From positions 3,773,001 through 3,837,000 of the forward strand of contig NZ_CP090004.1 in NCBI RefSeq assembly GCF_021390175.1: a stretch of 64,000 bases of DNA, given 5' to 3'. The position numbers and the translations under genes were made by a program. The stretch comes from Flagellimonas sp. HMM57. Lineage in GTDB: Bacteria > Bacteroidota > Bacteroidia > Flavobacteriales > Flavobacteriaceae. A model generated the notes under the pieces. It saw only the letters and a program-made list of their open reading frames with translations. It was not told the DNA's origin and made no database searches. Below are positions 1-64,000 of this stretch, in pieces (position 1 is the first letter of the stretch; each line of letters begins with the position of its first letter).

Positions 1-726
1 AAAATAAAGATGCTTGGTATCCTTGTCCGTTTTACAAACCGTAACAATTTGGTCGGTTATCTCTAAAAGGCTCACCGTTTTCATCATCCGAAGGCAGGGC
101 TGAATTTTTTGGCAAGCATACTCAATTTCTTTAAAATCTTCAGTATCCAAATGAATTTTTAGGCTACCTATAAATTCAAAAATATTCTGTTTGTACAACC
201 GTATCAATTCCTCCAGCAGTTCCATTTGTCCCATGCACTCAGTGAGCACAGGTTTTAAATTTACCTTTTGGGCAAAAACAACAGACTGTAAGTCTTTTTC
301 TATTGAAAGTATATTTGAAGGCATATTGGTCTCATTTTTTGAATTGATTTTATGTATTTTATGACCATTTTCCAATTGTAGACAAACATTTTTGATCATT
401 TGGGCAATTTCTCGCTGACTTTTGGACAGTCCAGTTTTTTGAAGCGTATTTATTAAATCGAGCAGTACATTGATATCGCTCAATTCATTTTCTTCTTTCT
501 GAACGCTGAATGGTTCAGAGTTACCCTCAATGCCTACTCGCTGGTAAATTACATCCAGCTGCTCCATTTCGGAAATGCCAAATACTTTGTTCTCAAGACC
601 GGATTTAAAACAATCAAAAGATCTTTTCAATTCACCTGCTTCGACCGTTCCAAGTTCTTCATAGGAAAAGTTGCTCAATCCTATTTCCAATTTTTCTAAA
701 TACAGTAATAATTCTCGTGTTCCCAA
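1..726 (-). CDS. Hpt-like domain protein, phospho-acceptor His missing (cut by window edge)
   Basis: An open frame runs from a stop codon at 745-747 leftwards through position 1, so the 3' end is outside the window. No ATG lies near the front; the first plausible start is TTG at 724-726, with ATG at 565-567 as a later alternative. The C-terminal part visible here (about residues 165-242) has the helix pattern of a histidine phosphotransfer domain: an amphipathic helix with LIRLYKQNIFEFI, then YACQKIQPCLRMMKT. In active flavobacterial Hpt domains that second segment usually reads AHKIKP; here the expected His is Gln (codon 109-111). The N-terminal part resembles the front linker of hybrid sensor kinases, but no receiver or kinase domain is visible. 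It could be an inactive pseudo-Hpt decoy or the remnant of a larger signalling protein. Confidence 0.5.
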   Translation of the reverse strand, partial: MGTRELLLYLEKLEIGLSNFSYEELGTVEAGELKRSFDCFKSGLENKVFGISEMEQLDVIYQRVGIEGNSEPFSVQKEENELSDINVLLDLINTLQKTGLSKSQREIAQMIKNVCLQLENGHKIHKINSKNETNMPSNILSIEKDLQSVVFAQKVNLKPVLTECMGQMELLEELIRLYKQNIFEFIGSLKIHLDTEDFKEIEYACQKIQPCLRMMKTVSLLEITDQIVTVCKTDKDTKHLYF

Positions 727-851
727 ATTTTCTATATATGTTGCTTACACTATTAAAAATCCTGATTTAAAGAGGGTTTCCCAACTTATTGTTCCAAACC
801 GTTCCCATTTTGTTGTCAAATTGCTTTATTTGTAGGTGTAAACAAACCATT

Positions 852-2135
852 ATGAAGTATTTCTATTTACTGTGCAGTGTCTGCCTATTGTTTTCATGTG
901 CCAACAAAAACGAAAAACCGAAAGAAACCTTGGAAGAAATAGCAAAACGAATTCATGAAAAAGTAATCACTATTGATACCCATAACGATATCAATGTGAA
1001 GAATTTTACAGATAGTATCAACTACACCCAAGATCTGGAAACGCAAATAACGTTACCAAAAATGATAGAAGGTGGTTTGGATGTAACCTGGCTGATAGTC
1101 TATACCGGGCAGGATTCTCTAAATGCCGAAGGCTACGCAAAGGCATCAGAAAATGCAATTGCCAAGTTTGAAGCCATACATCGGCTTTGCGAAACGTATG
1201 CGCCGGACAAAATAGAACTGGCAATGACATCCAATGATGTTAGGCGAATTAATAACGCTGGCAAGAAAGTGGCTATGATCGGTGTGGAAAATGCATACCC
1301 TATAGGTGAAGACTTATCAAAATTTGAAGAATACCACAAACGAGGAGCACGATACATTTCATTGTCACATAATGGACATAGTCAATTCTGTGATTCCAAT
1401 ACAGGCGAAAAAGATAGTATTTGGTTACATAATGGTTTAAGTGATATTGGTATAGATGCTGTAACAGAGATGAATAGACTTGGAATAATGATAGATGTTT
1501 CGCACCCGTCCAAAGAATCCATGAAGCAGATGGTGGCAATTTCCGAAGCTCCTATCATAGCCTCACATTCATCGGCGAGAGCACTGTGCGACCACAGTAG
1601 AAATTTAGACGACGAACAACTTTTATTGCTCAAACAGAATGGCGGGGTAGTTCAAACAGTGGCATTTAGTTCGTATTTAAACACAGAAAAGCATGAGGCA
1701 AGAGCAGAATACATGAAAAAAATCCATAAACAGATTGCTGATTCCCTGGGTATTAACTGGTACGAACGCTCCCAATTTTCAACATTGTCAGCTACACAAC
1801 GTGCCGAATTCATGGAGAATTACCCAAAGGTCAAGAAAATGGGGACAGCGTTAGCAAAAAAAGATGAAAATGCTCCTCCAGCGGTAAACGTTTCGGACTT
1901 TGTGGACCATATTGATTATATGGTTAAGCTCATTGGAATTGACCATGTAGGAATTAGCTCAGATTTTGATGGCGGCGGCGGTATTGAAGCATGGTCAGAT
2001 GCATCTGAAACCTTTAACGTAACGCTAGAGCTTGTAAAAAGAAACTATACGGAAGAAGAAATTAGCAAACTTTGGGGCGGAAATTTACTGCGTGTCTTGG
2101 ACGAGGTACAGGAAATTGCCAAAGGGGTAAACTAA
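852..2135 (+). CDS. membrane dipeptidase, peptidase family M19, lipoprotein
   Basis: Zinc-dependent dipeptidase of the renal dipeptidase family (M19), expected to cleave dipeptides, including D-amino-acid-containing ones, at the cell envelope. I start at the ATG at 852 (MKYFYLLCSVCLLFSC) because it gives a lipoprotein signal with lipobox Cys16; the frame is open upstream to 789 but that part looks non-coding. Metal-site motifs are all present: IDTHND near residues 41-46 (His and Asp ligands), GVENAYP near 145 (bridging Glu), DVSHPS and ASHSSARAL (two His ligands) and HVGISSDFDGG near the C-terminus. Length (427 aa) fits the family. It converges on the thioesterase gene with a 4-bp overlap of the two stop regions. 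Confidence 0.9.
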   Translation: MKYFYLLCSVCLLFSCANKNEKPKETLEEIAKRIHEKVITIDTHNDINVKNFTDSINYTQDLETQITLPKMIEGGLDVTWLIVYTGQDSLNAEGYAKASENAIAKFEAIHRLCETYAPDKIELAMTSNDVRRINNAGKKVAMIGVENAYPIGEDLSKFEEYHKRGARYISLSHNGHSQFCDSNTGEKDSIWLHNGLSDIGIDAVTEMNRLGIMIDVSHPSKESMKQMVAISEAPIIASHSSARALCDHSRNLDDEQLLLLKQNGGVVQTVAFSSYLNTEKHEARAEYMKKIHKQIADSLGINWYERSQFSTLSATQRAEFMENYPKVKKMGTALAKKDENAPPAVNVSDFVDHIDYMVKLIGIDHVGISSDFDGGGGIEAWSDASETFNVTLELVKRNYTEEEISKLWGGNLLRVLDEVQEIAKGVN

Positions 2136-2539
2136 GATTCTTCTTTTTCGCGCTTTGCGAGCCTGTCTTTTACGTATTCGATTTTCGTTTTTCCGTGTGG
2201 CTTTGGATTCCCTTTTTCATCCAGATTAACCATAATGATATTATCAACGGTAACAATACTTTCGTGGGTCATCTTATTGCGCACCTCACAGTTCAGTGAG
2301 ATGGATGTAGTCCCAAATTTTATGACCTCTATACCAATTTCAACGATGTCGCCCTTTTCTGCGGTGCTCATAAAATTGATTTCGGAAATATATTTGGTCA
2401 CTACTTTTTTACTTTCTAATTGAACAATACTGTACAATGCGGCCTCTTCATCTATCCAAGCAAGTAACTTACCGCCAAACAAAGTTCCATTGGCATTTAA
2501 ATCTTCGGGTTTGACCCATTTTCTTGTATGAAATCTCAT
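2132..2539 (-). CDS. acyl-CoA thioesterase, hotdog fold (YciA-like)
   Basis: A 135-residue single hotdog domain of the acyl-CoA thioesterase family (YciA/BACH type), which hydrolyses acyl-CoA to free acid and CoA in the cytoplasm. The hallmark N-x-n-GTLFGGKLLAWIDE lies near residues 16-31; its Asp/Glu pair is at the catalytic position of the family. The basic C-terminal tail (KDRLAKREKEES) is typical for this group. It appears monocistronic: DUF72 is on the same strand 160 bp upstream, and the dipeptidase gene converges on its 3' end. The chain-length preference cannot be read from the sequence. Confidence 0.85.
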   Translation of the reverse strand: MRFHTRKWVKPEDLNANGTLFGGKLLAWIDEEAALYSIVQLESKKVVTKYISEINFMSTAEKGDIVEIGIEVIKFGTTSISLNCEVRNKMTHESIVTVDNIIMVNLDEKGNPKPHGKTKIEYVKDRLAKREKEES

Positions 2540-2700
2540 AAGAATTTTGTTTTTCTACGTGTTGTCAAACAAATTTAGGGCAAAAAAATATGGGTAGTAA
2601 TAGGCATTTTTCACTTTGTCCATAGAATTGCAAGCAATGAATTTTTTGCGTTAAAAAATCAGAATAAATGAATTTATTACTGCCTTGATCAAGGATATTC

Positions 2701-3600
2701 CTAATCAAATAAATTCTTCTGAGGCAGTTTTGCTGTCTTGGGAATTGTTAGGTCGCAACCCAGTCTTTGATTTAATTTTTCAATGAAATAAGCCGATAAC
2801 AAAGGAGATTCCAGTTCCAAGTTTTGATGAACGAAAAAATGAATGTTTTGTAGTCCTTTTGCTTTCCAATCAGCTAGTTTGTTGACCCAGTCATCCAACC
2901 TGTTATAATCTGAGGCATGATTGGCACCCACATACCTGATGAAAGCCTCATTATTGGTCAATCGCATGTGCATAATATCGCGTCTGCCTGCGGTGTCTAC
3001 TAAAACATTGGCAATATTGTTCTCTTCCAATAAGTGATACAGTTCTTGAGCCACTTTTTCATCTGTAAACCAATCTGTGTGCCGAAACTCCATTGCCAAG
3101 GGAAACTCTTTTGGCCAATAGTTTACAAACTGCACTATCCTATCCCAATTTTTTGGTCCAAAGTTATTGTGCATCTGCAAGAAAATAGTACCCAGTTTAT
3201 CCTTTAATTGTGCTGTGACTTCCAAATATCTATCAACAATGTCATACACTTTGTCGTTCAATCTTCTTAGATGGCTCACTTCATTGGTCATTTTAGGAAA
3301 GAACTTGAAACCCTCTGGGGTTTTATCATACCATTTTTGGTACTGTTCAGCCGGAAAAATTCTGTAGAACGTGGCATTTAATTCAATGCAATTAAATTGA
3401 GACGAGTAATAGGCAAGTTCATCTTTGGTACCCCTTGGGTAAAAGTTTTTTAAGTCCTGTCTGTTCCATTTGGCACAGCCCACATAGATATCGGTTTTTT
3501 TGCTTTTAGGGGTATTTGAAAGCAATACTTCCGTATCTGGGTGATTATTGGGAATGGTAAAATCTATTAATTCAGGATGGTCTACTTTTCCGAATTTCAT
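2701..3600 (-). CDS. DUF72 domain-containing protein (YecE-like TIM barrel)
   Basis: A 299-residue DUF72/YecE family protein. The family motif VGCAKWNRQDLKNFYP near residues 40-55 is followed by FNCIELNATFYRI, then FFPKMTNEVSH, AMEFRHTDWF and FVHQNLE, the conserved strand ends of the predicted TIM-barrel fold. No signal peptide, so cytoplasmic. The biochemical function of DUF72 proteins is not established; some have been discussed as nuclease-like or metal proteins, which I cannot assess here. The gene stands alone, with a 278-bp non-coding region upstream in which I see no clear structure. Confidence 0.85.
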   Translation of the reverse strand: MKFGKVDHPELIDFTIPNNHPDTEVLLSNTPKSKKTDIYVGCAKWNRQDLKNFYPRGTKDELAYYSSQFNCIELNATFYRIFPAEQYQKWYDKTPEGFKFFPKMTNEVSHLRRLNDKVYDIVDRYLEVTAQLKDKLGTIFLQMHNNFGPKNWDRIVQFVNYWPKEFPLAMEFRHTDWFTDEKVAQELYHLLEENNIANVLVDTAGRRDIMHMRLTNNEAFIRYVGANHASDYNRLDDWVNKLADWKAKGLQNIHFFVHQNLELESPLLSAYFIEKLNQRLGCDLTIPKTAKLPQKNLFD

Positions 3601-3878
3601 GGATATAGTTTAAGTCAACACGAATTTAAAAATAAAGGTAAGAAAACAACTTGTAGCAATGGTGTATTCAAATACAATCAATAGTATCCAAAAAAACTGA
3701 AACTCCGAATCAACCATATAATTTTGGCTCATTAAAAGCTCGAAAATCCAATTGCGTTACACTTCTTAAAAGTCTAATAAAATCAAAGCGTTTTATCCAA
3801 ATTCTTTCAATCCTTTTTGTACAATTTTACTGTTTTTCATAGTATATATTTCTTACTTTTAAATTAAAATAAACAGGA

Positions 3879-4730
3879 ATGAAAAAAGCTGCTTTTTTGG
3901 CTACAATTTTGGTACAATTTGGTATTTCTGCCCAATGGACGGACAACGGAACTAGTCTTACTACAATAGACAATGTTGGGATAGGCATAGATAATCCATC
4001 ACGAAAATTGCAGATTAATGCTTCATATAGCACCGCACAAATTCAACTGAATAGAACGGGTTCGAATCTAGGAAAAGTAGATTTTGGTGTGGATGGAAAC
4101 GGATTGCACTTTTGGCTGGGGGGATATGATGCTTTTGGAAATGAGGAATTTTTTCTTGGAATGAATGGAGACATTGGCATTGGCACAAACAATCCTTCAC
4201 AAAAACTTCAAATTGATGCTCTTGACCGTACTGTCCAAGTTCAGTTAAATAGGGTTGGAAACAATCCTGGGAAAGTAGATTATGGGGTCGATGCTAATGG
4301 TCTTCGATTTTGGATAGGAGGTTATGATGGTTTTGGTAATGAAGAGTTTTTTCTTGGAATGAATGGAGATGTAGGCATAGGAACCAATTCTCCAGACGCC
4401 AAACTAGCCGTCAACGGTAATATTCATACAAAAGAGGTAAAAGTAGATTTGGTAGGCTGGCCAGATTACGTATTCGAAAAGGAATATAACCTACCAACGT
4501 TAGAGGAAGTTGAAGCTCATATAACAGAAAAGGGGCATTTACAGGATATCCCCAGTGCCAAGGAAGTTGAAGAGAACGGTATCAAACTCGGAGAGATGGA
4601 CGCCAAACTGCTCCAAAAGATAGAGGAACTCATGCTCTATACGATACAACAGCAAAAGGAGATTGAAAAGCTCAAGAAACAGAACATGGAATTACTGGAT
4701 GATATCAAAATGCTAAAGACAACTAATTAG
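3879..4730 (+). CDS. secreted tail-fibre-like repeat protein with C-terminal coiled coil (paralogue 1)
   Basis: A 283-residue exported protein with signal peptide MKKAAFLATILVQFGISAQ. Two copies of a 66-codon repeat follow; each begins with a glycine-rich turn (NVGIGIDNP, DIGIGTNNP) and ends with GNEEFFLGMNGD. A third NVGIG-like turn opens the conserved C-terminal module, which runs from KLAVNGNIHTKEVKV through DIPSAKEVEENGI to a coiled coil (about residues 235-283). This architecture is widespread in Bacteroidota and resembles trimeric tail-fibre or intramolecular-chaperone-like stalks. There is no T9SS sorting domain. The next gene is a paralogue whose C-terminal module is nearly identical in DNA. 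The biological role is unknown. Confidence 0.7.
   Translation: MKKAAFLATILVQFGISAQWTDNGTSLTTIDNVGIGIDNPSRKLQINASYSTAQIQLNRTGSNLGKVDFGVDGNGLHFWLGGYDAFGNEEFFLGMNGDIGIGTNNPSQKLQIDALDRTVQVQLNRVGNNPGKVDYGVDANGLRFWIGGYDGFGNEEFFLGMNGDVGIGTNSPDAKLAVNGNIHTKEVKVDLVGWPDYVFEKEYNLPTLEEVEAHITEKGHLQDIPSAKEVEENGIKLGEMDAKLLQKIEELMLYTIQQQKEIEKLKKQNMELLDDIKMLKTTN
4395..4666 (+). repeat. near-identical 272-bp segment shared with 5463-5734 (copy A)
   Basis: This stretch aligns with 5463-5734 without gaps. I count about 18 differences, of which only one changes an amino acid (Asp to Asn in GEMDAK/GEMNAK). It encodes the conserved C-terminal module and the start of the coiled coil of the two tandem secreted proteins. 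Confidence 0.85.
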
Positions 4731-4790
4731 TTTACACTTTTTTTGTCATTTTTAATTACAAACACTTCATAGAATATAAAACATTTCATA

Positions 4791-5780
4791 ATGAAAAAAG
4801 CTACTCTTTTAGTTACAGTTTTAATTCAATTTGGTCTTAATGCCCAATGGACGGACAACGGAACCAGTATTACTACAAATGATAATGTTGGGATAGGAAT
4901 AGACAATCCAAATGCTCCACTGGAAGCCCAAGATGAGATTCGGGTTAGACTAGCTACAATTTCCATTACCAAAAATGTGGTAGGGATAGTACCCTTAGGG
5001 TACAGTAGTCCCACTGGGGCAATGAACTGGAGCTTACGAGGAGTGTACCAGTATTCGAACGGGGTCGATAATAATACGGATGGAGGCGATTTGGATATTA
5101 TCAAATCCTTGGACCGAAATACTATTTTGGCGACAAAAACAGATGGAACCCCATTAGGAAACGTTGGGGTTGGAATAACAAATCCAAATGCTTCGTTGGA
5201 AGTCCAAGATGAGATACAAGTTAGATTGGCAACAAACTTTATCACAAAAAATGTAGCCAGAATAATACCTTTAGGATACAGTGGTCCCACAGGAGCCATG
5301 AATTGGAGTTTGAGAGGCGTATATCAGTATTCGAACGGAGTTACCACTAATACGGATGGGGGCGATTTGGATATTATCAAATCCTTGGACCGAAATACTA
5401 TTTTGGCGACAAAAACAGATGGGACCTCATTAGGAAACGTCGGGATTGGCACTATAAATCCTGATGCCAAACTAGCCGTCAACGGTAATATCCATACCAA
5501 AGAAGTAAAAGTAGATCTAGTGGGATGGCCAGATTACGTGTTCGAAAAGGAATATAACCTACCAACGTTGGAAGAAGTTGAAGCTCATATAACGGAAAAG
5601 GGACATTTACAGGATATTCCCAGTGCCAAAGAAGTTGAAGAGAACGGTATCAAACTTGGAGAGATGAACGCCAAACTGCTCCAAAAGATAGAGGAACTCA
5701 TGCTCTATACGATACAACAACAAAAGGAGATTGAGGAACTAAAACAAGAAATTTCTGGGTCAAAAAAGCAAAAGAGTTAG
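4791..5780 (+). CDS. secreted tail-fibre-like repeat protein with C-terminal coiled coil (paralogue 2)
   Basis: A 329-residue exported paralogue of the preceding gene, 60 bp downstream in the same direction. The signal peptide (MKKATLLVTVLIQFGLNAQ) and the following AQWTDNGTS segment match the first copy, as does the C-terminal KLAVNGNIHTKEVKV to coiled-coil module. The middle differs completely: instead of the 66-codon units it has two copies of a 92-codon unit containing PLGYSSPTGAMNWSLRG and GGDLDIIKSLDRNTILATK. Within these, 5085-5146 and 5361-5422 are 62 bp identical, offset by 276 bp. The pattern suggests conserved ends carrying exchangeable middle modules. No known enzymatic domain. 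Confidence 0.7.
   Translation: MKKATLLVTVLIQFGLNAQWTDNGTSITTNDNVGIGIDNPNAPLEAQDEIRVRLATISITKNVVGIVPLGYSSPTGAMNWSLRGVYQYSNGVDNNTDGGDLDIIKSLDRNTILATKTDGTPLGNVGVGITNPNASLEVQDEIQVRLATNFITKNVARIIPLGYSGPTGAMNWSLRGVYQYSNGVTTNTDGGDLDIIKSLDRNTILATKTDGTSLGNVGIGTINPDAKLAVNGNIHTKEVKVDLVGWPDYVFEKEYNLPTLEEVEAHITEKGHLQDIPSAKEVEENGIKLGEMNAKLLQKIEELMLYTIQQQKEIEELKQEISGSKKQKS
5085..5422 (+). repeat. internal 276-bp (92-codon) tandem duplication
   Basis: Positions 5085-5146 and 5361-5422 are identical over 62 bp. The surrounding units stay alignable at a constant 276-bp offset, so the central part of the second tail-fibre-like gene arose by in-frame tandem duplication. Confidence 0.85.
5463..5734 (+). repeat. 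near-identical 272-bp segment shared with 4395-4666 (copy B)
   Basis: Gap-free partner of the segment at 4395-4666, with roughly 93% identity by eye and almost only synonymous differences. Encodes the common C-terminal module. Confidence 0.85.
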
Positions 5781-6059
5781 AAATAGGTATTTTTCTAATC
5801 TATAGAATTTACCCCGTGGTCCTGGCTTGAATCTAACATCAAGATAAAAAGGTCTAGTTTCTTGGCCCTTTTAGCGAAGCGTTCGTAGTTCTAATACTTA
5901 GGCTCTGCCACGTATCTCTTTTCCCAAATTTTAGTGAGATAAGACAAGACAACAGGTCTAGCCCTTAAAAACACCCCTGTTCATAACATCGTTAAAAACT
6001 ATTGGTGCTTCTAAAACTATGCAGTTTGTGATTACGTAACTTTAATAAAACTTACGACC

Positions 6060-6467
6060 ATGGATTCAAGATCCAAGAATCTTTTGGACATTCGTCCAGA
6101 GATTGCACAAGCTCGGCTACATGATAATATGAGCCGCGATGAGCGTTTTCAAAATAAAACTTTACGTCCAGTCATCAAATTTCAGAATCTCTTGCTCATA
6201 GAGGTTTTTAGAAATTATATTGATAAACACAAAGGCGCATTTTACGATCTTTCCTTGGAAAAAAGATTGGAGTTTATTGAAAAATCAATCCAGAAGGATA
6301 TCAAGTTCCGTAATTCGCTAAAAGGGATAATCATTGGGCAGTTTACTGTTGAAGAGTATCAAAACTACATTCAAAATTCCTCTGCGCTCAACAAGCGTAT
6401 GATGAATATGGTCATTGAGCGGATAAAAGACCAAGTGCAATTATTGGATAACGCAGTATTAGTCTAA
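6060..6467 (+). CDS. conserved hypothetical protein (flavobacterial)
   Basis: A 135-residue cytoplasmic protein, predicted largely helical, without signal peptide or membrane segment. Recognisable stretches are NLLDIRPEI at the N-terminus, LRPVIKFQNLLLIEVFRNYI in the middle and SLKGIIIGQFTVEEYQNYI near residue 95. I recall close relatives across Flavobacteriaceae, some labelled glyoxalase, but I see no metal-ligand pattern of the glyoxalase fold and would not use that name. The 3' end overlaps the convergent DUF2461 gene by 9 bp. Function unknown. Confidence 0.65.
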   Translation: MDSRSKNLLDIRPEIAQARLHDNMSRDERFQNKTLRPVIKFQNLLLIEVFRNYIDKHKGAFYDLSLEKRLEFIEKSIQKDIKFRNSLKGIIIGQFTVEEYQNYIQNSSALNKRMMNMVIERIKDQVQLLDNAVLV

Positions 6468-7139
6468 GATGGATTCCCCGTTAAGATTGGTGGTCAAAAT
6501 ATCGCTCATCAAATCAAAATAAGGTCTAATGGCCTTGAACGATTCATCCAACGTTTCAATAAATGAATCGGACAGTACTTCCGTATCTGAAAAGTTTTTG
6601 ATAAAGATGAATTGTTTCTTTTTTATTAAATCGATATCGGGATGCGCTTTGTCAAAACCTTTGGGAGCCGTTTTTACTTCATCGCCCTCTAATGCGCCCC
6701 AAACCTTTTTAAACGCTTTTTCATTTATGGTTTCCCTAAATTCCGATGCATCCATCTCCAATTCTTTCCGAATACGAAGCAAATCCTCCTTATTTGGATT
6801 CCAAAAGCCTGTCGCAATAAATGAACCCCCAGGTTTAATATGAACGTAGTATCCGCCCCTCAAATGGGCGCCCAATCTTGAGAAGGAACCAGCAAAATGC
6901 GTTTTGTAAGGTGTCTTGTCCTTTGAAAAACGAACATCCCGATAAATACGGAACATTTTCATTTTTTCAATGTCATCATGTACATTCAGTTTCTCTTGTA
7001 GCATGGTATAAAAGGATTTAACTTCGGCTTCATATTTTTTAAACGTGGCTTTGTTCGCTTCAAACCAATCTTTATTGTTGTTTTTTGCCAACTTTTTTAA
7101 AATGTCCAAAGTTTCTTTGGTAATTCTAGAATTCTTCAC
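6459..7139 (-). CDS. DUF2461 domain-containing protein (TIGR02453 family)
   Basis: A 226-residue protein matching DUF2461: NKDWFEANK near residue 22, the signature FRIYRDVRFSKDKTPYKTH near 65, then YYVHIKPGGSFIATGFWNP and a C-terminal helical part. The start is GTG at 7137-7139 directly after an in-frame region without alternatives. The family is widespread in bacteria and fungi but has no assigned activity. It is divergent from cysE across about 95 bp and convergent with the hypothetical gene at its 3' end. Confidence 0.8.
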   Translation of the reverse strand: MKNSRITKETLDILKKLAKNNNKDWFEANKATFKKYEAEVKSFYTMLQEKLNVHDDIEKMKMFRIYRDVRFSKDKTPYKTHFAGSFSRLGAHLRGGYYVHIKPGGSFIATGFWNPNKEDLLRIRKELEMDASEFRETINEKAFKKVWGALEGDEVKTAPKGFDKAHPDIDLIKKKQFIFIKNFSDTEVLSDSFIETLDESFKAIRPYFDLMSDILTTNLNGESILD

Positions 7140-7233
7140 AGTGTGGAAAGGATGTGTTATTTTTAAGCTAAAGTTAACGATTTCATCCAGTGAAGGTAAT
7201 GGATTTAGTTATTTTTAATTTTTTAATCAGGTA

Positions 7234-8028
7234 ATGGACAAAGAATCGATAATCGCTGCTTTAAAAAAGCACAAGAAATTACCCTATTTAGACTATAGGC
7301 TAAAAGAAGAGACAGAACATTTCACCAACACCCTTTTTTATACACTTTTTGATGTAAATACACCTGTTGCCAACAATCTTGATGCATTAGGTGAAAAATT
7401 CAGCCTACTTGTGGAACTGGCCTGTTGGGATTCTAACAAACCTTGCACAAAGGTATGGGAACATTATATTCAGTGCTTACCTGGAATCTTGGAAAAACTT
7501 AACTTTGACGCCAAGGCCATCTTGGATTGTGATCCAGCCTCTTTATCCATTCAAGAGGTATATATGGCCTATCCTGGGTTTTATGCCATTGCCATATATA
7601 GATTGGCACACGAACTCTACAACCAAGGATTTCCTTTGGTTCCACGATTAATGACAGAATATGCCCATAGACAAACTGGTGTGGACATCAACCCCGGGGC
7701 ACAAATAGGGGAATCGTTCTTTATAGATCATGCCACGGGAGTTGTCATTGGCGAAACAGCCATAATCCATGACAATGTAAAAGTATATCAAGGTGTTACG
7801 TTGGGTGCACTCTATGTTGCAAAAGAGTTACAGAAAGTAAAAAGGCACCCCACAATAATGTCCAATGTCACCATTTATGCGAATGCAACAATTTTAGGCG
7901 GGGAAACCATTATTGGCGAAAATTCCACTATAGGCGGTAATGCTTGGTTGACGGCTTCGGTTCCTGCCAATTCAACCGTTTTTCATACGCCAGAAATAAA
8001 AATAAAGACCGTTTCCAATGTCCAATAG
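7234..8028 (+). CDS. cysE: serine O-acetyltransferase
   Basis: Transfers acetyl from acetyl-CoA to L-serine, giving O-acetylserine, the first step of cysteine synthesis. The N-terminal helical domain (about residues 1-150) is followed by a left-handed beta-helix of hexapeptide repeats. The catalytic segment [12 protein letters not shown] is near residue 165, followed by VTLGAL and [17 protein letters not shown]. Length (264 aa) is that of the EpsC/CysE group common in Bacteroidota. The stop codon overlaps the start of cysM by 11 bp, so the two are very likely translationally coupled and co-regulated. Confidence 0.93.
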
Positions 8029-8902
8029 CATTCTTGATTTAATAGGCAATACGCCTCTGGTCGAATCCAAGGTTTTGAATACCAATCCTAATGTGAAATT
8101 ATTGTTCAAGCTAGAAGGACACAATCCAGGTGGTAGTGTAAAGGACAGACCAGCTCTGAACATGATACGGGCAGGCATGGAACGGGGCGAGATTACAAAA
8201 AACTCAAAACTAATTGAAGCGACCAGTGGAAATACAGGTATCGCCCTAGCTATGATTGCCGGAATCTATGGGCTTGATATTGAGCTTGTGATGCCAGAAA
8301 ACTCTACAAAAGAACGTGTACAGACCATGAGAGCATATGGTGCCAAGGTCACTCTAACCTCTGCTGATGTTGGTATAGAAGGTTCTCGTGATTATGCTGA
8401 AAATAAAGTTAAAAATGAGGGGTGCCAAATGCTCAACCAATTTGGGAATGATGATAATTGGAAAGCGCACTATAAAACCACTGGACCAGAAATCTGGAAG
8501 GATACAAATGGACAAGTCACACATTTTGTTTCGAGTATGGGTACGACCGGTACGATCATGGGGACCTCAAGCTTTTTAAAGGAAAAGAATTCTGATGTTC
8601 AAATTGTCGGTGTCCAACCTACGGATGATTCGAGAATTCCGGGAATACGAAAATGGCCTGAAGCATATCTGCCTAAGATTTTTAATCCCAAAAAGGTAGA
8701 TACGGTAATGGAAGTGAGCCAGGAAGAAGCACACCAAATGGCTAAAAGATTGGCTAAAGAAGAAGGTATTTTTTCTGGGATGAGCAGTGGTGGTGCAGCT
8801 ACCATTGCACTTCGCTTGGCAAAATCCCTAGAAAGTGGAACTATTGTTTCTATTGTCTGTGACAGGGGCGATAGATACCTATCTTCCGATTTATTCGAAT
8901 AA
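8018..8902 (+). CDS. cysM: cysteine synthase (CysM-type O-acetylserine sulfhydrylase)
   Basis: PLP-dependent enzyme that converts O-acetylserine and sulfide (or thiosulfate) to cysteine. The PLP lysine is Lys42 in GGSVKDRPA. The substrate loop SGNTGIALA is near residue 71, the phosphate-binding loop is [11 protein letters not shown] near 172 and SGMSSGGAA is near 253. At 294 residues it is closer to CysM than to the longer CysK. It starts inside the last codons of cysE (11-bp overlap), forming a two-gene cysteine operon that ends 4 bp from a convergent hydrolase gene. Confidence 0.92.
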
Positions 8903-8906
8903 ACTA

Positions 8907-9728
8907 CTATAGTTCCTCTTTGATTCCTTTTCGAAAAGCTTCAAATTCTATCAAGTTATTGTGGTTTCCATTTTTAATGGTGTACATTTTTTTATCTTCA
9001 CTTGATATGGCAACGTATAATTTTTTGCCTGATTCATAAGAAACAACATTGTCAAGTGTTCCATGAAAAATACGAACAGGAGCCGATACGTTTTGAATAT
9101 ACTCAAATGAAGTCATTTTATATTTTAAAACGTGTTTGACGGGTAAAAAGGGGAAACGATTTTGAGCTTCATCCAACAAACTATAAAAAGGAGTTTCCAA
9201 AATCAGTTTTTTTGGCTTGTTATTGGATGCTAAATTGGTTGCAATACCAGACCCCAAGGAACGACCATAGACAACAATACTATCTTCTTCATAGAAGTCC
9301 AGTGCATAATCATAGAACAATTGCGCATCCTCATACAGTGCCGATTCGCTTAGTTTTCCGGTACTTTTTCCATAGGTCCTATAATCCATGACAATTACGT
9401 CATAGCGCAATTCCACAAATGAAGAAGCAATGTTCCCCCATCTAGATAAATCGCCCGCATTGCCATGAAAATATAGTATCAAGCCTTTTGGATTCTCTTG
9501 CTTAAAATGTAAGGCGTTTAATTTAGCGTCGTCTGTACCCTCCAAAAAGAGTTCTTCAAAATTTTGGGTAAACGAGTATTCGTAGTCAAGAGGAAGTTTT
9601 GAGGGTAGAAAAATGAGTTTTTCTTGAAGAAAATAAAGCATCGCTATAAGTAGTAAAAATAAAGATAAGATGGATAGCCCAAAACGTCTAAGCTTTTGCA
9701 TTGGCGCGTTTTGAAGAGTGTTTAACAT
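8907..9728 (-). CDS. alpha/beta hydrolase, membrane-anchored (BEM46-like)
   Basis: A 273-residue alpha/beta hydrolase with an N-terminal membrane anchor (LSILSLFLLLIAMLYFLQ). The nucleophile elbow is GRSLGSG (Ser near residue 155), HGTLDNVV supplies the acid and NGNHNNLIEF the catalytic His. YFHGNAGD is the oxyanion strand and DYRTYGKS the loop before the nucleophile. A later start at 9704 (MQKLRRFG) is possible and would reduce the overlap with the upstream paralogue. Tandem duplicate of the next gene, with which it overlaps by up to 41 bp. Substrate unknown; such proteins act as esterases, lipases or peptidases. Confidence 0.8.
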   Translation of the reverse strand: MLNTLQNAPMQKLRRFGLSILSLFLLLIAMLYFLQEKLIFLPSKLPLDYEYSFTQNFEELFLEGTDDAKLNALHFKQENPKGLILYFHGNAGDLSRWGNIASSFVELRYDVIVMDYRTYGKSTGKLSESALYEDAQLFYDYALDFYEEDSIVVYGRSLGSGIATNLASNNKPKKLILETPFYSLLDEAQNRFPFLPVKHVLKYKMTSFEYIQNVSAPVRIFHGTLDNVVSYESGKKLYVAISSEDKKMYTIKNGNHNNLIEFEAFRKGIKEEL

Positions 9729-10563
9729 TAATACTGGAACCTTCTAGATCCACTTTCTTGGGTTTTGTCGTAATGATTTCTGTCAGCATGGTATGATACG
9801 ATTCAAAAGTGTTTAAATTTTTGTGTCCCCCTCCTATTACCGTGTAAAGTTTGGTAAGCTCAGGTTTAATTTTTGAGAGTTTGACACTTGTTTTATAGGG
9901 TATTAACTTATCATCCGTGCCGTGGATAATATGAATTGGGCAGTTTACATATTTTAACCATTTGTAAGTTGGCATTGGAAATTTTATCAGTAAAGAAAGT
10001 GGCATAAACGGAATAAACTTTTTTGCGACTTTGCTCAAACTATAATAGGGAGCATCCAATATCAACATACGGGGATTGTTCATTGAAGCTAATTTTGCAG
10101 CGAAACCTGAACCCATGGAACGACCATAAAGTATAATGTATTTTTCAGTCACTTTATCTTTGAGCTTGTTATAGATTACCTGCATATCACGTTTTACCGC
10201 TTTCTGTGTTCTTCTCCCCGTACTCTTGCCAAAACCGCGGTAATCTACCATAATGACATCATAACCATGACGCGTGAAATCGACAGCAAACTTCCCCCAT
10301 CCTTTTATGCTTTTTGAATTCCCCTTTAGATAAAAAACTATTCCCTTGGGTTTTTCCGATTTAAAGTGCAATCCATTGATAACGGCCCCGTCCCTTGTCT
10401 CAACATTATACTCTTCAATTACCTGATTATCGTAATGGAACTGAAAATCTTTGGATAATTTTTCAGGCTTAAATAAAAAGTAATCCTGTAAAAAATATAG
10501 CAAAACACTGATCACCAAATAGCTTGTAATAACAATCAACAAAATGTAAAGCCAGTTTGGCAT
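9688..10563 (-). CDS. alpha/beta hydrolase, membrane-anchored (BEM46-like), upstream paralogue
   Basis: A 291-residue paralogue of the downstream gene. I start at the ATG at 10563 (MPNWLYILLIVITSYL) because it opens the membrane anchor; the frame continues to a TTG at 10590. Catalytic elements: YLKGNSKS oxyanion region, GRSMGSG nucleophile elbow, HGTDDKLIPY (Asp) and GGGHKNL (His). The two hydrolases share domain order and most motifs, so they arose by tandem duplication and are probably transcribed together. The 222-bp region upstream separates it from a divergent membrane protein gene. Confidence 0.8.
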   Translation of the reverse strand: MPNWLYILLIVITSYLVISVLLYFLQDYFLFKPEKLSKDFQFHYDNQVIEEYNVETRDGAVINGLHFKSEKPKGIVFYLKGNSKSIKGWGKFAVDFTRHGYDVIMVDYRGFGKSTGRRTQKAVKRDMQVIYNKLKDKVTEKYIILYGRSMGSGFAAKLASMNNPRMLILDAPYYSLSKVAKKFIPFMPLSLLIKFPMPTYKWLKYVNCPIHIIHGTDDKLIPYKTSVKLSKIKPELTKLYTVIGGGHKNLNTFESYHTMLTEIITTKPKKVDLEGSSINVKHSSKRANAKA

Positions 10564-10812
10564 GTAGCTAGTTTTTGTTTCAAAATACAAAAAAACTTTT
10601 TAGTCAATGCTACTGTGCTATTTTTCAATACATTAAAAACCGGCATTTTAATACCGTTGATTACTGGATAAAAAGCTCCTATCCAAATGCCATTTTTAAT
10701 ACTTGTTTGTCAGATGAACCAACATTTTTGGTTACATATCGATTTGTTTCTAGCTTCTGAATTCTAATCCTTTTATTTACACCATGTTAACTGGCACAAA
10801 TTTGAAAATGAT

Positions 10813-11292
10813 ATGAAATCGCTATCCAAAACTTTTAATTGGAAAAGAACCAATATTCTTATCGCCGTAGTTTTACTAATATTGATTGGATTGAATTTTT
10901 ACGGTCCCTATACCAATAAGTTCTACATTTTTAAGCTAAGTAATTATATTTTACCGCTGCTCAGCATAGTACATTTCTTGTATATGTACGTAATTTGGTT
11001 CAAAATAAAGGAAGAAGAGATTCCTGATCCCCAAATGAGAAATCTTGAATATGGACTTTATGCAGTATTACTCTTTTACATATTCAAGATGTATGACGTG
11101 ATAGTAGTTCTGGGTTCTTCTTCACAATACCAACAACATTTAATTGCACCTATATTTAAACCTATGGTTTTGCTTTCCATTGCTTTATACGGTTTATTGA
11201 TAGTATTGACACTATTCTCCTTTTGGCAACGCAAGCACTATATTGGTGGGTACAATTTTGAAAAATACAACGATATCAATATTTGGCAATAA
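10813..11292 (+). CDS. hypothetical four-helix membrane protein
   Basis: A 159-residue protein with four hydrophobic segments at about residues 14-34, 42-64, 78-98 and 113-135, a basic N-terminus (KSLSKTFNWKRTN) and a Tyr-rich polar tail. I recognise no family motif. It ends 2 bp from the stop of the convergent AAA ATPase gene, so no terminator fits between them. Function unknown. Confidence 0.6.
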   Translation: MKSLSKTFNWKRTNILIAVVLLILIGLNFYGPYTNKFYIFKLSNYILPLLSIVHFLYMYVIWFKIKEEEIPDPQMRNLEYGLYAVLLFYIFKMYDVIVVLGSSSQYQQHLIAPIFKPMVLLSIALYGLLIVLTLFSFWQRKHYIGGYNFEKYNDINIWQ

Positions 11293-11294
11293 CG

Positions 11295-12764
11295 TTATAA
11301 TCCCCTTATATAACTACCATAAAGATCTTTAAACTGATAACCTTCGGTAAAACGGTTTTTGGTCAATTTTTTATGTGCGACCAATCCCCAAAGCAATAAC
11401 TCTTTCATAAAGTAGGAATCTTCTTTTGAAATAGCTGGTTGATGGTCGGCAATGAGTTTATTTAAGGGTTTAACAGCATCCAATTTGGTCTTGTACTCAT
11501 CATCTGTGTCTTCGTCCAGAAGTTCAAAGCCTTCACCATCAAAAAACCAATGGATCAAATCGTCATATGCAGTTTCGGCATCTTTACGTTCTAATTTTGC
11601 AATCTCTGGAAAATAGTTGGGGAACAAAGACTTTATGGCATCTTCAATAAGGATTTCTGCTACAGAGCCTGCACCTTCTTGTTCGCCCTCATAAACCAAT
11701 TCTATTTTTCCAGTGATTGATGGAACCACGCCCATAAAGTCGCTCAAACGTACTGTGGTCTGCTTTTCCCCAGACCTAATGATTCTCCTCTCAGCAGTAC
11801 TCAAAAGATTCTCAAATGCGGTGATGCTCATCCTTGCACTCACACCACTCTTAGCATCTACATATTCACTATTACGTGCCTCAAAACTGATTTGTTCCAA
11901 AACATCCATGGCAATTTCGGGTACTTGGATACTATCTTTTTGCCTTCCGTCCAATTGCGCTTCTTGCTTTGTTATCTTTTTGGCAATTTCCAATGAATCT
12001 GGGTAATGGGTCAATATTTGTGAGCCAATCCTATCCTTTAAAGGGGTAACAATACTACCTCTATTGGTGTAATCTTCAGGATTAGCGGTAAAAACGAATT
12101 GTAGGTCCAAGGAAAGTCGCAACTTAAATCCACGAATCTGTATATCTCCCTCTTGCAGTATGTTAAATAAGGCCACTTGTATTCTTGCTTGAAGGTCGGG
12201 CAATTCATTAATAACAAAAATACAACGATTTGCACGTGGAATCATACCAAAATGAATGACCCTGTCATCCGCATAAGATAATTTTAGGTTTGCTGCTTTT
12301 ATGGGATCAATATCGCCTATCAAATCAGCAACAGTCACGTCTGGTGTAGCCAATTTTTCATAGAAGCGCTCATCCCTGTGAATCCAATCAATCGGGGTAT
12401 CATCACCTTTTTCTTTGATGAGTTCAGTCGCATACCTAGAAATAGGTTGAAATGGGTCATCATGGACTTCAGAACCTTCTACAACTGGAATCCATTCGTC
12501 CAGCAATTGCACCATCAACCTTGCTAAACGTGTTTTTGCCTGACCTCGCAATCCTAATAGATTGATATTATGTCTGGACAAAATCGCACGCTCCAGTTCT
12601 GGAATCACGGAATTTTCATATCCCCAGACCCCATGAAAAGTATTTTCGCCTTGGGCTATTTTCTCCAACAGATTTTCTCTTAGCTCGTCTTTTATGCTCT
12701 TGGATTGGTAGCCTATTTTTTTTAGTGCGCCTAAAGTTGTTATTTTTTTGGTATCTATTTTCAT
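11295..12764 (-). CDS. MoxR/magnesium-chelatase-like AAA+ ATPase
   Basis: A 489-residue AAA+ ATPase of the ChlI/MoxR group. Walker A is GLRGQAKT near residue 75; the Walker B position reads CIFVINELPDL, with Asn-Glu where classical AAA+ proteins have Asp-Glu; FTANPEDYTNRG is sensor 1; LKDRIGSQ follows as in ChlI. I start at the ATG at 12764 (MKIDTKKIT); the frame extends 15 bp further to a TTG. Just upstream on the same strand is a VWA protein, so this is a MoxR-VWA pair, thought to remodel or insert cofactors into client complexes. The client here is unknown. Confidence 0.85.
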   Translation of the reverse strand: MKIDTKKITTLGALKKIGYQSKSIKDELRENLLEKIAQGENTFHGVWGYENSVIPELERAILSRHNINLLGLRGQAKTRLARLMVQLLDEWIPVVEGSEVHDDPFQPISRYATELIKEKGDDTPIDWIHRDERFYEKLATPDVTVADLIGDIDPIKAANLKLSYADDRVIHFGMIPRANRCIFVINELPDLQARIQVALFNILQEGDIQIRGFKLRLSLDLQFVFTANPEDYTNRGSIVTPLKDRIGSQILTHYPDSLEIAKKITKQEAQLDGRQKDSIQVPEIAMDVLEQISFEARNSEYVDAKSGVSARMSITAFENLLSTAERRIIRSGEKQTTVRLSDFMGVVPSITGKIELVYEGEQEGAGSVAEILIEDAIKSLFPNYFPEIAKLERKDAETAYDDLIHWFFDGEGFELLDEDTDDEYKTKLDAVKPLNKLIADHQPAISKEDSYFMKELLLWGLVAHKKLTKNRFTEGYQFKDLYGSYIRGL

Positions 12765-12793
12765 TCCTCTTTCAATCAATTTTTATAACATTC

Positions 12794-12819
12794 CACCCTT
12801 CGACAGGCTCAGGGCGACA
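12794..12819. repeat. isolated palindromic repeat of the CCCTTCGACAGGCTCAGGG type
   Basis: A 26-bp imperfect palindrome with CCCT/AGGG arms, in the 102 bp between the VWA and ATPase genes. It belongs to a widespread class of short bacterial intergenic repeats and is related in layout, though not identical, to the half-units at 17208-17689. Confidence 0.6.
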
Positions 12820-12866
12820 GTTTTTTGTTTATTTCTAAATTTGTGCTCCGTATTCCTACTTCGCAC

Positions 12867-14021
12867 TTACTTTATCCTTTTTCTTCTATTTTGTTCGTAA
12901 TCTTCAAATATCATTTCACCAAGACCCTTTAATCCCGTATAAAATGCTTTCCCTTTATTGGCCTGTGTAAACTGCCGTACAAATTGCATAAGATAAGGGT
13001 CTTGTGCAATCATAAACGTAGTAATGGGTATATGGAGTTTTCTGGCTTGCTGCGCCATTGCGTAACATTTCTCCACGATATGATCATCCAGTCCAACACT
13101 GTTTTTGTAATAGTCCCCGTTTGGAAGTCGCAGACAAGATGGCTTTCCATCCGTAATCATAAAAATCTGCTTATTGGTGTTTCGCTTACGCCTGAGCATA
13201 TCCATTGCCAATTGCAATCCGGCTACAGTATTGGTATGGTAAGGGCCTACTTTCAAATATGGTAAATCCTTAATTGGAATGGGCCAGGCATCATTACCAA
13301 AAACCAAAATATCGAGGGTATCCTTAGGATAACGCGTGGTAATCAATTCTGCCAGTGCCATAGCAACTTTCTTGGCCGGGGTTATTCTGTCCTCACCATA
13401 TAGAATCATACTGTGGCTTATATCGATCATCAGTACAGTGCTCATCTGTGCTTTGTACTGCGTATCCTCTACCACCAAATCGTCTTCATTTAACGAAAAA
13501 CTGTCCAATCCATGATTGATTTGTGCATTTTTAAGACTTTCCGTCATGGAGATATGCTCTAGGCCATCCCCAAAACGATATTCCCTAAACTCTCCTGTAT
13601 GTTCATCTCCCCTACCTGATTTTCCAGTTTTATGATTACCAGAACCACTTCTTTTAAGCTTACCAAAAATTTGGTCCAATGCGCGTTGCCGAAGCATCCG
13701 TTCCAATTTAGCTGTTATCGAAAGGTTTCCGCTACCGTCACCTTCTTCTCCATCACCTTCTCCTTGTTTCGCATCGTCGTCAAACTCCTCTCGAATAAAT
13801 CCTTTTGCTTTTAAATCTTCTATAAAGTCGTCGATAGTGTAATCATCATCGGTAAGTTCATATTCTTTGTCCAATTCCCTGAGCCAATCCAAGGCTTCTT
13901 CGACATCACCGGAAGTATGCGTAATGAGTTCTTGAAAAATCTCAAAAAGTTTTTCAAACGGGGTTTGATTAGGTGCTTCGTATGTAGTAAAACGAAATCC
14001 TTTTCTTGTATTCATAGCCAT
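12867..14021 (-). CDS. VWA domain-containing protein (partner of MoxR-like ATPase)
   Basis: A 384-residue cytoplasmic protein with a C-terminal von Willebrand factor A domain from about residue 190. The MIDAS motif is DISHS (LMIDISHSM), with a later NTVAGLQLAMDML Thr site and TDGKPS. The N-terminal half is acidic, with a low-complexity linker rich in Gly, Asp and Glu near residues 90-105. It resembles ChlD/CoxE-type partners of MoxR ATPases. It is the first gene of the pair; the ATPase follows after about 100 bp that contain a palindromic repeat. Start could be 14021 (MAMNTRKG) or 14015. Confidence 0.85.
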   Translation of the reverse strand: MAMNTRKGFRFTTYEAPNQTPFEKLFEIFQELITHTSGDVEEALDWLRELDKEYELTDDDYTIDDFIEDLKAKGFIREEFDDDAKQGEGDGEEGDGSGNLSITAKLERMLRQRALDQIFGKLKRSGSGNHKTGKSGRGDEHTGEFREYRFGDGLEHISMTESLKNAQINHGLDSFSLNEDDLVVEDTQYKAQMSTVLMIDISHSMILYGEDRITPAKKVAMALAELITTRYPKDTLDILVFGNDAWPIPIKDLPYLKVGPYHTNTVAGLQLAMDMLRRKRNTNKQIFMITDGKPSCLRLPNGDYYKNSVGLDDHIVEKCYAMAQQARKLHIPITTFMIAQDPYLMQFVRQFTQANKGKAFYTGLKGLGEMIFEDYEQNRRKRIK

Positions 14022-14098
14022 TACATAAAATTAACACTTTCTGCTTTATGATTACCGCTTTAATGAAAACTTAACTTTATTCAAAGTTCAAACACAAA

Positions 14099-14133
14099 TT
14101 CAAGTTTCAAGTTTCAAGTTTCAAGTTTTAAGT
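14099..14133. repeat. tandem 7-mer repeat (TTCAAGT)5
   Basis: Four exact copies of TTCAAGT and a fifth with one change (TTTAAGT) lie head to tail, followed by a partly complementary stretch (AAACTTAAGCTT). It sits in the 152-bp divergent intergenic region between the VWA gene and the DUF1853 gene. Confidence 0.85.
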
Positions 14134-14173
14134 TCAAACTTAAGCTTACGCTCTCGTATTTGATTTCAATGAT

Positions 14174-15025
14174 ATGATTTTAAAAAAGAGTTTACTTGAT
14201 TCTATTACATTTGTTGGGATGGATAGAGAACTATGTTTGGGCTTTTACAATACTGCTCCGCTTTGGGTGAATGAACAATTTGGGATTGAACAATTTGAAT
14301 TTCCTGAGCTTTTACTAACTGAATTTGAGTCTGAAACTATTAACGAACGCTTACGCCTAGGGCATCAAATGGAAATTGTTTTTGAACAATTGATTTCATT
14401 TTCGGAACAGTGGAAAATTCTAGCTAAGAATCTATTGATTGATGAAGGTAAAATACGCTTGGGTGAACTTGATTTTATCTTGAGGAATATAGAAACCGCT
14501 CAAGTGTATCATATAGAGCTAGCCTATAAATTTTACATTGTCAATCCAGATATTTCAGAACCAATTCACCGTTTAATGGGACCGAACAAACGCGATATGT
14601 TCTTTACCAAACTGGATAAATTGAAGGAAAAACAATTTCCTTTGTTATATAATGCTGCATTACATGATAAGCTGCAAGAATTAGAGATAAACCCCATTAT
14701 TGTTATTCAACAGGCATGTTTTAAAACACAACTTTTCGTTCCTTATGGCGATAGTAACATTTCTATCCGCCCATTAAACAATAAATGTATTCAAGGGAGC
14801 TGGCTTAGGTTTAACGATTTTAACTCAGAAACGTTTAGGAAGTTTGAGTATTACATTCCTTTTAAAAAAGAATGGGTCATTACCCCTACATCAAATCGAA
14901 AATACACATCTCACTATGCAGCACTCCTTGAAGTCAACCTAAGCATGCTAAAAGAAAATGCGCCAATGCTCTGGGTAAAAAAACCAGACGGAACTATTGA
15001 AAAATTATTTGTGGTTTGGTGGTGA
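14174..15025 (+). CDS. DUF1853 family protein
   Basis: A 283-residue protein that I assign to DUF1853 from the order LGELDFILRN (near residue 95), HIELAYKFYI (near 114), GPNKRDMF and the C-terminal KKEWVITPT. The spacing of GELDFIL and ELAYK resembles the D and ExK positions of PD-(D/E)XK nuclease cores; this is inference from the pattern only. No signal peptide. Genes on both sides run independently. Function unknown. Confidence 0.75.
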   Translation: MILKKSLLDSITFVGMDRELCLGFYNTAPLWVNEQFGIEQFEFPELLLTEFESETINERLRLGHQMEIVFEQLISFSEQWKILAKNLLIDEGKIRLGELDFILRNIETAQVYHIELAYKFYIVNPDISEPIHRLMGPNKRDMFFTKLDKLKEKQFPLLYNAALHDKLQELEINPIIVIQQACFKTQLFVPYGDSNISIRPLNNKCIQGSWLRFNDFNSETFRKFEYYIPFKKEWVITPTSNRKYTSHYAALLEVNLSMLKENAPMLWVKKPDGTIEKLFVVWW

Positions 15026-15141
15026 AGGAAATAACCCAAAAGCTCGTTTTAGAGATTACACAATACCTGATATTTATAAAATAATGTTGTTTCCATGCAA
15101 CCCTTAAAAATTTAAATTGTCTTTAATAAAAACCAATACCT

Positions 15142-15816
15142 ATGCTTAATACTACTGTCCAATTTATATTGCTACTACTATTCTTGCACTTTGGTTTACA
15201 ACTAAAGGCACAGAAGGATTCCATGGACTATATTGAATTCAATGATCGCAAGAATGTGGTGCACGGGGTCTATTTAGGAGTAACTGGGCATTACGGAGAG
15301 TTAAAAGGGATATCAACCTATGGTGTCGGTATTAAATTCGCTTATGTGGCCAATCGAAAATTTGAGATTGGTTTAGCGGCAAATGTCCTACAATCTGATC
15401 AAGAGTTCATTACCGTTGTAGATATTGACAACAAACTTATTGGAGCTTATCTGGGCGCACATTTAGAACCTATATTCTTTAGTAAAAAAAGATTGAATTT
15501 ATCAGTGCCTTTGTTTGTCGGTTTTGGAGGTATAGGATATACTACTGGGAACAGTGACGATTTTAGTGAGGAATTTATAGATAGGGAATTTGAGAATGTG
15601 AATAACATTTATGTGATTGAACCAGGAGTAAGTGTACTTTTTAACATCTCTAGATATCTACAATTAGAAGCTGGTGTCAAATACCGTTTTACCAATAAAA
15701 TAGACCTTGCCACTAGCCCAATTACAAGATTAAATGGTTTTTCTACTGGTATTGGCATCAAAGTAGGAATCTTCAATATGGGGCGAAACCGTTACAAAAA
15801 GAACATTTCCGAATAA
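15142..15816 (+). CDS. hypothetical outer-membrane beta-barrel protein
   Basis: A 224-residue exported protein. The signal peptide (about residues 1-23, LLLLFLHFGLQLKAQ) is followed by alternating polar/apolar strands with Gly turns (GVYLGVTGHYGELKG, LEAGVKYRFTNK, GFSTGIGIKVGIF), a typical small outer-membrane barrel. No catalytic motif. It ends 13 bp from the convergent stop of hisIE, with no clear terminator between. Confidence 0.6.
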   Translation: MLNTTVQFILLLLFLHFGLQLKAQKDSMDYIEFNDRKNVVHGVYLGVTGHYGELKGISTYGVGIKFAYVANRKFEIGLAANVLQSDQEFITVVDIDNKLIGAYLGAHLEPIFFSKKRLNLSVPLFVGFGGIGYTTGNSDDFSEEFIDREFENVNNIYVIEPGVSVLFNISRYLQLEAGVKYRFTNKIDLATSPITRLNGFSTGIGIKVGIFNMGRNRYKKNISE

Positions 15817-15829
15817 GAATGGTACTATT

Positions 15830-16429
15830 TTATTTATGTCGTTCTTTTAAAATCTTTTCAATGGCACTCAACTTGTATCCTTTGGCCTGTAACAAAATCA
15901 AATAATGAAATAGCAAATCGGCACTCTCGTTCAAAAAGAGTTCATCATTATTATCTTTGGCCTCAATTACTGTTTCAACAGCTTCCTCCCCTACTTTTTG
16001 CGCTATTTTATTGATGCCTTTTCTAAACAATGAAGCTACATAACTCTTTTCATCATCCTTATTTTCTTTTCGGGAAGTTATAATATCCTCTAGTTCCGTT
16101 AGAAATCCATAAGTCTGTGAATTGTCCTCTGCCCAACAAGTATCAGTTCCCTTATGACAAGTGGGTCCTGCCGGATTCACCATTATAAGCAATGTATCAT
16201 TATCACAGTCATTTGTTATACGCACCAAATTCAAAAAGTTGCCACTTTCCTCACCTTTGGTCCAAAGTCTATTTTTGGATCTGCTAAAAAAAGTTACTTT
16301 TTTGGTCTCTATTGTCTTGTCAAATGCTTCTTGGTTCATGTACCCAAGCATCAAGACATTTTTTGTTCTTGAATCTTGAATGATGGCAGGTACCAATCCA
16401 TCTGGGTTTTTAGTAAAGTCTATTTTCAT
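15830..16429 (-). CDS. hisIE: bifunctional phosphoribosyl-AMP cyclohydrolase / phosphoribosyl-ATP diphosphatase
   Basis: Catalyses steps 2 and 3 of histidine synthesis. The N-terminal cyclohydrolase domain (about 1-105) carries MLGYMNQEA, TFFSRSKNRLWTKGEES and the metal-binding NDCDNDTLL and CHKGTDTCW motifs. The C-terminal diphosphatase domain (about 110-199) contains SYVASLF, KVGEEAVETVIEAK and ESADLLFHYLILL. The 199-residue fused form is normal in Bacteroidota. It is the last gene of the his operon; its ATG is 2 bp after the hisF stop. Confidence 0.95.
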   Translation of the reverse strand: MKIDFTKNPDGLVPAIIQDSRTKNVLMLGYMNQEAFDKTIETKKVTFFSRSKNRLWTKGEESGNFLNLVRITNDCDNDTLLIMVNPAGPTCHKGTDTCWAEDNSQTYGFLTELEDIITSRKENKDDEKSYVASLFRKGINKIAQKVGEEAVETVIEAKDNNDELFLNESADLLFHYLILLQAKGYKLSAIEKILKERHK

Positions 16430-16431
16430 TT

Positions 16432-17187
16432 TTAAAGTCTAACGGGAATTCCCTCTTTCTGTAATTGTTGCTTTAAATCCTTTATTTCGATTTCTTTAAA
16501 ATGAAAAATACTGGCTGCCAATGCAGCATCCGCTTTCCCATCAGTAAAAGTATCGGTAAAATGTGAAATGGTTCCCGCACCGCCTGATGCGATTACCGGT
16601 ATGTTCACCAAAGTTGATAATTTTGCCAAAGCTTTGTTCGCAAAACCACCTTTTGTCCCATCGTGGTTCATAGAGGTGAACAATATCTCCCCTGCTCCAC
16701 GTTCTTCAACTTCTTTTGCCCATTCGAACAAATCAATATCCGTGGGTACTTTACCACCTACCAGATGTACTTTCCAGTATCCATCTATTAGCTTCGCGTC
16801 AATAGCTACCACTATACACTGAGAACCAAATTTAGCTACCAGTTCGTTGATCAATTCAGGTCTTTTGACAGCTGAGGAATTAATAGAAACCTTATCAGCC
16901 CCATTTTGAAGTAACATATCAACGTCTTCAATGGATGAAATTCCTCCTCCTACAGTAAATGGAATATTCACTTTTTCCGCAACATGATATACTAAATCAG
17001 CTAAGGTCTTTCTTTTTTCCTCGGTTGCGGAAATATCAAGAAATACCAATTCATCCGCCCCTTTGTCCGCATATATTTGGGCAAGTTCCACTGGGTCTCC
17101 TGCATCCCTAAGGTCAACAAAATTGACGCCTTTTACGGTACGTCCATTTTTGATGTCCAAACAGGGAATTATTCGTTTTGTTAGCAC
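16432..17187 (-). CDS. hisF: imidazole glycerol phosphate synthase, cyclase subunit
   Basis: TIM-barrel cyclase that works with HisH to convert PRFAR and ammonia into imidazole glycerol phosphate and AICAR. The first catalytic Asp is in [15 protein letters not shown] (near residue 11), the second in [10 protein letters not shown] (near 130), and phosphate-binding loops are VGGGIS and ASGGAG. The start is GTG at 17185-17187 (MLTKRIIP). It is separated from hisA by a DinB-like gene and a GIY-YIG gene with flanking palindromes, an unusual break in a run that is normally contiguous. Confidence 0.95.
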
Positions 17188-17207
17188 ATTATTATAATTT
17201 AATTGAA

Positions 17208-17288
17208 CGTCATTCTGAATTCATTTCAGAACACCATTCTTGTTATCTTAAGTTTTTAGTGTGACCCTGAAACGAGTTCAGGGTGACG
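17208..17288. repeat. REPIN-like composite palindrome, unit 1 (3' side of GIY-YIG gene)
   Basis: An 81-bp unit made of two hairpin-forming half-units in inverted orientation. The left half begins CGTCATTCTGAA with arms TTCTGAA/TTCAGAA. The right half has perfect 8-bp arms ACCCTGAA/TTCAGGGT at 17264-17284 with loop ACGAG and ends GGTGACG. The outer ends CGTCA...TGACG are complementary. It lies 8 bp past the stop of the GIY-YIG gene and 21 bp before hisF. Confidence 0.85.
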
Positions 17289-17296
17289 ATATCCTT

Positions 17297-17575
17297 TTAA
17301 AAATAAAGCGTTTCCAGAGTAGGATTTTTTTCTTTAATCAAGTTTACTTTCCATTCATGTTTCCAATTTTTCAACTGTTTCTCACGAGCAATAGCTTCTT
17401 TAATATTCGTAAAAACTTCAAAATATACTAAATCCCATATATTATATTTTTTTGCAAATTTTGATTTCTGACCCGTTTGATGGTCTATAATCCTTCTAGA
17501 TAAATCTGAAGTCACACCTATATAAAATGTAGTTCTGTACTTGTTCGTCATTATATAAATAAAACTTTCTTGCAT
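17297..17575 (-). CDS. small GIY-YIG nuclease family protein
   Basis: A 92-residue single-domain GIY-YIG endonuclease-type protein. The signature reads FIYIMTN at the N-terminus and FYIGVTSDLSRRI near residue 18, with the catalytic Arg in LSRRI. HQTGQKSKFAKKY follows near 33, and the metal-binding Glu region is EAIAREKQLKNW near 60-71. Such proteins are often mislabelled UvrC. This copy sits inside the his operon between the DinB gene and hisF and is bracketed by two 81-82 bp palindromic units in the same orientation. I infer that gene and repeats form one mobile or repeat-maintaining element, analogous to RAYT-REPIN loci but with a different nuclease. Confidence 0.9.
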   Translation of the reverse strand: MQESFIYIMTNKYRTTFYIGVTSDLSRRIIDHQTGQKSKFAKKYNIWDLVYFEVFTNIKEAIAREKQLKNWKHEWKVNLIKEKNPTLETLYF

Positions 17576-17607
17576 CTCTCTATATATGTACTTTCAGTTA
17601 AGTTCTA

Positions 17608-17689
17608 CGTCATTCTGAACTTGTTTCAGAATCCCATCCCAATTATCCGTTTTCCAGTAGTGTGACCCTGAAACAAGTTCAGGGTGACG
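17608..17689. repeat. REPIN-like composite palindrome, unit 2 (5' side of GIY-YIG gene)
   Basis: Second 82-bp unit, 33 bp upstream of the GIY-YIG start, in the same orientation as unit 1 and exactly 400 bp from it. Left half: arms ATTCTGAA/TTCAGAAT (8 bp, perfect). Right half: arms ACCCTGAA/TTCAGGGT at 17665-17685. Compared as inverted copies, the halves differ mainly at TT/AA versus CC/GG, changes that keep both hairpins paired. Confidence 0.85.
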
Positions 17690-17737
17690 ATATTACTCAT
17701 TTTCCACATTGTACTTCGTACTTTTTAATTCTAACTT

Positions 17738-18250
17738 CTAATCTCTATTTTTCACATTAAGATCAATACCATCATAAAATCCCAAATCTTTGTTGTTCAA
17801 AATTTTTGTCCACAACGCAATCTGCCCTGTATGATACGACAAATGTTCCACAACATGGATAATATTGCCAATCCCAGAGAATTCGAACCCCTGTACCGAT
17901 CTTTTCCGTATTAATTCTTCATTTGTTGCTGAAACAAATACAAACTTGGCTTTTTCTACCGTTGAAATTAGTTTTTGAAATAGTTCGTCTTTGTCCAAAC
18001 CAGATGAAACCATAAATTCTTCATCCCTGTTTCTGTTATCCTCAGTACCTTGAATCGAAGAAATTCCATATTGTGTGATGTTGCCACATAGATGTAAAAT
18101 AAGGTTCCCGATACTATTTGTACTTTCATTGGGTTTTCGCCAAATTACTTCATCTGAAAGCTTATCCAAACAGATTTTAATCATTCGTAAACTTTCGTCC
18201 ATTCTGTAGTTTGCATTAAGGACTACTTCTGTTTGCCATTGTTTATACAT
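17738..18250 (-). CDS. DinB superfamily protein (DUF1572-like)
   Basis: A 170-residue four-helix-bundle protein of the DinB/YfiT superfamily. Candidate metal ligands are His in LILHLCGN (near residue 50) and the pair in [11 protein letters not shown] (near 133-137). Members bind divalent metals and some act as thiol transferases; the role here is unknown. Its ATG lies within the end of hisA (8-bp overlap), so it is translationally coupled to hisA and transcribed with the his operon. There is no obvious link to histidine synthesis. Confidence 0.8.
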
Positions 18251-19022
18251 TACCCAAAATATAGTTTTCCAACTGTTTTAAACTGATTCTATTCTCATAG
18301 ATGGCTTTTCCAATAATCGTTGCTTCACAGCCTATCTCCTTAAGCCTTGGCAGTTCTTCGAAGCTGGAAATACCACCACTTGCTATCAAGTTGACTCCAA
18401 CAACTTCTTTGTCTTCCACACCACTTCCCGTTATGGTAGTTTCAGTTTTCATTGTCTTGGACAGGATTTTTTTGTAGAGCTCAAAAGAGGGGCCTTCAAG
18501 CATTCCATCTTTGCTTATGTCGGTACAGATGATGTATTTAATACCGTTTTTTTGATACGATTGAATAAACGGAATAAGTTGCCTGTCCGATTCTTCCAAC
18601 CAGCCTGAAACTGCAACTTTTTCATCTTTGGCATCTGCTCCCAAAATGATTTTAGAAGCACCATATTTTTGCAGCCAGCCTAAAAATGTTTCTTTCTCTT
18701 TTACTGCAATGCTGCCACCAGTAACTTGATTTGCCCCACTTTCAAAGGCAATATGCAGGTCTTCATTAGTTTTTAAGCCACCTCCAAAATCAATTTTAAG
18801 ATTGGTACTTGTCGCTATGTTTTCCAATACTTTATGGTTGACTATATGTTTTGATTTAGCACCATCCAAATCTACCAAATGTAGATGCTCGATACCATGG
18901 GCTTCAAATTGTTTGGCAATTTCCAAAGGATTTTCATTATAAATCTTTTTGGTATCATAATCTCCTTTGGATAGGCGTACACACTTTCCATCTATAATAT
19001 CAATTGCTGGTATAATTCGCAT
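18243..19022 (-). CDS. hisA: ProFAR isomerase (phosphoribosylformimino-AICAR-P isomerase)
   Basis: TIM-barrel isomerase of histidine synthesis that converts ProFAR to PRFAR. Catalytic Asp in [14 protein letters not shown] (near residue 8), second Asp in [10 protein letters not shown] (near 170), phosphate loops FGGGLKT and ASGGISS. At 259 residues it is longer than the usual 240-245. The extra length falls near residues 190-209 ([20 protein letters not shown]), between the helix after [10 protein letters not shown] and the strand VNLIASGG, where related HisA proteins have only a short loop. The reading frame is intact on both sides. The gene overlaps the downstream DinB gene by 8 bp. Confidence 0.93.
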
Positions 19023-19206
19023 AATTAGTAATTAGATATGAGTATTGAGACGTGAGATTTTGTAAGCGGGAAAATTCGATATCATTAGCGTATTGAATTT
19101 CAAACTTTAAGTTTTGGTTTTGATTCTCGAATATTAGCTCTTAGTGTCAAGTTTATAGTTTTAGCTTCGGACCTCATATTTCAGACTTCGAGTTTCAGAG
19201 GTCAGA

Positions 19207-19250
19207 TTTCTGATATCTGCTTTCTGTTTTTGTTTTCTGATATCCGATTT
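19207..19250. repeat. direct repeat TTTCTGATATCYGMTTT in hisH-hisA spacer
   Basis: Two 17-bp near-identical copies, at 19207-19223 and 19234-19250, in the 244-bp spacer between hisH and hisA. The whole spacer consists of degenerate, repetitive TTTCAGA/GATATC-like text without coding capacity. Confidence 0.6.
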
Positions 19251-19266
19251 ACAACCTTATATTTCA

Positions 19267-19848
19267 TCATAAATCTAAAAAGTTTTGTAAAATCTGTGCT
19301 CCGACCTTACTACTTTTTTCAGGATGAAACTGTGTTCCATAAAAATTGTCTTTTCCAAGGGCGGCACTATAAGGCAATGCATATTCCGATGTTGCTATGG
19401 TCTCCTTTCCAATAGGCGCATAAAAGCTATGTACCAAATAGATATGTGATTTCTCGGGAATACTTTTGAATAAATCCGATTTTAAATCACTTATCTGGTT
19501 CCAGCCAATTTGAGGCACTTTTACAGATAATGGAAATCTCACAACATCCAAATCAAAGATTCCTAGACCTTTTGTGTTTCCTTCTTCGGATGCATTGCAC
19601 ATCAACTGCATTCCCAAGCATATTCCCAAAACAGGCTGCTTCAAACTGGGGATTATCTTGTCCAATCTACTGGCATTAAGCTTTTTCATTGCTGAACTTG
19701 CTTCACCAACTCCGGGAAAGATAACTTTATCCGCATTTTCAATTTCTTCGACGTCATTCGTCAAATGCGACGTGAAACCCAAGCGTTGAACGGCAAATTT
19801 AATGCTCTGGATGTTTCCTGCACCGTAGTCTATGATTACTATTTTCAT
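19267..19848 (-). CDS. hisH: imidazole glycerol phosphate synthase, glutamine amidotransferase subunit
   Basis: Class I glutaminase that supplies ammonia to HisF. The nucleophile is Cys in GICLGMQ (near residue 77); the His and Glu of the triad are in GTQFHPEKS near the C-terminus. IIDYGAGN opens the protein and FPGVGEA forms the oxyanion strand. Length (193 aa) is normal. It sits between hisB (84-bp spacer) and hisA (244-bp spacer with repeats). Confidence 0.95.
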   Translation of the reverse strand: MKIVIIDYGAGNIQSIKFAVQRLGFTSHLTNDVEEIENADKVIFPGVGEASSAMKKLNASRLDKIIPSLKQPVLGICLGMQLMCNASEEGNTKGLGIFDLDVVRFPLSVKVPQIGWNQISDLKSDLFKSIPEKSHIYLVHSFYAPIGKETIATSEYALPYSAALGKDNFYGTQFHPEKSSKVGAQILQNFLDL

Positions 19849-19932
19849 TTTTTAGTTATGAGATATTAGAATTGAGTTTTAAATGCCTTTAAATGTTCTA
19901 AATATTCACAGCTCAATACCCCTGATATGTAT

Positions 19933-21069
19933 CTAAAGCATTCCTTTAGTTGAGGGTAAAACCATTTTTTCCACATCGCGCTTTACCGCCATTTTAATCG
20001 ATTTTGCAAAAGCCTTGAATATCGCCTCAATTTTATGGTGCTCATTGGTGCCTTCCGCTTTGATGTTTAAGTTGGCCCTGGCACCGTCCGTAAACGATTT
20101 AAAAAAATGATGAAACATTTCCGTCGGCATATCCCCAACTTTTTCCCGTTTAAAATCTGCATCCCAAACCAACCAGTTACGCCCTCCAAAATCGATAGCA
20201 ACTTGCGCCAAGCAATCATCCATAGGTAAACAGAAACCATAACGTTCTATTCCAAGTTTGTCTCCCAGCGATTTGAAGAAAACTTCACCCAAGGCAATTC
20301 CTGTATCCTCAATGGTATGATGCTCGTCAACTTCTAAATCACCTTTTACTTTTATATCTAAATCCATTTGTCCATGCCGAGCCAATTGGTCCAACATATG
20401 GTCAAAAAAAGCTAATCCAGTATCTATGTTGCCCCTTCCTGTTCCATCAAGGTTTAATTTGATTTGAATATCAGTTTCGTTAGTTTTTCTTGCTATCCGA
20501 GCGACCCGATTTTCCAGTTTTAAAAACTCATATATTTTTTCCCAATCATTACTCTCTAAGGCGATATATTCATTTAAAGCTTCTTGTGCTGTAGTAATCT
20601 CATTTGTCCCCAAATTCGTCTGGTCATTTATAAAAATTCCTTTTGCCCCAAGATTTTTTGCCAACTCCACGTCCGTTAGGCGATCTCCTATTACAAACGA
20701 TCCTTTTAAATCATAAGTTTCTGAGAAATAATCAGTTAACATCCCAGTACCGGGCTTTCGTGTATTAGCATTATCCTTGGGAAATGTTCGGTCGATAAAT
20801 ACCTTATCAAAGACAACACCTTCATTTTCAAAGGATTTTAGAATGAAATTATGTACGGGCCAAAATGTTTCTTCAGGAAAAATAGCAGTACCAAGACCAT
20901 CTTGATTTGTTATCATGACCAATTCGTAATCCAGTTCCTTGGCAATTTTTCCAAGGAAGGTAAATGCTTTCGGATAAAAAATCATTTTCTCGAAGGCATC
21001 TACTTGCTCATCAGCAGTTTCTTTGATAATCGTTCCGTCCCTATCAATAAAAAGTACTTTTTTACCCAT
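19933..21069 (-). CDS. hisB: bifunctional histidinol-phosphatase / imidazoleglycerol-phosphate dehydratase
   Basis: The N-terminal HAD-type histidinol-phosphatase (about residues 1-165) starts with FIDRDGTII, whose Asp residues are nucleophile and acid; TNQDGLG and [13 protein letters not shown] complete the HAD motifs. The C-terminal dehydratase (about 185-378) has [33 protein letters not shown] and [13 protein letters not shown], the manganese ligands of the family. The fusion is typical for Bacteroidota and enterobacteria. Its ATG overlaps the hisC stop (TAATG), giving translational coupling. Confidence 0.95.
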
Positions 21070-22118
21070 TATTCAATTTCTTTTAAAATCGCTATCAATT
21101 TTCTATTCTCATTTGGTGTGCCAACCGTGAATCTTAGCGTGTTTTCGCATAAAGGTTGGTTGCTTCTGTTCCTGACCACAACTTTTAATGCCAACAACTC
21201 TTTATACCTTTTATCAGCATCGTCTACTTTGGCCAAAACAAAATTTGCATCTGAATCATAAATGTATTCCACAAAGCTTAGCTCCTTCAGTTCTTTAATC
21301 AAAATATCACGTTCAACAAGAATCTTCTTTACTTCTTCTTGTACCAATGTTTCGTCCAAAATCCGTTTTAATGCTTGGTATTGCGTGAGTTGATTTACGT
21401 TGTAAGGAGGCTTGATTTTGTTCAAAATCTCAATAATTTCTTCGGAAGCATAACAAATTCCCAGCCGAATTCCCGCCATGCCATAAGCTTTGGACATGGT
21501 TTGCGTAACAATAAGATTGGGATATCTCTCCAGAGATGCAATCCAACTTTTTTCTGATGAAAAATCCACGTAGGCTTCATCTATCACTATCAACCCATTA
21601 AAATTGTTCAACAGTTCTTCGATTTTCGCTCTCGAAAAGGCATTGCCCGTAGGGTTGTTGGGAGAGCAAATAAAGATAATCTTGGATTTACCATTTATGG
21701 CGCTTAAAATTTGAGGTACATCTGGCTCAAAATTAGATGTCAGTAGCACTTCTCTGTTTTCGATAGCATTGATTCCGCATAGCACTTTGTACATGCCATA
21801 GGTAGGTGGCAATGTGATGATATTATCCCAATTTGGTTCGCAAAAGGCCCTAAAAATCAAATCCAGTACTTCATCGCTTCCATTCCCCAACAAAATATTT
21901 TTTTCTGAAACTTGCTTCTCTTCAGCTAACAGTGTCTTTAGACTTCGTTGTTGTGGATCGGGATATCGATTTAAACCATTTTCAAAGGGGTTTTCATTCG
22001 CGTCCAAAAAAATCATTTCAGAACCATCCGAAACATATTCGTCCCTAGCAGAAGAATAGGGTTTTAAATCTTTTACGGTTTCCCTAACTAAACCTTGTAT
22101 GTTGAACGTATGTTGCAT
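21069..22118 (-). CDS. hisC: histidinol-phosphate aminotransferase
   Basis: PLP-dependent class I/II aminotransferase that converts imidazole acetol phosphate to histidinol phosphate. [18 protein letters not shown] is near residue 33, [10 protein letters not shown] near 150, IDEAYVDF near 176 and the PLP lysine is in [10 protein letters not shown] near 210; the Arg of GIRLGI follows. Length (349 aa) is normal. The stop codon overlaps the hisB start; hisD is 39 bp upstream. Confidence 0.94.
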
Positions 22119-22157
22119 TTTATAAAGACCTCGACCAAAAGGCTTGACTTGACATTA

Positions 22158-23444
22158 TTAATTCTTTACACTATTTAATCGAAGCGTCACGGCATTTTTA
22201 TGTGCTTGTAATCCTTCCGCTTCTGCCATCAGTTCAATAGCGTTACCAATACCTAAAATACCTTCTTTTGTTATTTTTTGAAAGGTCATACTCTTCATGA
22301 AACTATCTAAATTTACGCCACTATACTGCTTGGCATATCCGTTAGTTGGTAAGGTATGATTGGTTCCAGAAGCATAATCGCCCGCACTTTCCGGAGTGTA
22401 ATTTCCAATAAAAACCGAACCTGCATTTATCGTATTCTGGATATAAAAATCTTCATCGGCAACACAGACGATATAATGTTCTGGTGCATATTCATTGATA
22501 ATATCGACCGCTACTTGATTGTTTTCAACTAAAATAAGCCTACTGTTTTCAATCGCCTTTTTTGCAATCGCCTTGCGGGGCAGTTGCTCTAGTTGTATGT
22601 CAATCTCCTTTGCAACAGCATCCAGTAACCGTTCTGATGTAGAGACCAAAACAACTTGACTATCCATGCCATGCTCTGCTTGACTCAATAAATCAGAAGC
22701 CACAAAAGCCGCATTGGCCGTATCATCGGCCACTACTAATAATTCACTTGGACCAGCAGGCATATCGATTGCTATTCCATATTTAGTTGCCAGCTGTTTG
22801 GCCACCGTGACATACTGATTACCCGGACCAAATATTTTATACACTTTGGGAATAGATGCTGTACCAAATGTCATTCCGGCAATAGCTTGTATTCCGCCTA
22901 CTTTGAAGATTTGGGTTACACCGCATAACTGTGCCGTATATAAAATTGCCGGATTTACTTCTCCTTTACTGTTTGGTGGCGTACACAATACAATTTCTTC
23001 GCAACCTGCAATTTTCGCAGGAACAGCAAGCATTAAAATCGTAGAGAACAAAGGGGCTGTACCCCCCGGAATATACAATCCAACTTTTTGTATAGGCTTT
23101 TTTTCCTGCCAACATAAAACTCCTGGCATCGTTTCAAGTTTAGTTTTCCCGGTTTTCTGAGCTAAATGAAACTTTTCTATATTGCCTTTTGCCAGAGAAA
23201 TGGCTTGTTTTAAATCTTCTGAAACTAGAACAGTAGCTTCAAGTACTTCCTGCTCTGAAACTTTAAAGTTTGAAATGGTAACGCCATCAAACTTTTGTGT
23301 GTATGTTCTTAGCGTTGTATCTCCTTCATTTTGAACCTTTTCAAAAACCTCCTTCACGATCGGTTCAACCTCATCAAATGTCTGTGTGGGCCTTGACAGG
23401 ATTTTAGACCATTCTGATTTATTTGGATTTTTATACTTTTTCAT
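22158..23444 (-). CDS. hisD: histidinol dehydrogenase
   Basis: Zinc enzyme that oxidises histidinol to histidine in two NAD-dependent steps. Recognised by GLYIPGGTAPLFST (near 120), VGGIQAIAGM, KIFGPGNQYVTVAKQL, the DMPAGPSELLV segment, LLSQAEHGMDSQ (Gln/His metal ligands) and APEHYIV near 320, and a C-terminal YASGTNHTLPT. Length (428 aa) is normal. Second gene of the operon after hisG. Confidence 0.95.
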   Translation of the reverse strand: MKKYKNPNKSEWSKILSRPTQTFDEVEPIVKEVFEKVQNEGDTTLRTYTQKFDGVTISNFKVSEQEVLEATVLVSEDLKQAISLAKGNIEKFHLAQKTGKTKLETMPGVLCWQEKKPIQKVGLYIPGGTAPLFSTILMLAVPAKIAGCEEIVLCTPPNSKGEVNPAILYTAQLCGVTQIFKVGGIQAIAGMTFGTASIPKVYKIFGPGNQYVTVAKQLATKYGIAIDMPAGPSELLVVADDTANAAFVASDLLSQAEHGMDSQVVLVSTSERLLDAVAKEIDIQLEQLPRKAIAKKAIENSRLILVENNQVAVDIINEYAPEHYIVCVADEDFYIQNTINAGSVFIGNYTPESAGDYASGTNHTLPTNGYAKQYSGVNLDSFMKSMTFQKITKEGILGIGNAIELMAEAEGLQAHKNAVTLRLNSVKN

Positions 23445-23523
23445 ATTCCTGAACTTATCCGGAAAAACAAAGCCTAATTATTCTATCACGTACTTTCAGC
23501 TTTGTACCTCTGACCTCGTATTT

Positions 23524-24381
23524 TTAAATTACCATTTTTTCGATAGGACATACCAAGATGCCTTCTGCACCAGCTTCTTTCAACTCATCGATAACCTCCC
23601 AAAAAGTGTCTTTATTGAGTACTGTGTGTACTGAACTCCATCCCTCTTCTGCCAAAGGAAGTACCGTAGGGCTTCGCATACCTGGCAATATTGAAATGAT
23701 TTCTTCTAACTTATCATTTGGAGCGTTTAGCAATACATATTTATTCTTTCTTGCCTGCAGCACGGATTTAATACGAAACTGTAGCTTTTCGAGAATAGCT
23801 GTACGTTCTGCAGAGATTTTTGGGGAAACTGCCAAGACAGCTTCACTTTTCAATAGCACTTCGACCTCTTTCAAATTGTTTTTGAACAACGTACTACCGC
23901 TGGAAACAATATCGCAGATACCATCGGCCAGTCCAATATTTGGAGCTATTTCTACAGACCCGTTAATGATGTGAAGGTCGACCGTGACCCCCTTGGAATT
24001 TAAATAGTCCAATACCGTGTTGGGATACGAAGTGGCTATACGCTTGCCTTCAAAATCTTTGACCGAATCGTATTTAGTTGACTTTGGTACCGCTAAAGAG
24101 ACCCTGCACTTTGAAAAACCAAGCTTTTCAGCTATTGATATATCCTTTCCCTTTTCTATCAATACATTTTCTCCAAGTACTGCGATGTCAACAACGCCAT
24201 CCCTTAGATACTGGGGAATATCCCCGTTCCGGAGATAAAGAACTTCCATTGGAAAATTACGGGCCGTAGCTTTGAGTTGGTCCTTACCGTTGTCGATGGA
24301 AATACCACAATCCTTTAAAATTTTTAGGGAGTCCTGATTAAGACGTCCACTCTTTTGTACAGCAATTCTAATTCTAGTCAT
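23524..24381 (-). CDS. hisG: ATP phosphoribosyltransferase, long form
   Basis: First committed enzyme of histidine synthesis: joins ATP and PRPP. I start at the ATG at 24381 (MTRIRIAVQKSGRL), where family homology begins; an in-frame ATG at 24423 would lie inside the terminator stem and is rejected. FPMEVLYLRNGDIPQYL, ADGICDIVSSGSTL (PRPP loop) and a C-terminal ACT-like regulatory domain (from about 215, GMRSPTVLPL) mark the long HisG form, which needs no HisZ. Length 285 aa. Transcription is preceded by a leader peptide and attenuator at 24421-24570. Confidence 0.95.
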   Translation of the reverse strand: MTRIRIAVQKSGRLNQDSLKILKDCGISIDNGKDQLKATARNFPMEVLYLRNGDIPQYLRDGVVDIAVLGENVLIEKGKDISIAEKLGFSKCRVSLAVPKSTKYDSVKDFEGKRIATSYPNTVLDYLNSKGVTVDLHIINGSVEIAPNIGLADGICDIVSSGSTLFKNNLKEVEVLLKSEAVLAVSPKISAERTAILEKLQFRIKSVLQARKNKYVLLNAPNDKLEEIISILPGMRSPTVLPLAEEGWSSVHTVLNKDTFWEVIDELKEAGAEGILVCPIEKMVI

Positions 24382-24420
24382 TATTTTAAATTTTGTTTGG
24401 AAACCAAACAGGCACAAAAA

Positions 24421-24450
24421 CAAAACCCGTTTGATTTCTCAAACGGGTTT
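24421..24450 (-). terminator. his operon attenuator (terminator hairpin)
   Basis: On the transcribed strand a perfect 12-bp stem AAACCCGTTTGA/TCAAACGGGTTT (24450-24423) closes on a GAAA tetraloop and runs into a U-rich tract (TTTTGTTTTTG). It lies 42 bp upstream of hisG and about 30 bp after the leader-peptide stop. The 5' arm (24447-24438, CCCGUUUGAG) can instead pair with CUCAAGCGAG at 24494-24485 (9 of 10 positions, one G-U), an antiterminator that excludes the terminator. Confidence 0.9.
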
Positions 24451-24480
24451 AGAATATATTTTAAAAACAACAATACATTT

Positions 24481-24534
24481 CTATCTCGCTTGAGTGCAAG
24501 TATAAAAATGATGATGTGTGTTCTTGTTTTTCAT
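24481..24534 (-). CDS. hisL: his operon leader peptide
   Basis: A 17-codon open frame encoding MKNKNTHHHFYTCTQAR, with three consecutive His codons at 24516-24508. It lies between a TAnnTTTG promoter box and the terminator hairpin before hisG. The antiterminator segment (24494-24485) begins 13 nt after the last His codon. A ribosome stalled for charged tRNA-His would leave it free, while a ribosome reaching the TAG stop (24481-24483) would cover it. This is the classical attenuation arrangement of the his operon known from enterobacteria. The ORF is too short for routine gene calling. Evidence is positional and structural; expression is inferred. Confidence 0.88.
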   Translation of the reverse strand: MKNKNTHHHFYTCTQAR

Positions 24535-24542
24535 TACGATAT

Positions 24543-24570
24543 CAAATGTAAAATTTATTTTTATATCAAA
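24543..24570 (-). promoter_or_regulatory. his operon promoter (Bacteroidota type)
   Basis: On the minus strand TACATTTG at 24550-24543 fits the -7 consensus TAnnTTTG, with TTTG at 24570-24567 as the -33 element; the 16-bp spacer is slightly short. The predicted start site falls a few bases before the leader-peptide ATG (24534). Confidence 0.7.
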
Positions 24571-24580
24571 AAAGGTTTAT

Positions 24581-25396
24581 TTAGTTATTTCCCAAAATCA
24601 AGGGCAAACCTGCGTCGCCAGAACCAACTACCACAACCTTGGCATTTGGCGACTGGGAAAGCTTTAGTGTTGCCTCAATACCTTTGTCCTGTAATATTTT
24701 ATCTGTCAAGGATGCGCTCAATATACGGTTTGCATCTGCTTTACCCTGAGCTTCTATTCGCTGCTTTTCTGCTTCTTTTTGAGCAGTTACCAACCTAAAC
24801 TCATATTCCAATGATTCCTGTTCCTGTTTTAACTTTCTTTCGATTGCTTCTTTAATTGTTGGTGGGAGGGTCACATCACGAACCAATATTTCATTGAGCT
24901 GTATGTATTGGTCGTCCACAATTTTTTTGGTCTCCTCGTAAATTTCGTTTTGTATGGCATCCCGTTTACTGGAATATAATTGTTCCGGTGTATAACGTCC
25001 TACAACAGACCTGGCCGCTGAACGAATCGCCGGGAGCAAGATACGATCTTTATACTGTTCACTTTTTTCCTGATGAAGTCTTCCAAGATCTCCATACTTA
25101 GGCTGAAACCATGTGGATGCCTCTAACTGGATATCAAGTCCATTACTTGAAAGCACTTTCATTTTTTCATATACCTCTTGTTGCCGTACTTCGTAAATAT
25201 ATACCCTGTTCCAAGGCGCAACAATATGAAAACCTTCCCCCAAAGGTGGTTTTTCGGTTACCACACCACCTCCAAATGTTTTGTACAATACTCCAGCTTC
25301 TCCAGAACCTATGGTCACGGCCGACTTTGAAATTAAAATAATTAAAACAATAATGACCGCTATTACAGGTAAAGCAATCTTAGGTAATCTATCCAT
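24581..25396 (-). CDS. prohibitin/SPFH family membrane protein
   Basis: A 271-residue prohibitin-like protein: one N-terminal membrane helix (about 7-25), then the SPFH/band-7 domain (VTIGSGEAGVLYKTFGGG to DVTLPPTIKEAIERKL) and a long charged coiled coil (EQESLEYEFRLVTAQKEAEKQRIEAQGKA). Members form large ring scaffolds in the inner membrane and often modulate FtsH-type proteases. Third gene of a fabG-VWA-prohibitin run with gaps of 6 and 10 bp; it ends about 30 bp before the his promoter on the same strand. Confidence 0.88.
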   Translation of the reverse strand: MDRLPKIALPVIAVIIVLIILISKSAVTIGSGEAGVLYKTFGGGVVTEKPPLGEGFHIVAPWNRVYIYEVRQQEVYEKMKVLSSNGLDIQLEASTWFQPKYGDLGRLHQEKSEQYKDRILLPAIRSAARSVVGRYTPEQLYSSKRDAIQNEIYEETKKIVDDQYIQLNEILVRDVTLPPTIKEAIERKLKQEQESLEYEFRLVTAQKEAEKQRIEAQGKADANRILSASLTDKILQDKGIEATLKLSQSPNAKVVVVGSGDAGLPLILGNN

Positions 25397-25406
25397 GTGT
25401 TAAATT

Positions 25407-27440
25407 TTATGTTAGTCCGTTATATTTTCTGATAAACCACTCTAATAAAAGTGTGAATATTATGAGGCCTAAAAGAAGTCGAAAATCGATTAAAGATACG
25501 ACATTTTGCTTGCTTTTTTGGACAGGAACATACTTGCTAGAGGTCGACAAATCATCAATAAGCGAATCAATGTCATTTGGGGAATAAAGAGTTCCGTCGG
25601 TTTTTTTGGCGAGTCTTTTAAGTTTATCGTAATTGGCGGTTACCAGCTGTTTTTCTGGGTTAAAGTCCAAGATTTTGAAAGCGCCCGAACGTTTCAGGTT
25701 TTCGTTGTTAACAGTAACCGTAAATTGGTAATCACCAGCTTGCAAATCGCTCAAGTCAGCCTCAAAAAATGTACCTTTAAGAAGCATTGGATATTCTCTA
25801 AGTCTATTATTTTCTTTGGCTCTTATCTCAATTTTAATGTTTGCATTGGCGTCAAAACTATAGCCTTCATCAAAATAAGAAGCCCGCACCTTAGCAAAGC
25901 TAGAATCATCGAAAATAAAATCATAGTCAAGTTCCAGCCTACTTTTAGTACCACTACTGGACAAATAGAGCATAAGCTTACCAATGAAATCATCAAAGCT
26001 TTTAAAGTTTTGATTCGTTCGATATGTTTGCGCACGCCATTTCCATATATTTTCCCCAAATAAAATAGCTTCTTTTTGTTCACCCCCGTTAAGAATCGAA
26101 AAAAGTGGCTTATCCAACTGTGCTCCTCGAATTTGTTGGTACAACAAAGTTTCCCCTTCTTTGTTCAATTGAATATCACCTAGATTGCCTTCTAAAGGAG
26201 GGAATTCAGATACATTAAAATCTCCAAGACCAAAAACATTAAAAGTCTTGTTCAGAACAGGTAGAACTTCTTCGCTTTGATTATAATTCTCTTTGGAAAA
26301 ATTTTGTTGGGACTGATTTAAAAAATTCCAATCCGTTTTTGTTCCTGCAATGGTAAATATACTTGCCCCAACTTTTTCGATGTGTCTGTAGATATTCCGG
26401 AATCTACTATTGGGCTGATATAGAATAAATACGTCAATGTCCGAAAGCCTGTTGGTTTGAACAGATGGTTTTACAATAGAAACAGAACGTTGCTCATTTG
26501 TTTCTATAGCTTTCTTTAAGGTACCAATATCTGGGTGCAAAATACCTGAAACGATAGCAATATTGGTTTTTTCATCGATGACCTCAATTGCTGTTACCTT
26601 TCTGTTATTGCTCTTGTTCTTTTCATTTGTTAAGTTTTCAATAACCAGTTCAATCGATTTCACGCCCACACTTGTTGCTCCCAGTTCAGCATTTATTGTG
26701 GCACTACTCTTATCTTGATTAAAATTGATGGTTTCACTATGTACCCGTTTACCATCCATTAAAATACTCACGGTTTTTGATATATTCTGCCTTCCGTTGT
26801 AAAGTACAGTAGCTTCAACAGGAAACTTATTTTTTAAAAAAGCATAGGTGTTGGTATTTATCAGTCCAATAGAAATATCCTCATATTTTGTGGTATCGCC
26901 CACAACTATGGGATTAACAGCTATATTTTCATCTAAATCGATATAGTCATAGTCCCTTCCCAAAGTTTGATTTCCATCGGTAAAAATCACAATAGAAGTA
27001 TTGCTCTTTGAGAAGATTTCTCCAGTCTTATTGAGCGCGTTGGAAATATCCGTATTATTTTCGGAGAAACTAAAAGAATCAATCTGTTTGACTTGATTCC
27101 CGAAACTGTACTGTTGGATAGAAAACCGTTTGTTCAAATCTTGATTTTCAACTATCGAATTTACTTTATCCTTTATGCCAATTTCCTCAGCGGCATCCTG
27201 TATGGATGAAGAATCATCCACCAACACGATAAGATTGGCTTTTTCAAGTGAGTACTCGTTCCTTTTAAATTTTGGATTGATTAGCAACAATAGCGCACCG
27301 AATAGTGCACAAAAACGCAAGCTTGCTAAAATTATCGATAATTTACCTCGCTTTCGGGCCTTGTAGAAATATTGATAAAATACGATGGTAAGGGCAGCAA
27401 TTACTGCCAAAACTATAAGTAGTACCGTACGTATTTCCAT
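25407..27440 (-). CDS. VWA domain-containing membrane protein
   Basis: A 677-residue protein with two N-terminal membrane helices (about 5-25 and 38-57), a von Willebrand A domain beginning at NLIVLVDDSSSIQD (near residue 70; MIDAS D-x-S-x-S) with IFTDGNQTLGRDYDY near 155, a large middle region with beta-sandwich-like character, and a C-terminal membrane helix (LLLGLIIFTLLLEWFI). The topology resembles the Bacteroidota BatA/BatB or glutamine-amidotransferase-associated VWA proteins, but I see no amidotransferase core. It is transcribed between fabG and the prohibitin. Function unknown. Confidence 0.75.
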   Translation of the reverse strand: MEIRTVLLIVLAVIAALTIVFYQYFYKARKRGKLSIILASLRFCALFGALLLLINPKFKRNEYSLEKANLIVLVDDSSSIQDAAEEIGIKDKVNSIVENQDLNKRFSIQQYSFGNQVKQIDSFSFSENNTDISNALNKTGEIFSKSNTSIVIFTDGNQTLGRDYDYIDLDENIAVNPIVVGDTTKYEDISIGLINTNTYAFLKNKFPVEATVLYNGRQNISKTVSILMDGKRVHSETINFNQDKSSATINAELGATSVGVKSIELVIENLTNEKNKSNNRKVTAIEVIDEKTNIAIVSGILHPDIGTLKKAIETNEQRSVSIVKPSVQTNRLSDIDVFILYQPNSRFRNIYRHIEKVGASIFTIAGTKTDWNFLNQSQQNFSKENYNQSEEVLPVLNKTFNVFGLGDFNVSEFPPLEGNLGDIQLNKEGETLLYQQIRGAQLDKPLFSILNGGEQKEAILFGENIWKWRAQTYRTNQNFKSFDDFIGKLMLYLSSSGTKSRLELDYDFIFDDSSFAKVRASYFDEGYSFDANANIKIEIRAKENNRLREYPMLLKGTFFEADLSDLQAGDYQFTVTVNNENLKRSGAFKILDFNPEKQLVTANYDKLKRLAKKTDGTLYSPNDIDSLIDDLSTSSKYVPVQKSKQNVVSLIDFRLLLGLIIFTLLLEWFIRKYNGLT

Positions 27441-27446
27441 TCAATC

Positions 27447-28193
27447 TTAGGTTAACATGCCGCCGTCCACATTAAGGACTTGACCTGTAACGTAAGCGGA
27501 CAGGTCTGAAGCTAAAAATACACAAGCATTAGCAACATCCTCAGGGCTTCCACCTCTTTTCAATGGAATTGCATCTCTCCACCCTTGTACAGTTTTTTCG
27601 TCAAGCTTATCGGTCATTTCGGTTTCGATGAATCCTGGAGCTATTGCATTGGAACGAATATTTCTAGAGCCCAGTTCCAATGCCACTGATTTTGTGAATC
27701 CTATCATCCCTGCTTTGGAAGCAGCATAATTGGTCTGCCCAGCATTTCCTTTTACGCCCACCACACTACTCATGTTTATTATGGAACCTTTACGCTGTTT
27801 TAACATGGTACGCTGAACGGCCTTGGTCATATTGAAAACAGATTTAAGGTTGATTTCTATGACTTTGTCAAAATCTTCCTCGCCCATTCTCATGAGAAGG
27901 TTGTCTTTTGTTATACCAGCGTTATTGATCAATACATCAATACTATCAAAGTCTTCCAAAACTTTCTTGACCAATTCTTCTGACTCCGTAAAACTTGCGG
28001 CATTACTTTTATAGGCCTTGGCATGAACCCCCATTGCAGTTAGTTCACTTTCCAGTTCTAAAGCTGGTGCTTCGCTAGAACTATAGGTAAAAGCCACATT
28101 TGCACCATGCTTTCCAAATATTTGGGCTATTCCTTTACCAATTCCTCTACTTGCTCCCGTGATGATTACGTTTTTGCCTTCTAAAAGTTTCAT
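27447..28193 (-). CDS. fabG: 3-oxoacyl-[acyl-carrier-protein] reductase
   Basis: NADPH-dependent short-chain reductase of fatty acid elongation. Cofactor loop TGASRGIGKG near residues 10-19, NNAGITKDNLLMRM near 88, catalytic Ser in NMSSVVG, Tyr-x-x-x-Lys in YAASKAG near 152, and PGFIETEMTDKL. Length 248 aa matches FabG, and the GITKDNLLMRM segment argues for FabG rather than another short-chain reductase. A perfect 15-bp palindrome lies 22 bp upstream, and the upstream sucD terminator separates it from the lipid A cluster. Confidence 0.92.
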   Translation of the reverse strand: MKLLEGKNVIITGASRGIGKGIAQIFGKHGANVAFTYSSSEAPALELESELTAMGVHAKAYKSNAASFTESEELVKKVLEDFDSIDVLINNAGITKDNLLMRMGEEDFDKVIEINLKSVFNMTKAVQRTMLKQRKGSIINMSSVVGVKGNAGQTNYAASKAGMIGFTKSVALELGSRNIRSNAIAPGFIETEMTDKLDEKTVQGWRDAIPLKRGGSPEDVANACVFLASDLSAYVTGQVLNVDGGMLT

Positions 28194-28214
28194 GCTATTC
28201 TTAGTTTATCCATA

Positions 28215-28229
28215 TTGGTCATTGACCAA
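28215..28229. promoter_or_regulatory. palindrome TTGGTCATTGACCAA upstream of fabG (candidate operator)
   Basis: A perfect 7-1-7 inverted repeat, extended by ATA/TAT on the flanks, 22 bp upstream of the fabG start. The size and position fit a dimeric repressor site; which regulator would bind is unknown. Confidence 0.5.
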
Positions 28230-28256
28230 ATATAGTTTTTGTTTTACGTATTGAAG

Positions 28257-28284
28257 AAAAAAAATCCCGTATAAAACGGGATTT
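28257..28284 (-). terminator. intrinsic terminator after sucD
   Basis: On the minus strand AAATCCCGT/ACGGGATTT (9-bp stem, 28284-28262) with a 5-nt loop, followed by eight U residues. Located 21 bp downstream of the sucD stop. Confidence 0.9.
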
Positions 28285-28304
28285 ACAATAGTTTTAACTG
28301 TTGG

Positions 28305-29177
28305 CTACCCAACAACTTCTTTTACTTTAATGCCTATTGCGGCTGGCGAATCTACTACATGTATACCACATTCGCTCATGATTCGTTTTTTAGCCTGCGC
28401 CGTATCATCACTTCCCCCTACAATGGCACCTGCGTGCCCCATAGTTCTTCCGGCTGGTGCCGTTTCTCCTGCAATGAATCCTACAATAGGTTTTTTGCTG
28501 CCACTTTCTTTATACCATTTGGCTGCATCGGCTTCTAATTGGCCCCCAATTTCACCAATCATCACAACACATTCTGTCTCTGGATCGTTTATCAAAAGTT
28601 CAACCGCTTCTTTGGTCGTGGTTCCAATAATGGGGTCTCCACCAATTCCTATAGCAGTTGTTATTCCAAGCCCTTGTCGTACAACTTGATCGGCAGCTTC
28701 GTAAGTTAATGTTCCAGATTTTGAAACAACACCTACATTACCTTTTTTAAATACAAAGCCTGGCATAATGCCAACTTTAGCTTCTTCTGGAGTAATGACA
28801 CCTGGACAGTTTGGACCAACAAGCGTACAGTCCATATCCTTTATATAATCGTTCGCTTTTACCATATCGGCAACCGGTATTCCTTCTGTAATGGTAATGA
28901 TAACCTTGATTCCCGCACTGGCAGCTTCCATAATGGCATCTGCGGCAAAAGCAGGCGGCACAAAAATTATTGTGGTATCAGCGCCAACTTCCTTAACCGC
29001 ATCTTCAACTGTATTAAAAACAGGCTTTCCCAAATGTTCTTGCCCACCTTTTCCCGGGGTGACCCCCCCTACTATATTTGTTCCATACTCAATCATCTGA
29101 GTTGCGTGAAACGTGCCTTCGCTTCCTGTAAAACCTTGTACAATTATTTTAGAATCTTTGTTAACTAGAACGCTCAT
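28305..29177 (-). CDS. sucD: succinate-CoA ligase, alpha subunit
   Basis: Alpha subunit of succinyl-CoA synthetase (TCA cycle). [13 protein letters not shown] near residue 14 binds CoA and phosphate, [15 protein letters not shown] near 120, and the phosphorylated His is in [13 protein letters not shown] near 247. Length 290 aa is standard. The beta subunit sucC is not in the window. It is the last gene of the lipid A cluster, followed by a strong terminator. Confidence 0.95.
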
Positions 29178-29242
29178 ATTTTATGTTTAAAATGTAGAAC
29201 AAAAATAGGATTTTGCCCCTGAAATTTAAAGTAAATTGTATG

Positions 29243-30178
29243 CTATTTCTGCTTTGTTTTTTTAAGTAGCAGTGGAATATTTTTTATCATGGCCAACTCT
29301 TTCATTTTTGCTCTTGCTTCGACCGCAGGACTACCAAAATAAGTCTTGCCGCCTTCTAAACTATTTGCAATTCCCGACTGTGCATAAACAACTGCACCCT
29401 TACCAATGGTTATACCACTAATGACACCTACCTGTCCCCAAAGCGTAACTTCGTCTTCAATCACAACACAGCCAGCAATACCGGTATGCGAAGCAATCAA
29501 ACATTTCTTTCCGATTACGGTATCATGGCCAATTTGTATCTGATTGTCCAATTTACTTCCCTCTTTTATAGTGGTATCAGCGGTTACACCTCTATCAATA
29601 CTGCAAGATGCACCAATGTCTACATTATCTTCTATGACCACTCTACCGCCAGAAAGCAATTTGTCAAAACCTTCTGGTCTGTTTTTATAGTAGAACGCAT
29701 CAGCTCCTAAAACTGTTCCACTATGGATGGTTACATTGTTCCCGATAATGCAATTATCATAGATGGAAACATTGGCATGGATAACACAGTTTTTTCCTAT
29801 TTTGACATTGTTACCGATAAAGGCATTGGGTTGAACTACGGTTCCCTCTCCTATCGCTGCAGTATCCGCAATGGATTTATTAGCATGTTTGAAAGGTTCA
29901 AAATAATTGGTAAGCTTGTTGAAATCCCTAAAAGGGTCATCAGAGATCAACAGCGCTTTGCCCTCTGGGCATTCTACATTTTTATTGATAAGAATTGTAG
30001 TCGCTTTTGACTGCAGCGCTTTATCATAATATTTTGGGTGATCTACAAAAACAATATCACCGTTTTCAACTACATGAATTTCGTTCATACCCAAAACAGG
30101 AAAATCAGCAACTCCAATATATTCGGAATCAATAATTTCTGCGATTTCTTTAAGGGTATAGGTTTTCGGAAACTTCAT
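29243..30178 (-). CDS. LpxD-like UDP-3-O-acylglucosamine N-acyltransferase paralogue
   Basis: A 311-residue relative of LpxD: an N-terminal LpxD-type domain (about 1-95, TYTLKEIAEIIDSEYIG and ENGDIVFVDHPKYYDKAL) followed by a left-handed beta-helix (IGKNCVIHANVSI, SIDRGVTADT, LDNQIQIGHDTVIGKKCL). The catalytic His is in QIGHDTVIG. It is a second LpxD-type gene in the same operon as true lpxD; retention of His suggests it is active, perhaps with another acyl chain or sugar. It lies between efp and sucD. Confidence 0.8.
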   Translation of the reverse strand: MKFPKTYTLKEIAEIIDSEYIGVADFPVLGMNEIHVVENGDIVFVDHPKYYDKALQSKATTILINKNVECPEGKALLISDDPFRDFNKLTNYFEPFKHANKSIADTAAIGEGTVVQPNAFIGNNVKIGKNCVIHANVSIYDNCIIGNNVTIHSGTVLGADAFYYKNRPEGFDKLLSGGRVVIEDNVDIGASCSIDRGVTADTTIKEGSKLDNQIQIGHDTVIGKKCLIASHTGIAGCVVIEDEVTLWGQVGVISGITIGKGAVVYAQSGIANSLEGGKTYFGSPAVEARAKMKELAMIKNIPLLLKKTKQK

Positions 30179-30184
30179 TAAGGA

Positions 30185-30751
30185 TTATTCTTTTACCCTT
30201 TCCAAATAGGCTCCTTTTTCGGTATCTACCTTTATTTTGTCGCCCTCATTTATAAACAGGGGAACATTTACCCGGGCGCCGGTTTCAACAGTTGCAGGTT
30301 TGGTAGCATTGGTGGCTGTGTTGCCTTTTACTCCTGGTTCCGTATGCGTAATTTCTAAAATAACACTGGCTGGCATGTCTACTGAAAGTGGCATACTATC
30401 TTCCGTATTAAAAAGAATGGTAACTACTTGTCCTTCTTTCAACAAGTCTGGTGCGTCTAAAGTGTTCTTTTCCAAAGATATTTGGTTGTAATCGTCCGTA
30501 TTCATGAAGTGAAAGGTTTCCCCCTCAGCATATAAATATTGATAAGACCTCGTTTCAACACGTACATCATCTATTTTATGTCCGGCAGAAAATGTATTGT
30601 CTATCACTTTTCCTGTAGTAACGCTTTTAAGTTTAGTTCTAACAAAAGCAGGACCTTTTCCCGGTTTTACATGAAGAAACTCAACTATTTTAAAAATATC
30701 ATGATTGTATTTGATACACAATCCTTTTCTTATATCTGAAGTACTTGCCAT
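30185..30751 (-). CDS. efp: translation elongation factor P
   Basis: EF-P, which relieves ribosome stalling at polyproline stretches. 188 residues: N-terminal KOW-like domain with the loop KPGKGPAFVRTK (tip Lys near residue 33), central OB domain and C-terminal OB domain ending KVDTEKGAYLERVKE. The PGKG tip fits forms modified on lysine or used unmodified; I see no modifying enzyme gene in the window. Located 4 bp downstream of lpxA and 6 bp upstream of the LpxD paralogue, so co-transcribed with lipid A genes. Confidence 0.95.
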   Translation of the reverse strand: MASTSDIRKGLCIKYNHDIFKIVEFLHVKPGKGPAFVRTKLKSVTTGKVIDNTFSAGHKIDDVRVETRSYQYLYAEGETFHFMNTDDYNQISLEKNTLDAPDLLKEGQVVTILFNTEDSMPLSVDMPASVILEITHTEPGVKGNTATNATKPATVETGARVNVPLFINEGDKIKVDTEKGAYLERVKE

Positions 30752-30755
30752 AATC

Positions 30756-31541
30756 TTAATTTGAGCTAAAATATCCTTTCATTATTCCACGCTGCGAATC
30801 CCTGATAAATTGAAGAATCTCATCACGTTCTGGAGTTGCTTCCATTTCTGCTTCTATGATTGAGGCAGCTTGTGAATTATTATAATTTTTTTGATAAAGT
30901 ATGCGATAAATATTTTGGATTTCCCTGATTTTATCGGCAGTAAATCCTCTTCTACGTAAACCTATTGAATTTATTCCAACGTAAGAAAGTGGTTCTCTTG
31001 CTGCTTTTACATAAGGTGGAACATCTTTTCTAACCAATGAGCCTCCGGTGACAAAAGCATGATTGCCAATCGATACAAACTGATGTACCGCTACCATCCC
31101 TGCCAAGACTACGTTTGTTCCGATGGTTACATGGCCAGCTAATGTTGAGTTATTGCTAAAAATACAGCCGTCGCCAATAAAGCAATCATGGGCAACATGG
31201 CAATAGGCCATTATTAAACAGTTATTTCCTATAATGGTTTTCATGCGGTCAGCCGTACCCTTATTAATAGTTGCACACTCACGTATGGTTGTATTATCAC
31301 CTATATGTACGGTTGTTTCTTCTCCTTTATATTTTAAATCTTGGGGAGTTGCGGAAATTACTGCACCTGGAAATATATTACAGTTTTTGCCTATGCGGGC
31401 GCCTTCCATAATAGTTACATTAGAGCCAATCCAAGTACCTTCCCCAATGGTAACATTATTATGAATTGTAGTAAAAGGCTCAATTACAACATTTTTTGCA
31501 ATTTTTGCCCCAGGATGAACATAAGCAAGAGGTTGATTCAT
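30756..31541 (-). CDS. lpxA: acyl-ACP--UDP-N-acetylglucosamine O-acyltransferase
   Basis: First enzyme of lipid A synthesis: transfers 3-hydroxyacyl from ACP to UDP-GlcNAc. Left-handed beta-helix of hexapeptides (IGEGTWIGSNVTIMEGARIG), catalytic His in AYCHVAHDCFIGDGCI (near 125), GMVAVHQFVSIG and a C-terminal helical domain (RRRGFTADKIREIQNIY). Length 261 aa is normal. Its ATG is 1 bp from the lpxC/fabZ stop. Confidence 0.95.
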   Translation of the reverse strand: MNQPLAYVHPGAKIAKNVVIEPFTTIHNNVTIGEGTWIGSNVTIMEGARIGKNCNIFPGAVISATPQDLKYKGEETTVHIGDNTTIRECATINKGTADRMKTIIGNNCLIMAYCHVAHDCFIGDGCIFSNNSTLAGHVTIGTNVVLAGMVAVHQFVSIGNHAFVTGGSLVRKDVPPYVKAAREPLSYVGINSIGLRRRGFTADKIREIQNIYRILYQKNYNNSQAASIIEAEMEATPERDEILQFIRDSQRGIMKGYFSSN

Positions 31542-32954
31542 CTAAGTGTCTTTGTTTTTGGTTTTTACGATTTGAGCCATGAGCTCCGCCTCTGATACTA
31601 ATTTACCATTGGCATAGGCATACGCCTGCATATGACAGATTCCTCTTCTAATGGGAGAGATCAAATCACATTTAAATATTAAAGTATCTCCTGGAACAAC
31701 TTGCTGTTTAAATTTCACATTATCTATCTTCATAAAGAACGTAAGGTAATTTTCTGGGTCGGGAACCGTACTCAAAACCAAAATCCCACCGGTTTGTGCC
31801 ATTGCCTCTACTTGTAGTACACCTGGCATAACGGGAGCACCAGGAAAATGCCCTACAAAAAAAGGTTCGTTCATGGTCACATTCTTAACCCCAACTACGT
31901 GGGTTTCGGAAAGTTCCAATATTTTATCGACCAGTAAAAAAGGTGGTCTATGTGGCAACATACCCATGATTTGTGTAACATCCATAAGTGGTGTTTGATT
32001 CAAATCAAAGCTTGGCACTTTATTACGTTTCTCTATTTTGATTATTTTGGAAAGCTTCTTCGCAAATTGTGTGTTCACATAATGTCCAGGCTTATTGGCA
32101 ATAACCTTCCCCCGAATTCTAGTTCCCGCCAAGGCCAAATCACCAACAACATCCAATAATTTATGCCGTGCCGCTTCATTGGGATAGTGCAATGTCAAGT
32201 TATCCAAAATACCGTTCGGCTTTACGGAAAGCTTTTTTTTATCAAAAGCTTTTTCTAATTTTTTCATGGTGGATTCAGAAATTTCCTTGTCCACATATAC
32301 GATAGCATTGTTGAGATCACCACCCTTTATAAGGCCATGCTCCAAAAGCATTTCCAACTCGTGTAAAAAGCTGAATGTGCGCGCGTCCGCAATTTCGGCT
32401 TTAAAATCCAAGATATGGTCTAACGTTGCATTTTGTGTACCCAATACTTTGGTACCGAAATCCACCATCGTAGTAATCTGATATTCGTTGGATGGTATAA
32501 CCGTTATTTCACTGCCAGTGGCCTCGTCTTTGTAAGAGATTACATCCTTTACGATATATTCTTCTCGTTCTTGTTCTTGATCTACAATTTCAGCTTCTTC
32601 CAATGCCTTAACAAAATACTTAGAAGATCCATCCATAATGGGTGGTTCCGAGGAATCCAGCTCGATCATCACATTATCAATGTCCAAACCAACCAAAGCT
32701 GCCAAGACATGTTCTGATGTTTGAATCTTGACTCCATTTTTTTCCAAGTTAGTACCACGTTGGGTGTTCACCACATAATTGGCATCAGCTTCGATTATGG
32801 GTTCTCCCTCTAAATCGACCCTTTTAAAGGCAAACCCATGATTTTCTTTGGCGGGTACAAAAGTCATTGTGACATTCTCGCCGGTATGTAATCCTACACC
32901 CTGTAGGGTTACCTTATTTTTTATTGTTCTTTGCTTGGTAGTTGTTTTACTCAC
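31542..32954 (-). CDS. lpxC: bifunctional UDP-3-O-acyl-GlcNAc deacetylase / 3-hydroxyacyl-ACP dehydratase (LpxC-FabZ fusion)
   Basis: The N-terminal LpxC domain (about 1-310) deacetylates UDP-3-O-acyl-GlcNAc: KNKVTLQGVGLHTGE, SEHVLAALVGLDIDN (zinc His), and GDLALAGTRIRGKVIANKPGH with the later Asp/His ligands. The C-terminal FabZ domain (about 325-470) has LPHRPPFLLVDKI and GHFPGAPVMPGVLQVEAMAQ with catalytic His and Glu. The fusion is characteristic of Bacteroidota. I use the GTG start at 32954 (overlapping the lpxD stop by 8 bp); a TTG at 32960 is the alternative. Confidence 0.93.
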   Translation of the reverse strand: MSKTTTKQRTIKNKVTLQGVGLHTGENVTMTFVPAKENHGFAFKRVDLEGEPIIEADANYVVNTQRGTNLEKNGVKIQTSEHVLAALVGLDIDNVMIELDSSEPPIMDGSSKYFVKALEEAEIVDQEQEREEYIVKDVISYKDEATGSEITVIPSNEYQITTMVDFGTKVLGTQNATLDHILDFKAEIADARTFSFLHELEMLLEHGLIKGGDLNNAIVYVDKEISESTMKKLEKAFDKKKLSVKPNGILDNLTLHYPNEAARHKLLDVVGDLALAGTRIRGKVIANKPGHYVNTQFAKKLSKIIKIEKRNKVPSFDLNQTPLMDVTQIMGMLPHRPPFLLVDKILELSETHVVGVKNVTMNEPFFVGHFPGAPVMPGVLQVEAMAQTGGILVLSTVPDPENYLTFFMKIDNVKFKQQVVPGDTLIFKCDLISPIRRGICHMQAYAYANGKLVSEAELMAQIVKTKNKDT

Positions 32955-33972
32955 CTTCAACTTTTTTTTCTATGTCGGAGATTTTATTTACCAGTTTTGG
33001 TAAATTTTTAAAATGAACATAGGATTTATTGTAATCACCATAATTTAATGCGGGCGATCCTTGCAGAACTTCATCATCCTTTACATTTCTCCCTATACCC
33101 GACTGCGCTTGTATTCTAACTCTATCACCAATGGTAATATGGCCCACAATTCCTACTTGACCGCCAATAAGACAGTACTTTCCTATTTTAGTGGAACCCG
33201 CTATACCGGTCTGAGCAGCTATTGCCGTGTGTTCCCCAATTTCAACATTATGTGCAATTTGAATCTGATTGTCCAATTTTACACCTTTCCTCAGAATGGT
33301 TGAACCCAATGTGGCCCTGTCAATCGTGGTTCCTGCTCCAACATCGACCTTTTCTTCCAAGATTACATTTCCTGTTTGCGGTACCTTACTATACTCCCCT
33401 TTGTCATTGGGTGTAAATCCAAAACCATCTGCACCGATTATAGCACCACTATGAATAACACAATTGTCACCAATAATGGATTCGGAATAAATCTTTGCAC
33501 CTGCGAAGACAACTACGTTTTCTCCAATAGTTACATTGTCTCCAATGTATACGTTGGGATATATCTTAACATTGTTGCCAATGGCAACATTATCGCCTAA
33601 GTACGAAAAAGCGCCGAGGTAAAAACCTTCCCCGTATACTGCACTTTCCGAAACAAATGAAGGGCTCTCTATGCCCACTTTGTTGTTTTTAACCTGATTG
33701 TAATACTCTAAAAGCTTAGAGAACGACTTGTAGGCATCATCAACCTTGATCAGTGTTGTAGAAATGGTCTGTTCTGGGACAAACTCTTTATTTACTATTG
33801 TTATAGATGCTTTTGTGGAATAAATGTATGAGGTATACTTTGGATTAGCCAAAAAAGTAAGGGAACCTTTTTCTCCCTCTTCAATTTTAGATAATTTATG
33901 TACAGCTATTTGAGGATTTCCCTCAATTTCTCCCTCTAAGATTCCTGCAATTTGGGTGGCTGTAAATTTCAT
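32947..33972 (-). CDS. lpxD: UDP-3-O-(3-hydroxyacyl)glucosamine N-acyltransferase
   Basis: Third enzyme of lipid A synthesis. The start at 33972 (MKFTATQIAGILEGEIEGN) matches the family N-terminus; the longer frame to 34020 is unlikely. An N-terminal uridine-binding domain (1-~100, GSLTFLANPKYTSYIY) is followed by hexapeptide repeats, with catalytic His in QIAHNVEIGEHT near 240 and IGADGFGF and IDRATLGST segments typical of LpxD. 341 residues. First gene of the lipid A run. Confidence 0.93.
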   Translation of the reverse strand: MKFTATQIAGILEGEIEGNPQIAVHKLSKIEEGEKGSLTFLANPKYTSYIYSTKASITIVNKEFVPEQTISTTLIKVDDAYKSFSKLLEYYNQVKNNKVGIESPSFVSESAVYGEGFYLGAFSYLGDNVAIGNNVKIYPNVYIGDNVTIGENVVVFAGAKIYSESIIGDNCVIHSGAIIGADGFGFTPNDKGEYSKVPQTGNVILEEKVDVGAGTTIDRATLGSTILRKGVKLDNQIQIAHNVEIGEHTAIAAQTGIAGSTKIGKYCLIGGQVGIVGHITIGDRVRIQAQSGIGRNVKDDEVLQGSPALNYGDYNKSYVHFKNLPKLVNKISDIEKKVEGE

Positions 33973-33995
33973 TTCTGCAAAAGTAACAAAATTTG

Positions 33996-35243
33996 TTAAA
34001 CGGCTTCTTTTGGGTAACAACTGTAGTATTTTGTTACCGTTTTTGATAATGCCTTAAGGCTCAACTGATCAGACTCCTTAAGGACATCTGTAACTTTGCC
34101 ATTCTTCTTTAAAATATTGATGGTTTGTTTTTTTTCGTTATAAGCCTTGTTCAGGATTTGTCCGTGAAACACGAAGTAAGTGGCTTCAGATTCAGAGATG
34201 TTGTACTGATTCATAACATCTTTTAGTTTTTCGGACATCTTCAGGGAATCGATAGGTTTATTCTTGATTTTTACATGAAGTAACGTTCTATTGAGCAGCA
34301 TCTGGCACATTTTTGAAAGGACAAAATCATCATGATATTGCCAAGCTTTGATAGCTCCCAAAATATCTACATCATCCAATCGAGCAAAGTTTTTCAAGAT
34401 TTCTTTATTAAATGTAGTAGTGGTATCTTTCTCTAGAAAAAACAAGACCGGAATACTTGCCGTTATTTTATGTCCTTGAGATAATAGTTCTTTACCTCGC
34501 CTCATAATCCGAATCAACAACTGCTCTGCCACAAGACTTGTCTTGTGCAGATAAACCTGCCAATACATAAACCTTCGGGCCATCAAGAATTTCTCTATGG
34601 CATAGATACCCTTTTCTTCAACCACTAAATTCCCATCTATAACGTTCAACATGGAAATGAGCCGTTCCGAGTTAATATTGCCCTCGGTGACACCAGAATA
34701 AAAACTATCCCGTTTTAGGTAATCCAATCTGTCCATATCCAGTTGACTGGCCACCAATTGGTTCATAAAAGGTTTGTGATATTCACCTTTAAAGATAGAG
34801 ATGGCAGTTGTTAAACGTCCATCAAACTCCTTATTCAATTCCATCATAAACTCCAGAGAAAGATGTTCATGGCTCAAATTATCGATTATGAAACCTTCAA
34901 GCGCATGGGAAAAAGGTCCATGTCCAATATCATGTAATAAAATTGTACAAAGCAAACCTGTCTCCTCTTCTTCTGTAATAGAAATATTTTTCCACTTTAG
35001 CACTTGAATTGCCTTGGTCATCAAATGCATACTTCCCAAGGCATGATGAAATCTGGTATGGTGTGCCCCTGGATATACAAGATAGGACATCCCCATTTGG
35101 GAAATCCTACGCAACCTTTGAAAATAGGGGTGGGCGATCAGATTAAAAATAAGTTCATTTGGAGTTCCAATAAAACCGTAAATTGGATCGTTAAAAACTT
35201 TGAGCTTATTGGTTTGGGCCAAGGAAGTTTGTTTTAATTCCAC
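33996..35243 (-). CDS. HD domain phosphohydrolase (dNTPase-like)
   Basis: A protein of about 415 residues of the HD superfamily, related to the SAMHD1/YdhJ-like group. HTRFHHALGSMHL supplies the first His, ILLHDIGHGPFSHALE the HD pair, and QLDMDRLDYLKRDSFYSG the last Asp. NDPIYGFI at the N-terminus is the family opener. There is no ATG: GTG at 35255, GTG at 35243 and TTG at 35222 are possible starts. The gene precedes lpxD with 23 bp between and is divergent from porX with almost no spacer. The substrate is unknown; dNTP or nucleotide hydrolysis is likely. Confidence 0.82.
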   Translation of the reverse strand: MELKQTSLAQTNKLKVFNDPIYGFIGTPNELIFNLIAHPYFQRLRRISQMGMSYLVYPGAHHTRFHHALGSMHLMTKAIQVLKWKNISITEEEETGLLCTILLHDIGHGPFSHALEGFIIDNLSHEHLSLEFMMELNKEFDGRLTTAISIFKGEYHKPFMNQLVASQLDMDRLDYLKRDSFYSGVTEGNINSERLISMLNVIDGNLVVEEKGIYAIEKFLMARRFMYWQVYLHKTSLVAEQLLIRIMRRGKELLSQGHKITASIPVLFFLEKDTTTTFNKEILKNFARLDDVDILGAIKAWQYHDDFVLSKMCQMLLNRTLLHVKIKNKPIDSLKMSEKLKDVMNQYNISESEATYFVFHGQILNKAYNEKKQTINILKKNGKVTDVLKESDQLSLKALSKTVTKYYSCYPKEAV

Positions 35244-35258
35244 AAAGATAAACACTAT

Positions 35259-36803
35259 ATGAACAAGATCACTATTCTTTGGGTCGATGACGAGATCGAC
35301 CTACTAAAACCTCATATTCTTTTTCTTGAAAATAAAGATTATAAGGTGGTTACAAGCCAAAGCGGTCAAGATGCGCTAGAGGAAATAAAAAAAGCATTTT
35401 TCGATATTGTTTTTTTAGATGAAAATATGCCAGGGATTTCGGGACTGGAAACCTTAACGGAAATTAAAAAATTCGATGCGTCCATTCCAGTGGTCATGAT
35501 CACCAAGAGTGAAGAAGAGTTTATCATGGATGAGGCCATCGGCTCCAAAATTGCCGACTACCTGATTAAACCTGTTAATCCCAATCAAATCTTATTGTCC
35601 TTAAAGAAGAGTCTGGACAACTCCCGATTGATTTCTGAAAAGACCACTTCAAACTACCAACAAGAGTTTAGAAAGATTGCCATGGACCTTTCTATGGTGA
35701 ACAGCCATGAGGAATGGACAGAGCTTTACAAAAAGCTCATTTATTGGGAATTACAATTGGAAGAAATAGAAGATTCTGGTATGTTTGAGATACTGGAGTC
35801 CCAAAAAGTTGAAGCAAATTCCCAGTTCAGTAAGTTTGTCGACAAAAATTATAGTGATTGGTTCAAGGAAAGCAATGGTCCTATAATGTCGCACACACTT
35901 TTCAGAAAAAAAATACAGCCTGAGTTAGAAGGAAACAAGACCTTATTGATCGTTATCGATAATTTAAGATATGATCAATGGCTGTCTTTTGAAGAGACCC
36001 TGACCGTTCACTACAAGAAAAAACACGAGGCATCTTATTTTAGTATTTTGCCAACCGCAACACAGTATGCCAGAAATGCCATATTTTCTGGCCTTATGCC
36101 GTTGGATATGGAAAAGCAACATCCAGAATGGTGGAAAAACGACACGGATGAAGGGGGTAAAAACTTATTTGAAGCAGAGTTTCTTGGAGCCCAGTTAAAA
36201 CGACTTGGATTGGACTTAAAATGGGAGTACCATAAAATAAGTAGTCTACGGCAAGGAAAACAATTGGCACAAAACTTTAAATCACAAAAGGATAACGATC
36301 TAACCGTTTTGGTCTACAACTTTGTCGATATGCTGTCCCATTCCAAAACCGAAATGGAAGTCATCAAAGAATTGGCGGCCAACGATAAAGCGTACCGCTC
36401 ATTGACGCTAAGCTGGTTTAAAAACTCACCTTTATTAGAGATTGTACAGCAAGCCCAAGCTATGGGAATGAAGTTGATCCTTACAACAGACCACGGCACC
36501 ATAAATGTAAAGCAACCTTCTAAGGTTATTGGGGACAGGGAAACCAGCCTCAATCTAAGGTACAAGACCGGAAGAAGCCTAACCTATGAGAACAAAGATG
36601 TTCTAGAGAGCAAAAATCCGCAAAGCATACACCTGCCCAATATTAATTTAAGTAGCTGCTATATTTTTGCTAAAAACGATTTGTTCTTTGCCTACCCTAA
36701 TAATTATAATCATTATGTTGGGTATTACCGTAACACATATCAACATGGTGGGGTTTCGCTGGAAGAGATGGTTGTTCCTTTTGTAGTTTTAGACGCCAAG
36801 TAG
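35259..36803 (+). CDS. porX: PorX-type response regulator with PglZ domain
   Basis: Two-component regulator of the type IX secretion system in Bacteroidota. N-terminal receiver domain with acidic pair near Asp10-Asp11, phospho-acceptor Asp54 (IVFLDENMPG), Lys in LIKPVNP near 105; a helical linker (about 125-205); and a C-terminal PglZ/alkaline-phosphatase-like domain from about 210 (LLIVIDNLRYDQW, TATQYARNAIFSG, LILTTDHGTINV) whose metal site in characterised PorX cleaves oligonucleotides. Length 514 aa is standard. Its kinase PorY is not in the window. tsaE follows after 3 bp. Confidence 0.95.
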   Translation: MNKITILWVDDEIDLLKPHILFLENKDYKVVTSQSGQDALEEIKKAFFDIVFLDENMPGISGLETLTEIKKFDASIPVVMITKSEEEFIMDEAIGSKIADYLIKPVNPNQILLSLKKSLDNSRLISEKTTSNYQQEFRKIAMDLSMVNSHEEWTELYKKLIYWELQLEEIEDSGMFEILESQKVEANSQFSKFVDKNYSDWFKESNGPIMSHTLFRKKIQPELEGNKTLLIVIDNLRYDQWLSFEETLTVHYKKKHEASYFSILPTATQYARNAIFSGLMPLDMEKQHPEWWKNDTDEGGKNLFEAEFLGAQLKRLGLDLKWEYHKISSLRQGKQLAQNFKSQKDNDLTVLVYNFVDMLSHSKTEMEVIKELAANDKAYRSLTLSWFKNSPLLEIVQQAQAMGMKLILTTDHGTINVKQPSKVIGDRETSLNLRYKTGRSLTYENKDVLESKNPQSIHLPNINLSSCYIFAKNDLFFAYPNNYNHYVGYYRNTYQHGGVSLEEMVVPFVVLDAK

Positions 36804-36806
36804 TAT

Positions 36807-37232
36807 ATGAAACCCTTAACTTTTACACTAAATCAACTCCAAGCAATTTCGAAGAAAATTATCCACGGATCAAAAAGTAAAATACTGTGTTTTTATGGTG
36901 ATATGGGCGTTGGAAAAACTACTTTAATAAAATCGATAGTTGCGGCATTGGGAGGAGATGGTATTGCCCATAGTCCCACTTTTGGTTTAGTAAACGAATA
37001 CTACAACAAGAAAAATGAACAAATTGCCTTTCATTTTGACTTTTATAGAATTGAAGACGAGGCCGAAGCCCTTGACATGGGACTAGAGGATTATTTTAGT
37101 ACTGATACTTGGATTTTTATGGAGTGGCCCGAAAAGATAGCGTCGTTAATACCTGAAGAAGCCGTAAACATCCACTTACAGTTTATCGATGAAAACACCC
37201 GCTCAATCGAGTTTAACAAGAAGTACCAATAA
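36807..37232 (+). CDS. tsaE: tRNA threonylcarbamoyladenosine biosynthesis ATPase
   Basis: ATPase that drives the TsaB-TsaD complex in t6A37 tRNA modification. Walker A GDMGVGKTTLIKS near residues 32-44, SPTFGLVNEY near 61, HFDFYRIEDEAEA near 78 and FMEWPEKI near 110. 141 residues, normal. Follows porX in an apparent two-gene unit. Confidence 0.93.
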   Translation: MKPLTFTLNQLQAISKKIIHGSKSKILCFYGDMGVGKTTLIKSIVAALGGDGIAHSPTFGLVNEYYNKKNEQIAFHFDFYRIEDEAEALDMGLEDYFSTDTWIFMEWPEKIASLIPEEAVNIHLQFIDENTRSIEFNKKYQ

Positions 37233-37271
37233 ATAGGTCATATATTGTTTAACAGTTTCGATGAACAACAA

Positions 37272-37325
37272 TTTTATCGATAAAAAGCATTTTTTTAAGG
37301 TGAAATGCAATTTTTATCGGTAAAA
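37272..37325 (+). promoter_or_regulatory. twin palindromes TTTTATCGATAAAA / TTTTATCGGTAAAA, 40 bp apart
   Basis: A perfect 14-bp palindrome at 37272-37285 and a one-mismatch copy at 37312-37325, centres 40 bp apart (about four helical turns). Each is followed by AAGCAT or TGCG. They lie upstream of the short exported-peptide gene; a weak -7-like TACATTCG follows at 37351-37358. Candidate operator pair for an unknown dimeric regulator. Confidence 0.6.
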
Positions 37326-37401
37326 TGCGTAGGAAGTTAATATATTTTCTTACATTCGTTCTTGAAATGAATTCATTTATTAACCTAAAAACTCTTTTAC
37401 G

Positions 37402-37536
37402 ATGAACACTAAAAAAGTTTTTTTTGGCTTTCTAGCTATTGCTTTCTTGGCAATGACCGCTATCTCAACTAATGTTATGGACATTAATCCAGATCAGACA
37501 GTTAGCGTTGACAAGTTGAAAATTGGCAAAAGATAG
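37402..37536 (+). CDS. short exported peptide (44 aa), unknown
   Basis: A 44-residue ORF with a clear signal-type N-terminus (MNTKKVFFGFLAIAFLAM, then TAISTN) and a short polar remainder (DINPDQTVSVDKLKIGKR). If cleaved after the hydrophobic stretch, the exported product is only about 20 residues. It forms its own transcription unit: twin palindromes and a weak promoter-like box before it, and a strong hairpin terminator 24 bp after it. The isolated context and small product suggest a secreted peptide (signal, bacteriocin-like or envelope factor) but no family is recognised. It is too short for routine ORF calling. Confidence 0.6.
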   Translation: MNTKKVFFGFLAIAFLAMTAISTNVMDINPDQTVSVDKLKIGKR

Positions 37537-37559
37537 AAAGTATTAAAAGTATATCTTTT

Positions 37560-37583
37560 AAACCCCTTTTAAAGGGGTTTTTT
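37560..37583 (+). terminator. intrinsic terminator after the short peptide gene
   Basis: AAACCCC/GGGGTTT stem (extendable through AAAG/CTTT) followed by six T residues, 24 bp downstream of the stop at 37536 and 37 bp before the next gene. Confidence 0.85.
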
Positions 37584-37619
37584 CATGCAATAAAATCAGG
37601 CATCTTTAGTTAATACAAT

Positions 37620-38162
37620 ATGCGCGATAAAAAAAAGGCAAGAAAAAGATTTATAATAGAAGGGCTAATTACCTTGTTTATAGCTCTATCCCCTGTCTTA
37701 TTCTATTCTTATAAGTATATGCCAAATGATACAGAATCCTTAAATTTTGTGTTATTTGAAATCACCTCAAATGGATTTGGAGATGCACGCACTGCAGTTT
37801 GGTTCTATTTGATTAAGCTTATTCCTTTGATTTTATTAATCATTTGGTTTGTTACCTGCAAACAGTGGTGGTATCACGCTATTTTGATTCCGATTTCAAT
37901 GTATAGTTTTCAACTATATACGGTAACAACCGAAAATTCTCAGAAAGCAGACGAGAATGAGATTTTGTACGTTATTGCTGTAAGTATGGTCGTAATACCT
38001 ATAGTTTATTTTATTAGAGTAAAATTGGTAGATAAATATGTTCATGGTATCGATTTAAAGGCTATGGATACCGAACTCCAAATCCTTAAAGAAAAAGAGG
38101 AACTACGCAAGGAGCGCGAAAAGCTGGAAAAAAGCCAAAAGACCCTTTCAAAAAATATGTAA
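37620..38162 (+). CDS. hypothetical membrane protein with C-terminal coiled coil
   Basis: A 180-residue protein with a basic N-terminus (MRDKKKARKRF), four predicted membrane helices (about 12-31, 58-79, 82-102 and 114-133) and a charged C-terminal helix likely to form a coiled coil (LKEKEELRKEREKLEKSQK). No family motif recognised. It lies between the short-peptide unit and ald, 44 bp upstream of ald in the same direction. Confidence 0.65.
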   Translation: MRDKKKARKRFIIEGLITLFIALSPVLFYSYKYMPNDTESLNFVLFEITSNGFGDARTAVWFYLIKLIPLILLIIWFVTCKQWWYHAILIPISMYSFQLYTVTTENSQKADENEILYVIAVSMVVIPIVYFIRVKLVDKYVHGIDLKAMDTELQILKEKEELRKEREKLEKSQKTLSKNM

Positions 38163-38206
38163 ATTTGTTTAATTACGTTTTAGCGTAATATTCAGATGTA
38201 CATCCT

Positions 38207-39406
38207 ATGAGTCAACCGTCCTCTCCATTTAGCAAACAACAATTACTGCCCCAAGAGGAAACTTTAGAACTGCTTAAGCAAAAAGGAGAACTTTTTATAG
38301 GCATTCCCAAAGAGAACCAGTATCAGGAAAAGCGTATATGTCTAACTCCAGATGCCGTTAATGCCATTACTGCGCATGGGCATCGGGTACTTATAGAATC
38401 TGGTGCCGGGGATGGTGCCAATTTTTCGGATACGGATTATACCAATGCTGGAGCAGAAATCAGTAGGGATACCAAAAAAGTGTTTTCGTGTCCCTTGGTG
38501 CTGAAAGTAGAGCCTCCTACCCTATCGGAAATTGATTTGCTCAATCCGCAGACCATTATTATCTCTGCTTTACAAATCAAAACTCAGACAAAATCATACT
38601 TTGAGGCGATGGCCAAAAAGCGGCTTACCGCCATAGCTTTTGAATATATCAGAGATGAAGATGGTAAATACCCTGCCGTGCGTTCTCTGAGTGAAATTGC
38701 GGGAATTTCCTCTATCTTGATTGCATCGGAACTGATGGCCACGACCAATAAAGGAAACGGGTTAATGTTCGGTAATATCAGCGGTGTACCCCCCGTGGAA
38801 GTTGTTATCATTGGGGCCGGAACAGTGGGCGAATTTGCGGCGCGTTCCGCTTTGGGGCTTGGGGCAAATATTAAAATATTCGATAACTCTATTACAAAAT
38901 TGCGCAATATTCAGACCAACCTTAACCAAACGGTCTACACCTCTACCATCCAGCCAAAAAATCTATTGAAATCCTTGAAACGTTGCGATGTTGCCATTGG
39001 TGCTACCAGAGGTCAGGACCGCTCTCCTATCGTAGTCTCCAGTACCATGGTGGAACATATGAAAAAGGGTGCTGTAATCATAGATGTGAGCATTGATATG
39101 GGCGGGTGTTTTGAAACTTCCGAAATTACGAGTCACGATAAGCCGACTGTAGAAAAGTTTGACGTCATTCACTATGGAGTACCTAATATTCCTGCCAGAT
39201 ACCCTAGGACATCTACCATCTCAATCAGTAATATTTTTACACCTTACCTCTTAAAGATTGGCGAAGATGGTGGCCTGGAACATTCATTGCGTTTTGATAA
39301 AGGACTTCGTAATGGACTTTATATGTACCACGGTATTTTGACAAATAAATCGGTTGGGGATTGGTTTGGACTCACCTATAATGATATTAACTTTCTTATT
39401 TTCTAA
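38207..39406 (+). CDS. ald: alanine dehydrogenase
   Basis: NAD-dependent interconversion of alanine and pyruvate plus ammonia. The AlaDH/PntA fold is clear: IGIPKENQYQEKRICLTPD near residue 32 (substrate Arg/Lys), GHRVLIESGAGDGANFSD, then the nucleotide-binding VVIIGAGTVGEFAARSA near 197, and VPNIPARYPRTSTISISN. 399 residues with an N-terminal extension of about 25 compared with classical Ald, common in Bacteroidota. A DUF4258 gene follows after 6 bp. Confidence 0.9.
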   Translation: MSQPSSPFSKQQLLPQEETLELLKQKGELFIGIPKENQYQEKRICLTPDAVNAITAHGHRVLIESGAGDGANFSDTDYTNAGAEISRDTKKVFSCPLVLKVEPPTLSEIDLLNPQTIIISALQIKTQTKSYFEAMAKKRLTAIAFEYIRDEDGKYPAVRSLSEIAGISSILIASELMATTNKGNGLMFGNISGVPPVEVVIIGAGTVGEFAARSALGLGANIKIFDNSITKLRNIQTNLNQTVYTSTIQPKNLLKSLKRCDVAIGATRGQDRSPIVVSSTMVEHMKKGAVIIDVSIDMGGCFETSEITSHDKPTVEKFDVIHYGVPNIPARYPRTSTISISNIFTPYLLKIGEDGGLEHSLRFDKGLRNGLYMYHGILTNKSVGDWFGLTYNDINFLIF

Positions 39407-39412
39407 AACTGT

Positions 39413-39787
39413 ATGGCATTCTTAAAACGCTTGGGATGGTATCTTGTTGGACTATCCATTGGAATCGTGTTTCTTGTGTTCTTCCTAAAGAAAAAATCCG
39501 GTGAAAGTGGCATTGATTTCTGTTATTTTCCCAATTGTAGGGTTTTAAAAGATATGCGCTCCAAGCCTTTGGTTTTTTCAGGGTCTATTGGGAAAACAGC
39601 AAAAGATTCGCTGTTGATACGATCATTTTTAACGGATGGGGATATTGATTTTGGGAAAAGCGATACAAAGTCCAAACCTTGTAAGACTTATTTTATTGAG
39701 TATGAAGTTGATGAAGAGGATTGGATTTTAGAAGCAAAAAGCTGCAATCAACAAGTACGTATTGAAACCCTTGAGAAAGCTAAATGA
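39413..39787 (+). CDS. DUF4258 domain-containing protein
   Basis: A 124-residue protein with an N-terminal membrane helix (about 7-26) and a polar domain beginning SGIDFCYFPNCRVLKDMRSKP and ending EAKSCNQQVRIETLEKAK. I link it to the DUF4258-type family that commonly follows ald in Flavobacteriaceae; the assignment is from memory of gene context. Six-bp gap to ald indicates one transcript. Function unknown. Confidence 0.7.
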   Translation: MAFLKRLGWYLVGLSIGIVFLVFFLKKKSGESGIDFCYFPNCRVLKDMRSKPLVFSGSIGKTAKDSLLIRSFLTDGDIDFGKSDTKSKPCKTYFIEYEVDEEDWILEAKSCNQQVRIETLEKAK

Positions 39788-39828
39788 AATTTTTGTAGTG
39801 AATTTATTAAAACGTTTACACAATCAAT

Positions 39829-41001
39829 TTAAATATCTAGTTTTCTTCTTTTCTTTTCTTTATGCAACAGCGAAAGCTCCCTTGTAGTTTGCCCGGCTAC
39901 AGAAGTATTCTCCTCCGCCCTTCGTATTAAATAGGGCATCACATCTTTTACAGGTCCATATGGCACATATTTGGCAGCGTTATATCCAGCAGCAGTGAGA
40001 TTATATGTGATATGATCGCTCATGCCGTAAAGCTGACCGAACCAGATATTTGAATCTGCATTATCCAAGTTGCGTTTCTTCATCAAGTCTACCAATTTCA
40101 AGCTGCTTGCTTCATTATGAGTACCCGCAAAAATGGAAATCCGTTCTAAATTTTCCATTATAAAGGATACGCCATTGTCAAAATTATCGTCGGTTGCTTG
40201 CTTGGATTCACAAATGGGACTTTTATAACCGTGCTCTTTGGCACGCTCGTTTTCCTTTTCCATGTAAGCACCGCGAACCACTTTTAGTCCAATATTAAAG
40301 TTTTCCAATGCGGCGGTATTGTTCAAGTCCTTCAAGTAGTCCATACGGTCCCAGCGGTACATTTGGACCGTATTAAAAACTACTGCTTTCTCTTTATTGT
40401 ACTTTCGCATCATTTCCAGGACAATGGCATCTGCAGCATCTTGCATCCAACTTTCTTCGGCATCTATCAAAAGTGCCACATTGAGGTCGTGTGCCTTTTT
40501 ACAAACTTTGTCGTACCTGTCTACAATTCGTTGCCATTCGGCAGATTCATCCTGGGTCAACTCTTTTTTGGCACTTACTTTGGCATATAATTCAAAGCGT
40601 CCAAAGCCAGTAGGTTTAAATACGGCAAAAGGGATAGCCTCTTTCTTTTTAACAAAGTCCAGTACTTCCAATACCTTGTCCAAAGTAAAGTCCAATTGAT
40701 TTTCAATTTCCTTTCCTTCCACCGAATAGTCCAAAATGGAATAAACTCCCTTTTCGTACATTTTATCTATAATGGGAAGGCAATCATTCTCATTGACACC
40801 ACCACAAAAATGGTCGAAGACTGTTGCCCTTATCAAACCTTCAACTGGTAAATGAGCTTTGATTGCAAAATTGGTCACAGCAGTTCCAATCCTTACGAGG
40901 GGTTCATTGCCAATAAGTTTGAACAAGAAATAAGCACGTTCCAATTGGGAGTCTGTTTTTAACTGAAACGCTATTGCGGTATTCTCAAAATCAGGATGCA
41001 T
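39829..41001 (-). CDS. proline dehydrogenase
   Basis: FAD-dependent proline dehydrogenase (first step of proline breakdown to glutamate). 390-residue monofunctional enzyme with TIM-barrel motifs: VLIDAEESWMQ analogue near 200, VVFNTVQMYRWDR near 215, VVRGAYMEKENERA near 260, GTHNEASS near 310, and the C-terminal PYGPVKDVMPYLIRRAEEN substrate segment. I start at ATG 41001 (MHPDFENTAIAF); the frame extends to a TTG at 41010. A consensus promoter lies at 41024-41056. The P5C dehydrogenase partner is not in the window. Confidence 0.9.
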   Translation of the reverse strand: MHPDFENTAIAFQLKTDSQLERAYFLFKLIGNEPLVRIGTAVTNFAIKAHLPVEGLIRATVFDHFCGGVNENDCLPIIDKMYEKGVYSILDYSVEGKEIENQLDFTLDKVLEVLDFVKKKEAIPFAVFKPTGFGRFELYAKVSAKKELTQDESAEWQRIVDRYDKVCKKAHDLNVALLIDAEESWMQDAADAIVLEMMRKYNKEKAVVFNTVQMYRWDRMDYLKDLNNTAALENFNIGLKVVRGAYMEKENERAKEHGYKSPICESKQATDDNFDNGVSFIMENLERISIFAGTHNEASSLKLVDLMKKRNLDNADSNIWFGQLYGMSDHITYNLTAAGYNAAKYVPYGPVKDVMPYLIRRAEENTSVAGQTTRELSLLHKEKKRRKLDI

Positions 41002-41023
41002 TTTTATCAAAATATTAAAGATT

Positions 41024-41056
41024 CAAATATAAGTAGTGAACCAATAACACTATCAA
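41024..41056 (-). promoter_or_regulatory. promoter of the proline dehydrogenase gene
   Basis: Minus-strand TATATTTG (41031-41024) fits TAnnTTTG, with TTG at 41056-41054 and a 22-bp spacer within the reported flavobacterial range. The ATG follows 22 bp after the box. Confidence 0.6.
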
Positions 41057-41091
41057 TAAAATAGTCATTATTTTGCACTACAAATCGCATT

Positions 41092-42147
41092 ATGGAGTCT
41101 ATTAAATCACATTCTTACGAGGTACATTTGAATGAGCTGGCGGAAGCTGCTCTAAGACAACATATTGCCACAAAAAATTACTCCAAAATATTTGTTTTGG
41201 TGGATGAAAACACCAAAGCACACTGTTTATCTTTTTTTGAAACAATATTGGCACACCCTATAGATGCCATTCTTGAAATCCAATCTGGGGAGGCAAACAA
41301 GACCATAGCAACATGTTTGAAGCTTTGGGAAGCATTGTCCAATGAGGATGGGGATAGGCAAAGCCTTTTGATCAACCTTGGTGGGGGCGTCCTTACCGAT
41401 TTGGGCGGTTTTGTGGCCTCAACCTTTAAAAGGGGCATAAAATTCATCAATATCCCTACTACCCTACTGTCTATGGTAGATGCTTCCGTTGGTGGAAAAA
41501 CCGGGGTAGACCTTGGCCCATTAAAAAATCAAATTGGGGTTATCAATCAGCCCCAAATGGTACTGGTATTTCCAAAATTTTTGAATACGCTTGAAGACAG
41601 ACAGTTAAAAAGCGGGTATGCCGAAATGTTGAAGCATGGTCTTATAAAAGATGCCGAGTACTGGAAAAACTTAGTACACGGTGGCAATTTCGCTGAGGCA
41701 AACTGTATCATGAAATCCATTGCCCTTAAAAATGAGGTGGTCCTCCAAGATCCAACTGAACAGGGTATCCGTAAAATCTTAAATTTCGGGCATACTTTGG
41801 GGCATGCCATTGAATCTTATTTTTTGGAGCACCCTGATAAGGAAGCACTGCTACATGGTGAAGCTATTGCCATAGGGATGATCTTAGAGGGTTATCTTTC
41901 CCATGAACTTAAGGGACTATCAAAATTATCGTTACAAGAAATCAAGGAAGTTTTTCTGCAATATTTTGATAAAGTGGATTTTAATCAAGAGGATATTAAG
42001 GCCGTTCTCGAACTTTTAAAGTACGATAAGAAAAATTCGCATGGAGAGGTCAACTTTGTATTGCTCCAAACTATTGGAACAGCCATTACAGATGTCAAGG
42101 TGCCTGAGGATATTTTTCAAAAAGCTTTTGCTTACTACAAAGAATAA
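41092..42147 (+). CDS. aroB: 3-dehydroquinate synthase
   Basis: Second step of the shikimate pathway: DAHP to 3-dehydroquinate, using NAD and a metal. NLGGGVLTDLGGFVAST near residue 97 (NAD loop), NIPTTLLSMVDASVGGKTGVD near 120, GYAEMLKHGLI near 178 (metal Glu), ILNFGHTLGHAIES near 232 and LLHGEAIAIGM near 252 (metal His). 351 residues, normal. Divergent from proline dehydrogenase across about 90 bp. Confidence 0.95.
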   Translation: MESIKSHSYEVHLNELAEAALRQHIATKNYSKIFVLVDENTKAHCLSFFETILAHPIDAILEIQSGEANKTIATCLKLWEALSNEDGDRQSLLINLGGGVLTDLGGFVASTFKRGIKFINIPTTLLSMVDASVGGKTGVDLGPLKNQIGVINQPQMVLVFPKFLNTLEDRQLKSGYAEMLKHGLIKDAEYWKNLVHGGNFAEANCIMKSIALKNEVVLQDPTEQGIRKILNFGHTLGHAIESYFLEHPDKEALLHGEAIAIGMILEGYLSHELKGLSKLSLQEIKEVFLQYFDKVDFNQEDIKAVLELLKYDKKNSHGEVNFVLLQTIGTAITDVKVPEDIFQKAFAYYKE

Positions 42148-42244
42148 CCGCTACATATACTATTATTTATCTTTTACAACTCTTTGCGAAAGCGACTTCT
42201 AAAAATTCATAGCTTAGGATAACAAACCAAAAAATATTCTTAGC

Positions 42245-42583
42245 ATGAAACGAATCCTAATCGATTACAAAAAACTTGACCGCAAAACGGCTGCAGTCTT
42301 AATAGATACCTATCCCTATGGTTATGGAGATGATGATATCATAACCCTCAAAAAACCTAATGGTGAAATTATAGAGGCAGTTGAAGTACGAACCGAAGAC
42401 ACCATATATTTGGTGAAAATCAGTAAAAGTCTTTCCAATTTCATTGCCAATTTTGAAGAAAATATGGAAAAGGAACTGGAAAAAGATACAAAGCCTGAAG
42501 CCGTACTCGATTCTGAAAAAGAGGAATTTGAAAACCCAGAGCTAGAACTGGACTCCGATTTAGATACTGACGGCCTATACTAG
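42245..42583 (+). CDS. conserved hypothetical acidic protein
   Basis: A 112-residue protein: a small N-terminal domain (MKRILIDYKKLDRKTAAVL, then GYGDDDIITLKKPNGEIIEAV) and a strongly acidic C-terminal tail rich in Glu, Asp and Ser (from about 75). No signal peptide or catalytic motif. It ends 10 bp from the convergent DinB gene. Function unknown. Confidence 0.6.
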   Translation: MKRILIDYKKLDRKTAAVLIDTYPYGYGDDDIITLKKPNGEIIEAVEVRTEDTIYLVKISKSLSNFIANFEENMEKELEKDTKPEAVLDSEKEEFENPELELDSDLDTDGLY

Positions 42584-42593
42584 AACATTACTT

Positions 42594-43109
42594 TTATAAA
42601 TAACGGTTGCGAATCACTTTTAGATGATGTGCCTGATGGCCACATATAATAAAACCCATCGCACGCACACTCATTTGTGACCCACTTGCCATACCCATCC
42701 TTTTGAGCAATGCCTCATCAAAAGATTTGAACAAGGCTATTGTTGCAGCCCTCACGGCAGCATATTCAGTCAATATTTCTTCCCTTGATTTGGCCATAGC
42801 GTTGGATTCCGGAACAAAATCGTTCTGGTCAAAACCTGCCAAAGGAGTACCATCATTTCTTGCAAAGCGTAATGCCCTATACTGAAATATGCGCTCTGTA
42901 TCAACAATATGCATCAAAACCTCGGATACAGTCCATTTCCCTTCTGCATACGCATAGTGAAGTTTATCCTCAGCGATATCGTTTACAAAAGATAAAAATT
43001 TCGATTGCCCGTCTTCAATTTCGTCCATTAGAGGGGCGTCTCCCAGAGCTTGGATATAACTATGGTAATACGAATCGTATTCAGAAATTGGCAAATCTGA
43101 ACTTAGCAT
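42594..43109 (-). CDS. DinB family protein
   Basis: A 171-residue DinB/YfiT-type four-helix protein. Three candidate metal ligands: His in VSEVLMHIVDTERIF (near residue 67) and in ICGHQAHHLKVI near the C-terminus. EGKWTVSEVLMH is a common DinB-family signature. Activity unknown. It lies 15 bp downstream of the Lrp-type gene on the same strand. It is not closely similar to the DinB protein encoded within the his operon. Confidence 0.85.
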   Translation of the reverse strand: MLSSDLPISEYDSYYHSYIQALGDAPLMDEIEDGQSKFLSFVNDIAEDKLHYAYAEGKWTVSEVLMHIVDTERIFQYRALRFARNDGTPLAGFDQNDFVPESNAMAKSREEILTEYAAVRAATIALFKSFDEALLKRMGMASGSQMSVRAMGFIICGHQAHHLKVIRNRYL

Positions 43110-43124
43110 ACTAAAAGAAACTGG

Positions 43125-43604
43125 TTACAGTTCATTAAAAATAGTATGCATCAAACGTTTTTTATCGTTAATGCTCTCTTCTAAAGAAATCATGGTTTCG
43201 GTTCTACTAATGCCATCGATATCATCAATTTTAAAGATAATATTTTTTGCATGTGTAGTATCCTTTGCCCGTATTTTGCAGAAGATATTGAATTTACCTG
43301 TAGTAATGTGTGCAACGGTAACGTATGGAATCTGGTTAAGACGTTCCAGTACAAATTTTGTTTGATGGGTTTTCTCTAGAAAGATGCCCACATAAGCTAT
43401 AAATGAATATCCCAACTTAACATAATCCAAGGTAAGCGAAGAACCTTTTATGATTCCAGATTCTTCCATCTTCTTTACCCTAACATGTACTGTACCTGCA
43501 GAAATCAAAAGCTTTTTGGCAATATCCGTGAACGGGGTTCTGGTATTGTCAATCAACATATCTAATATCTGATGATCTATTTCGTCTAATTTTACTTTAC
43601 TCAT
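43125..43604 (-). CDS. Lrp/AsnC family transcriptional regulator
   Basis: A 159-residue feast/famine regulator: N-terminal winged helix-turn-helix (about 5-60; LDEIDHQILDMLIDNTRTPF, then ISAGTVHVRVKKMEESGII) and a C-terminal RAM/AsnC ligand-binding domain with VTTGKFNIFC-like strand (HITTGKFNIF) and IDDIDGISRTETMISLEES. Its gene neighbours (proline dehydrogenase, ald) make amino-acid sensing plausible, but targets are unknown. Confidence 0.9.
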   Translation of the reverse strand: MSKVKLDEIDHQILDMLIDNTRTPFTDIAKKLLISAGTVHVRVKKMEESGIIKGSSLTLDYVKLGYSFIAYVGIFLEKTHQTKFVLERLNQIPYVTVAHITTGKFNIFCKIRAKDTTHAKNIIFKIDDIDGISRTETMISLEESINDKKRLMHTIFNEL

Positions 43605-43704
43605 TCTATCAAAATTTTCAACAAAATTAGTTAATTAAGAAATTATATGTAAAGAAAATGTGCTTTTTTTAAACAAAACGTAAGAAATCAAGCTATTATA
43701 GTAC

Positions 43705-44814
43705 TTATTTTTTTACTGAAAGAATCAAATCCAAAACTTCTTGTCGGGAAGATATCGTCTGAAAATCATCACGTTTGCTACAATCAAAGCTTTCATGACC
43801 AAAAAATCCTTCCTGCGATCCCACAAAAACTATTTCTGGTTGAAATAAAATGCTGTTTTCATTCAAAACTTCTTTATATGTAATTCCTAGAACTTCATTT
43901 TCATTCAGGCTTGGATTAAGTGTATGTGCATTTTTTACTATGATATCATAAAAAAGCTTTTCGTTCTCTGGAATTTCAAAATAATCCGATGTTTTAAAAT
44001 CATCTATTTCATTTTTGGAAATTACTTCCAACCCTCTTAGAAGTGATTGAAAAATAAACGCCCTGGTTTTCTCTCTTTCGTAGTCCTTCGGGTAATGCCC
44101 TGCTTCAAACAAAATAGTAGGGACTTGTTGCATCTGAAACGTATCTCCAACACAGTTTTCGTTAAATCCATCATCATATCTTCCTATTTGATAGGGAATG
44201 TATTGATTTAAATGCTTTGCCATTGCAACAATAATTTTCATGGAAATTTCCCTAGCAGGTGTAATATCACGTTCTGGATTGCTGGCAGGAGCTAAAAAAG
44301 ATACGGTAGCTGGATGTCTTGATTTGCCTGCACTAAAAAGAGTACGCTGGTCATGTAAATTAAAGCAATATGCCGGCCTATATGCTTCGAACACTTTTCT
44401 TAAGACCTTACTCTCCGGTTGAGATAGTTCCTTGGCATCACGGTTCAAATCTGTTCCATTTGCATTTGCACGTGTGTAAAGTTTGGCACCATCGGGATTA
44501 AGGATTGGAATAATCAATAAGGTGCAATTGTTCAAGATTGACTTTGCCAGAACTTCATCGGACTGTAGAAAATTGACCATATCCAATACAGCCTTCGTAG
44601 TGGTAGATTCGTTTCCATGCATTTGCGACCATAGTAATACTTTTCTTTTACCAGTGCCAAGGGTAATCGAAAAAATAGTGCTGCCCATTTGAGAAAGTCC
44701 TTCTTCTTTGATTAGTGAAGTATCCAATGTAGGCAGCCATGTTTCCATGAGCATTTCTTGAGTAACATATCGGCCTTTGATTGATTTTTCTTTGTAGGTA
44801 AAATGGTTCACCAT
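43705..44814 (-). CDS. M14-family zinc carboxypeptidase-like protein
   Basis: A 369-residue metallocarboxypeptidase-like protein. I start at ATG 44814 (MVNHFTYKEKSIKG); the frame extends to 44853 but would run into the operator region. Zinc ligands: SQMHGNESTTTKAVLDM (H-x-x-E, near 75) and FNLHDQRT (His near 155); ILNPDGAKLYTRANANGTDLNRD is the substrate segment; ILFEAGHYP near 255 supplies the catalytic Glu. No signal peptide, so a cytoplasmic role, such as peptide or muropeptide trimming, is possible. Divergent from the XRE regulator across the operator array. Confidence 0.85.
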   Translation of the reverse strand: MVNHFTYKEKSIKGRYVTQEMLMETWLPTLDTSLIKEEGLSQMGSTIFSITLGTGKRKVLLWSQMHGNESTTTKAVLDMVNFLQSDEVLAKSILNNCTLLIIPILNPDGAKLYTRANANGTDLNRDAKELSQPESKVLRKVFEAYRPAYCFNLHDQRTLFSAGKSRHPATVSFLAPASNPERDITPAREISMKIIVAMAKHLNQYIPYQIGRYDDGFNENCVGDTFQMQQVPTILFEAGHYPKDYEREKTRAFIFQSLLRGLEVISKNEIDDFKTSDYFEIPENEKLFYDIIVKNAHTLNPSLNENEVLGITYKEVLNENSILFQPEIVFVGSQEGFFGHESFDCSKRDDFQTISSRQEVLDLILSVKK

Positions 44815-44835
44815 GAAGTCATGTATATTAGTAGA

Positions 44836-45106
44836 TTTACAAAAGTAAACCAACTATAAATTACATTTGTAAACAATCTCTGTATTCGATAATTTACAAA
44901 TTGTACTCGGTAATGTATTTATTTTCACAAATGTAAATCATTTTTGGGTCGTACTTTCTAATAATACTTAAATATTTTAAAGTCAAATAATTAAAATATA
45001 TTATATGATATTTTTATTTAAATATTTAATAAGTATTTAGGTTAATTATTTTCGTTTTGGATTCAATAATCAATATCTTTACCGCCTAAATCGTTTACAT
45101 TTGTGA
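44836..45106. promoter_or_regulatory. array of TTTAC-N4-GTAAA-like sites between M14 and XRE genes
   Basis: Five related sites: TTTACAAAAGTAAA (44836-44849), TTACATTTGTAA (44861-44872), a weaker TTTACAAATTGTA (44893-44905), TTCACAAATGTAAA (44924-44937) and TTTACATTTGTGA (45094-45106). Sites 4 and 5 are the same sequence in opposite orientation. Four of them contain a TAnnTTTG -7 box on one strand (TACTTTTG or TACATTTG), so operator and promoter core coincide. The last overlaps the GTG start of the XRE gene. The likely binder is the XRE protein itself. Confidence 0.7.
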
Positions 45107-45498
45107 GCAAGGAGATTACAGAACGCATTAAAATAATAATCGACCATTACGAGCTTGCGGTTTCCACATTTGCCGACAGTATTGGCGTACAGCGTTCCAG
45201 TATTTCCCATTTGCTCAACGGAAGAAATAAACCAAGTTTGGATTTTATTTTGAAAGTGATTAAAACCTATCCTGAGGTAAACCTATATTGGTTGCTCAAT
45301 GGTAAGGGCACTTTTCCCGCTGTTCAAAAAGATGAAAACATTTCCCCTATCCAAAAGGAAGCTTTGCAGTATAACAAGCAACTGCCCAAAGAAGTCTTTC
45401 CCATATCAACAAACAAAACAAAAGACGCTACCCCTTCAAAAATTGTAATATTCTATACAGATGGCACTTTTGAATCATATGAGGTAAAAAATGATTAG
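45103..45498 (+). CDS. XRE-family helix-turn-helix regulator
   Basis: A 131-residue regulator with an N-terminal HTH_XRE domain (about 8-62; STFADSIGVQRSSISHLLNG, NLYWLLNGKG) followed by a flexible linker and a short C-terminal strand pair (KIVIFYTDGTFESYEV). The only early start is GTG at 45103, which lies inside the last TTTAC/GTAAA-like site, suggesting tight autoregulation or a leaderless transcript. Divergent from the M14 peptidase gene. The inducer is unknown. Confidence 0.85.
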   Translation: MSKEITERIKIIIDHYELAVSTFADSIGVQRSSISHLLNGRNKPSLDFILKVIKTYPEVNLYWLLNGKGTFPAVQKDENISPIQKEALQYNKQLPKEVFPISTNKTKDATPSKIVIFYTDGTFESYEVKND

Positions 45499-45541
45499 CA
45501 CTAGCTGTCAATTTTCAGTTCTTTACACTTTCTTTGCATAC

Positions 45542-45919
45542 ATGATAAAAAGGGTATTTTGTTTTTTGGGCCTAATTGTATTTTTTTCATGTAGTGCTCC
45601 TCCACAGCGTAATTGTAGCGATTTTAAAACAGGGGAATTTTCTTTTAAAAGTAATATTGATGGAGAGGAAAAGGAAACCACCTTTTTTAGAACCCTAGAT
45701 ACGGAAATCGATTATTTTGAAGGAAAACAGGACACTTCTTCGGTTAGATGGATAAATGAGTGCGAATACATTCTTAAAAACAAGAATCCAAAAAACAAAG
45801 CTGAAGAAAAATCGATTCACATAAAAATATTGACTACTTCAGATTCTTCCTATACATTTGAATATAACGCCGTTAACGATAAACGCAAGTTTAAGGGGAC
45901 CGCATTTAAAATTAACTGA
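45542..45919 (+). CDS. hypothetical lipoprotein
   Basis: A 125-residue lipoprotein. I start at ATG 45542 (MIKRVFCFLGLIVFFSC, lipobox Cys17); the frame is open from 45491 but that would overlap the XRE gene end and bury the signal. The mature part is polar with no recognised domain. It ends 2 bp before the TerC gene and may be co-expressed with it. Function unknown. Confidence 0.6.
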   Translation: MIKRVFCFLGLIVFFSCSAPPQRNCSDFKTGEFSFKSNIDGEEKETTFFRTLDTEIDYFEGKQDTSSVRWINECEYILKNKNPKNKAEEKSIHIKILTTSDSSYTFEYNAVNDKRKFKGTAFKIN

Positions 45920-45921
45920 CC

Positions 45922-46731
45922 ATGTTTGAGATTTTCACCAGTCCCGATGCCTGGATGGCATTGTTGACCTTGACCTTTTTAGAAATCATTCTAGGAATAG
46001 ATAATATTATATTTATTTCCATTGCCGCTGGAAAACTTGAAAAGAAGGATAGGAAAAAAGCCACTAACCTTGGATTGTTTTTGGCAATGGGGATGCGAAT
46101 TATACTCTTATTTGGAATTACTTGGCTGACCAAAATGAAAAAGCCTTTTCTTATTCTTGATGAGTCTTGGATAACGGGTGGGTTGAGTTGGCAAGCAGTT
46201 ATTTTATTCGCCGGTGGACTCTTTTTACTTTATAAGAGTACTAAAGAGATTCGAGAAAAAATTGAGGATAAAGGGCATGACGAGCGAGAAGTGACCAAAT
46301 CGCGGTCAAATTCGTTGGCCAATGCAATTGTTCAGATAACGATAATCAACATCGTTTTTTCTTTTGATTCCATCTTGACCGCCATTGGGATGACCAATGG
46401 TATTTCCCCCAACCCAACGGACGCCTTGATATTGATGATTACTGCAGTGGTCATATCGGTTGTTATAATGATGTTGTTCGCCAATCCTGTTGGCGAATTT
46501 GTCAATAGGCATCCATCTGTACAAGTACTCGGGCTATCCTTTCTTATATTGATTGGTTTTATGCTTATTACCGAAGCAGCGCATCTATCCCATCTTGTAG
46601 TTTTTGACAATGAAATAGGAGCCATTCCCAAAGGATATCTTTACTTCACCATAGCATTTTCCATAATGGTGGAGTTCTTTGATTTGAGGATGAAAAAGAA
46701 TAAAGTAAAAGAAGCCACCGCGGAAGAGTAA
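45922..46731 (+). CDS. TerC family integral membrane protein
   Basis: A 269-residue TerC/Alx-type protein with about seven membrane helices. The conserved metal-transport Asp motifs are present: LEIILGIDNIIFISI near residues 18-32 and VFSFDSILTAIGM near 150. TerC proteins are linked to manganese export and metal homeostasis. An intrinsic terminator follows at 46762-46795. The preceding small lipoprotein gene is 2 bp away. Confidence 0.88.
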   Translation: MFEIFTSPDAWMALLTLTFLEIILGIDNIIFISIAAGKLEKKDRKKATNLGLFLAMGMRIILLFGITWLTKMKKPFLILDESWITGGLSWQAVILFAGGLFLLYKSTKEIREKIEDKGHDEREVTKSRSNSLANAIVQITIINIVFSFDSILTAIGMTNGISPNPTDALILMITAVVISVVIMMLFANPVGEFVNRHPSVQVLGLSFLILIGFMLITEAAHLSHLVVFDNEIGAIPKGYLYFTIAFSIMVEFFDLRMKKNKVKEATAEE

Positions 46732-46761
46732 TTCCTTCTATGAAGACTTCTATAATTCATT

Positions 46762-46795
46762 AAGCTATACACGCATAATCTTTTGTATAGCTTTT
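46762..46795 (+). terminator. terminator-like hairpin after terC-family gene
   Basis: Inverted repeat AAGCTATAC (46762-46770) / GTATAGCTT (46785-46793), 14-nt loop, followed by TT; 30 bp after the TerC stop. The U tract is short, so efficiency is uncertain. Confidence 0.5.
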
Positions 46796-46881
46796 GGTTA
46801 GGTAAAAAGTAATTTATAAACTCCCTACCCACCACTGATTAAAGTCAATCTTAACCTACTGATTAATTTTAAAGTTGAAAC

Positions 46882-47838
46882 TTAATTAGGACGGTTAAAA
46901 GAAAGTTTGGGATGTAGTTTTTTATGCTCGTAATGCAATTTTTGCTGTTGTTTCACAGTAAGTGTACTGCCATCATGGCTCCATCCTGGAGGTCCAAAGA
47001 CATACATAAGTTTATGGGATAGTTTTTTGGATTTCTTCATGTCGTTCCAAATATCTTTAAACTCGTGGGTGAGTATCACAACAGGGTTATAAGATTCAGG
47101 CGAATGAATTACACCATACTTTACATCAATATCATCGTCCAGCTCTTTCCAAGTCCCGAATACTTTATCAAAAATATTCAAAAACCCGCCATGGTTTTTG
47201 TCCAAATACTCTACATTTTGAGCATGGTGAACCTGGTGCATGGTGTGGGTATTGAAAATCTTTTCCAAAAAGCCAAGTTTGGGAACGTATACGGAATGTA
47301 ATTGAAATTGCCATAAAGCTTCGATACCAAGACAGACCACTACCATTTCTGGTGGAAATCCAATTGCCGTCATCCACATATAAAACAATGGCTTGTACAA
47401 AATAGTGAACCAACCGTTTCGTACCGCGGTACCTAAATTAAAATTATCCGAAGAATGATGGACAATATGTGCGGCCCACAGAACCCGTATTTCATGATTG
47501 GCCCTATGAAACCAATAGTACGTGAAATCATCCGCTAACTGACATAAAATCCAAACATACCACGCATACCCGAAAGATTCATAACCCAGAAAGTTGCTCC
47601 GTACTCCATCTACCATGGGATTACAGAGCTCATAAACCCCTTCAAAAAGGACAATAGCAAAGATAACCTTAAACAAAGGGCCAAGAATAGCAGAGCCAAT
47701 TCCCATAAAACCACTTGCGGCCAAATCTTTCCAATTGTACAAATGGTCATCACCATGAGTTTTGCTATAAGTAAGTTCAAACAGGATAAAGGCAATAAAA
47801 ACGGGAACTCCGTAAACTAACGGGTTGGTGAAATCCAT
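46882..47838 (-). CDS. sterol desaturase / fatty acid hydroxylase family protein
   Basis: A 318-residue membrane di-iron protein with several helices and the three His boxes of the family: HRANHE near residue 112 (after YYWFHRAN), HIVHHSSDNFN near 125 and HTMHQVHHAQN near 205. The family oxidises or hydroxylates lipids, but the substrate in Flavobacteria is unknown. It lies about 65 bp downstream of parC on the same strand, apparently a separate unit. Confidence 0.87.
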   Translation of the reverse strand: MDFTNPLVYGVPVFIAFILFELTYSKTHGDDHLYNWKDLAASGFMGIGSAILGPLFKVIFAIVLFEGVYELCNPMVDGVRSNFLGYESFGYAWYVWILCQLADDFTYYWFHRANHEIRVLWAAHIVHHSSDNFNLGTAVRNGWFTILYKPLFYMWMTAIGFPPEMVVVCLGIEALWQFQLHSVYVPKLGFLEKIFNTHTMHQVHHAQNVEYLDKNHGGFLNIFDKVFGTWKELDDDIDVKYGVIHSPESYNPVVILTHEFKDIWNDMKKSKKLSHKLMYVFGPPGWSHDGSTLTVKQQQKLHYEHKKLHPKLSFNRPN

Positions 47839-47904
47839 AAAAAAATATTAAGTAATGGGTTAGCGTGTATAATACTTAGACGGTAAATTAGGTAGAAAAA
47901 TGCA

Positions 47905-50532
47905 CTAAAACAAAGTTGTTTGATCAGAACCTTCATCTTTTGATTCTATACTATCATCGGTAAAGCCTATGGACTCTTCATCAACTACCTCTATGTCATT
48001 GGTTAACTGTGTTTCTGGCTCTTCGAATGGTAGCGATTCCAAAACGTTAATGTTTTTGACTTTCTCACTTGTCAATTGATTTCCTATTGCCTTTATTCCT
48101 TTAATACTTATAAAATTCTCTACATCCACCTCTTGATTAGGCTTGGCTTCTTTCCCCTTTGGTTTTGGGAATTCAATTTCAATCACCGGTCGCCAGTCTG
48201 TAGAAACCAACTCTAAAAAGGATTTAGGATGTTCAGAAATGACCTGTTCTTCTTTATTCGGATTCTCGATTAAAAAACGCTTGATGTAATAGCGTTCTTT
48301 TTCACCTTCATAATGAACTATGGAAATTGGTTTTTTTGGATTCCATTTTTCCAATACGATCATATCGTCGTTAAATCGCGTCAACAACTCAGGTGATATC
48401 GTCTTTACTTTTCCCTTTTGGTCGATTATCAACAGTAAATCCTCTCCTTTAAAGTCACCTAGAAGCTCTCCTCTCCCATCAACATTCAAGCGGCCTACAA
48501 TATCATCGAACCATATTTTTCGTGGTTTTAGCGTTGACACCCCTTTCTCTTTCAGTTCAATTCGTTTAACGGGATATTTGGTGACCAGATTTCCTTTGGA
48601 TGCTCTTCCCTTTATCAATAAATCTGCAAAATCCAAATCCCATTTTAACTTTTTAATACTGCCAGACTGTCTTAGCATTACAGTAATAACTTCAGCTTCG
48701 CCATTAGGGTTTGCCGAAAAATATAATACTTCGGCCGTTGTTTTGCCTCCGGCCAAGTTGTACATTTTATCTCTGGTTATACTGGTGACATTGAATCTTT
48801 TGATGTAGCTGGGACCTCCCCTGCCATCTTTATAGACCATATTATAGATAGTCCGATTATCTTTTTTCTTAAAGACCGCTACATGGATGATATTCTTCCC
48901 AATAAACGTTTTTGAGTCCACCTTCGTAACCATCATCTCGCCTTTCTTGGTAAAAACAACGATGTCATCAATGTCACTACAATCTGTGACATATTCGTCT
49001 CTCCTAAGCGAAGTACCTATAAAGCCTTCTTCCCGATTTACGTATAGTTTGGTATTTCTGATGACGACTTTTGTTGCCTCAATATCATCAAATACCTTTA
49101 TTTCCGATTTGCGTTCTCGCCCTTTTCCGTATTTCTTCTTGAGTTCTTTGAAATAGTCAATAGCATACTCCACCAAGTGTTCCAAATGATGTTTGGTCTG
49201 GGCAATACGCTCATCCAAACTATCAAGGAGTTGTTGTGCTTTTTCTAAGTCAAATTTAGAGATACGCTTGATACGAATTTCGGTCAAGCGAACAATATCA
49301 TCTTCCGTTACCGCTCTTTTCAGATTTTTTGTAAAGGGTTTTAAGCCTTTGTCTATAGCTGCAATTACTCCTTCCCATGTTTCCTCTTCTTCAATATCCC
49401 GATAAATTCTGTTTTCGATAAAAATACGCTCCAACGACGCAAAATGCCACTGCTCTTCCAGCTCTCTAAGCTGTATCTCAAGCTCAGCCTTCAATAGTTC
49501 CACCGTATAATCCGTGGAACGGATCAACATTTCCTTAACCCCGATAAACAAAGGTTTATTATCTTCAATAATACAGCCCAATGGTGAAATGGAAGATTCG
49601 CAGGCTGTAAAGGCATATAATGCATCTATGGTCTTATCCGGAGAAATTCCGCTCGGCAGGTGCACTAGAATTTCAACCTCCGCTGCTGTGTTGTCTTCAA
49701 TCTTTTTTATTTTGATTTTCCCCTTGTCATTGGCCTTGAGGATGGAATCAATCAAGGAAGATGTGTTGGTTCCATAAGGTATCTCATTGATGACCAAGGT
49801 ATTTTTATCAAACGTAGAAATTTTGGCGCGAACACGAATCTTTCCGCCGCGCATACCCTCATTATAATTGGTAACATCAATGATCCCAGCGGTTGGAAAA
49901 TCTGGAAATAATTGAAAGCGCTGCCCTTTGAGATGTTTTATGGAAGCCTCGATAAGTTCGTTAAAATTATGAGACAGCACTTTGGTAGACAAACCTACAG
50001 CAATACCTTCCGCACCTTGTGCCAATAAAAGCGGGAATTTAACCGGAAGATTTATAGGTTCTTTTTTTCTACCATCATAAGACAATTGCCAATCCGTAAT
50101 CTTGGGACTGTACACGACGTCCAGCGCAAATTTTGAGAGCCGAGCTTCAATGTATCGTGATGCTGCCGCACTGTCGCCAGTAAGGATATTGCCCCAGTTC
50201 CCTTGCGTATCGATAAGAAGATCCTTCTGCCCTATTTGGACCATGGCATCGGCAATACTCGCATCACCATGGGGATGATATTGCATGGTATGCCCAACTA
50301 CATTGGCAACTTTATTGTAACGACCGTCGTCCAGTTCTTTTAAGGAGTGCATTATCCGGCGCTGAACTGGTTTAAAACCATCTTCTATAGCTGGAACAGC
50401 TCGTTCCAAAATAACGTAGGATGCGTAGTCCAAAAACCAGTCCTTGTACATTCCCGTTACCTTGGTCAATGTATCCTGGGAGACCTGTTGGTTTTCTAAC
50501 CCTTCATCGTTCAGTTCTTCATTTTCATTCAT
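47905..50532 (-). CDS. parC: DNA topoisomerase IV subunit A
   Basis: Breakage-reunion subunit of the type II topoisomerase that decatenates chromosomes. The catalytic Tyr is in SAAASRYIEARLSKFA near residue 125; PHGDASIADAMVQIGQ near 92 is the quinolone-region helix; IEDGFKPVQRRIMHSL is near 45. The long C-terminal part forms the beta-pinwheel domain and ends in an acidic low-complexity tail (DDSIESKDEGSDQTTLF). 875 residues fits Bacteroidota ParC. Its start is 30 bp after the parE stop, a parE-parC operon. Confidence 0.92.
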   Translation of the reverse strand: MNENEELNDEGLENQQVSQDTLTKVTGMYKDWFLDYASYVILERAVPAIEDGFKPVQRRIMHSLKELDDGRYNKVANVVGHTMQYHPHGDASIADAMVQIGQKDLLIDTQGNWGNILTGDSAAASRYIEARLSKFALDVVYSPKITDWQLSYDGRKKEPINLPVKFPLLLAQGAEGIAVGLSTKVLSHNFNELIEASIKHLKGQRFQLFPDFPTAGIIDVTNYNEGMRGGKIRVRAKISTFDKNTLVINEIPYGTNTSSLIDSILKANDKGKIKIKKIEDNTAAEVEILVHLPSGISPDKTIDALYAFTACESSISPLGCIIEDNKPLFIGVKEMLIRSTDYTVELLKAELEIQLRELEEQWHFASLERIFIENRIYRDIEEEETWEGVIAAIDKGLKPFTKNLKRAVTEDDIVRLTEIRIKRISKFDLEKAQQLLDSLDERIAQTKHHLEHLVEYAIDYFKELKKKYGKGRERKSEIKVFDDIEATKVVIRNTKLYVNREEGFIGTSLRRDEYVTDCSDIDDIVVFTKKGEMMVTKVDSKTFIGKNIIHVAVFKKKDNRTIYNMVYKDGRGGPSYIKRFNVTSITRDKMYNLAGGKTTAEVLYFSANPNGEAEVITVMLRQSGSIKKLKWDLDFADLLIKGRASKGNLVTKYPVKRIELKEKGVSTLKPRKIWFDDIVGRLNVDGRGELLGDFKGEDLLLIIDQKGKVKTISPELLTRFNDDMIVLEKWNPKKPISIVHYEGEKERYYIKRFLIENPNKEEQVISEHPKSFLELVSTDWRPVIEIEFPKPKGKEAKPNQEVDVENFISIKGIKAIGNQLTSEKVKNINVLESLPFEEPETQLTNDIEVVDEESIGFTDDSIESKDEGSDQTTLF

Positions 50533-50562
50533 TTAGAAAACATACATTTATCTGGTTTACAA

Positions 50563-52412
50563 TTAATTTTCCTCAACTAAATCAAGTTCTACTTTAAGGT
50601 TGTTTATTATAAACTCTTGGCGATCCGGTGTATTTTTACCCATGTAGAACTTCAATAGATTATCGATACTCATGGCCTTATCCAGCATTACTGGTTCCAA
50701 ACGAATATCATCTCCTATGAAGTGCTTAAACTCATCTGGGGAAATTTCACCCAAACCTTTAAATCGTGTTATTTCAGGTTTGCCCGTGAGCTTCTGTATG
50801 GCATCTCGCCTTTCATCTTCGCTATAGCAATAAATGGTCTCTTTTTTATTGCGCACCCTAAAAAGCGGAGTCTGTAAGATATAGAGGTGGTTCTCTTTTA
50901 TCAATTCAGGAAAAAACTGTAGAAAGAAGGTAATCAATAGTAATCGTATATGCATTCCATCCACATCGGCATCCGTGGCAATTACAATATTGTTATAACG
51001 CAAATCCTCCATGGAATCCTCTATGTTGAGTGCAGCCTGTAGCAGGTTGAATTCTTCATTCTCGTAAACAATCTTTTTGGACATTCCATAGGAATTCAAT
51101 GGTTTTCCTCGAAGACTAAAAACAGCTTGGGTATTTACATCACGAGATTTGGTAATGGATCCAGATGCAGAATCACCCTCGGTAATAAACAGTGTGGACT
51201 CCAACCGCCTATCCTTCTTCATATCTTGAAGGTGAACCCTACAATCCCGAAGTTTTTTATTATGTAGACTAGCTTTTTTGGCGCGATCTCTTGCAAGTTT
51301 TCGAATTCCAGAAAGCTCCTTGCGTTCTTTTTCCGCCTGCACAATCTTTTTCTGGATTGCGTCTTTGGTATCTGGATTTTTATGTAAAAAATTATCTAGA
51401 TACTTGCCAATAAAGTCATTGATGTAAGTCCGAACGGTAGGCAAATCACCGCCCATATCCGTTGAGCCCAATTTTGTCTTTGTCTGACTTTCGAAAACCG
51501 GCTCCATGACCTTTATGGCTATGGCAGAAATAATTGATTTCCGAATATCGGAAGCATCATAGTTTTTCCCATAATGTTCGCGAATGGTTCTTACCAAAGC
51601 TTCCCGAAATGCTGCCTGATGGGTTCCTCCTTGCGTAGTATGCTGTCCGTTTACAAAAGAATGATATTCTTCACTGTACTGTGTTCTGCTATGGGTAAGG
51701 GCAACTTCAATATCATTACCCTTTAAATGGATTATGGGATACAAAAAATCTTCCTGGTTGTTATTTTCCTCTAGCAGGTCTTTTAATCCGTTTTCCGAAT
51801 GAAATTTTTCACCATTGAAAATAATGGTCAGGCCTGGATTGAGATATACGTAATTTTTGAGCATGCGCTCCACATACTCATTTCGGTATTTGTATTTTTT
51901 GAAGATGGACTCATCAGGAACAAAACTGACTTTGGTACCGCGGCGTTTTGAAGAATCCATCAATTCTTCATGCATTAGGTTACCTTCGTTAAATTCAGCG
52001 GTCTTTAATTGTCCGTCCCTTACGGATTCCACTTTAAAAAAGTTGGAAAGCGCATTTACCGCTTTTGTACCCACACCATTGAGTCCAACAGATTTTTTAA
52101 ATGCCCGGGTATCGTACTTCCCCCAGTGTTCATCTTGGAAACTACATCCACTACTTTTCCCAAAGGAATGCCCCTGCCATAATCACGAACATGAACTGTA
52201 TTTTCTTTAATAGCAATCTCAATGGTCTTACCCGCACCCATAACAAACTCATCGATGCAGTTGTCGATTACTTCTTTTAAAAGGATATAAATACCATCAT
52301 CTGCAGAGGAACCGTCTCCCAATTTACCAATATACATTCCTGGACGCATGCGAATATGCTCCTTCCAGTCCAGGGAACGAATATTATCCTCGGTATACTT
52401 GGTATCTGCCAT
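50563..52412 (-). pseudogene. parE: DNA topoisomerase IV subunit B, interrupted by a -1 frameshift
   Basis: ATPase subunit of topoisomerase IV. The N-terminal frame (52412-52056) encodes the GHKL start ([30 protein letters not shown]) up to KMNTGG near residue 96. The frame then shifts at a run of five G (minus strand, 52124-52120). Reading on one base back restores [20 protein letters not shown] and the second frame (to 50563) with the transducer and TOPRIM motif [11 protein letters not shown] and NRP... [13 protein letters not shown] sixth G would repair the gene to about 616 aa, its normal length. The gene is essential, so a sequencing error in the homopolymer or ribosomal slippage is likelier than a true loss. 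Confidence 0.85.
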
Positions 52413-52524
52413 TAATTAAGGGTTAATCCTCGCTAATATAAAATTTAGCAACAAAACTAGAAGTGTGCGGCGCAGAAAGTAATCAACAAAAGCTGTTGAT
52501 AGAATACGGTATTGCCATTAAAAA

Positions 52525-53619
52525 TTATACATTGAACCTAAAATGCATAACATCGCCGTCCTTGACCACATATTCCTTGCCTTCCACCCGCATTTTCCCT
52601 GCCTCTTTTACTTTGGATTCACTTCCGTAATTAATGTAATCATCATAACTGATTACCTCTGCACGGATAAATCCTTTCTCAAAATCAGTATGGATAACAC
52701 CCGCGGCTTGGGGCGCCGTAGCGCCTACAGGAATGGTCCAAGCCCTAACTTCTTTGACTCCTGCCGTAAAGTAGGTTTCCAAATCCAATAACTTGTATGC
52801 TCCCCGAATCAATTTGGCTGAACCTGGCTCGGATAGACCTAAATCTTCCAAAAACATTTGGCGTTCTTCATAGGTTTCCAATTCGGTAATATCAGCTTCT
52901 GTGCCAACAGCCAGATAAATAACTTCAGCATTTTCTTTGGCCACGGCTTGTTTTACTTTTTCTACATACGTGTTACCATCAACAGCCGCCTCTTCATCCA
53001 CATTGCAAACATACATTACGGGTTTGTCCGTAATCAACTGCAACGGTTTTACATATTCGATTCGGTCGTCATCGCTCACTGAAATTGCACGCACAGAGGT
53101 ACCCGCCTCCAGTCCATCCTTTAATATGGAAAGGACGGCTTCTTCCTTCTGGGCCTCTTTGTTTCCTGTCCTTGCTGCTCGTTTTACTTTGTCCAATTTC
53201 TTTTCTACGCTCTCTAAATCTTTCAACTGCAACTCCATATCGATGGTCTCTTTGTCCCGTATTGGGTCTATGGAGCCATCGACATGAACAACATTGTCAT
53301 TATCAAAACAACGAAGCACATGGAGAATGGCATCGGTTTCTCGAATATTTCCCAGAAATTGATTTCCTAATCCTTCTCCTTTACTGGCACCCTTTACCAA
53401 GCCGGCAATATCTACAATTTCAACTGTTGCTGGAATAACGCGTTCTGGATTGACCAGCTCTTCCAACTTTTCTATGCGGGTATCGGGAACATTGACCACT
53501 CCAATATTGGGTTCAATGGTACAGAACGGGAAGTTGGCACTTTGTGCTTTCGCATTGGACAAACAATTGAACAAGGTCGACTTTCCTACATTGGGCAATC
53601 CTACAATACCGGCTTTCAT
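52525..53619 (-). CDS. ychF: redox-regulated ATPase YchF
   Basis: Universally conserved Obg-related GTPase fold that prefers ATP and binds ribosomes. G1 GLPNVGKSTLFN near residues 7-18, G3 DIAGLVKGASKGEGLGNQFL near 70, CNVDEEA (replacing NKxD) near 205 and a C-terminal TGS domain (TYFTAGVKEVRAWTI to VKDGDVMHFRFNV). 364 residues, standard. No linked genes; parE lies downstream and ferredoxin upstream. Confidence 0.95.
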   Translation of the reverse strand: MKAGIVGLPNVGKSTLFNCLSNAKAQSANFPFCTIEPNIGVVNVPDTRIEKLEELVNPERVIPATVEIVDIAGLVKGASKGEGLGNQFLGNIRETDAILHVLRCFDNDNVVHVDGSIDPIRDKETIDMELQLKDLESVEKKLDKVKRAARTGNKEAQKEEAVLSILKDGLEAGTSVRAISVSDDDRIEYVKPLQLITDKPVMYVCNVDEEAAVDGNTYVEKVKQAVAKENAEVIYLAVGTEADITELETYEERQMFLEDLGLSEPGSAKLIRGAYKLLDLETYFTAGVKEVRAWTIPVGATAPQAAGVIHTDFEKGFIRAEVISYDDYINYGSESKVKEAGKMRVEGKEYVVKDGDVMHFRFNV

Positions 53620-53724
53620 GATGAGATGTTAGATTTAAGAATTCAGATTTCTGGCTACCGAAATCCGTTTACCAATTTCAGCGTGCAAATATAAGTTGAA
53701 GTTTTTGATGTTGAAGTGATTCTA

Positions 53725-53862
53725 TCAATACAAAATTTGACGAATGAAAAACACGTAAAGTGCATATCCGATACTTGCTATTATAGTAAAAATGGCAATT
53801 AGCGAAAGAAAGCACCCCGCTTTCTTCCAAAATCCATTATATGCTTCTTCTTTCTTTTGCAT
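53725..53862 (-). CDS. small membrane protein (45 aa), hypothetical
   Basis: A 45-residue ORF: charged, aromatic N-terminus (MQKKEEAYNGFWKKAGCFL) and one hydrophobic helix (SLIAIFTIVASIGYALYVFF) with a basic end. The ATG directly follows the U tract of the ferredoxin terminator, so it would need read-through or its own promoter. The sharp charge/hydrophobic division looks like a real single-pass protein, but there is no further support. Too short for routine ORF calling. Confidence 0.4.
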   Translation of the reverse strand: MQKKEEAYNGFWKKAGCFLSLIAIFTIIASIGYALYVFFIRQILY

Positions 53863-53889
53863 AAAAAACCCGAATCTTTTTGATTCGGG
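53863..53889 (-). terminator. intrinsic terminator after ferredoxin gene
   Basis: Minus-strand stem CCCGAATC/GATTCGGG (8 bp, 53889-53869) with a 5-nt loop, followed by six T. It is 22 bp downstream of the ferredoxin stop. Confidence 0.88.
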
Positions 53890-53911
53890 CTAAATTAAGG
53901 GTTTTTTATTG

Positions 53912-54265
53912 CTATCCATCTGGATGCATGAACTTCTGTTTTCCAAGCAGTTCTTCCTCTGTTTCTACAATATCCTCATCAGGGACACAACAATCTACCG
54001 GACATACTGCTGCACATTGGGGTTCTTCATGGAAGCCCATACACTCTGTACACTTATCTGGAGATATGTAATAAATCTCATCACTAATAGGAACTTGTAC
54101 TTCATCGGCATTGACAGCCTTGCCATCTGGCAGGACCACATCACCGGAAAGCGAAGTGCCGTCACTGTAACGCCACTCATCCGCTCCCTCATAAATTGCG
54201 GTATTGGGGCACTCAGGCTCACAGGCACCACAATTTATACATTCGTCTGTTATAATGATTGCCAT
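53912..54265 (-). CDS. 4Fe-4S dicluster ferredoxin
   Basis: A 117-residue ferredoxin with two cluster motifs: [17 protein letters not shown] near residue 8 (CxxCxxCxxxCP) and [21 protein letters not shown] near 75 (C-x2-C-x8-C-x3-C, a longer spacing as in clostridial/Azotobacter-like dicluster ferredoxins). A soluble electron carrier. A consensus promoter lies at 54318-54349. Divergent from the acyl-CoA reductase gene; whether it supplies electrons to it is unknown. Confidence 0.92.
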
Positions 54266-54317
54266 AATTTTCTTTTTCTCAGTATGCCGTAATCATTTTG
54301 GCATGCTTATTTTTACA

Positions 54318-54349
54318 CAAAAATAAACCCTAGTAGTTTAGTGTACAAA
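54318..54349 (-). promoter_or_regulatory. promoter of the ferredoxin gene
   Basis: Minus-strand TATTTTTG (54325-54318) matches TAnnTTTG and TTTG lies at 54349-54346 with a 20-bp spacer, close to the Bacteroidota sigma factor consensus. Confidence 0.7.
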
Positions 54350-54353
54350 TATA

Positions 54354-55400
54354 ATGATGGCACACGAATCAATATTGGAAGCTTTTGTTAATCTTGGAAT
54401 TTACCTTAAGGATTTCTGTGAAAACCATAAAACCGATGAAAGTGGAACATATGCGGATATAGAGCATATAATTCTTAAGGCAGGACAGCAAAATGGTTGG
54501 TTCACAAGAGAAAATGTGCTGTTTTCCCTTGAGCAATGGTCGAGGGAATTGACCCATCAAAACCTAACCGAATGGCTTTCTCGTTACCATCTTAAGGAAG
54601 AACAAGAACCAAAAACCATTGGTATCGTTATGGCGGGAAACATTCCCCTAGTGGGATTCCATGATTTTCTGTGTGTACTTTTAAGCGGTAACAATGTCTT
54701 GGCAAAACTATCCTCGAATGATACCGTGCTTCTACCTTTTTTTGCTGAATATCTGATCAAACAAGAACCTGGTTTAAACCATTGTATAACGTTTACCGAA
54801 GGAACATTTGAAACATATGATGCTGTGATTGCCACTGGAAGCAACAATACCAGTCGCTATTTTGAGTATTATTTTGGTAAAAAACCAAACATCATCCGCA
54901 AAAACAGAAATGCAGTCGCTGTATTGACAGGAAAAGAAACTAAAGAACAGCTTCAGCGATTAGGAGAAGATGTTTTTAGGTATTACGGCCTCGGATGTAG
55001 GAATGTTTCCAAATTATATGTTCCAGAAGGATATGATTTTGATGAATTCTTTAAAGTTATTTTCAATTTTCAGGAAATAATCCATCAGCATAAATACGCC
55101 AATAATTACGATTACAACAAGGCAGTTTATCTTATGAGCGAATTTAAGATTTTGGATAACGGATTCTTAGTACTAAAAGAAGATAAGAGCCTCTCCTCCC
55201 CCATAGCTTCCTTATTTTATGAATATTATGATTCAATTCCCAAGCTAAAGGAACAGTTAGAACTACAAAAGGACGATATTCAATGTGTAGTTTCCAAAGG
55301 ATTGTTTTCAAATGAAGTTGATTTTGGTGAAACTCAAAAACCAAAGTTAAATGACTACGCTGATGGAGTAGACACCTTGGAGTTTCTATTACAACTTTAA
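54354..55400 (+). CDS. LuxC-like acyl-CoA reductase
   Basis: A 348-residue LuxC/acyl-CoA reductase family protein, reducing acyl-CoA or acyl-protein to aldehyde with NADPH in characterised members. VMAGNIPLVGFHDFL near residue 91, AKLSSNDTVLLPFF near 115, and YYGLGCRNVSKLYVP near 213, where the Cys may be the acyl-attachment residue. No luxA, luxB, luxD or luxE is present. It starts a gene row with serC and serA (115 and 78 bp gaps) and is divergent from a ferredoxin. Its substrate in this clade is unknown. Confidence 0.85.
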   Translation: MMAHESILEAFVNLGIYLKDFCENHKTDESGTYADIEHIILKAGQQNGWFTRENVLFSLEQWSRELTHQNLTEWLSRYHLKEEQEPKTIGIVMAGNIPLVGFHDFLCVLLSGNNVLAKLSSNDTVLLPFFAEYLIKQEPGLNHCITFTEGTFETYDAVIATGSNNTSRYFEYYFGKKPNIIRKNRNAVAVLTGKETKEQLQRLGEDVFRYYGLGCRNVSKLYVPEGYDFDEFFKVIFNFQEIIHQHKYANNYDYNKAVYLMSEFKILDNGFLVLKEDKSLSSPIASLFYEYYDSIPKLKEQLELQKDDIQCVVSKGLFSNEVDFGETQKPKLNDYADGVDTLEFLLQL

Positions 55401-55515
55401 AAGACTCGAAGAGCTTAAAGTAGTTTCCATATCCAAGAATTTTTAAGACCTTTATCGCTTGATTCAACAATAAAAACCAACTCAACTTTTTAGTGGGTTA
55501 CTAGATGATTAAGAT

Positions 55516-56580
55516 ATGAAAAAGCACAATTTTAGCGCAGGACCTTGCATTTTACCACAAGAAGTAATGCTCAAAGCTTCTGAAGCCGTTATGGAACTGG
55601 ATGGAATGGGTCTTTCCCTGATAGAAATATCCCATAGAAGCAAAGAGTTTGTCGCCATCATGGAAAACGCACGTTCTTTGGCATTAGAGCTTCTGGACTT
55701 GGAAGGAAAAGGGTATCAAGCATTGTTCCTTCAAGGCGGGGCAAGTATGCAGTTTTTAATGGCTGCATTTAATCTGCTCGACAAAAAAGCAGGATATGTA
55801 AATACAGGTACCTGGAGTTTAAAAGCCATAAAGGAAGCTAAATTGTTTGGTGAAGTAGTCGAAGTGGCCTCGTCACAAGATCAAAACTTCAATTATATAC
55901 CGAAAGGGTATTCCATTCCCTCAGATTTGGATTATCTACACTTAACATCCAACAATACCATTTTTGGAACGCAGATAAAGGAATTCCCCAAGACCAATGT
56001 TCCACTCGTTTGCGACATGAGTTCCGATATTTTCTCACGCCAGATGGATTTTTCAAAGTTTGATTTGATTTACGCTGGTGCTCAAAAAAATATGGGTCCG
56101 GCAGGAACTACTTTAATTGTGGTAAAAGAGGATATTTTGGGCAAAGTTTCACGAAAGGTACCCTCAATGATGGACTATGCTGTTCATATTGGAAAAGACA
56201 GTATGTTCAATACGCCACCTGTTTTTCCGGTTTACGTTTCCATGCTGACCATGCAATGGCTAAAAGACCTTGGTGGTATTGCTGCAATCGAGGAAATAAA
56301 TGAAAGAAAAGCCAATCTTATTTATTCTGAAATAGAATTAAATCCAGTTTTTTCTGGTTTTGCCGCCAAGGAAGATCGCTCTATCATGAATGCCACTTTT
56401 AATATAACCGATGACTCTTTAAGGGAAATCTTTGATGAAAAATGTAAAGAAGCCGGAGTCAATGGAATTAATGGCCATAGATCGGTAGGTGGCTATCGGG
56501 CATCTATGTACAATGCGCTACCACTTGAAAGCGTAGGAGTATTGGTAGATATTATGAGCGAACTCGAAAAGAAAGGCTAG
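55516..56580 (+). CDS. serC: phosphoserine aminotransferase
   Basis: PLP enzyme of serine (and pyridoxine) synthesis that converts 3-phosphohydroxypyruvate to phosphoserine. NFSAGPCILPQEV at the N-terminus, LFLQGGASMQF near 72, the PLP lysine in YAGAQKNMGPAGTT near 192-200, and RSVGGYRASMYNA near the C-terminus. 354 residues, normal. serA follows, making a two-step serine module. Confidence 0.95.
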   Translation: MKKHNFSAGPCILPQEVMLKASEAVMELDGMGLSLIEISHRSKEFVAIMENARSLALELLDLEGKGYQALFLQGGASMQFLMAAFNLLDKKAGYVNTGTWSLKAIKEAKLFGEVVEVASSQDQNFNYIPKGYSIPSDLDYLHLTSNNTIFGTQIKEFPKTNVPLVCDMSSDIFSRQMDFSKFDLIYAGAQKNMGPAGTTLIVVKEDILGKVSRKVPSMMDYAVHIGKDSMFNTPPVFPVYVSMLTMQWLKDLGGIAAIEEINERKANLIYSEIELNPVFSGFAAKEDRSIMNATFNITDDSLREIFDEKCKEAGVNGINGHRSVGGYRASMYNALPLESVGVLVDIMSELEKKG

Positions 56581-56658
56581 TTCAGGCGTTAAGCGAAACT
56601 AAAATCTTAAAAACAGGTCAGGAAAAATTTAACACTTAGAACCAACAATTCAACATTT

Positions 56659-57609
56659 ATGAAAATATTGGCCAATGATGGCATTGCTCAATCAGGAATC
56701 GATTTACTTCAAAAAGAAGGTTTTGAAGTCATTACGACCAAAGTGGCAAAAGAACAACTCTCCAACTTTATCAACGAACATAAAATAACCGGGCTATTGG
56801 TACGAAGTGCGACCGAAGCCAGAAAATCCTTGATTGATGCTTGTCCAAGTTTAAAGTTGATAGGCCGTGGTGGTGTAGGTATGGATAATATTGATGTAGC
56901 TCATGCAAAATCAAAAGGTATCCATGTAATCAATACTCCCGCCGCTTCCTCAGCATCTGTTGCAGAACTTGTATTTGCCCATTTATTGAGCGGTGTGCGA
57001 TTTTTATACGATTCAAATAGAAACATGCCTTTGGATGGCGATAGCAAATTCAAGCAATTAAAGAAAAACTATGCCGGGGGAACAGAACTCAGAGGTAAAA
57101 CCTTGGGGATAATCGGTTTTGGAAGAATAGGACAAGCCACCGCTAAAATGGCATTGGGTTTAGGAATGAAAGTCCTTTATAACGACCATCATACCGCTGA
57201 GGCTTCCTTGGAACTTTCTTTCTATGACGGACAAACCATAAATTTCAATTTAAAAAATAGTGAGTTTGATACGTTGCTTAAAAATTCCGACTTCATTACA
57301 ATACACGTCCCAACGCAGAAAAATTACGTGCTTGGTAAAGCTGAGTTTGAGAAAATGAAAACCGGAGCAGCAGTTGTAAATGCTTCACGTGGTGGGGTTT
57401 TAGATGAAGTCGCTTTAATAGATGCTTTAGAGAACGGAAAGATAGCATTTGCAGGTTTGGATGTATTTGAATCTGAACCCAATCCAGAAATCAGAATATT
57501 GATGCATCCAAAAATATCTTTGACTCCTCATACCGGAGCATCTACCGTAGAAGCTCAGGAACGTATCAGTTTAGAACTTGCACATCAAATAATAGACTTG
57601 TTAAACTAA
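56659..57609 (+). CDS. serA: D-3-phosphoglycerate dehydrogenase-type 2-hydroxyacid dehydrogenase
   Basis: NAD-dependent D-2-hydroxyacid dehydrogenase; the serC context indicates 3-phosphoglycerate oxidation, first step of serine synthesis. Substrate loop LLVRSATEARKSLI, LIGRGGVGMDNID near 75, NAD loop IGFGRIGQATAKMA near 153, ASRGGVLDE (Arg/Glu) near 240 and the catalytic His in LTPHTGAS near 293. At 316 residues it lacks the C-terminal ACT domain, so serine feedback is probably absent or different. Confidence 0.9.
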   Translation: MKILANDGIAQSGIDLLQKEGFEVITTKVAKEQLSNFINEHKITGLLVRSATEARKSLIDACPSLKLIGRGGVGMDNIDVAHAKSKGIHVINTPAASSASVAELVFAHLLSGVRFLYDSNRNMPLDGDSKFKQLKKNYAGGTELRGKTLGIIGFGRIGQATAKMALGLGMKVLYNDHHTAEASLELSFYDGQTINFNLKNSEFDTLLKNSDFITIHVPTQKNYVLGKAEFEKMKTGAAVVNASRGGVLDEVALIDALENGKIAFAGLDVFESEPNPEIRILMHPKISLTPHTGASTVEAQERISLELAHQIIDLLN

Positions 57610-57683
57610 TCCGTTTTTTCAGGTACCAAAGATGTTCAATACATTCTTTTTTGTATTTTGTACCATAAACTAAACACTATAAA

Positions 57684-58325
57684 ATGTCAGGATTATTAGA
57701 CTTATTGACCAGCCCAATGGGCAAACAATTAATTAGCGGTGTTTCCGGCCAAACCGGTCAACCCGAAAACAAAACTGCAGAGGTATTGAGTATGGCCATG
57801 CCACTTTTAATGGGGGCCATGAAAAAAAATACTTCAACACCTGGAGGTGCGCAAGGTTTAATGAGTGCGCTTTCATCAAAACATGATGGTGGTATTTTAG
57901 ATGATCTTGGCGGACTTTTCGGTGGCGGTGTAGACCAAGGTGTAATGGATGATGGTGCTGGTATTTTAGGTCATGTATTTGGAGCTAAACAACCACAGGT
58001 TGAAAATGCGTTGAGCAGTAAGTCTGGAATAGATGCAGGCTCAATTTCACAAATATTGAAAATAGCCGCTCCAATTTTATTGGGTTATTTGGGTAAACAG
58101 ACCAAACAACAAAATGTAAATAGTCCCGATGGCCTAAACGGACTCTTAGGTGGACTCATGGGAGGCAACAGTGCTGCGGATAAACAACAGTCACTCATTG
58201 AAAGTTTTTTGGATTCTGATGGAGATGGAAGTATTATGGACGATTTGGCCGGAATGGTCTTAGGTGGTGGAAATCAAAAAAGCAGTGGTCTTGGAGGAGT
58301 ATTGGGAGGTTTATTCGGCAAGTAA
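57684..58325 (+). CDS. DUF937 domain-containing protein
   Basis: A 213-residue Gly- and Leu-rich protein of the DUF937 type. It begins MSGLLDLLTSPMGKQLI, contains two related blocks (LSMAMPLLMGAMKKNT and LKIAAPILLGYLGKQT) and short glycine repeats (GGLFGGG, GGVLGGLFGK). No signal peptide. The family is common in Bacteroidota and Proteobacteria; function unknown. A strong terminator follows at 58351-58381. Confidence 0.8.
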   Translation: MSGLLDLLTSPMGKQLISGVSGQTGQPENKTAEVLSMAMPLLMGAMKKNTSTPGGAQGLMSALSSKHDGGILDDLGGLFGGGVDQGVMDDGAGILGHVFGAKQPQVENALSSKSGIDAGSISQILKIAAPILLGYLGKQTKQQNVNSPDGLNGLLGGLMGGNSAADKQQSLIESFLDSDGDGSIMDDLAGMVLGGGNQKSSGLGGVLGGLFGK

Positions 58326-58350
58326 GTAACTGCCTTAACAATATTTAATG

Positions 58351-58381
58351 AAGCCATTTGGAATTCCAAATGGCTTTTTTT
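58351..58381 (+). terminator. intrinsic terminator after DUF937 gene
   Basis: Perfect stem AAGCCATTTGG/CCAAATGGCTT (11 bp) with AATT loop at 58351-58376, followed by a run of T through 58381. It lies only 14 bp before the next start codon. Confidence 0.92.
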
Positions 58382-58394
58382 GTATCTTATTACT

Positions 58395-58841
58395 ATGAAA
58401 AAGAGAATTTTAGTTTTATTTATCGTCCTTGTTTCGGTAATAGCTTGTTCATCACAAAAAGAAGTACTGGAGATTTCCAAACAAGAACAAGCTTATTTTG
58501 ATATTGAGGAGGGTGACGCCGTAGAAATTAAAGATGAAGAATCTGAGTACGAAATCATAATTATCGACCCGGGATTCAATACTTGGCTTTTAAGCATAGC
58601 CCAGCCACAAGGCTACTACTCCCAAAGCTTTTTGGAAAGCAGAAACAATATTCTTGTAATCAATTGGAACCAAAGGGTGATGCAGCCCCAACGGTACAAT
58701 CCTAATTTATATGAGCTTCAAATCAATTATGACTCTAACATAGATTACGGATACGAGGTAAACTATAAGCTCTATAATTATTTTATTTACTTCCAACGAA
58801 AGTATAATCAGCGGTTGGGACCTTTCTTTCCTAGAATTTAA
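58395..58841 (+). CDS. DUF6146-like lipoprotein
   Basis: A 148-residue lipoprotein; start chosen at ATG 58395 (MKKRILVLFIVLVSVIAC, lipobox Cys18) over the in-frame ATG at 58380 that lies in the terminator. The mature part ends with YDSNIDYGYEVNYKLYNYF and FQRKYNQRLGPFFPRI and resembles DUF6146, a flavobacterial family of unknown function. The next gene starts 30 bp downstream. Confidence 0.7.
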   Translation: MKKRILVLFIVLVSVIACSSQKEVLEISKQEQAYFDIEEGDAVEIKDEESEYEIIIIDPGFNTWLLSIAQPQGYYSQSFLESRNNILVINWNQRVMQPQRYNPNLYELQINYDSNIDYGYEVNYKLYNYFIYFQRKYNQRLGPFFPRI

Positions 58842-58871
58842 TGTATTATTTTTGCCATCGAATTTACTTTG

Positions 58872-59387
58872 ATGGAGAAAATTAAAAAAAGGTGGGATAT
58901 TACTGAGAACTGGCAATTACTTTTCCCTTTTCTGGGTATTTTCCTAACCATACTTACCGCATACCTCATTTCAAGGAGGTTTTTACACCTTTTAGACCTG
59001 AACAATACAGTTTTTGAGTGGCTTTTCACACTCGGTATCGGTTCTTTACTTTGTTTTATAATGGTAAAATTTTTTCTTTGGTGTTTTAAGAAATTATCCA
59101 ATAAATGGCCCGTGGAACAGCGATGGGAGATGATTGCCATATTTATTGTATTTGCGATTACAGGAAGTATTTCCGGTAAGTTAGCTGGACCATTAACCGA
59201 AATGATTGGACTAAAACAAGGTATAGTAAGCGGATGGGTTTTTTGGACAGCACGTATTCTTCTTATTTTTCCTATCTATCAAATACTTTTGGTTTTCTTT
59301 GGATGGCTCTTTGGACAGTTTCAATTTTTCTGGAATTTTGAAAAAAAGATGCTCAAACGTATGGGTTTAGGGTTCTTGATTCCTTAA
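58872..59387 (+). CDS. DUF6787-like membrane protein
   Basis: A 171-residue protein with four hydrophobic segments (about 14-34, 46-68, 90-108 and 130-160). ATG 58872 (MEKIKKRWDITENWQL) is preferred to a TTG one codon earlier. WPVEQRWEMIAIFIVFAITG and GWLFGQFQFFWNFEKKMLKR are characteristic stretches; I relate it to DUF6787 with moderate certainty. Probably co-transcribed with the lipoprotein upstream. Function unknown. Confidence 0.65.
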   Translation: MEKIKKRWDITENWQLLFPFLGIFLTILTAYLISRRFLHLLDLNNTVFEWLFTLGIGSLLCFIMVKFFLWCFKKLSNKWPVEQRWEMIAIFIVFAITGSISGKLAGPLTEMIGLKQGIVSGWVFWTARILLIFPIYQILLVFFGWLFGQFQFFWNFEKKMLKRMGLGFLIP

Positions 59388-59399
59388 ATTATATTTTTA

Positions 59400-59435
59400 T
59401 TAACATAATATAATCTGTTAATTTATATAGCTTTG
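59400..59435 (+). promoter_or_regulatory. promoter with overlapping inverted repeat before the TonB operon
   Basis: TTAACA (59400-59405) and TGTTAA (59416-59421) form an inverted repeat with a 10-bp AT-rich spacer, over the -33 region of a -7 box TAGCTTTG (59428-59435). This could be a metal-repressor (Fur/Zur-like) site; that is inference. Confidence 0.55.
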
Positions 59436-59439
59436 CACC

Positions 59440-59736
59440 ATGTTGCAGATGAAAAGGATTGTTGGCCTTTTATTTTTTACTCTTTTGATGCTTATCAAAG
59501 TATCGGCATTGCACGTATACGCTCATCAAGATGATGACTGTGATGCTATCGAAAATTGTGAAATCTGTGACATCGCACTTGAAAGTCAATCTTCTGGCCT
59601 GGAGATTCCTTTACAACTTATCTGCTCTAATGGCAATAGCATTCTAGAAATTAAGGGCTTCAAGGAAAAATCCCAAGTTTTTTCCAGTGCGTCCAATACG
59701 TTTCGACTCTTTGGTAGACCACCTCCCTCTTTATAA
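59440..59736 (+). CDS. small exported His/Cys-containing protein
   Basis: A 98-residue exported protein: signal peptide (KRIVGLLFFTLLMLIKVSA) then a metal-ligand-rich segment (LHVYAHQDDDCDAIENCEICD) and a polar C-terminus (LFGRPPPSL). The ATG at 59440 is only 5 bp from the -7 box; ATG 59449 (MKRIVG) is an alternative. Upstream of a TonB receptor; the His/Cys cluster suggests metal binding (zinc or copper). No recognised family. Confidence 0.6.
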   Translation: MLQMKRIVGLLFFTLLMLIKVSALHVYAHQDDDCDAIENCEICDIALESQSSGLEIPLQLICSNGNSILEIKGFKEKSQVFSSASNTFRLFGRPPPSL

Positions 59737-59940
59737 GAATTTCTCAAAAATTACCTAAGATTAAAATTGATGCTAGGTTGATTAATGTTTCTAACCAGTG
59801 TCTTAAGTTCTTTTAAGTTAAATTATGGTTTTTAATGTAGAATATGTCAATAGCATGATGCACACTAGTCTTTTCATAGATTATGACTATTCAATAAAAA
59901 ATCATAATACTTATCAACCCCTTTTGGATAACAAATCATA

Positions 59941-62343
59941 ATGAAGCTACGGCCTCTATTACTTTTTCTATTTATTTCATTCTTTACGGTGGCACAGAAA
60001 GACCCGTGTACATATTCGGTTAGTGGTAAGGTGTTGGATGTGGATACCAAAGAACCTATCCCCTATGCTGTAGTTAAAGTTGACGGTACCAAAAAATACA
60101 CCAGTACCAATGCCGAAGGTCATTTTAGTATTGATGGTCTGTGTTCAGAAAAAAATACTCTCATCATTTCGTGCGTGGGTTATGCAGATTCAACTAAGGA
60201 GCATGAACATGATTCCAATATTCACTTTTACTTGACGCAAAAGGTGACAGGTCTAGAGGAAGTCACCATACAGGCGCAAAGAACAAAAGAAAAGGGTACC
60301 GAAACAATTTCACAGATAACTATTGGTAAATCAGAAATTGCCAGCAGTTCCACACAATCTTTGGCAGCTGTTTTATCCCAACAACAAGGATTGACATTCA
60401 TTTCTACCGGAAACAATGTCCAATTGCCCGTTATACATGGACTGTACGGAAATCGAATCTTGGTTTTGAACAATGGTCTAAAGCACGGTTTTCAAAATTG
60501 GGGAACAGATCATGCACCGGAAATTGATATTTCATCGGCAAATAGCATAACCGTTGTTAAAGGCGCGGCAGGTGTAAGATATGGACCCGAAGCTTTGGGC
60601 GGTGCCATAATTATTGAACCGAACCCCTTACTTTTAAACAACCCGTTATACGCAGAATTTGGTACAGGCTATGAAACTAACGGTCGCGGCTACAATACCA
60701 ATCTAGAAGTTGGGGGCGGAACCGAAAATTGGAGCTTTTTCGCAAATGGAAACTATACTAGAATCGGTGACCGTAATGCTCCGGATTATAGTTTGACCAA
60801 TTCGGGCAAAGAAGAAAAGGCATTTAGTTTTGGTGTGCTTCGCCACTTGAACAAGTGGGATTTTAAAATCAACTATAGCTTTGTAGACCAAAATTTAGCA
60901 CTTTTGCGATCATCCATAGCAAGTAGTCCTGAGTCCTTTATTCGGGCTATTAATTCGGATGAACCCAATTTTATAAACCCCTTCTCATACGATATTAATG
61001 AACCCAATCAAACCACACAACATCATTTGGCAAAAGCTGAAGTAAATTGGTGGTACAAAGAAGGAGCACGACTTACCCTAATAGGCGGCGTACAACTTAA
61101 TAAAAGAGATGAATTTGATGTAAGAAGAAATTCTGAGCTTCCCATCATAGATCTTGATTTGACTACCCTAGATTATCAACTGGAATGGAAACATTCTAAA
61201 TGGAACGGATTGGACGGATTATTGGGTGTTCAATATTTCAGTCAAAATAACGACAATAACCCCGGTACACAGACCACTCCATTTATTCCAAACTATAATA
61301 CCGATAGATTCAGTGCCTTTGCCATTGAGAGCTTTCAATTTGGAAGGAATACTTTGGAAGCAGGATTGCGGTTCGATTATGAAACCAACGATGTTAGGGG
61401 TAGAGAAACCAATCAGGATATTTTTAGGGATAACTACAACTTCACCAACTTTACAGGATCATTGGGATTTGTACGACAACTTTCTGAAAACAGTACCTTC
61501 AGAACAAACTTGGGCACTGCTTGGCGTACCCCGAACATGGAAGAATTGTTCAGTTTTGGACAACATGGTTTTAAGACTACCTTTGGTTTGTTACGATTCT
61601 CGGATACCAACGGTCAATTGAGTACAAGTGAGGTAGTTCCTTTGGACGAAAGCGACGTAAATCCGGAAAGAGGCTATAAATTTATCAATGAATTCCAGAC
61701 CTCTAAAAACGATAACACACATAATCTAACCATCTACTCCCACTATATTGAGAATTACATTTTTGATAGACCCATTGGTGTTTTCGGAACCATCCGGGGG
61801 CCCATGCCCGCTTTTATTTTCGATCAGGTAGATGCGCTGTTCTTTGGAGGTGATTACAGTTGGAAAAAAGATTGGACAAAGAATATTTCTGGAGTTTTTG
61901 GGTTTAGTTATTTATGGTCAAGAAATATAGGTGACAATGAGCCCTTGATAAATCAACCTCCCGTTTCAACAAGTTTTGAACTGCGGTGGGACCAAGGTAA
62001 ATTATGGATGTTGGATTCATCTAAATGGACGATTCGCCCTAGCTATACCTTTCAACAATTCCAAGCACCACGAACGGTAACACCCGAAGATTTGGTAGAT
62101 AGAACTGTTGAAATTACAACAGATTCAGAGATTTTTGATTTTGCAGATGCACCAGAAGGATACTTCCTTTTAGACTTATCGTGGAATTTCAAATGGAAAA
62201 ACCTAAGCGGTAGTATTACGGCCCAAAACCTATTAAATACCAGTTATCGTGATTATCTCAATGAAATGAGATACTTCGCGGATGAACCTGGTAGAAATAT
62301 CCTATTTACCTTGAACTATTTTTTAAAAGCAAAAAAAAGATGA
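59941..62343 (+). CDS. TonB-dependent outer-membrane receptor (ZnuD-like)
   Basis: An 800-residue receptor: signal peptide (LLLFLFISFFTVAQ), N-terminal carboxypeptidase-regulatory-like domain (about 25-105; YSVSGKVLDVDTKEPIPYAVV), plug domain (EEVTIQAQRTKEKG, VIHGLYGNRILVLNNGL, SITVVKGAAGVRYGPEALGG) and a beta-barrel ending in FTLNYFLKAKKR. The plug stretch with GLYGNRI and a DHAPE segment recalls ZnuD/zinc-type receptors; substrate is inference. Preceded by a small His/Cys protein and followed by an acidic lipoprotein, likely one operon. Confidence 0.9.
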   Translation: MKLRPLLLFLFISFFTVAQKDPCTYSVSGKVLDVDTKEPIPYAVVKVDGTKKYTSTNAEGHFSIDGLCSEKNTLIISCVGYADSTKEHEHDSNIHFYLTQKVTGLEEVTIQAQRTKEKGTETISQITIGKSEIASSSTQSLAAVLSQQQGLTFISTGNNVQLPVIHGLYGNRILVLNNGLKHGFQNWGTDHAPEIDISSANSITVVKGAAGVRYGPEALGGAIIIEPNPLLLNNPLYAEFGTGYETNGRGYNTNLEVGGGTENWSFFANGNYTRIGDRNAPDYSLTNSGKEEKAFSFGVLRHLNKWDFKINYSFVDQNLALLRSSIASSPESFIRAINSDEPNFINPFSYDINEPNQTTQHHLAKAEVNWWYKEGARLTLIGGVQLNKRDEFDVRRNSELPIIDLDLTTLDYQLEWKHSKWNGLDGLLGVQYFSQNNDNNPGTQTTPFIPNYNTDRFSAFAIESFQFGRNTLEAGLRFDYETNDVRGRETNQDIFRDNYNFTNFTGSLGFVRQLSENSTFRTNLGTAWRTPNMEELFSFGQHGFKTTFGLLRFSDTNGQLSTSEVVPLDESDVNPERGYKFINEFQTSKNDNTHNLTIYSHYIENYIFDRPIGVFGTIRGPMPAFIFDQVDALFFGGDYSWKKDWTKNISGVFGFSYLWSRNIGDNEPLINQPPVSTSFELRWDQGKLWMLDSSKWTIRPSYTFQQFQAPRTVTPEDLVDRTVEITTDSEIFDFADAPEGYFLLDLSWNFKWKNLSGSITAQNLLNTSYRDYLNEMRYFADEPGRNILFTLNYFLKAKKR

Positions 62344-62459
62344 TGGAACAAAAACCCCCTACAACTAGGCCTAAGATAACTAGACCACCATGACTATTTC
62401 AAATCTGGCAGTAACTATTCAAACATTTTAAATTTAGTAAACAAATAAAAAAAGTAAAA

Positions 62460-63083
62460 ATGAAAACAATTGAAAAATTTATGAATTACCGTTTATTGGC
62501 CCTTCTATTTGCCGCTTTCGCTATCACCAGTTGTAGTGATGATGACGATGCTCCCGAAGAAGAAGAAGAATTAGAGGTAATTACAAACGTCACCCTTATT
62601 TTCACCAATGATGCAGACTCCAGTGATGAGGTTAGGGCTAGAGCCGTGGATTCCGACGGATTGGGCACAGCAGAATTGGAAGTACTTGATGAAATTACCC
62701 TTGCGGCAGATACGCAGTATACCTTGACTTTTGAAATTTTAAATGCCTTAGATCCTGATGATGTTGAAGATATAGGAGATGAAATAAAGGATGAAGATGA
62801 TGAACACCAGATTTTCTTTAGCTTCACCGAAGATGCTTTTGATAGCCCAGGAGGGAATGGTAACATAGATACGGCTTCTGATCCAATCAATTACAATGAC
62901 CAAGATGAGAATGGGAACCCCGTAGGTTTGTCAACTTCTTGGACAACTCCTGCTTCAGGTACAACTACAGATGGAACATTCACGGTCATACTCCAACATC
63001 AACCAGGTGAAAAGACATCTACATCAGGTACCGATATTGGTGAAGATGATTTTACCCTGGAATTTGTCTTAAATATTGAGTAA
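62460..63083 (+). CDS. acidic lipoprotein of a TonB-receptor operon
   Basis: A 207-residue lipoprotein (lipobox ...FAITSC near residue 25) whose mature part is very acidic (SDDDDAPEEEEELE, then DPDDVEDIGDEIKDEDDE) with beta-rich segments. Such proteins often follow zinc or copper TonB receptors in Flavobacteria and are labelled type 1 periplasmic binding fold; the acidic and low-complexity composition would suit metal binding. Substrate unproven. A bidirectional terminator follows at 63139-63177. Confidence 0.65.
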   Translation: MKTIEKFMNYRLLALLFAAFAITSCSDDDDAPEEEEELEVITNVTLIFTNDADSSDEVRARAVDSDGLGTAELEVLDEITLAADTQYTLTFEILNALDPDDVEDIGDEIKDEDDEHQIFFSFTEDAFDSPGGNGNIDTASDPINYNDQDENGNPVGLSTSWTTPASGTTTDGTFTVILQHQPGEKTSTSGTDIGEDDFTLEFVLNIE

Positions 63084-63138
63084 ATCAATCATTAGTTTGA
63101 CAACGGAATAAACGAAAGTTCATGTAAGTTTGTTAGTT

Positions 63139-63177
63139 AAAATCGGGAGGACTTACTCTTTTAGTTCTCTCGATTTT
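63139..63177. terminator. bidirectional terminator between TonB operon and the 91-aa gene
   Basis: A 15-bp stem AAAATCGGGAGGACT (63139-63153) / AGTTCTCTCGATTTT (63163-63177) with two G-U pairs and a 9-nt loop, with T-rich ends on both strands, between two convergent genes. Confidence 0.82.
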
Positions 63178-63184
63178 ATTTTGT

Positions 63185-63460
63185 TCACTTTTTCGAAAAG
63201 ATGTAGGTGTAGACCCACATAATGGTGAACGAAGGTATCACATCCATTCCAGGAACAAGTTCTTCGACAAAGGTTACCACTCCCGCAGCCTGTCCTATTC
63301 TTCCCTTGTACATTCGGGTCATTAACCAACCGGCCATAGGTGCCCAAATTACGTCTGAGAATTCCCCAATTGCTGGGATAGCAAAGGACAACATTCCAAT
63401 GCCGTCAAATAATAATCCTAAAAAAAGATTGCGGTATTTTAAATCCTTCTCTTCTGTCAT
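63185..63460 (-). CDS. hypothetical small membrane protein
   Basis: A 91-residue protein with about three hydrophobic segments: LFLGLLFDGIGMLSFAIPAI (11-30), VIWAPMAGWLMTRMY (38-52) and the C-terminal FTIMWVYTYIF. EELVPGMDVIPSFTIMW is the most conserved-looking part. Similar small proteins are common in Flavobacteria; function unknown. It ends at the shared terminator and starts 40 bp downstream of folE. Confidence 0.65.
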   Translation of the reverse strand: MTEEKDLKYRNLFLGLLFDGIGMLSFAIPAIGEFSDVIWAPMAGWLMTRMYKGRIGQAAGVVTFVEELVPGMDVIPSFTIMWVYTYIFSKK

Positions 63461-63500
63461 GAAGGGAAAATAGCAAATAGCAACGACTTGAAAAAATTAA

Positions 63501-64000
63501 CTACGATAAATCCGAACTAATGAGTTTAAGGAATTCATTACGCGTCTCTATCTTTTCAAATTGCCCCCTAAAGCCTGATGTTGTGGTCACGGAATTCTGT
63601 TTTTGTACACCGCGCATCATCATACACATATGTGAGGCTTCTATCACTACAGCGACACCTTTAGGCTTTAAAGTATTGTTAAGACACTCTAGAATGTCGT
63701 GCGTCAAACGTTCTTGAACTTGTAACCTTCTCGCAAAAACATCAACTATACGCGGTATTTTACTCAATCCAACGATATGCCCGTTGGGTATATAAGCTAC
63801 GTGGGCTTTCCCAAAAAACGGTAACATGTGGTGTTCGCAGAGGGAATACAGTTCTATATCTTTTATAATGACCATATCGTCATAATCCTCCTTGAACATT
63901 GCACCTTTTAGAATTTCGGCAGCATCTTGTTTGTAGCCTTGGGTCAAGAAGAGCATAGCTTTTGCTGCACGCTCAGGAGTTTTTGTAAGCCCTTCACGTT
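63501..64000 (-). CDS. folE: GTP cyclohydrolase I, 3' part (cut by window edge)
   Basis: Type IA enzyme that converts GTP to dihydroneopterin triphosphate, first step of folate/pterin synthesis. The frame is open through position 64000, so the N-terminus is missing; the visible part starts in [13 protein letters not shown]. Zinc Cys in [12 protein letters not shown] and HMCMMMRG, His in CEHHM, and the catalytic [20 protein letters not shown] and QERLTHDIL segments; SGFRGQFEK near the end. Presence of the paired zinc Cys argues for IA, not IB. Confidence 0.95.

Follow-up and report, generated by a model that had tools for sequence, protein, structure and literature searches.

We found that the element upstream of hisG in the window (the whole 64,000-nt stretch of DNA that was analysed) very probably controls the his operon through ribosome-mediated transcription attenuation. 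The arrangement to which a preliminary description had drawn attention at 24421-24570 is real and was confirmed, and its interpretation as a his attenuator is supported. Judged from its sequence and its relatives, the element appears to be a well-supported his attenuator of a known kind, which has an unusually clear evolutionary record and which would respond to the supply of charged histidyl-tRNA.

All parts of the element lie on the minus strand. A 17-codon leader ORF with three consecutive His codons, claimed in the preliminary description, was found at 24534-24481 (MKNKNTHHHFYTCTQAR followed by TAG, with the ATG at 24534; sequence and conservation), and the run CAT CAT CAT within it (CATCATCAT, 24508-24516) provides the putative control codons. 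After the last His codon, 13 nt intervene before segment 2, the antiterminator strand CUCAAGCGAG (CTCAAGCGAG, 24485-24494; duplex prediction and covariation), which occupies nucleotides 14-23 and is located within the ORF directly before the stop codon (nucleotides 25-27). Segment 1, CUUGC (24496-24500, nucleotides 8-12 after the last His codon), has the GCGAG of segment 2 as its partner, as indicated by sequence and covariation. The terminator consists of 12 bp with a GAAA loop, and covariation supports both of its arms. Its 5' arm AAACCCGTTTGA (segment 3, 24439-24450) is common to the antiterminator, and its 3' arm TCAAACGGGTTT (24434-24423) together with the U-rich tail TGTTTTTG forms segment 4 (24415-24434). 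Between the leader stop and the terminator, enclosed by the antiterminator, a weak AU-rich hairpin is predicted from the fold at 24454-24478, with modest covariation support. Pairing of CUCAAGCGAG with CCCGUUUGAG is possible at 9 of 10 positions, with 8 contiguous pairs in the duplex prediction; this pairing, the 13-nt interval and the GAAA-capped terminator running into U (24450-24423 plus the tail) are as they had been described. The RNA from the last His codon to the tail has a folding energy of -27.6 kcal/mol (z = -5.64), which none of 200 dinucleotide shuffles reached, and the motif CAAGCGAG-N20..45-CCCGTTTGA, in which the antiterminator segment is followed by the terminator arm, has a single occurrence in the 4.16 Mb genome.

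The gene behind the element is hisG (ATP phosphoribosyltransferase, 23524-24381, minus strand; NCBIfam TIGR00070, 183.4 bits), the first gene of the operon, and the remaining his cluster extends over 15830-23444 on the same strand (hisD, hisC, bifunctional hisB, hisH, hisA, a 170-aa ORF, hisF and hisIE). The 170-aa ORF (17738-18250) overlaps the end of hisA by 8 nt, has no NCBIfam match and resembles a DinB-type protein. Upstream of the leader, at 24581-25396, there is an ORF with weak HflC/HflK matches.

The conservation of the leader was analyzed in 123 Flavobacteriaceae hisG upstream regions, one per genus, namely that of the window and those of 122 further genomes out of 148 searched (the remaining genomes gave no hisG match at 1e-30 and were left out). 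A check for relatives that keep hisG without the His codons or the terminator left the preliminary interpretation standing: 118 of the 123 loci have a His-rich leader ORF before hisG under a uniform rule, which asked for an ORF of 6 to 40 codons with an ATG or GTG start and three His in a stretch of five residues, lying within 300 nt. The terminator was detected by script in 119 loci, and a leader with at least two consecutive His codons near the terminator in 115. Among the eight exceptions, L154 is truncated by the contig end, three (L166, L189 and L204) have a leader and an imperfect terminator by eye, and four (L180, L183, L184 and L201) have dispersed His codons, also by eye. The His codons of the 115 leaders are 440 CAT and 40 CAC. 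Additionally, among the hisG loci of the best 80 of 529 relatives, 79 have an ATG-started ORF containing HH in the 400 nt upstream, and the contig of the 80th (L074) includes just 180 nt upstream of the gene. Covariance-model matches (E-value 0.01 or better) were obtained in at least 137 of 149 Flavobacteriaceae genomes, a number that is unfit as a count of attenuators because three of the hits (L311, L313 and L314) look by eye like plain terminators without a leader.

Outside the family, the same rule found a His-rich leader before hisG in 43 of 48 loci of other Bacteroidia families (23 of 27 families), in 14 of 25 loci from other classes and in 0 of 20 loci from deeper branches (HisG 29-34% identical; 500 nt of sequence instead of 300 nt). 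The loci came from a phylum sample (40 loci hand-picked from 103 matches in a draw of 118 genomes), a class sample (34 of 43 matching genomes in a draw of 90, the other 9 being already in the sample) and a deep sample (20 loci picked from the rest of the phylum draw). L205, one of the 40, is a Flavobacteriaceae locus and was not counted in the uniform-rule sets; it has an HHH leader too. No locus in any set passed the rule on the reverse strand, and shuffled sequence gave a mean of 0.1-0.4 loci per set. When other amino acids were put in the place of His, the maximum was 21 of 123 loci in Flavobacteriaceae and 7 of 48 in Bacteroidia, for Leu in both cases. Most of the Bacteroidia loci sampled thus appear to carry a His-leader switch.

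The 115 Flavobacteriaceae leaders were aligned, the eight exceptions being excluded, and both the terminator and the antiterminator were found to covary. In the terminator helix, 98.2% of cells are paired and 7 pairs (34 cells) changed on both sides, while slid controls reached at most 57.1%; such cell counts, here and below, are inflated by shared descent, and related sequences can exceed every shuffle. The antiterminator and the 1:2 helices were named by hand first and then counted. For the antiterminator, counted over its 8 contiguous pairs with the constant A-C mismatch and the pair beyond left out, 95.8% of cells are paired and 4 pairs (14 cells) changed on both sides (slid maximum 50.2%). 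In L146 one change runs through all three strands (CCCAUCUGA...UCAGAUGGG with the leader UCAGGUGAG). RNAalifold recovered only the terminator from this alignment, which is the expected outcome because the folds are mutually exclusive.

A third structure, which also covaries in the 115 leaders, was added to the model of the preliminary description, namely a 1:2 hairpin inside the ORF that would hide the antiterminator strand. In this hairpin (CUUGC with GCGAG), 83.2% of cells are paired and 35 changed on both sides (slid maximum 50.1%), and the number of pairs changed on both sides was reached by 143 of 500 shuffles. Its outer pair is C-G in 59 and U-A in 29 of the 115 sequences; by eye the U-A form occurs mostly in part of Flavobacteriaceae, and the cell count for this hairpin is therefore inflated by shared descent. 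The AU-rich hairpin between the leader stop and the terminator is the weak part of the model and weakly supported as a conserved structure (79.9% of cells paired and 27 changed on both sides, slid controls giving 40 and 34; the number of such pairs was reached by 139 of 500 shuffles).

The promoter was also considered in these relatives. In the window, a putative Bacteroidota promoter (24543-24571, minus strand; assigned from sequence) is made up of TTTTTTG at 24571-24565 and the TAnnTTTG box TACATTTG at 24550-24543, 8 nt before the leader ATG. The box does stand where the preliminary description had put its TAnnTTTG promoter, but the support for it is softer than was claimed there: 41 of 115 loci have a strict box at most 45 nt from the leader start, where shuffles would give 3.45. 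The relaxed form TAnnTTTR was found within the same distance in 62 loci (17.7 expected). In the 41 strict-box loci the box lies a median of 17 nt before the ATG, so the 8-nt spacing of the window is not the family rule. Support for a putative promoter before the leader ORF is moderate.

The elements, their spacing, their conservation and their covariation suggest a mechanism in which the start site, the translation of the leader, the stalling and the histidine dependence of read-through are the presumed steps. RNA polymerase would start at the TAnnTTTG promoter, and the leader peptide would be translated at once. With ample charged histidyl-tRNA, the ribosome would reach the stop codon and cover segment 2, so that segments 3 and 4 could form the terminator and transcription would stop before hisG. 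With scarce charged histidyl-tRNA, the ribosome would stall on the His codons, cover segment 1 and free segment 2, which could pair with segment 3 before segment 4 is made, and the polymerase would read into the operon. In the absence of translation, segment 1 would pair with segment 2 and hide it, and the terminator would form. A ribosome footprint reaches about 11-12 nt beyond the A-site codon, and with this size the geometry fits, in that a ribosome on the control codons frees segment 2 and a ribosome at the stop masks it. When the first 11 nt after the His codons are hidden, the full leader still folds into the terminator (-22.8 kcal/mol), and the antiterminator is the predicted fold (-15.4 kcal/mol) solely while segment 4 is unmade. 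Antitermination would therefore have to be kinetic, because the terminator is the more stable fold even with 11 nt hidden; in known attenuators, too, the decision is held to be made in time.

In other families the terminators are altogether different, for example of the CCCCGGC/GCCGGGG and GGCUUACC/GGUAAGCC types, and the leaders tend to carry a strand matching their own terminator. For 20 hand-picked loci, none of 20000 reassignments attained the summed duplex energy of the leaders with their own terminator arms; in 9 of the 20 loci the own leader had rank 1, and 16 of the 20 beat a mononucleotide shuffle at 0.05. In a larger test by rule, 33 of 75 loci were dropped (27 without a scripted terminator and 6 without a leader near the terminator), and the 42 loci kept, from many families, gave an energy sum of -585.3 against a permutation mean of -418.2 (sd 17.2; 0 of 20000 permutations reach it). 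Among the dropped loci, the predicted folds of L274, L281 and L292 contain a terminator interrupted by an internal loop, and in L301 a terminator is visible by eye; the script missed all of these. The own leader came first in only 4 of the 42 loci, because many families share GGCUUACC-type terminators, and 29 of the 42 beat a mononucleotide shuffle at 0.05. It ranked 17th to 42nd in L284, L286, L282, L287, L289 and L293, the last-ranked of which (L293) has a supposed leader without three clustered His. Support at single loci is uneven. Counted from the last His codon, pairing is predicted to begin at 11-18 nt in 31 of the 42 loci (median 14.5, range 0 to 25). Leader-peptide His attenuation is probably ancestral to the class Bacteroidia and probably reaches several sister classes, and its hairpins would have been rewritten repeatedly along with the leader, with the distance from the last His codon to the antiterminator staying near 14 nt.

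Further amino-acid leaders were identified in the same genome. A leader with WWW (MNIRTTNTWWWINLRRMS) and a terminator lie before the trp genes and match the Rfam family Bacteroid-trp (52.2 bits, cut-off 49). Between this terminator and the chorismate-binding (trpE-like) gene there is a small ORF of some 95 codons. A Phe-rich leader (MTNTYFWNGFYFYFFFKRSKGLF, FYFYFFF; locus L249) with a terminator is found directly before pheA, and a GTG-started leader rich in Leu, Ile and Val (VKTKNLINSVVINIPYLE; locus L248) has its terminator 194 nt before ilvD. In this one genome, the cognate codons of the trp, pheA and ilvD leaders seem to follow the pathway.

Three other explanations were weighed against histidine-specific transcription attenuation. 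The hairpin could be the terminator of the upstream HflC-like gene, with the His codons there by chance, and an HflC-like gene does occur within 3 kb upstream in 75 of the 80 named loci, so the two are often kept together. However, L071, L078 and L079 (3 kb of upstream sequence) and L076 (0.7 kb) give no match to this gene, yet have the leader and the terminator, for which reason a terminator of the upstream gene was rejected as the explanation; moreover, the His-rich ORF persists in families whose terminators are unrelated, and leaders fit the terminators of their own loci, which makes this origin extremely improbable. The terminator might instead be worked by a T-box, a riboswitch, an RNA-binding protein or some other sensor, with the peptide being incidental, since T-boxes or the HisR repressor are used for his genes in other phyla, according to the account in PMC9413887. 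Against this, no Rfam family reached its gathering score anywhere in the 64,000-nt window, and a permissive Rfam search of 24370-24620 gave 20 hits, none of them near the gathering score (lowest E-value 0.0056, with 25.4 of 56 bits). There would also be no reason under such a sensor for an in-frame His run to be kept with exchange of CAT and CAC and with similar antiterminator spacing, and we consider it hardly credible.

The leader might, finally, sense translation in general, or act on translation or re-initiation. L208, L222 and L226 have a His leader with a hairpin at or adjoining the leader stop and no scripted GC-rich U-tailed terminator, and other readouts may therefore exist in the phylum. 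For the window this is nevertheless very unlikely, as a U-tailed terminator is present in 119 of 123 Flavobacteriaceae loci and covaries with the antiterminator, and as the codons of the His, Trp, Phe and branched-chain leaders in this genome match their pathways.

Attenuators in this phylum may have been predicted by Lopatovskaya et al. in 2010. Compared with the gamma-proteobacterial His leader (RF00514), the window has three His codons, its antiterminator strand is inside the ORF, and its additional hairpin, located ahead of the terminator, is clear of both switching segments. Enterobacterial his leaders have a longer His run. RF00514 was not at the gathering threshold in the window, nor among the 20 permissive hits in 24370-24620. 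The two are alike in that, before the his operon, a tandem-His leader peptide is combined with an antiterminator and a terminator that exclude each other (PMC9413887), and leader-peptide attenuation of his operons is described there as established in E. coli and its relatives and predicted in some Firmicutes. Like the window, the Firmicutes candidates have three to five consecutive His codons before candidate alternative hairpins, but they belong to another phylum and, in the account given, to few lineages (six B. cereus group, five Eubacteriales and six Erysipelotrichales species; PMC9413887). The authors of a 2010 study knew leader-peptide systems from Proteobacteria and Actinobacteria only, until their own case in Bacillus (PMC2965389).

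Within Bacteroidota, the Bacteroid-trp leader RF01692 is listed in PMC2864571 and is described as attenuator-like for F. psychrophilum (PMC6414381). It shares the phylum and the principle with the his element and is also present in this genome (the WWW leader), but it is a Trp rather than a His leader, and no Rfam family matches the his leader at the gathering score. Short ORFs that recall leader peptides have been noted in long 5' UTRs of Bacteroides thetaiotaomicron (PMC7366714). A 2021 study reported a structured 5' element before hisG in Flavobacterium psychrophilum that also occurs in other genera of Flavobacteriaceae, together with strong indications of attenuation at amino-acid operons (PMC9723704); this element precedes the same gene in the same family as that of the window, so that the element as such is in print for Flavobacteriaceae. 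In the portions of that study covered here, neither a leader peptide nor an antiterminator nor covariation is given for hisG, and nothing extends beyond the family; its supplement may hold more. The peptide, the three-way covariation and the class-wide spread were not found in the part of the literature that was covered, and no priority is claimed.

Such attenuators work only if transcription and translation are tightly coupled, and coupling in Bacteroidota thereby becomes testable. If leader-peptide His attenuation is indeed ancestral to the class, the first ribosome would stay close behind RNA polymerase in these bacteria, among them Flavobacteriaceae, which have mRNAs devoid of Shine-Dalgarno sequences (PMC9723704). 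In the window and close relatives, transcription would then begin only a few nucleotides ahead of the leader start codon. The proposed mechanism would provide a precise regulatory model with named, mutable parts for the his operon of a large and little-studied group, and the unrelated terminators with similar His-codon spacing could serve as a natural measure of the reach of a stalled ribosome. The leader alignment could also yield an Rfam entry.

Several loci show other arrangements. L208, L213, L222, L223 and L226 (Bacteroidia) have a His-rich leader with a hairpin over or adjoining the leader stop and no scripted GC-rich U-tailed terminator nearby, and possibly use a different readout. L232, L233, L235 and L237 have long His-rich leaders, three of the four GTG-started (e.g., VNSTLHHIPSIHHDRHHGHHHVH), with no scripted terminator nearby before hisG. 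In genome G027, which gave no hisG match in the genome search, a complete HHHH his leader and terminator (L308) precede a short ORF that by eye has a HisG-like start and a HisIE-like end (MKKLKIAVQKSG...VEKILRQRHKLE), as if the operon between the start of hisG and the end of hisIE had been deleted. In genome G138, the his leader and terminator occur a second time (L307, about 1470-1600; 92.3 bits to the covariance model). There is no hisG in the roughly 400 nt from this copy to the contig end, and the ORF starting there resembles an IS200-type transposase.
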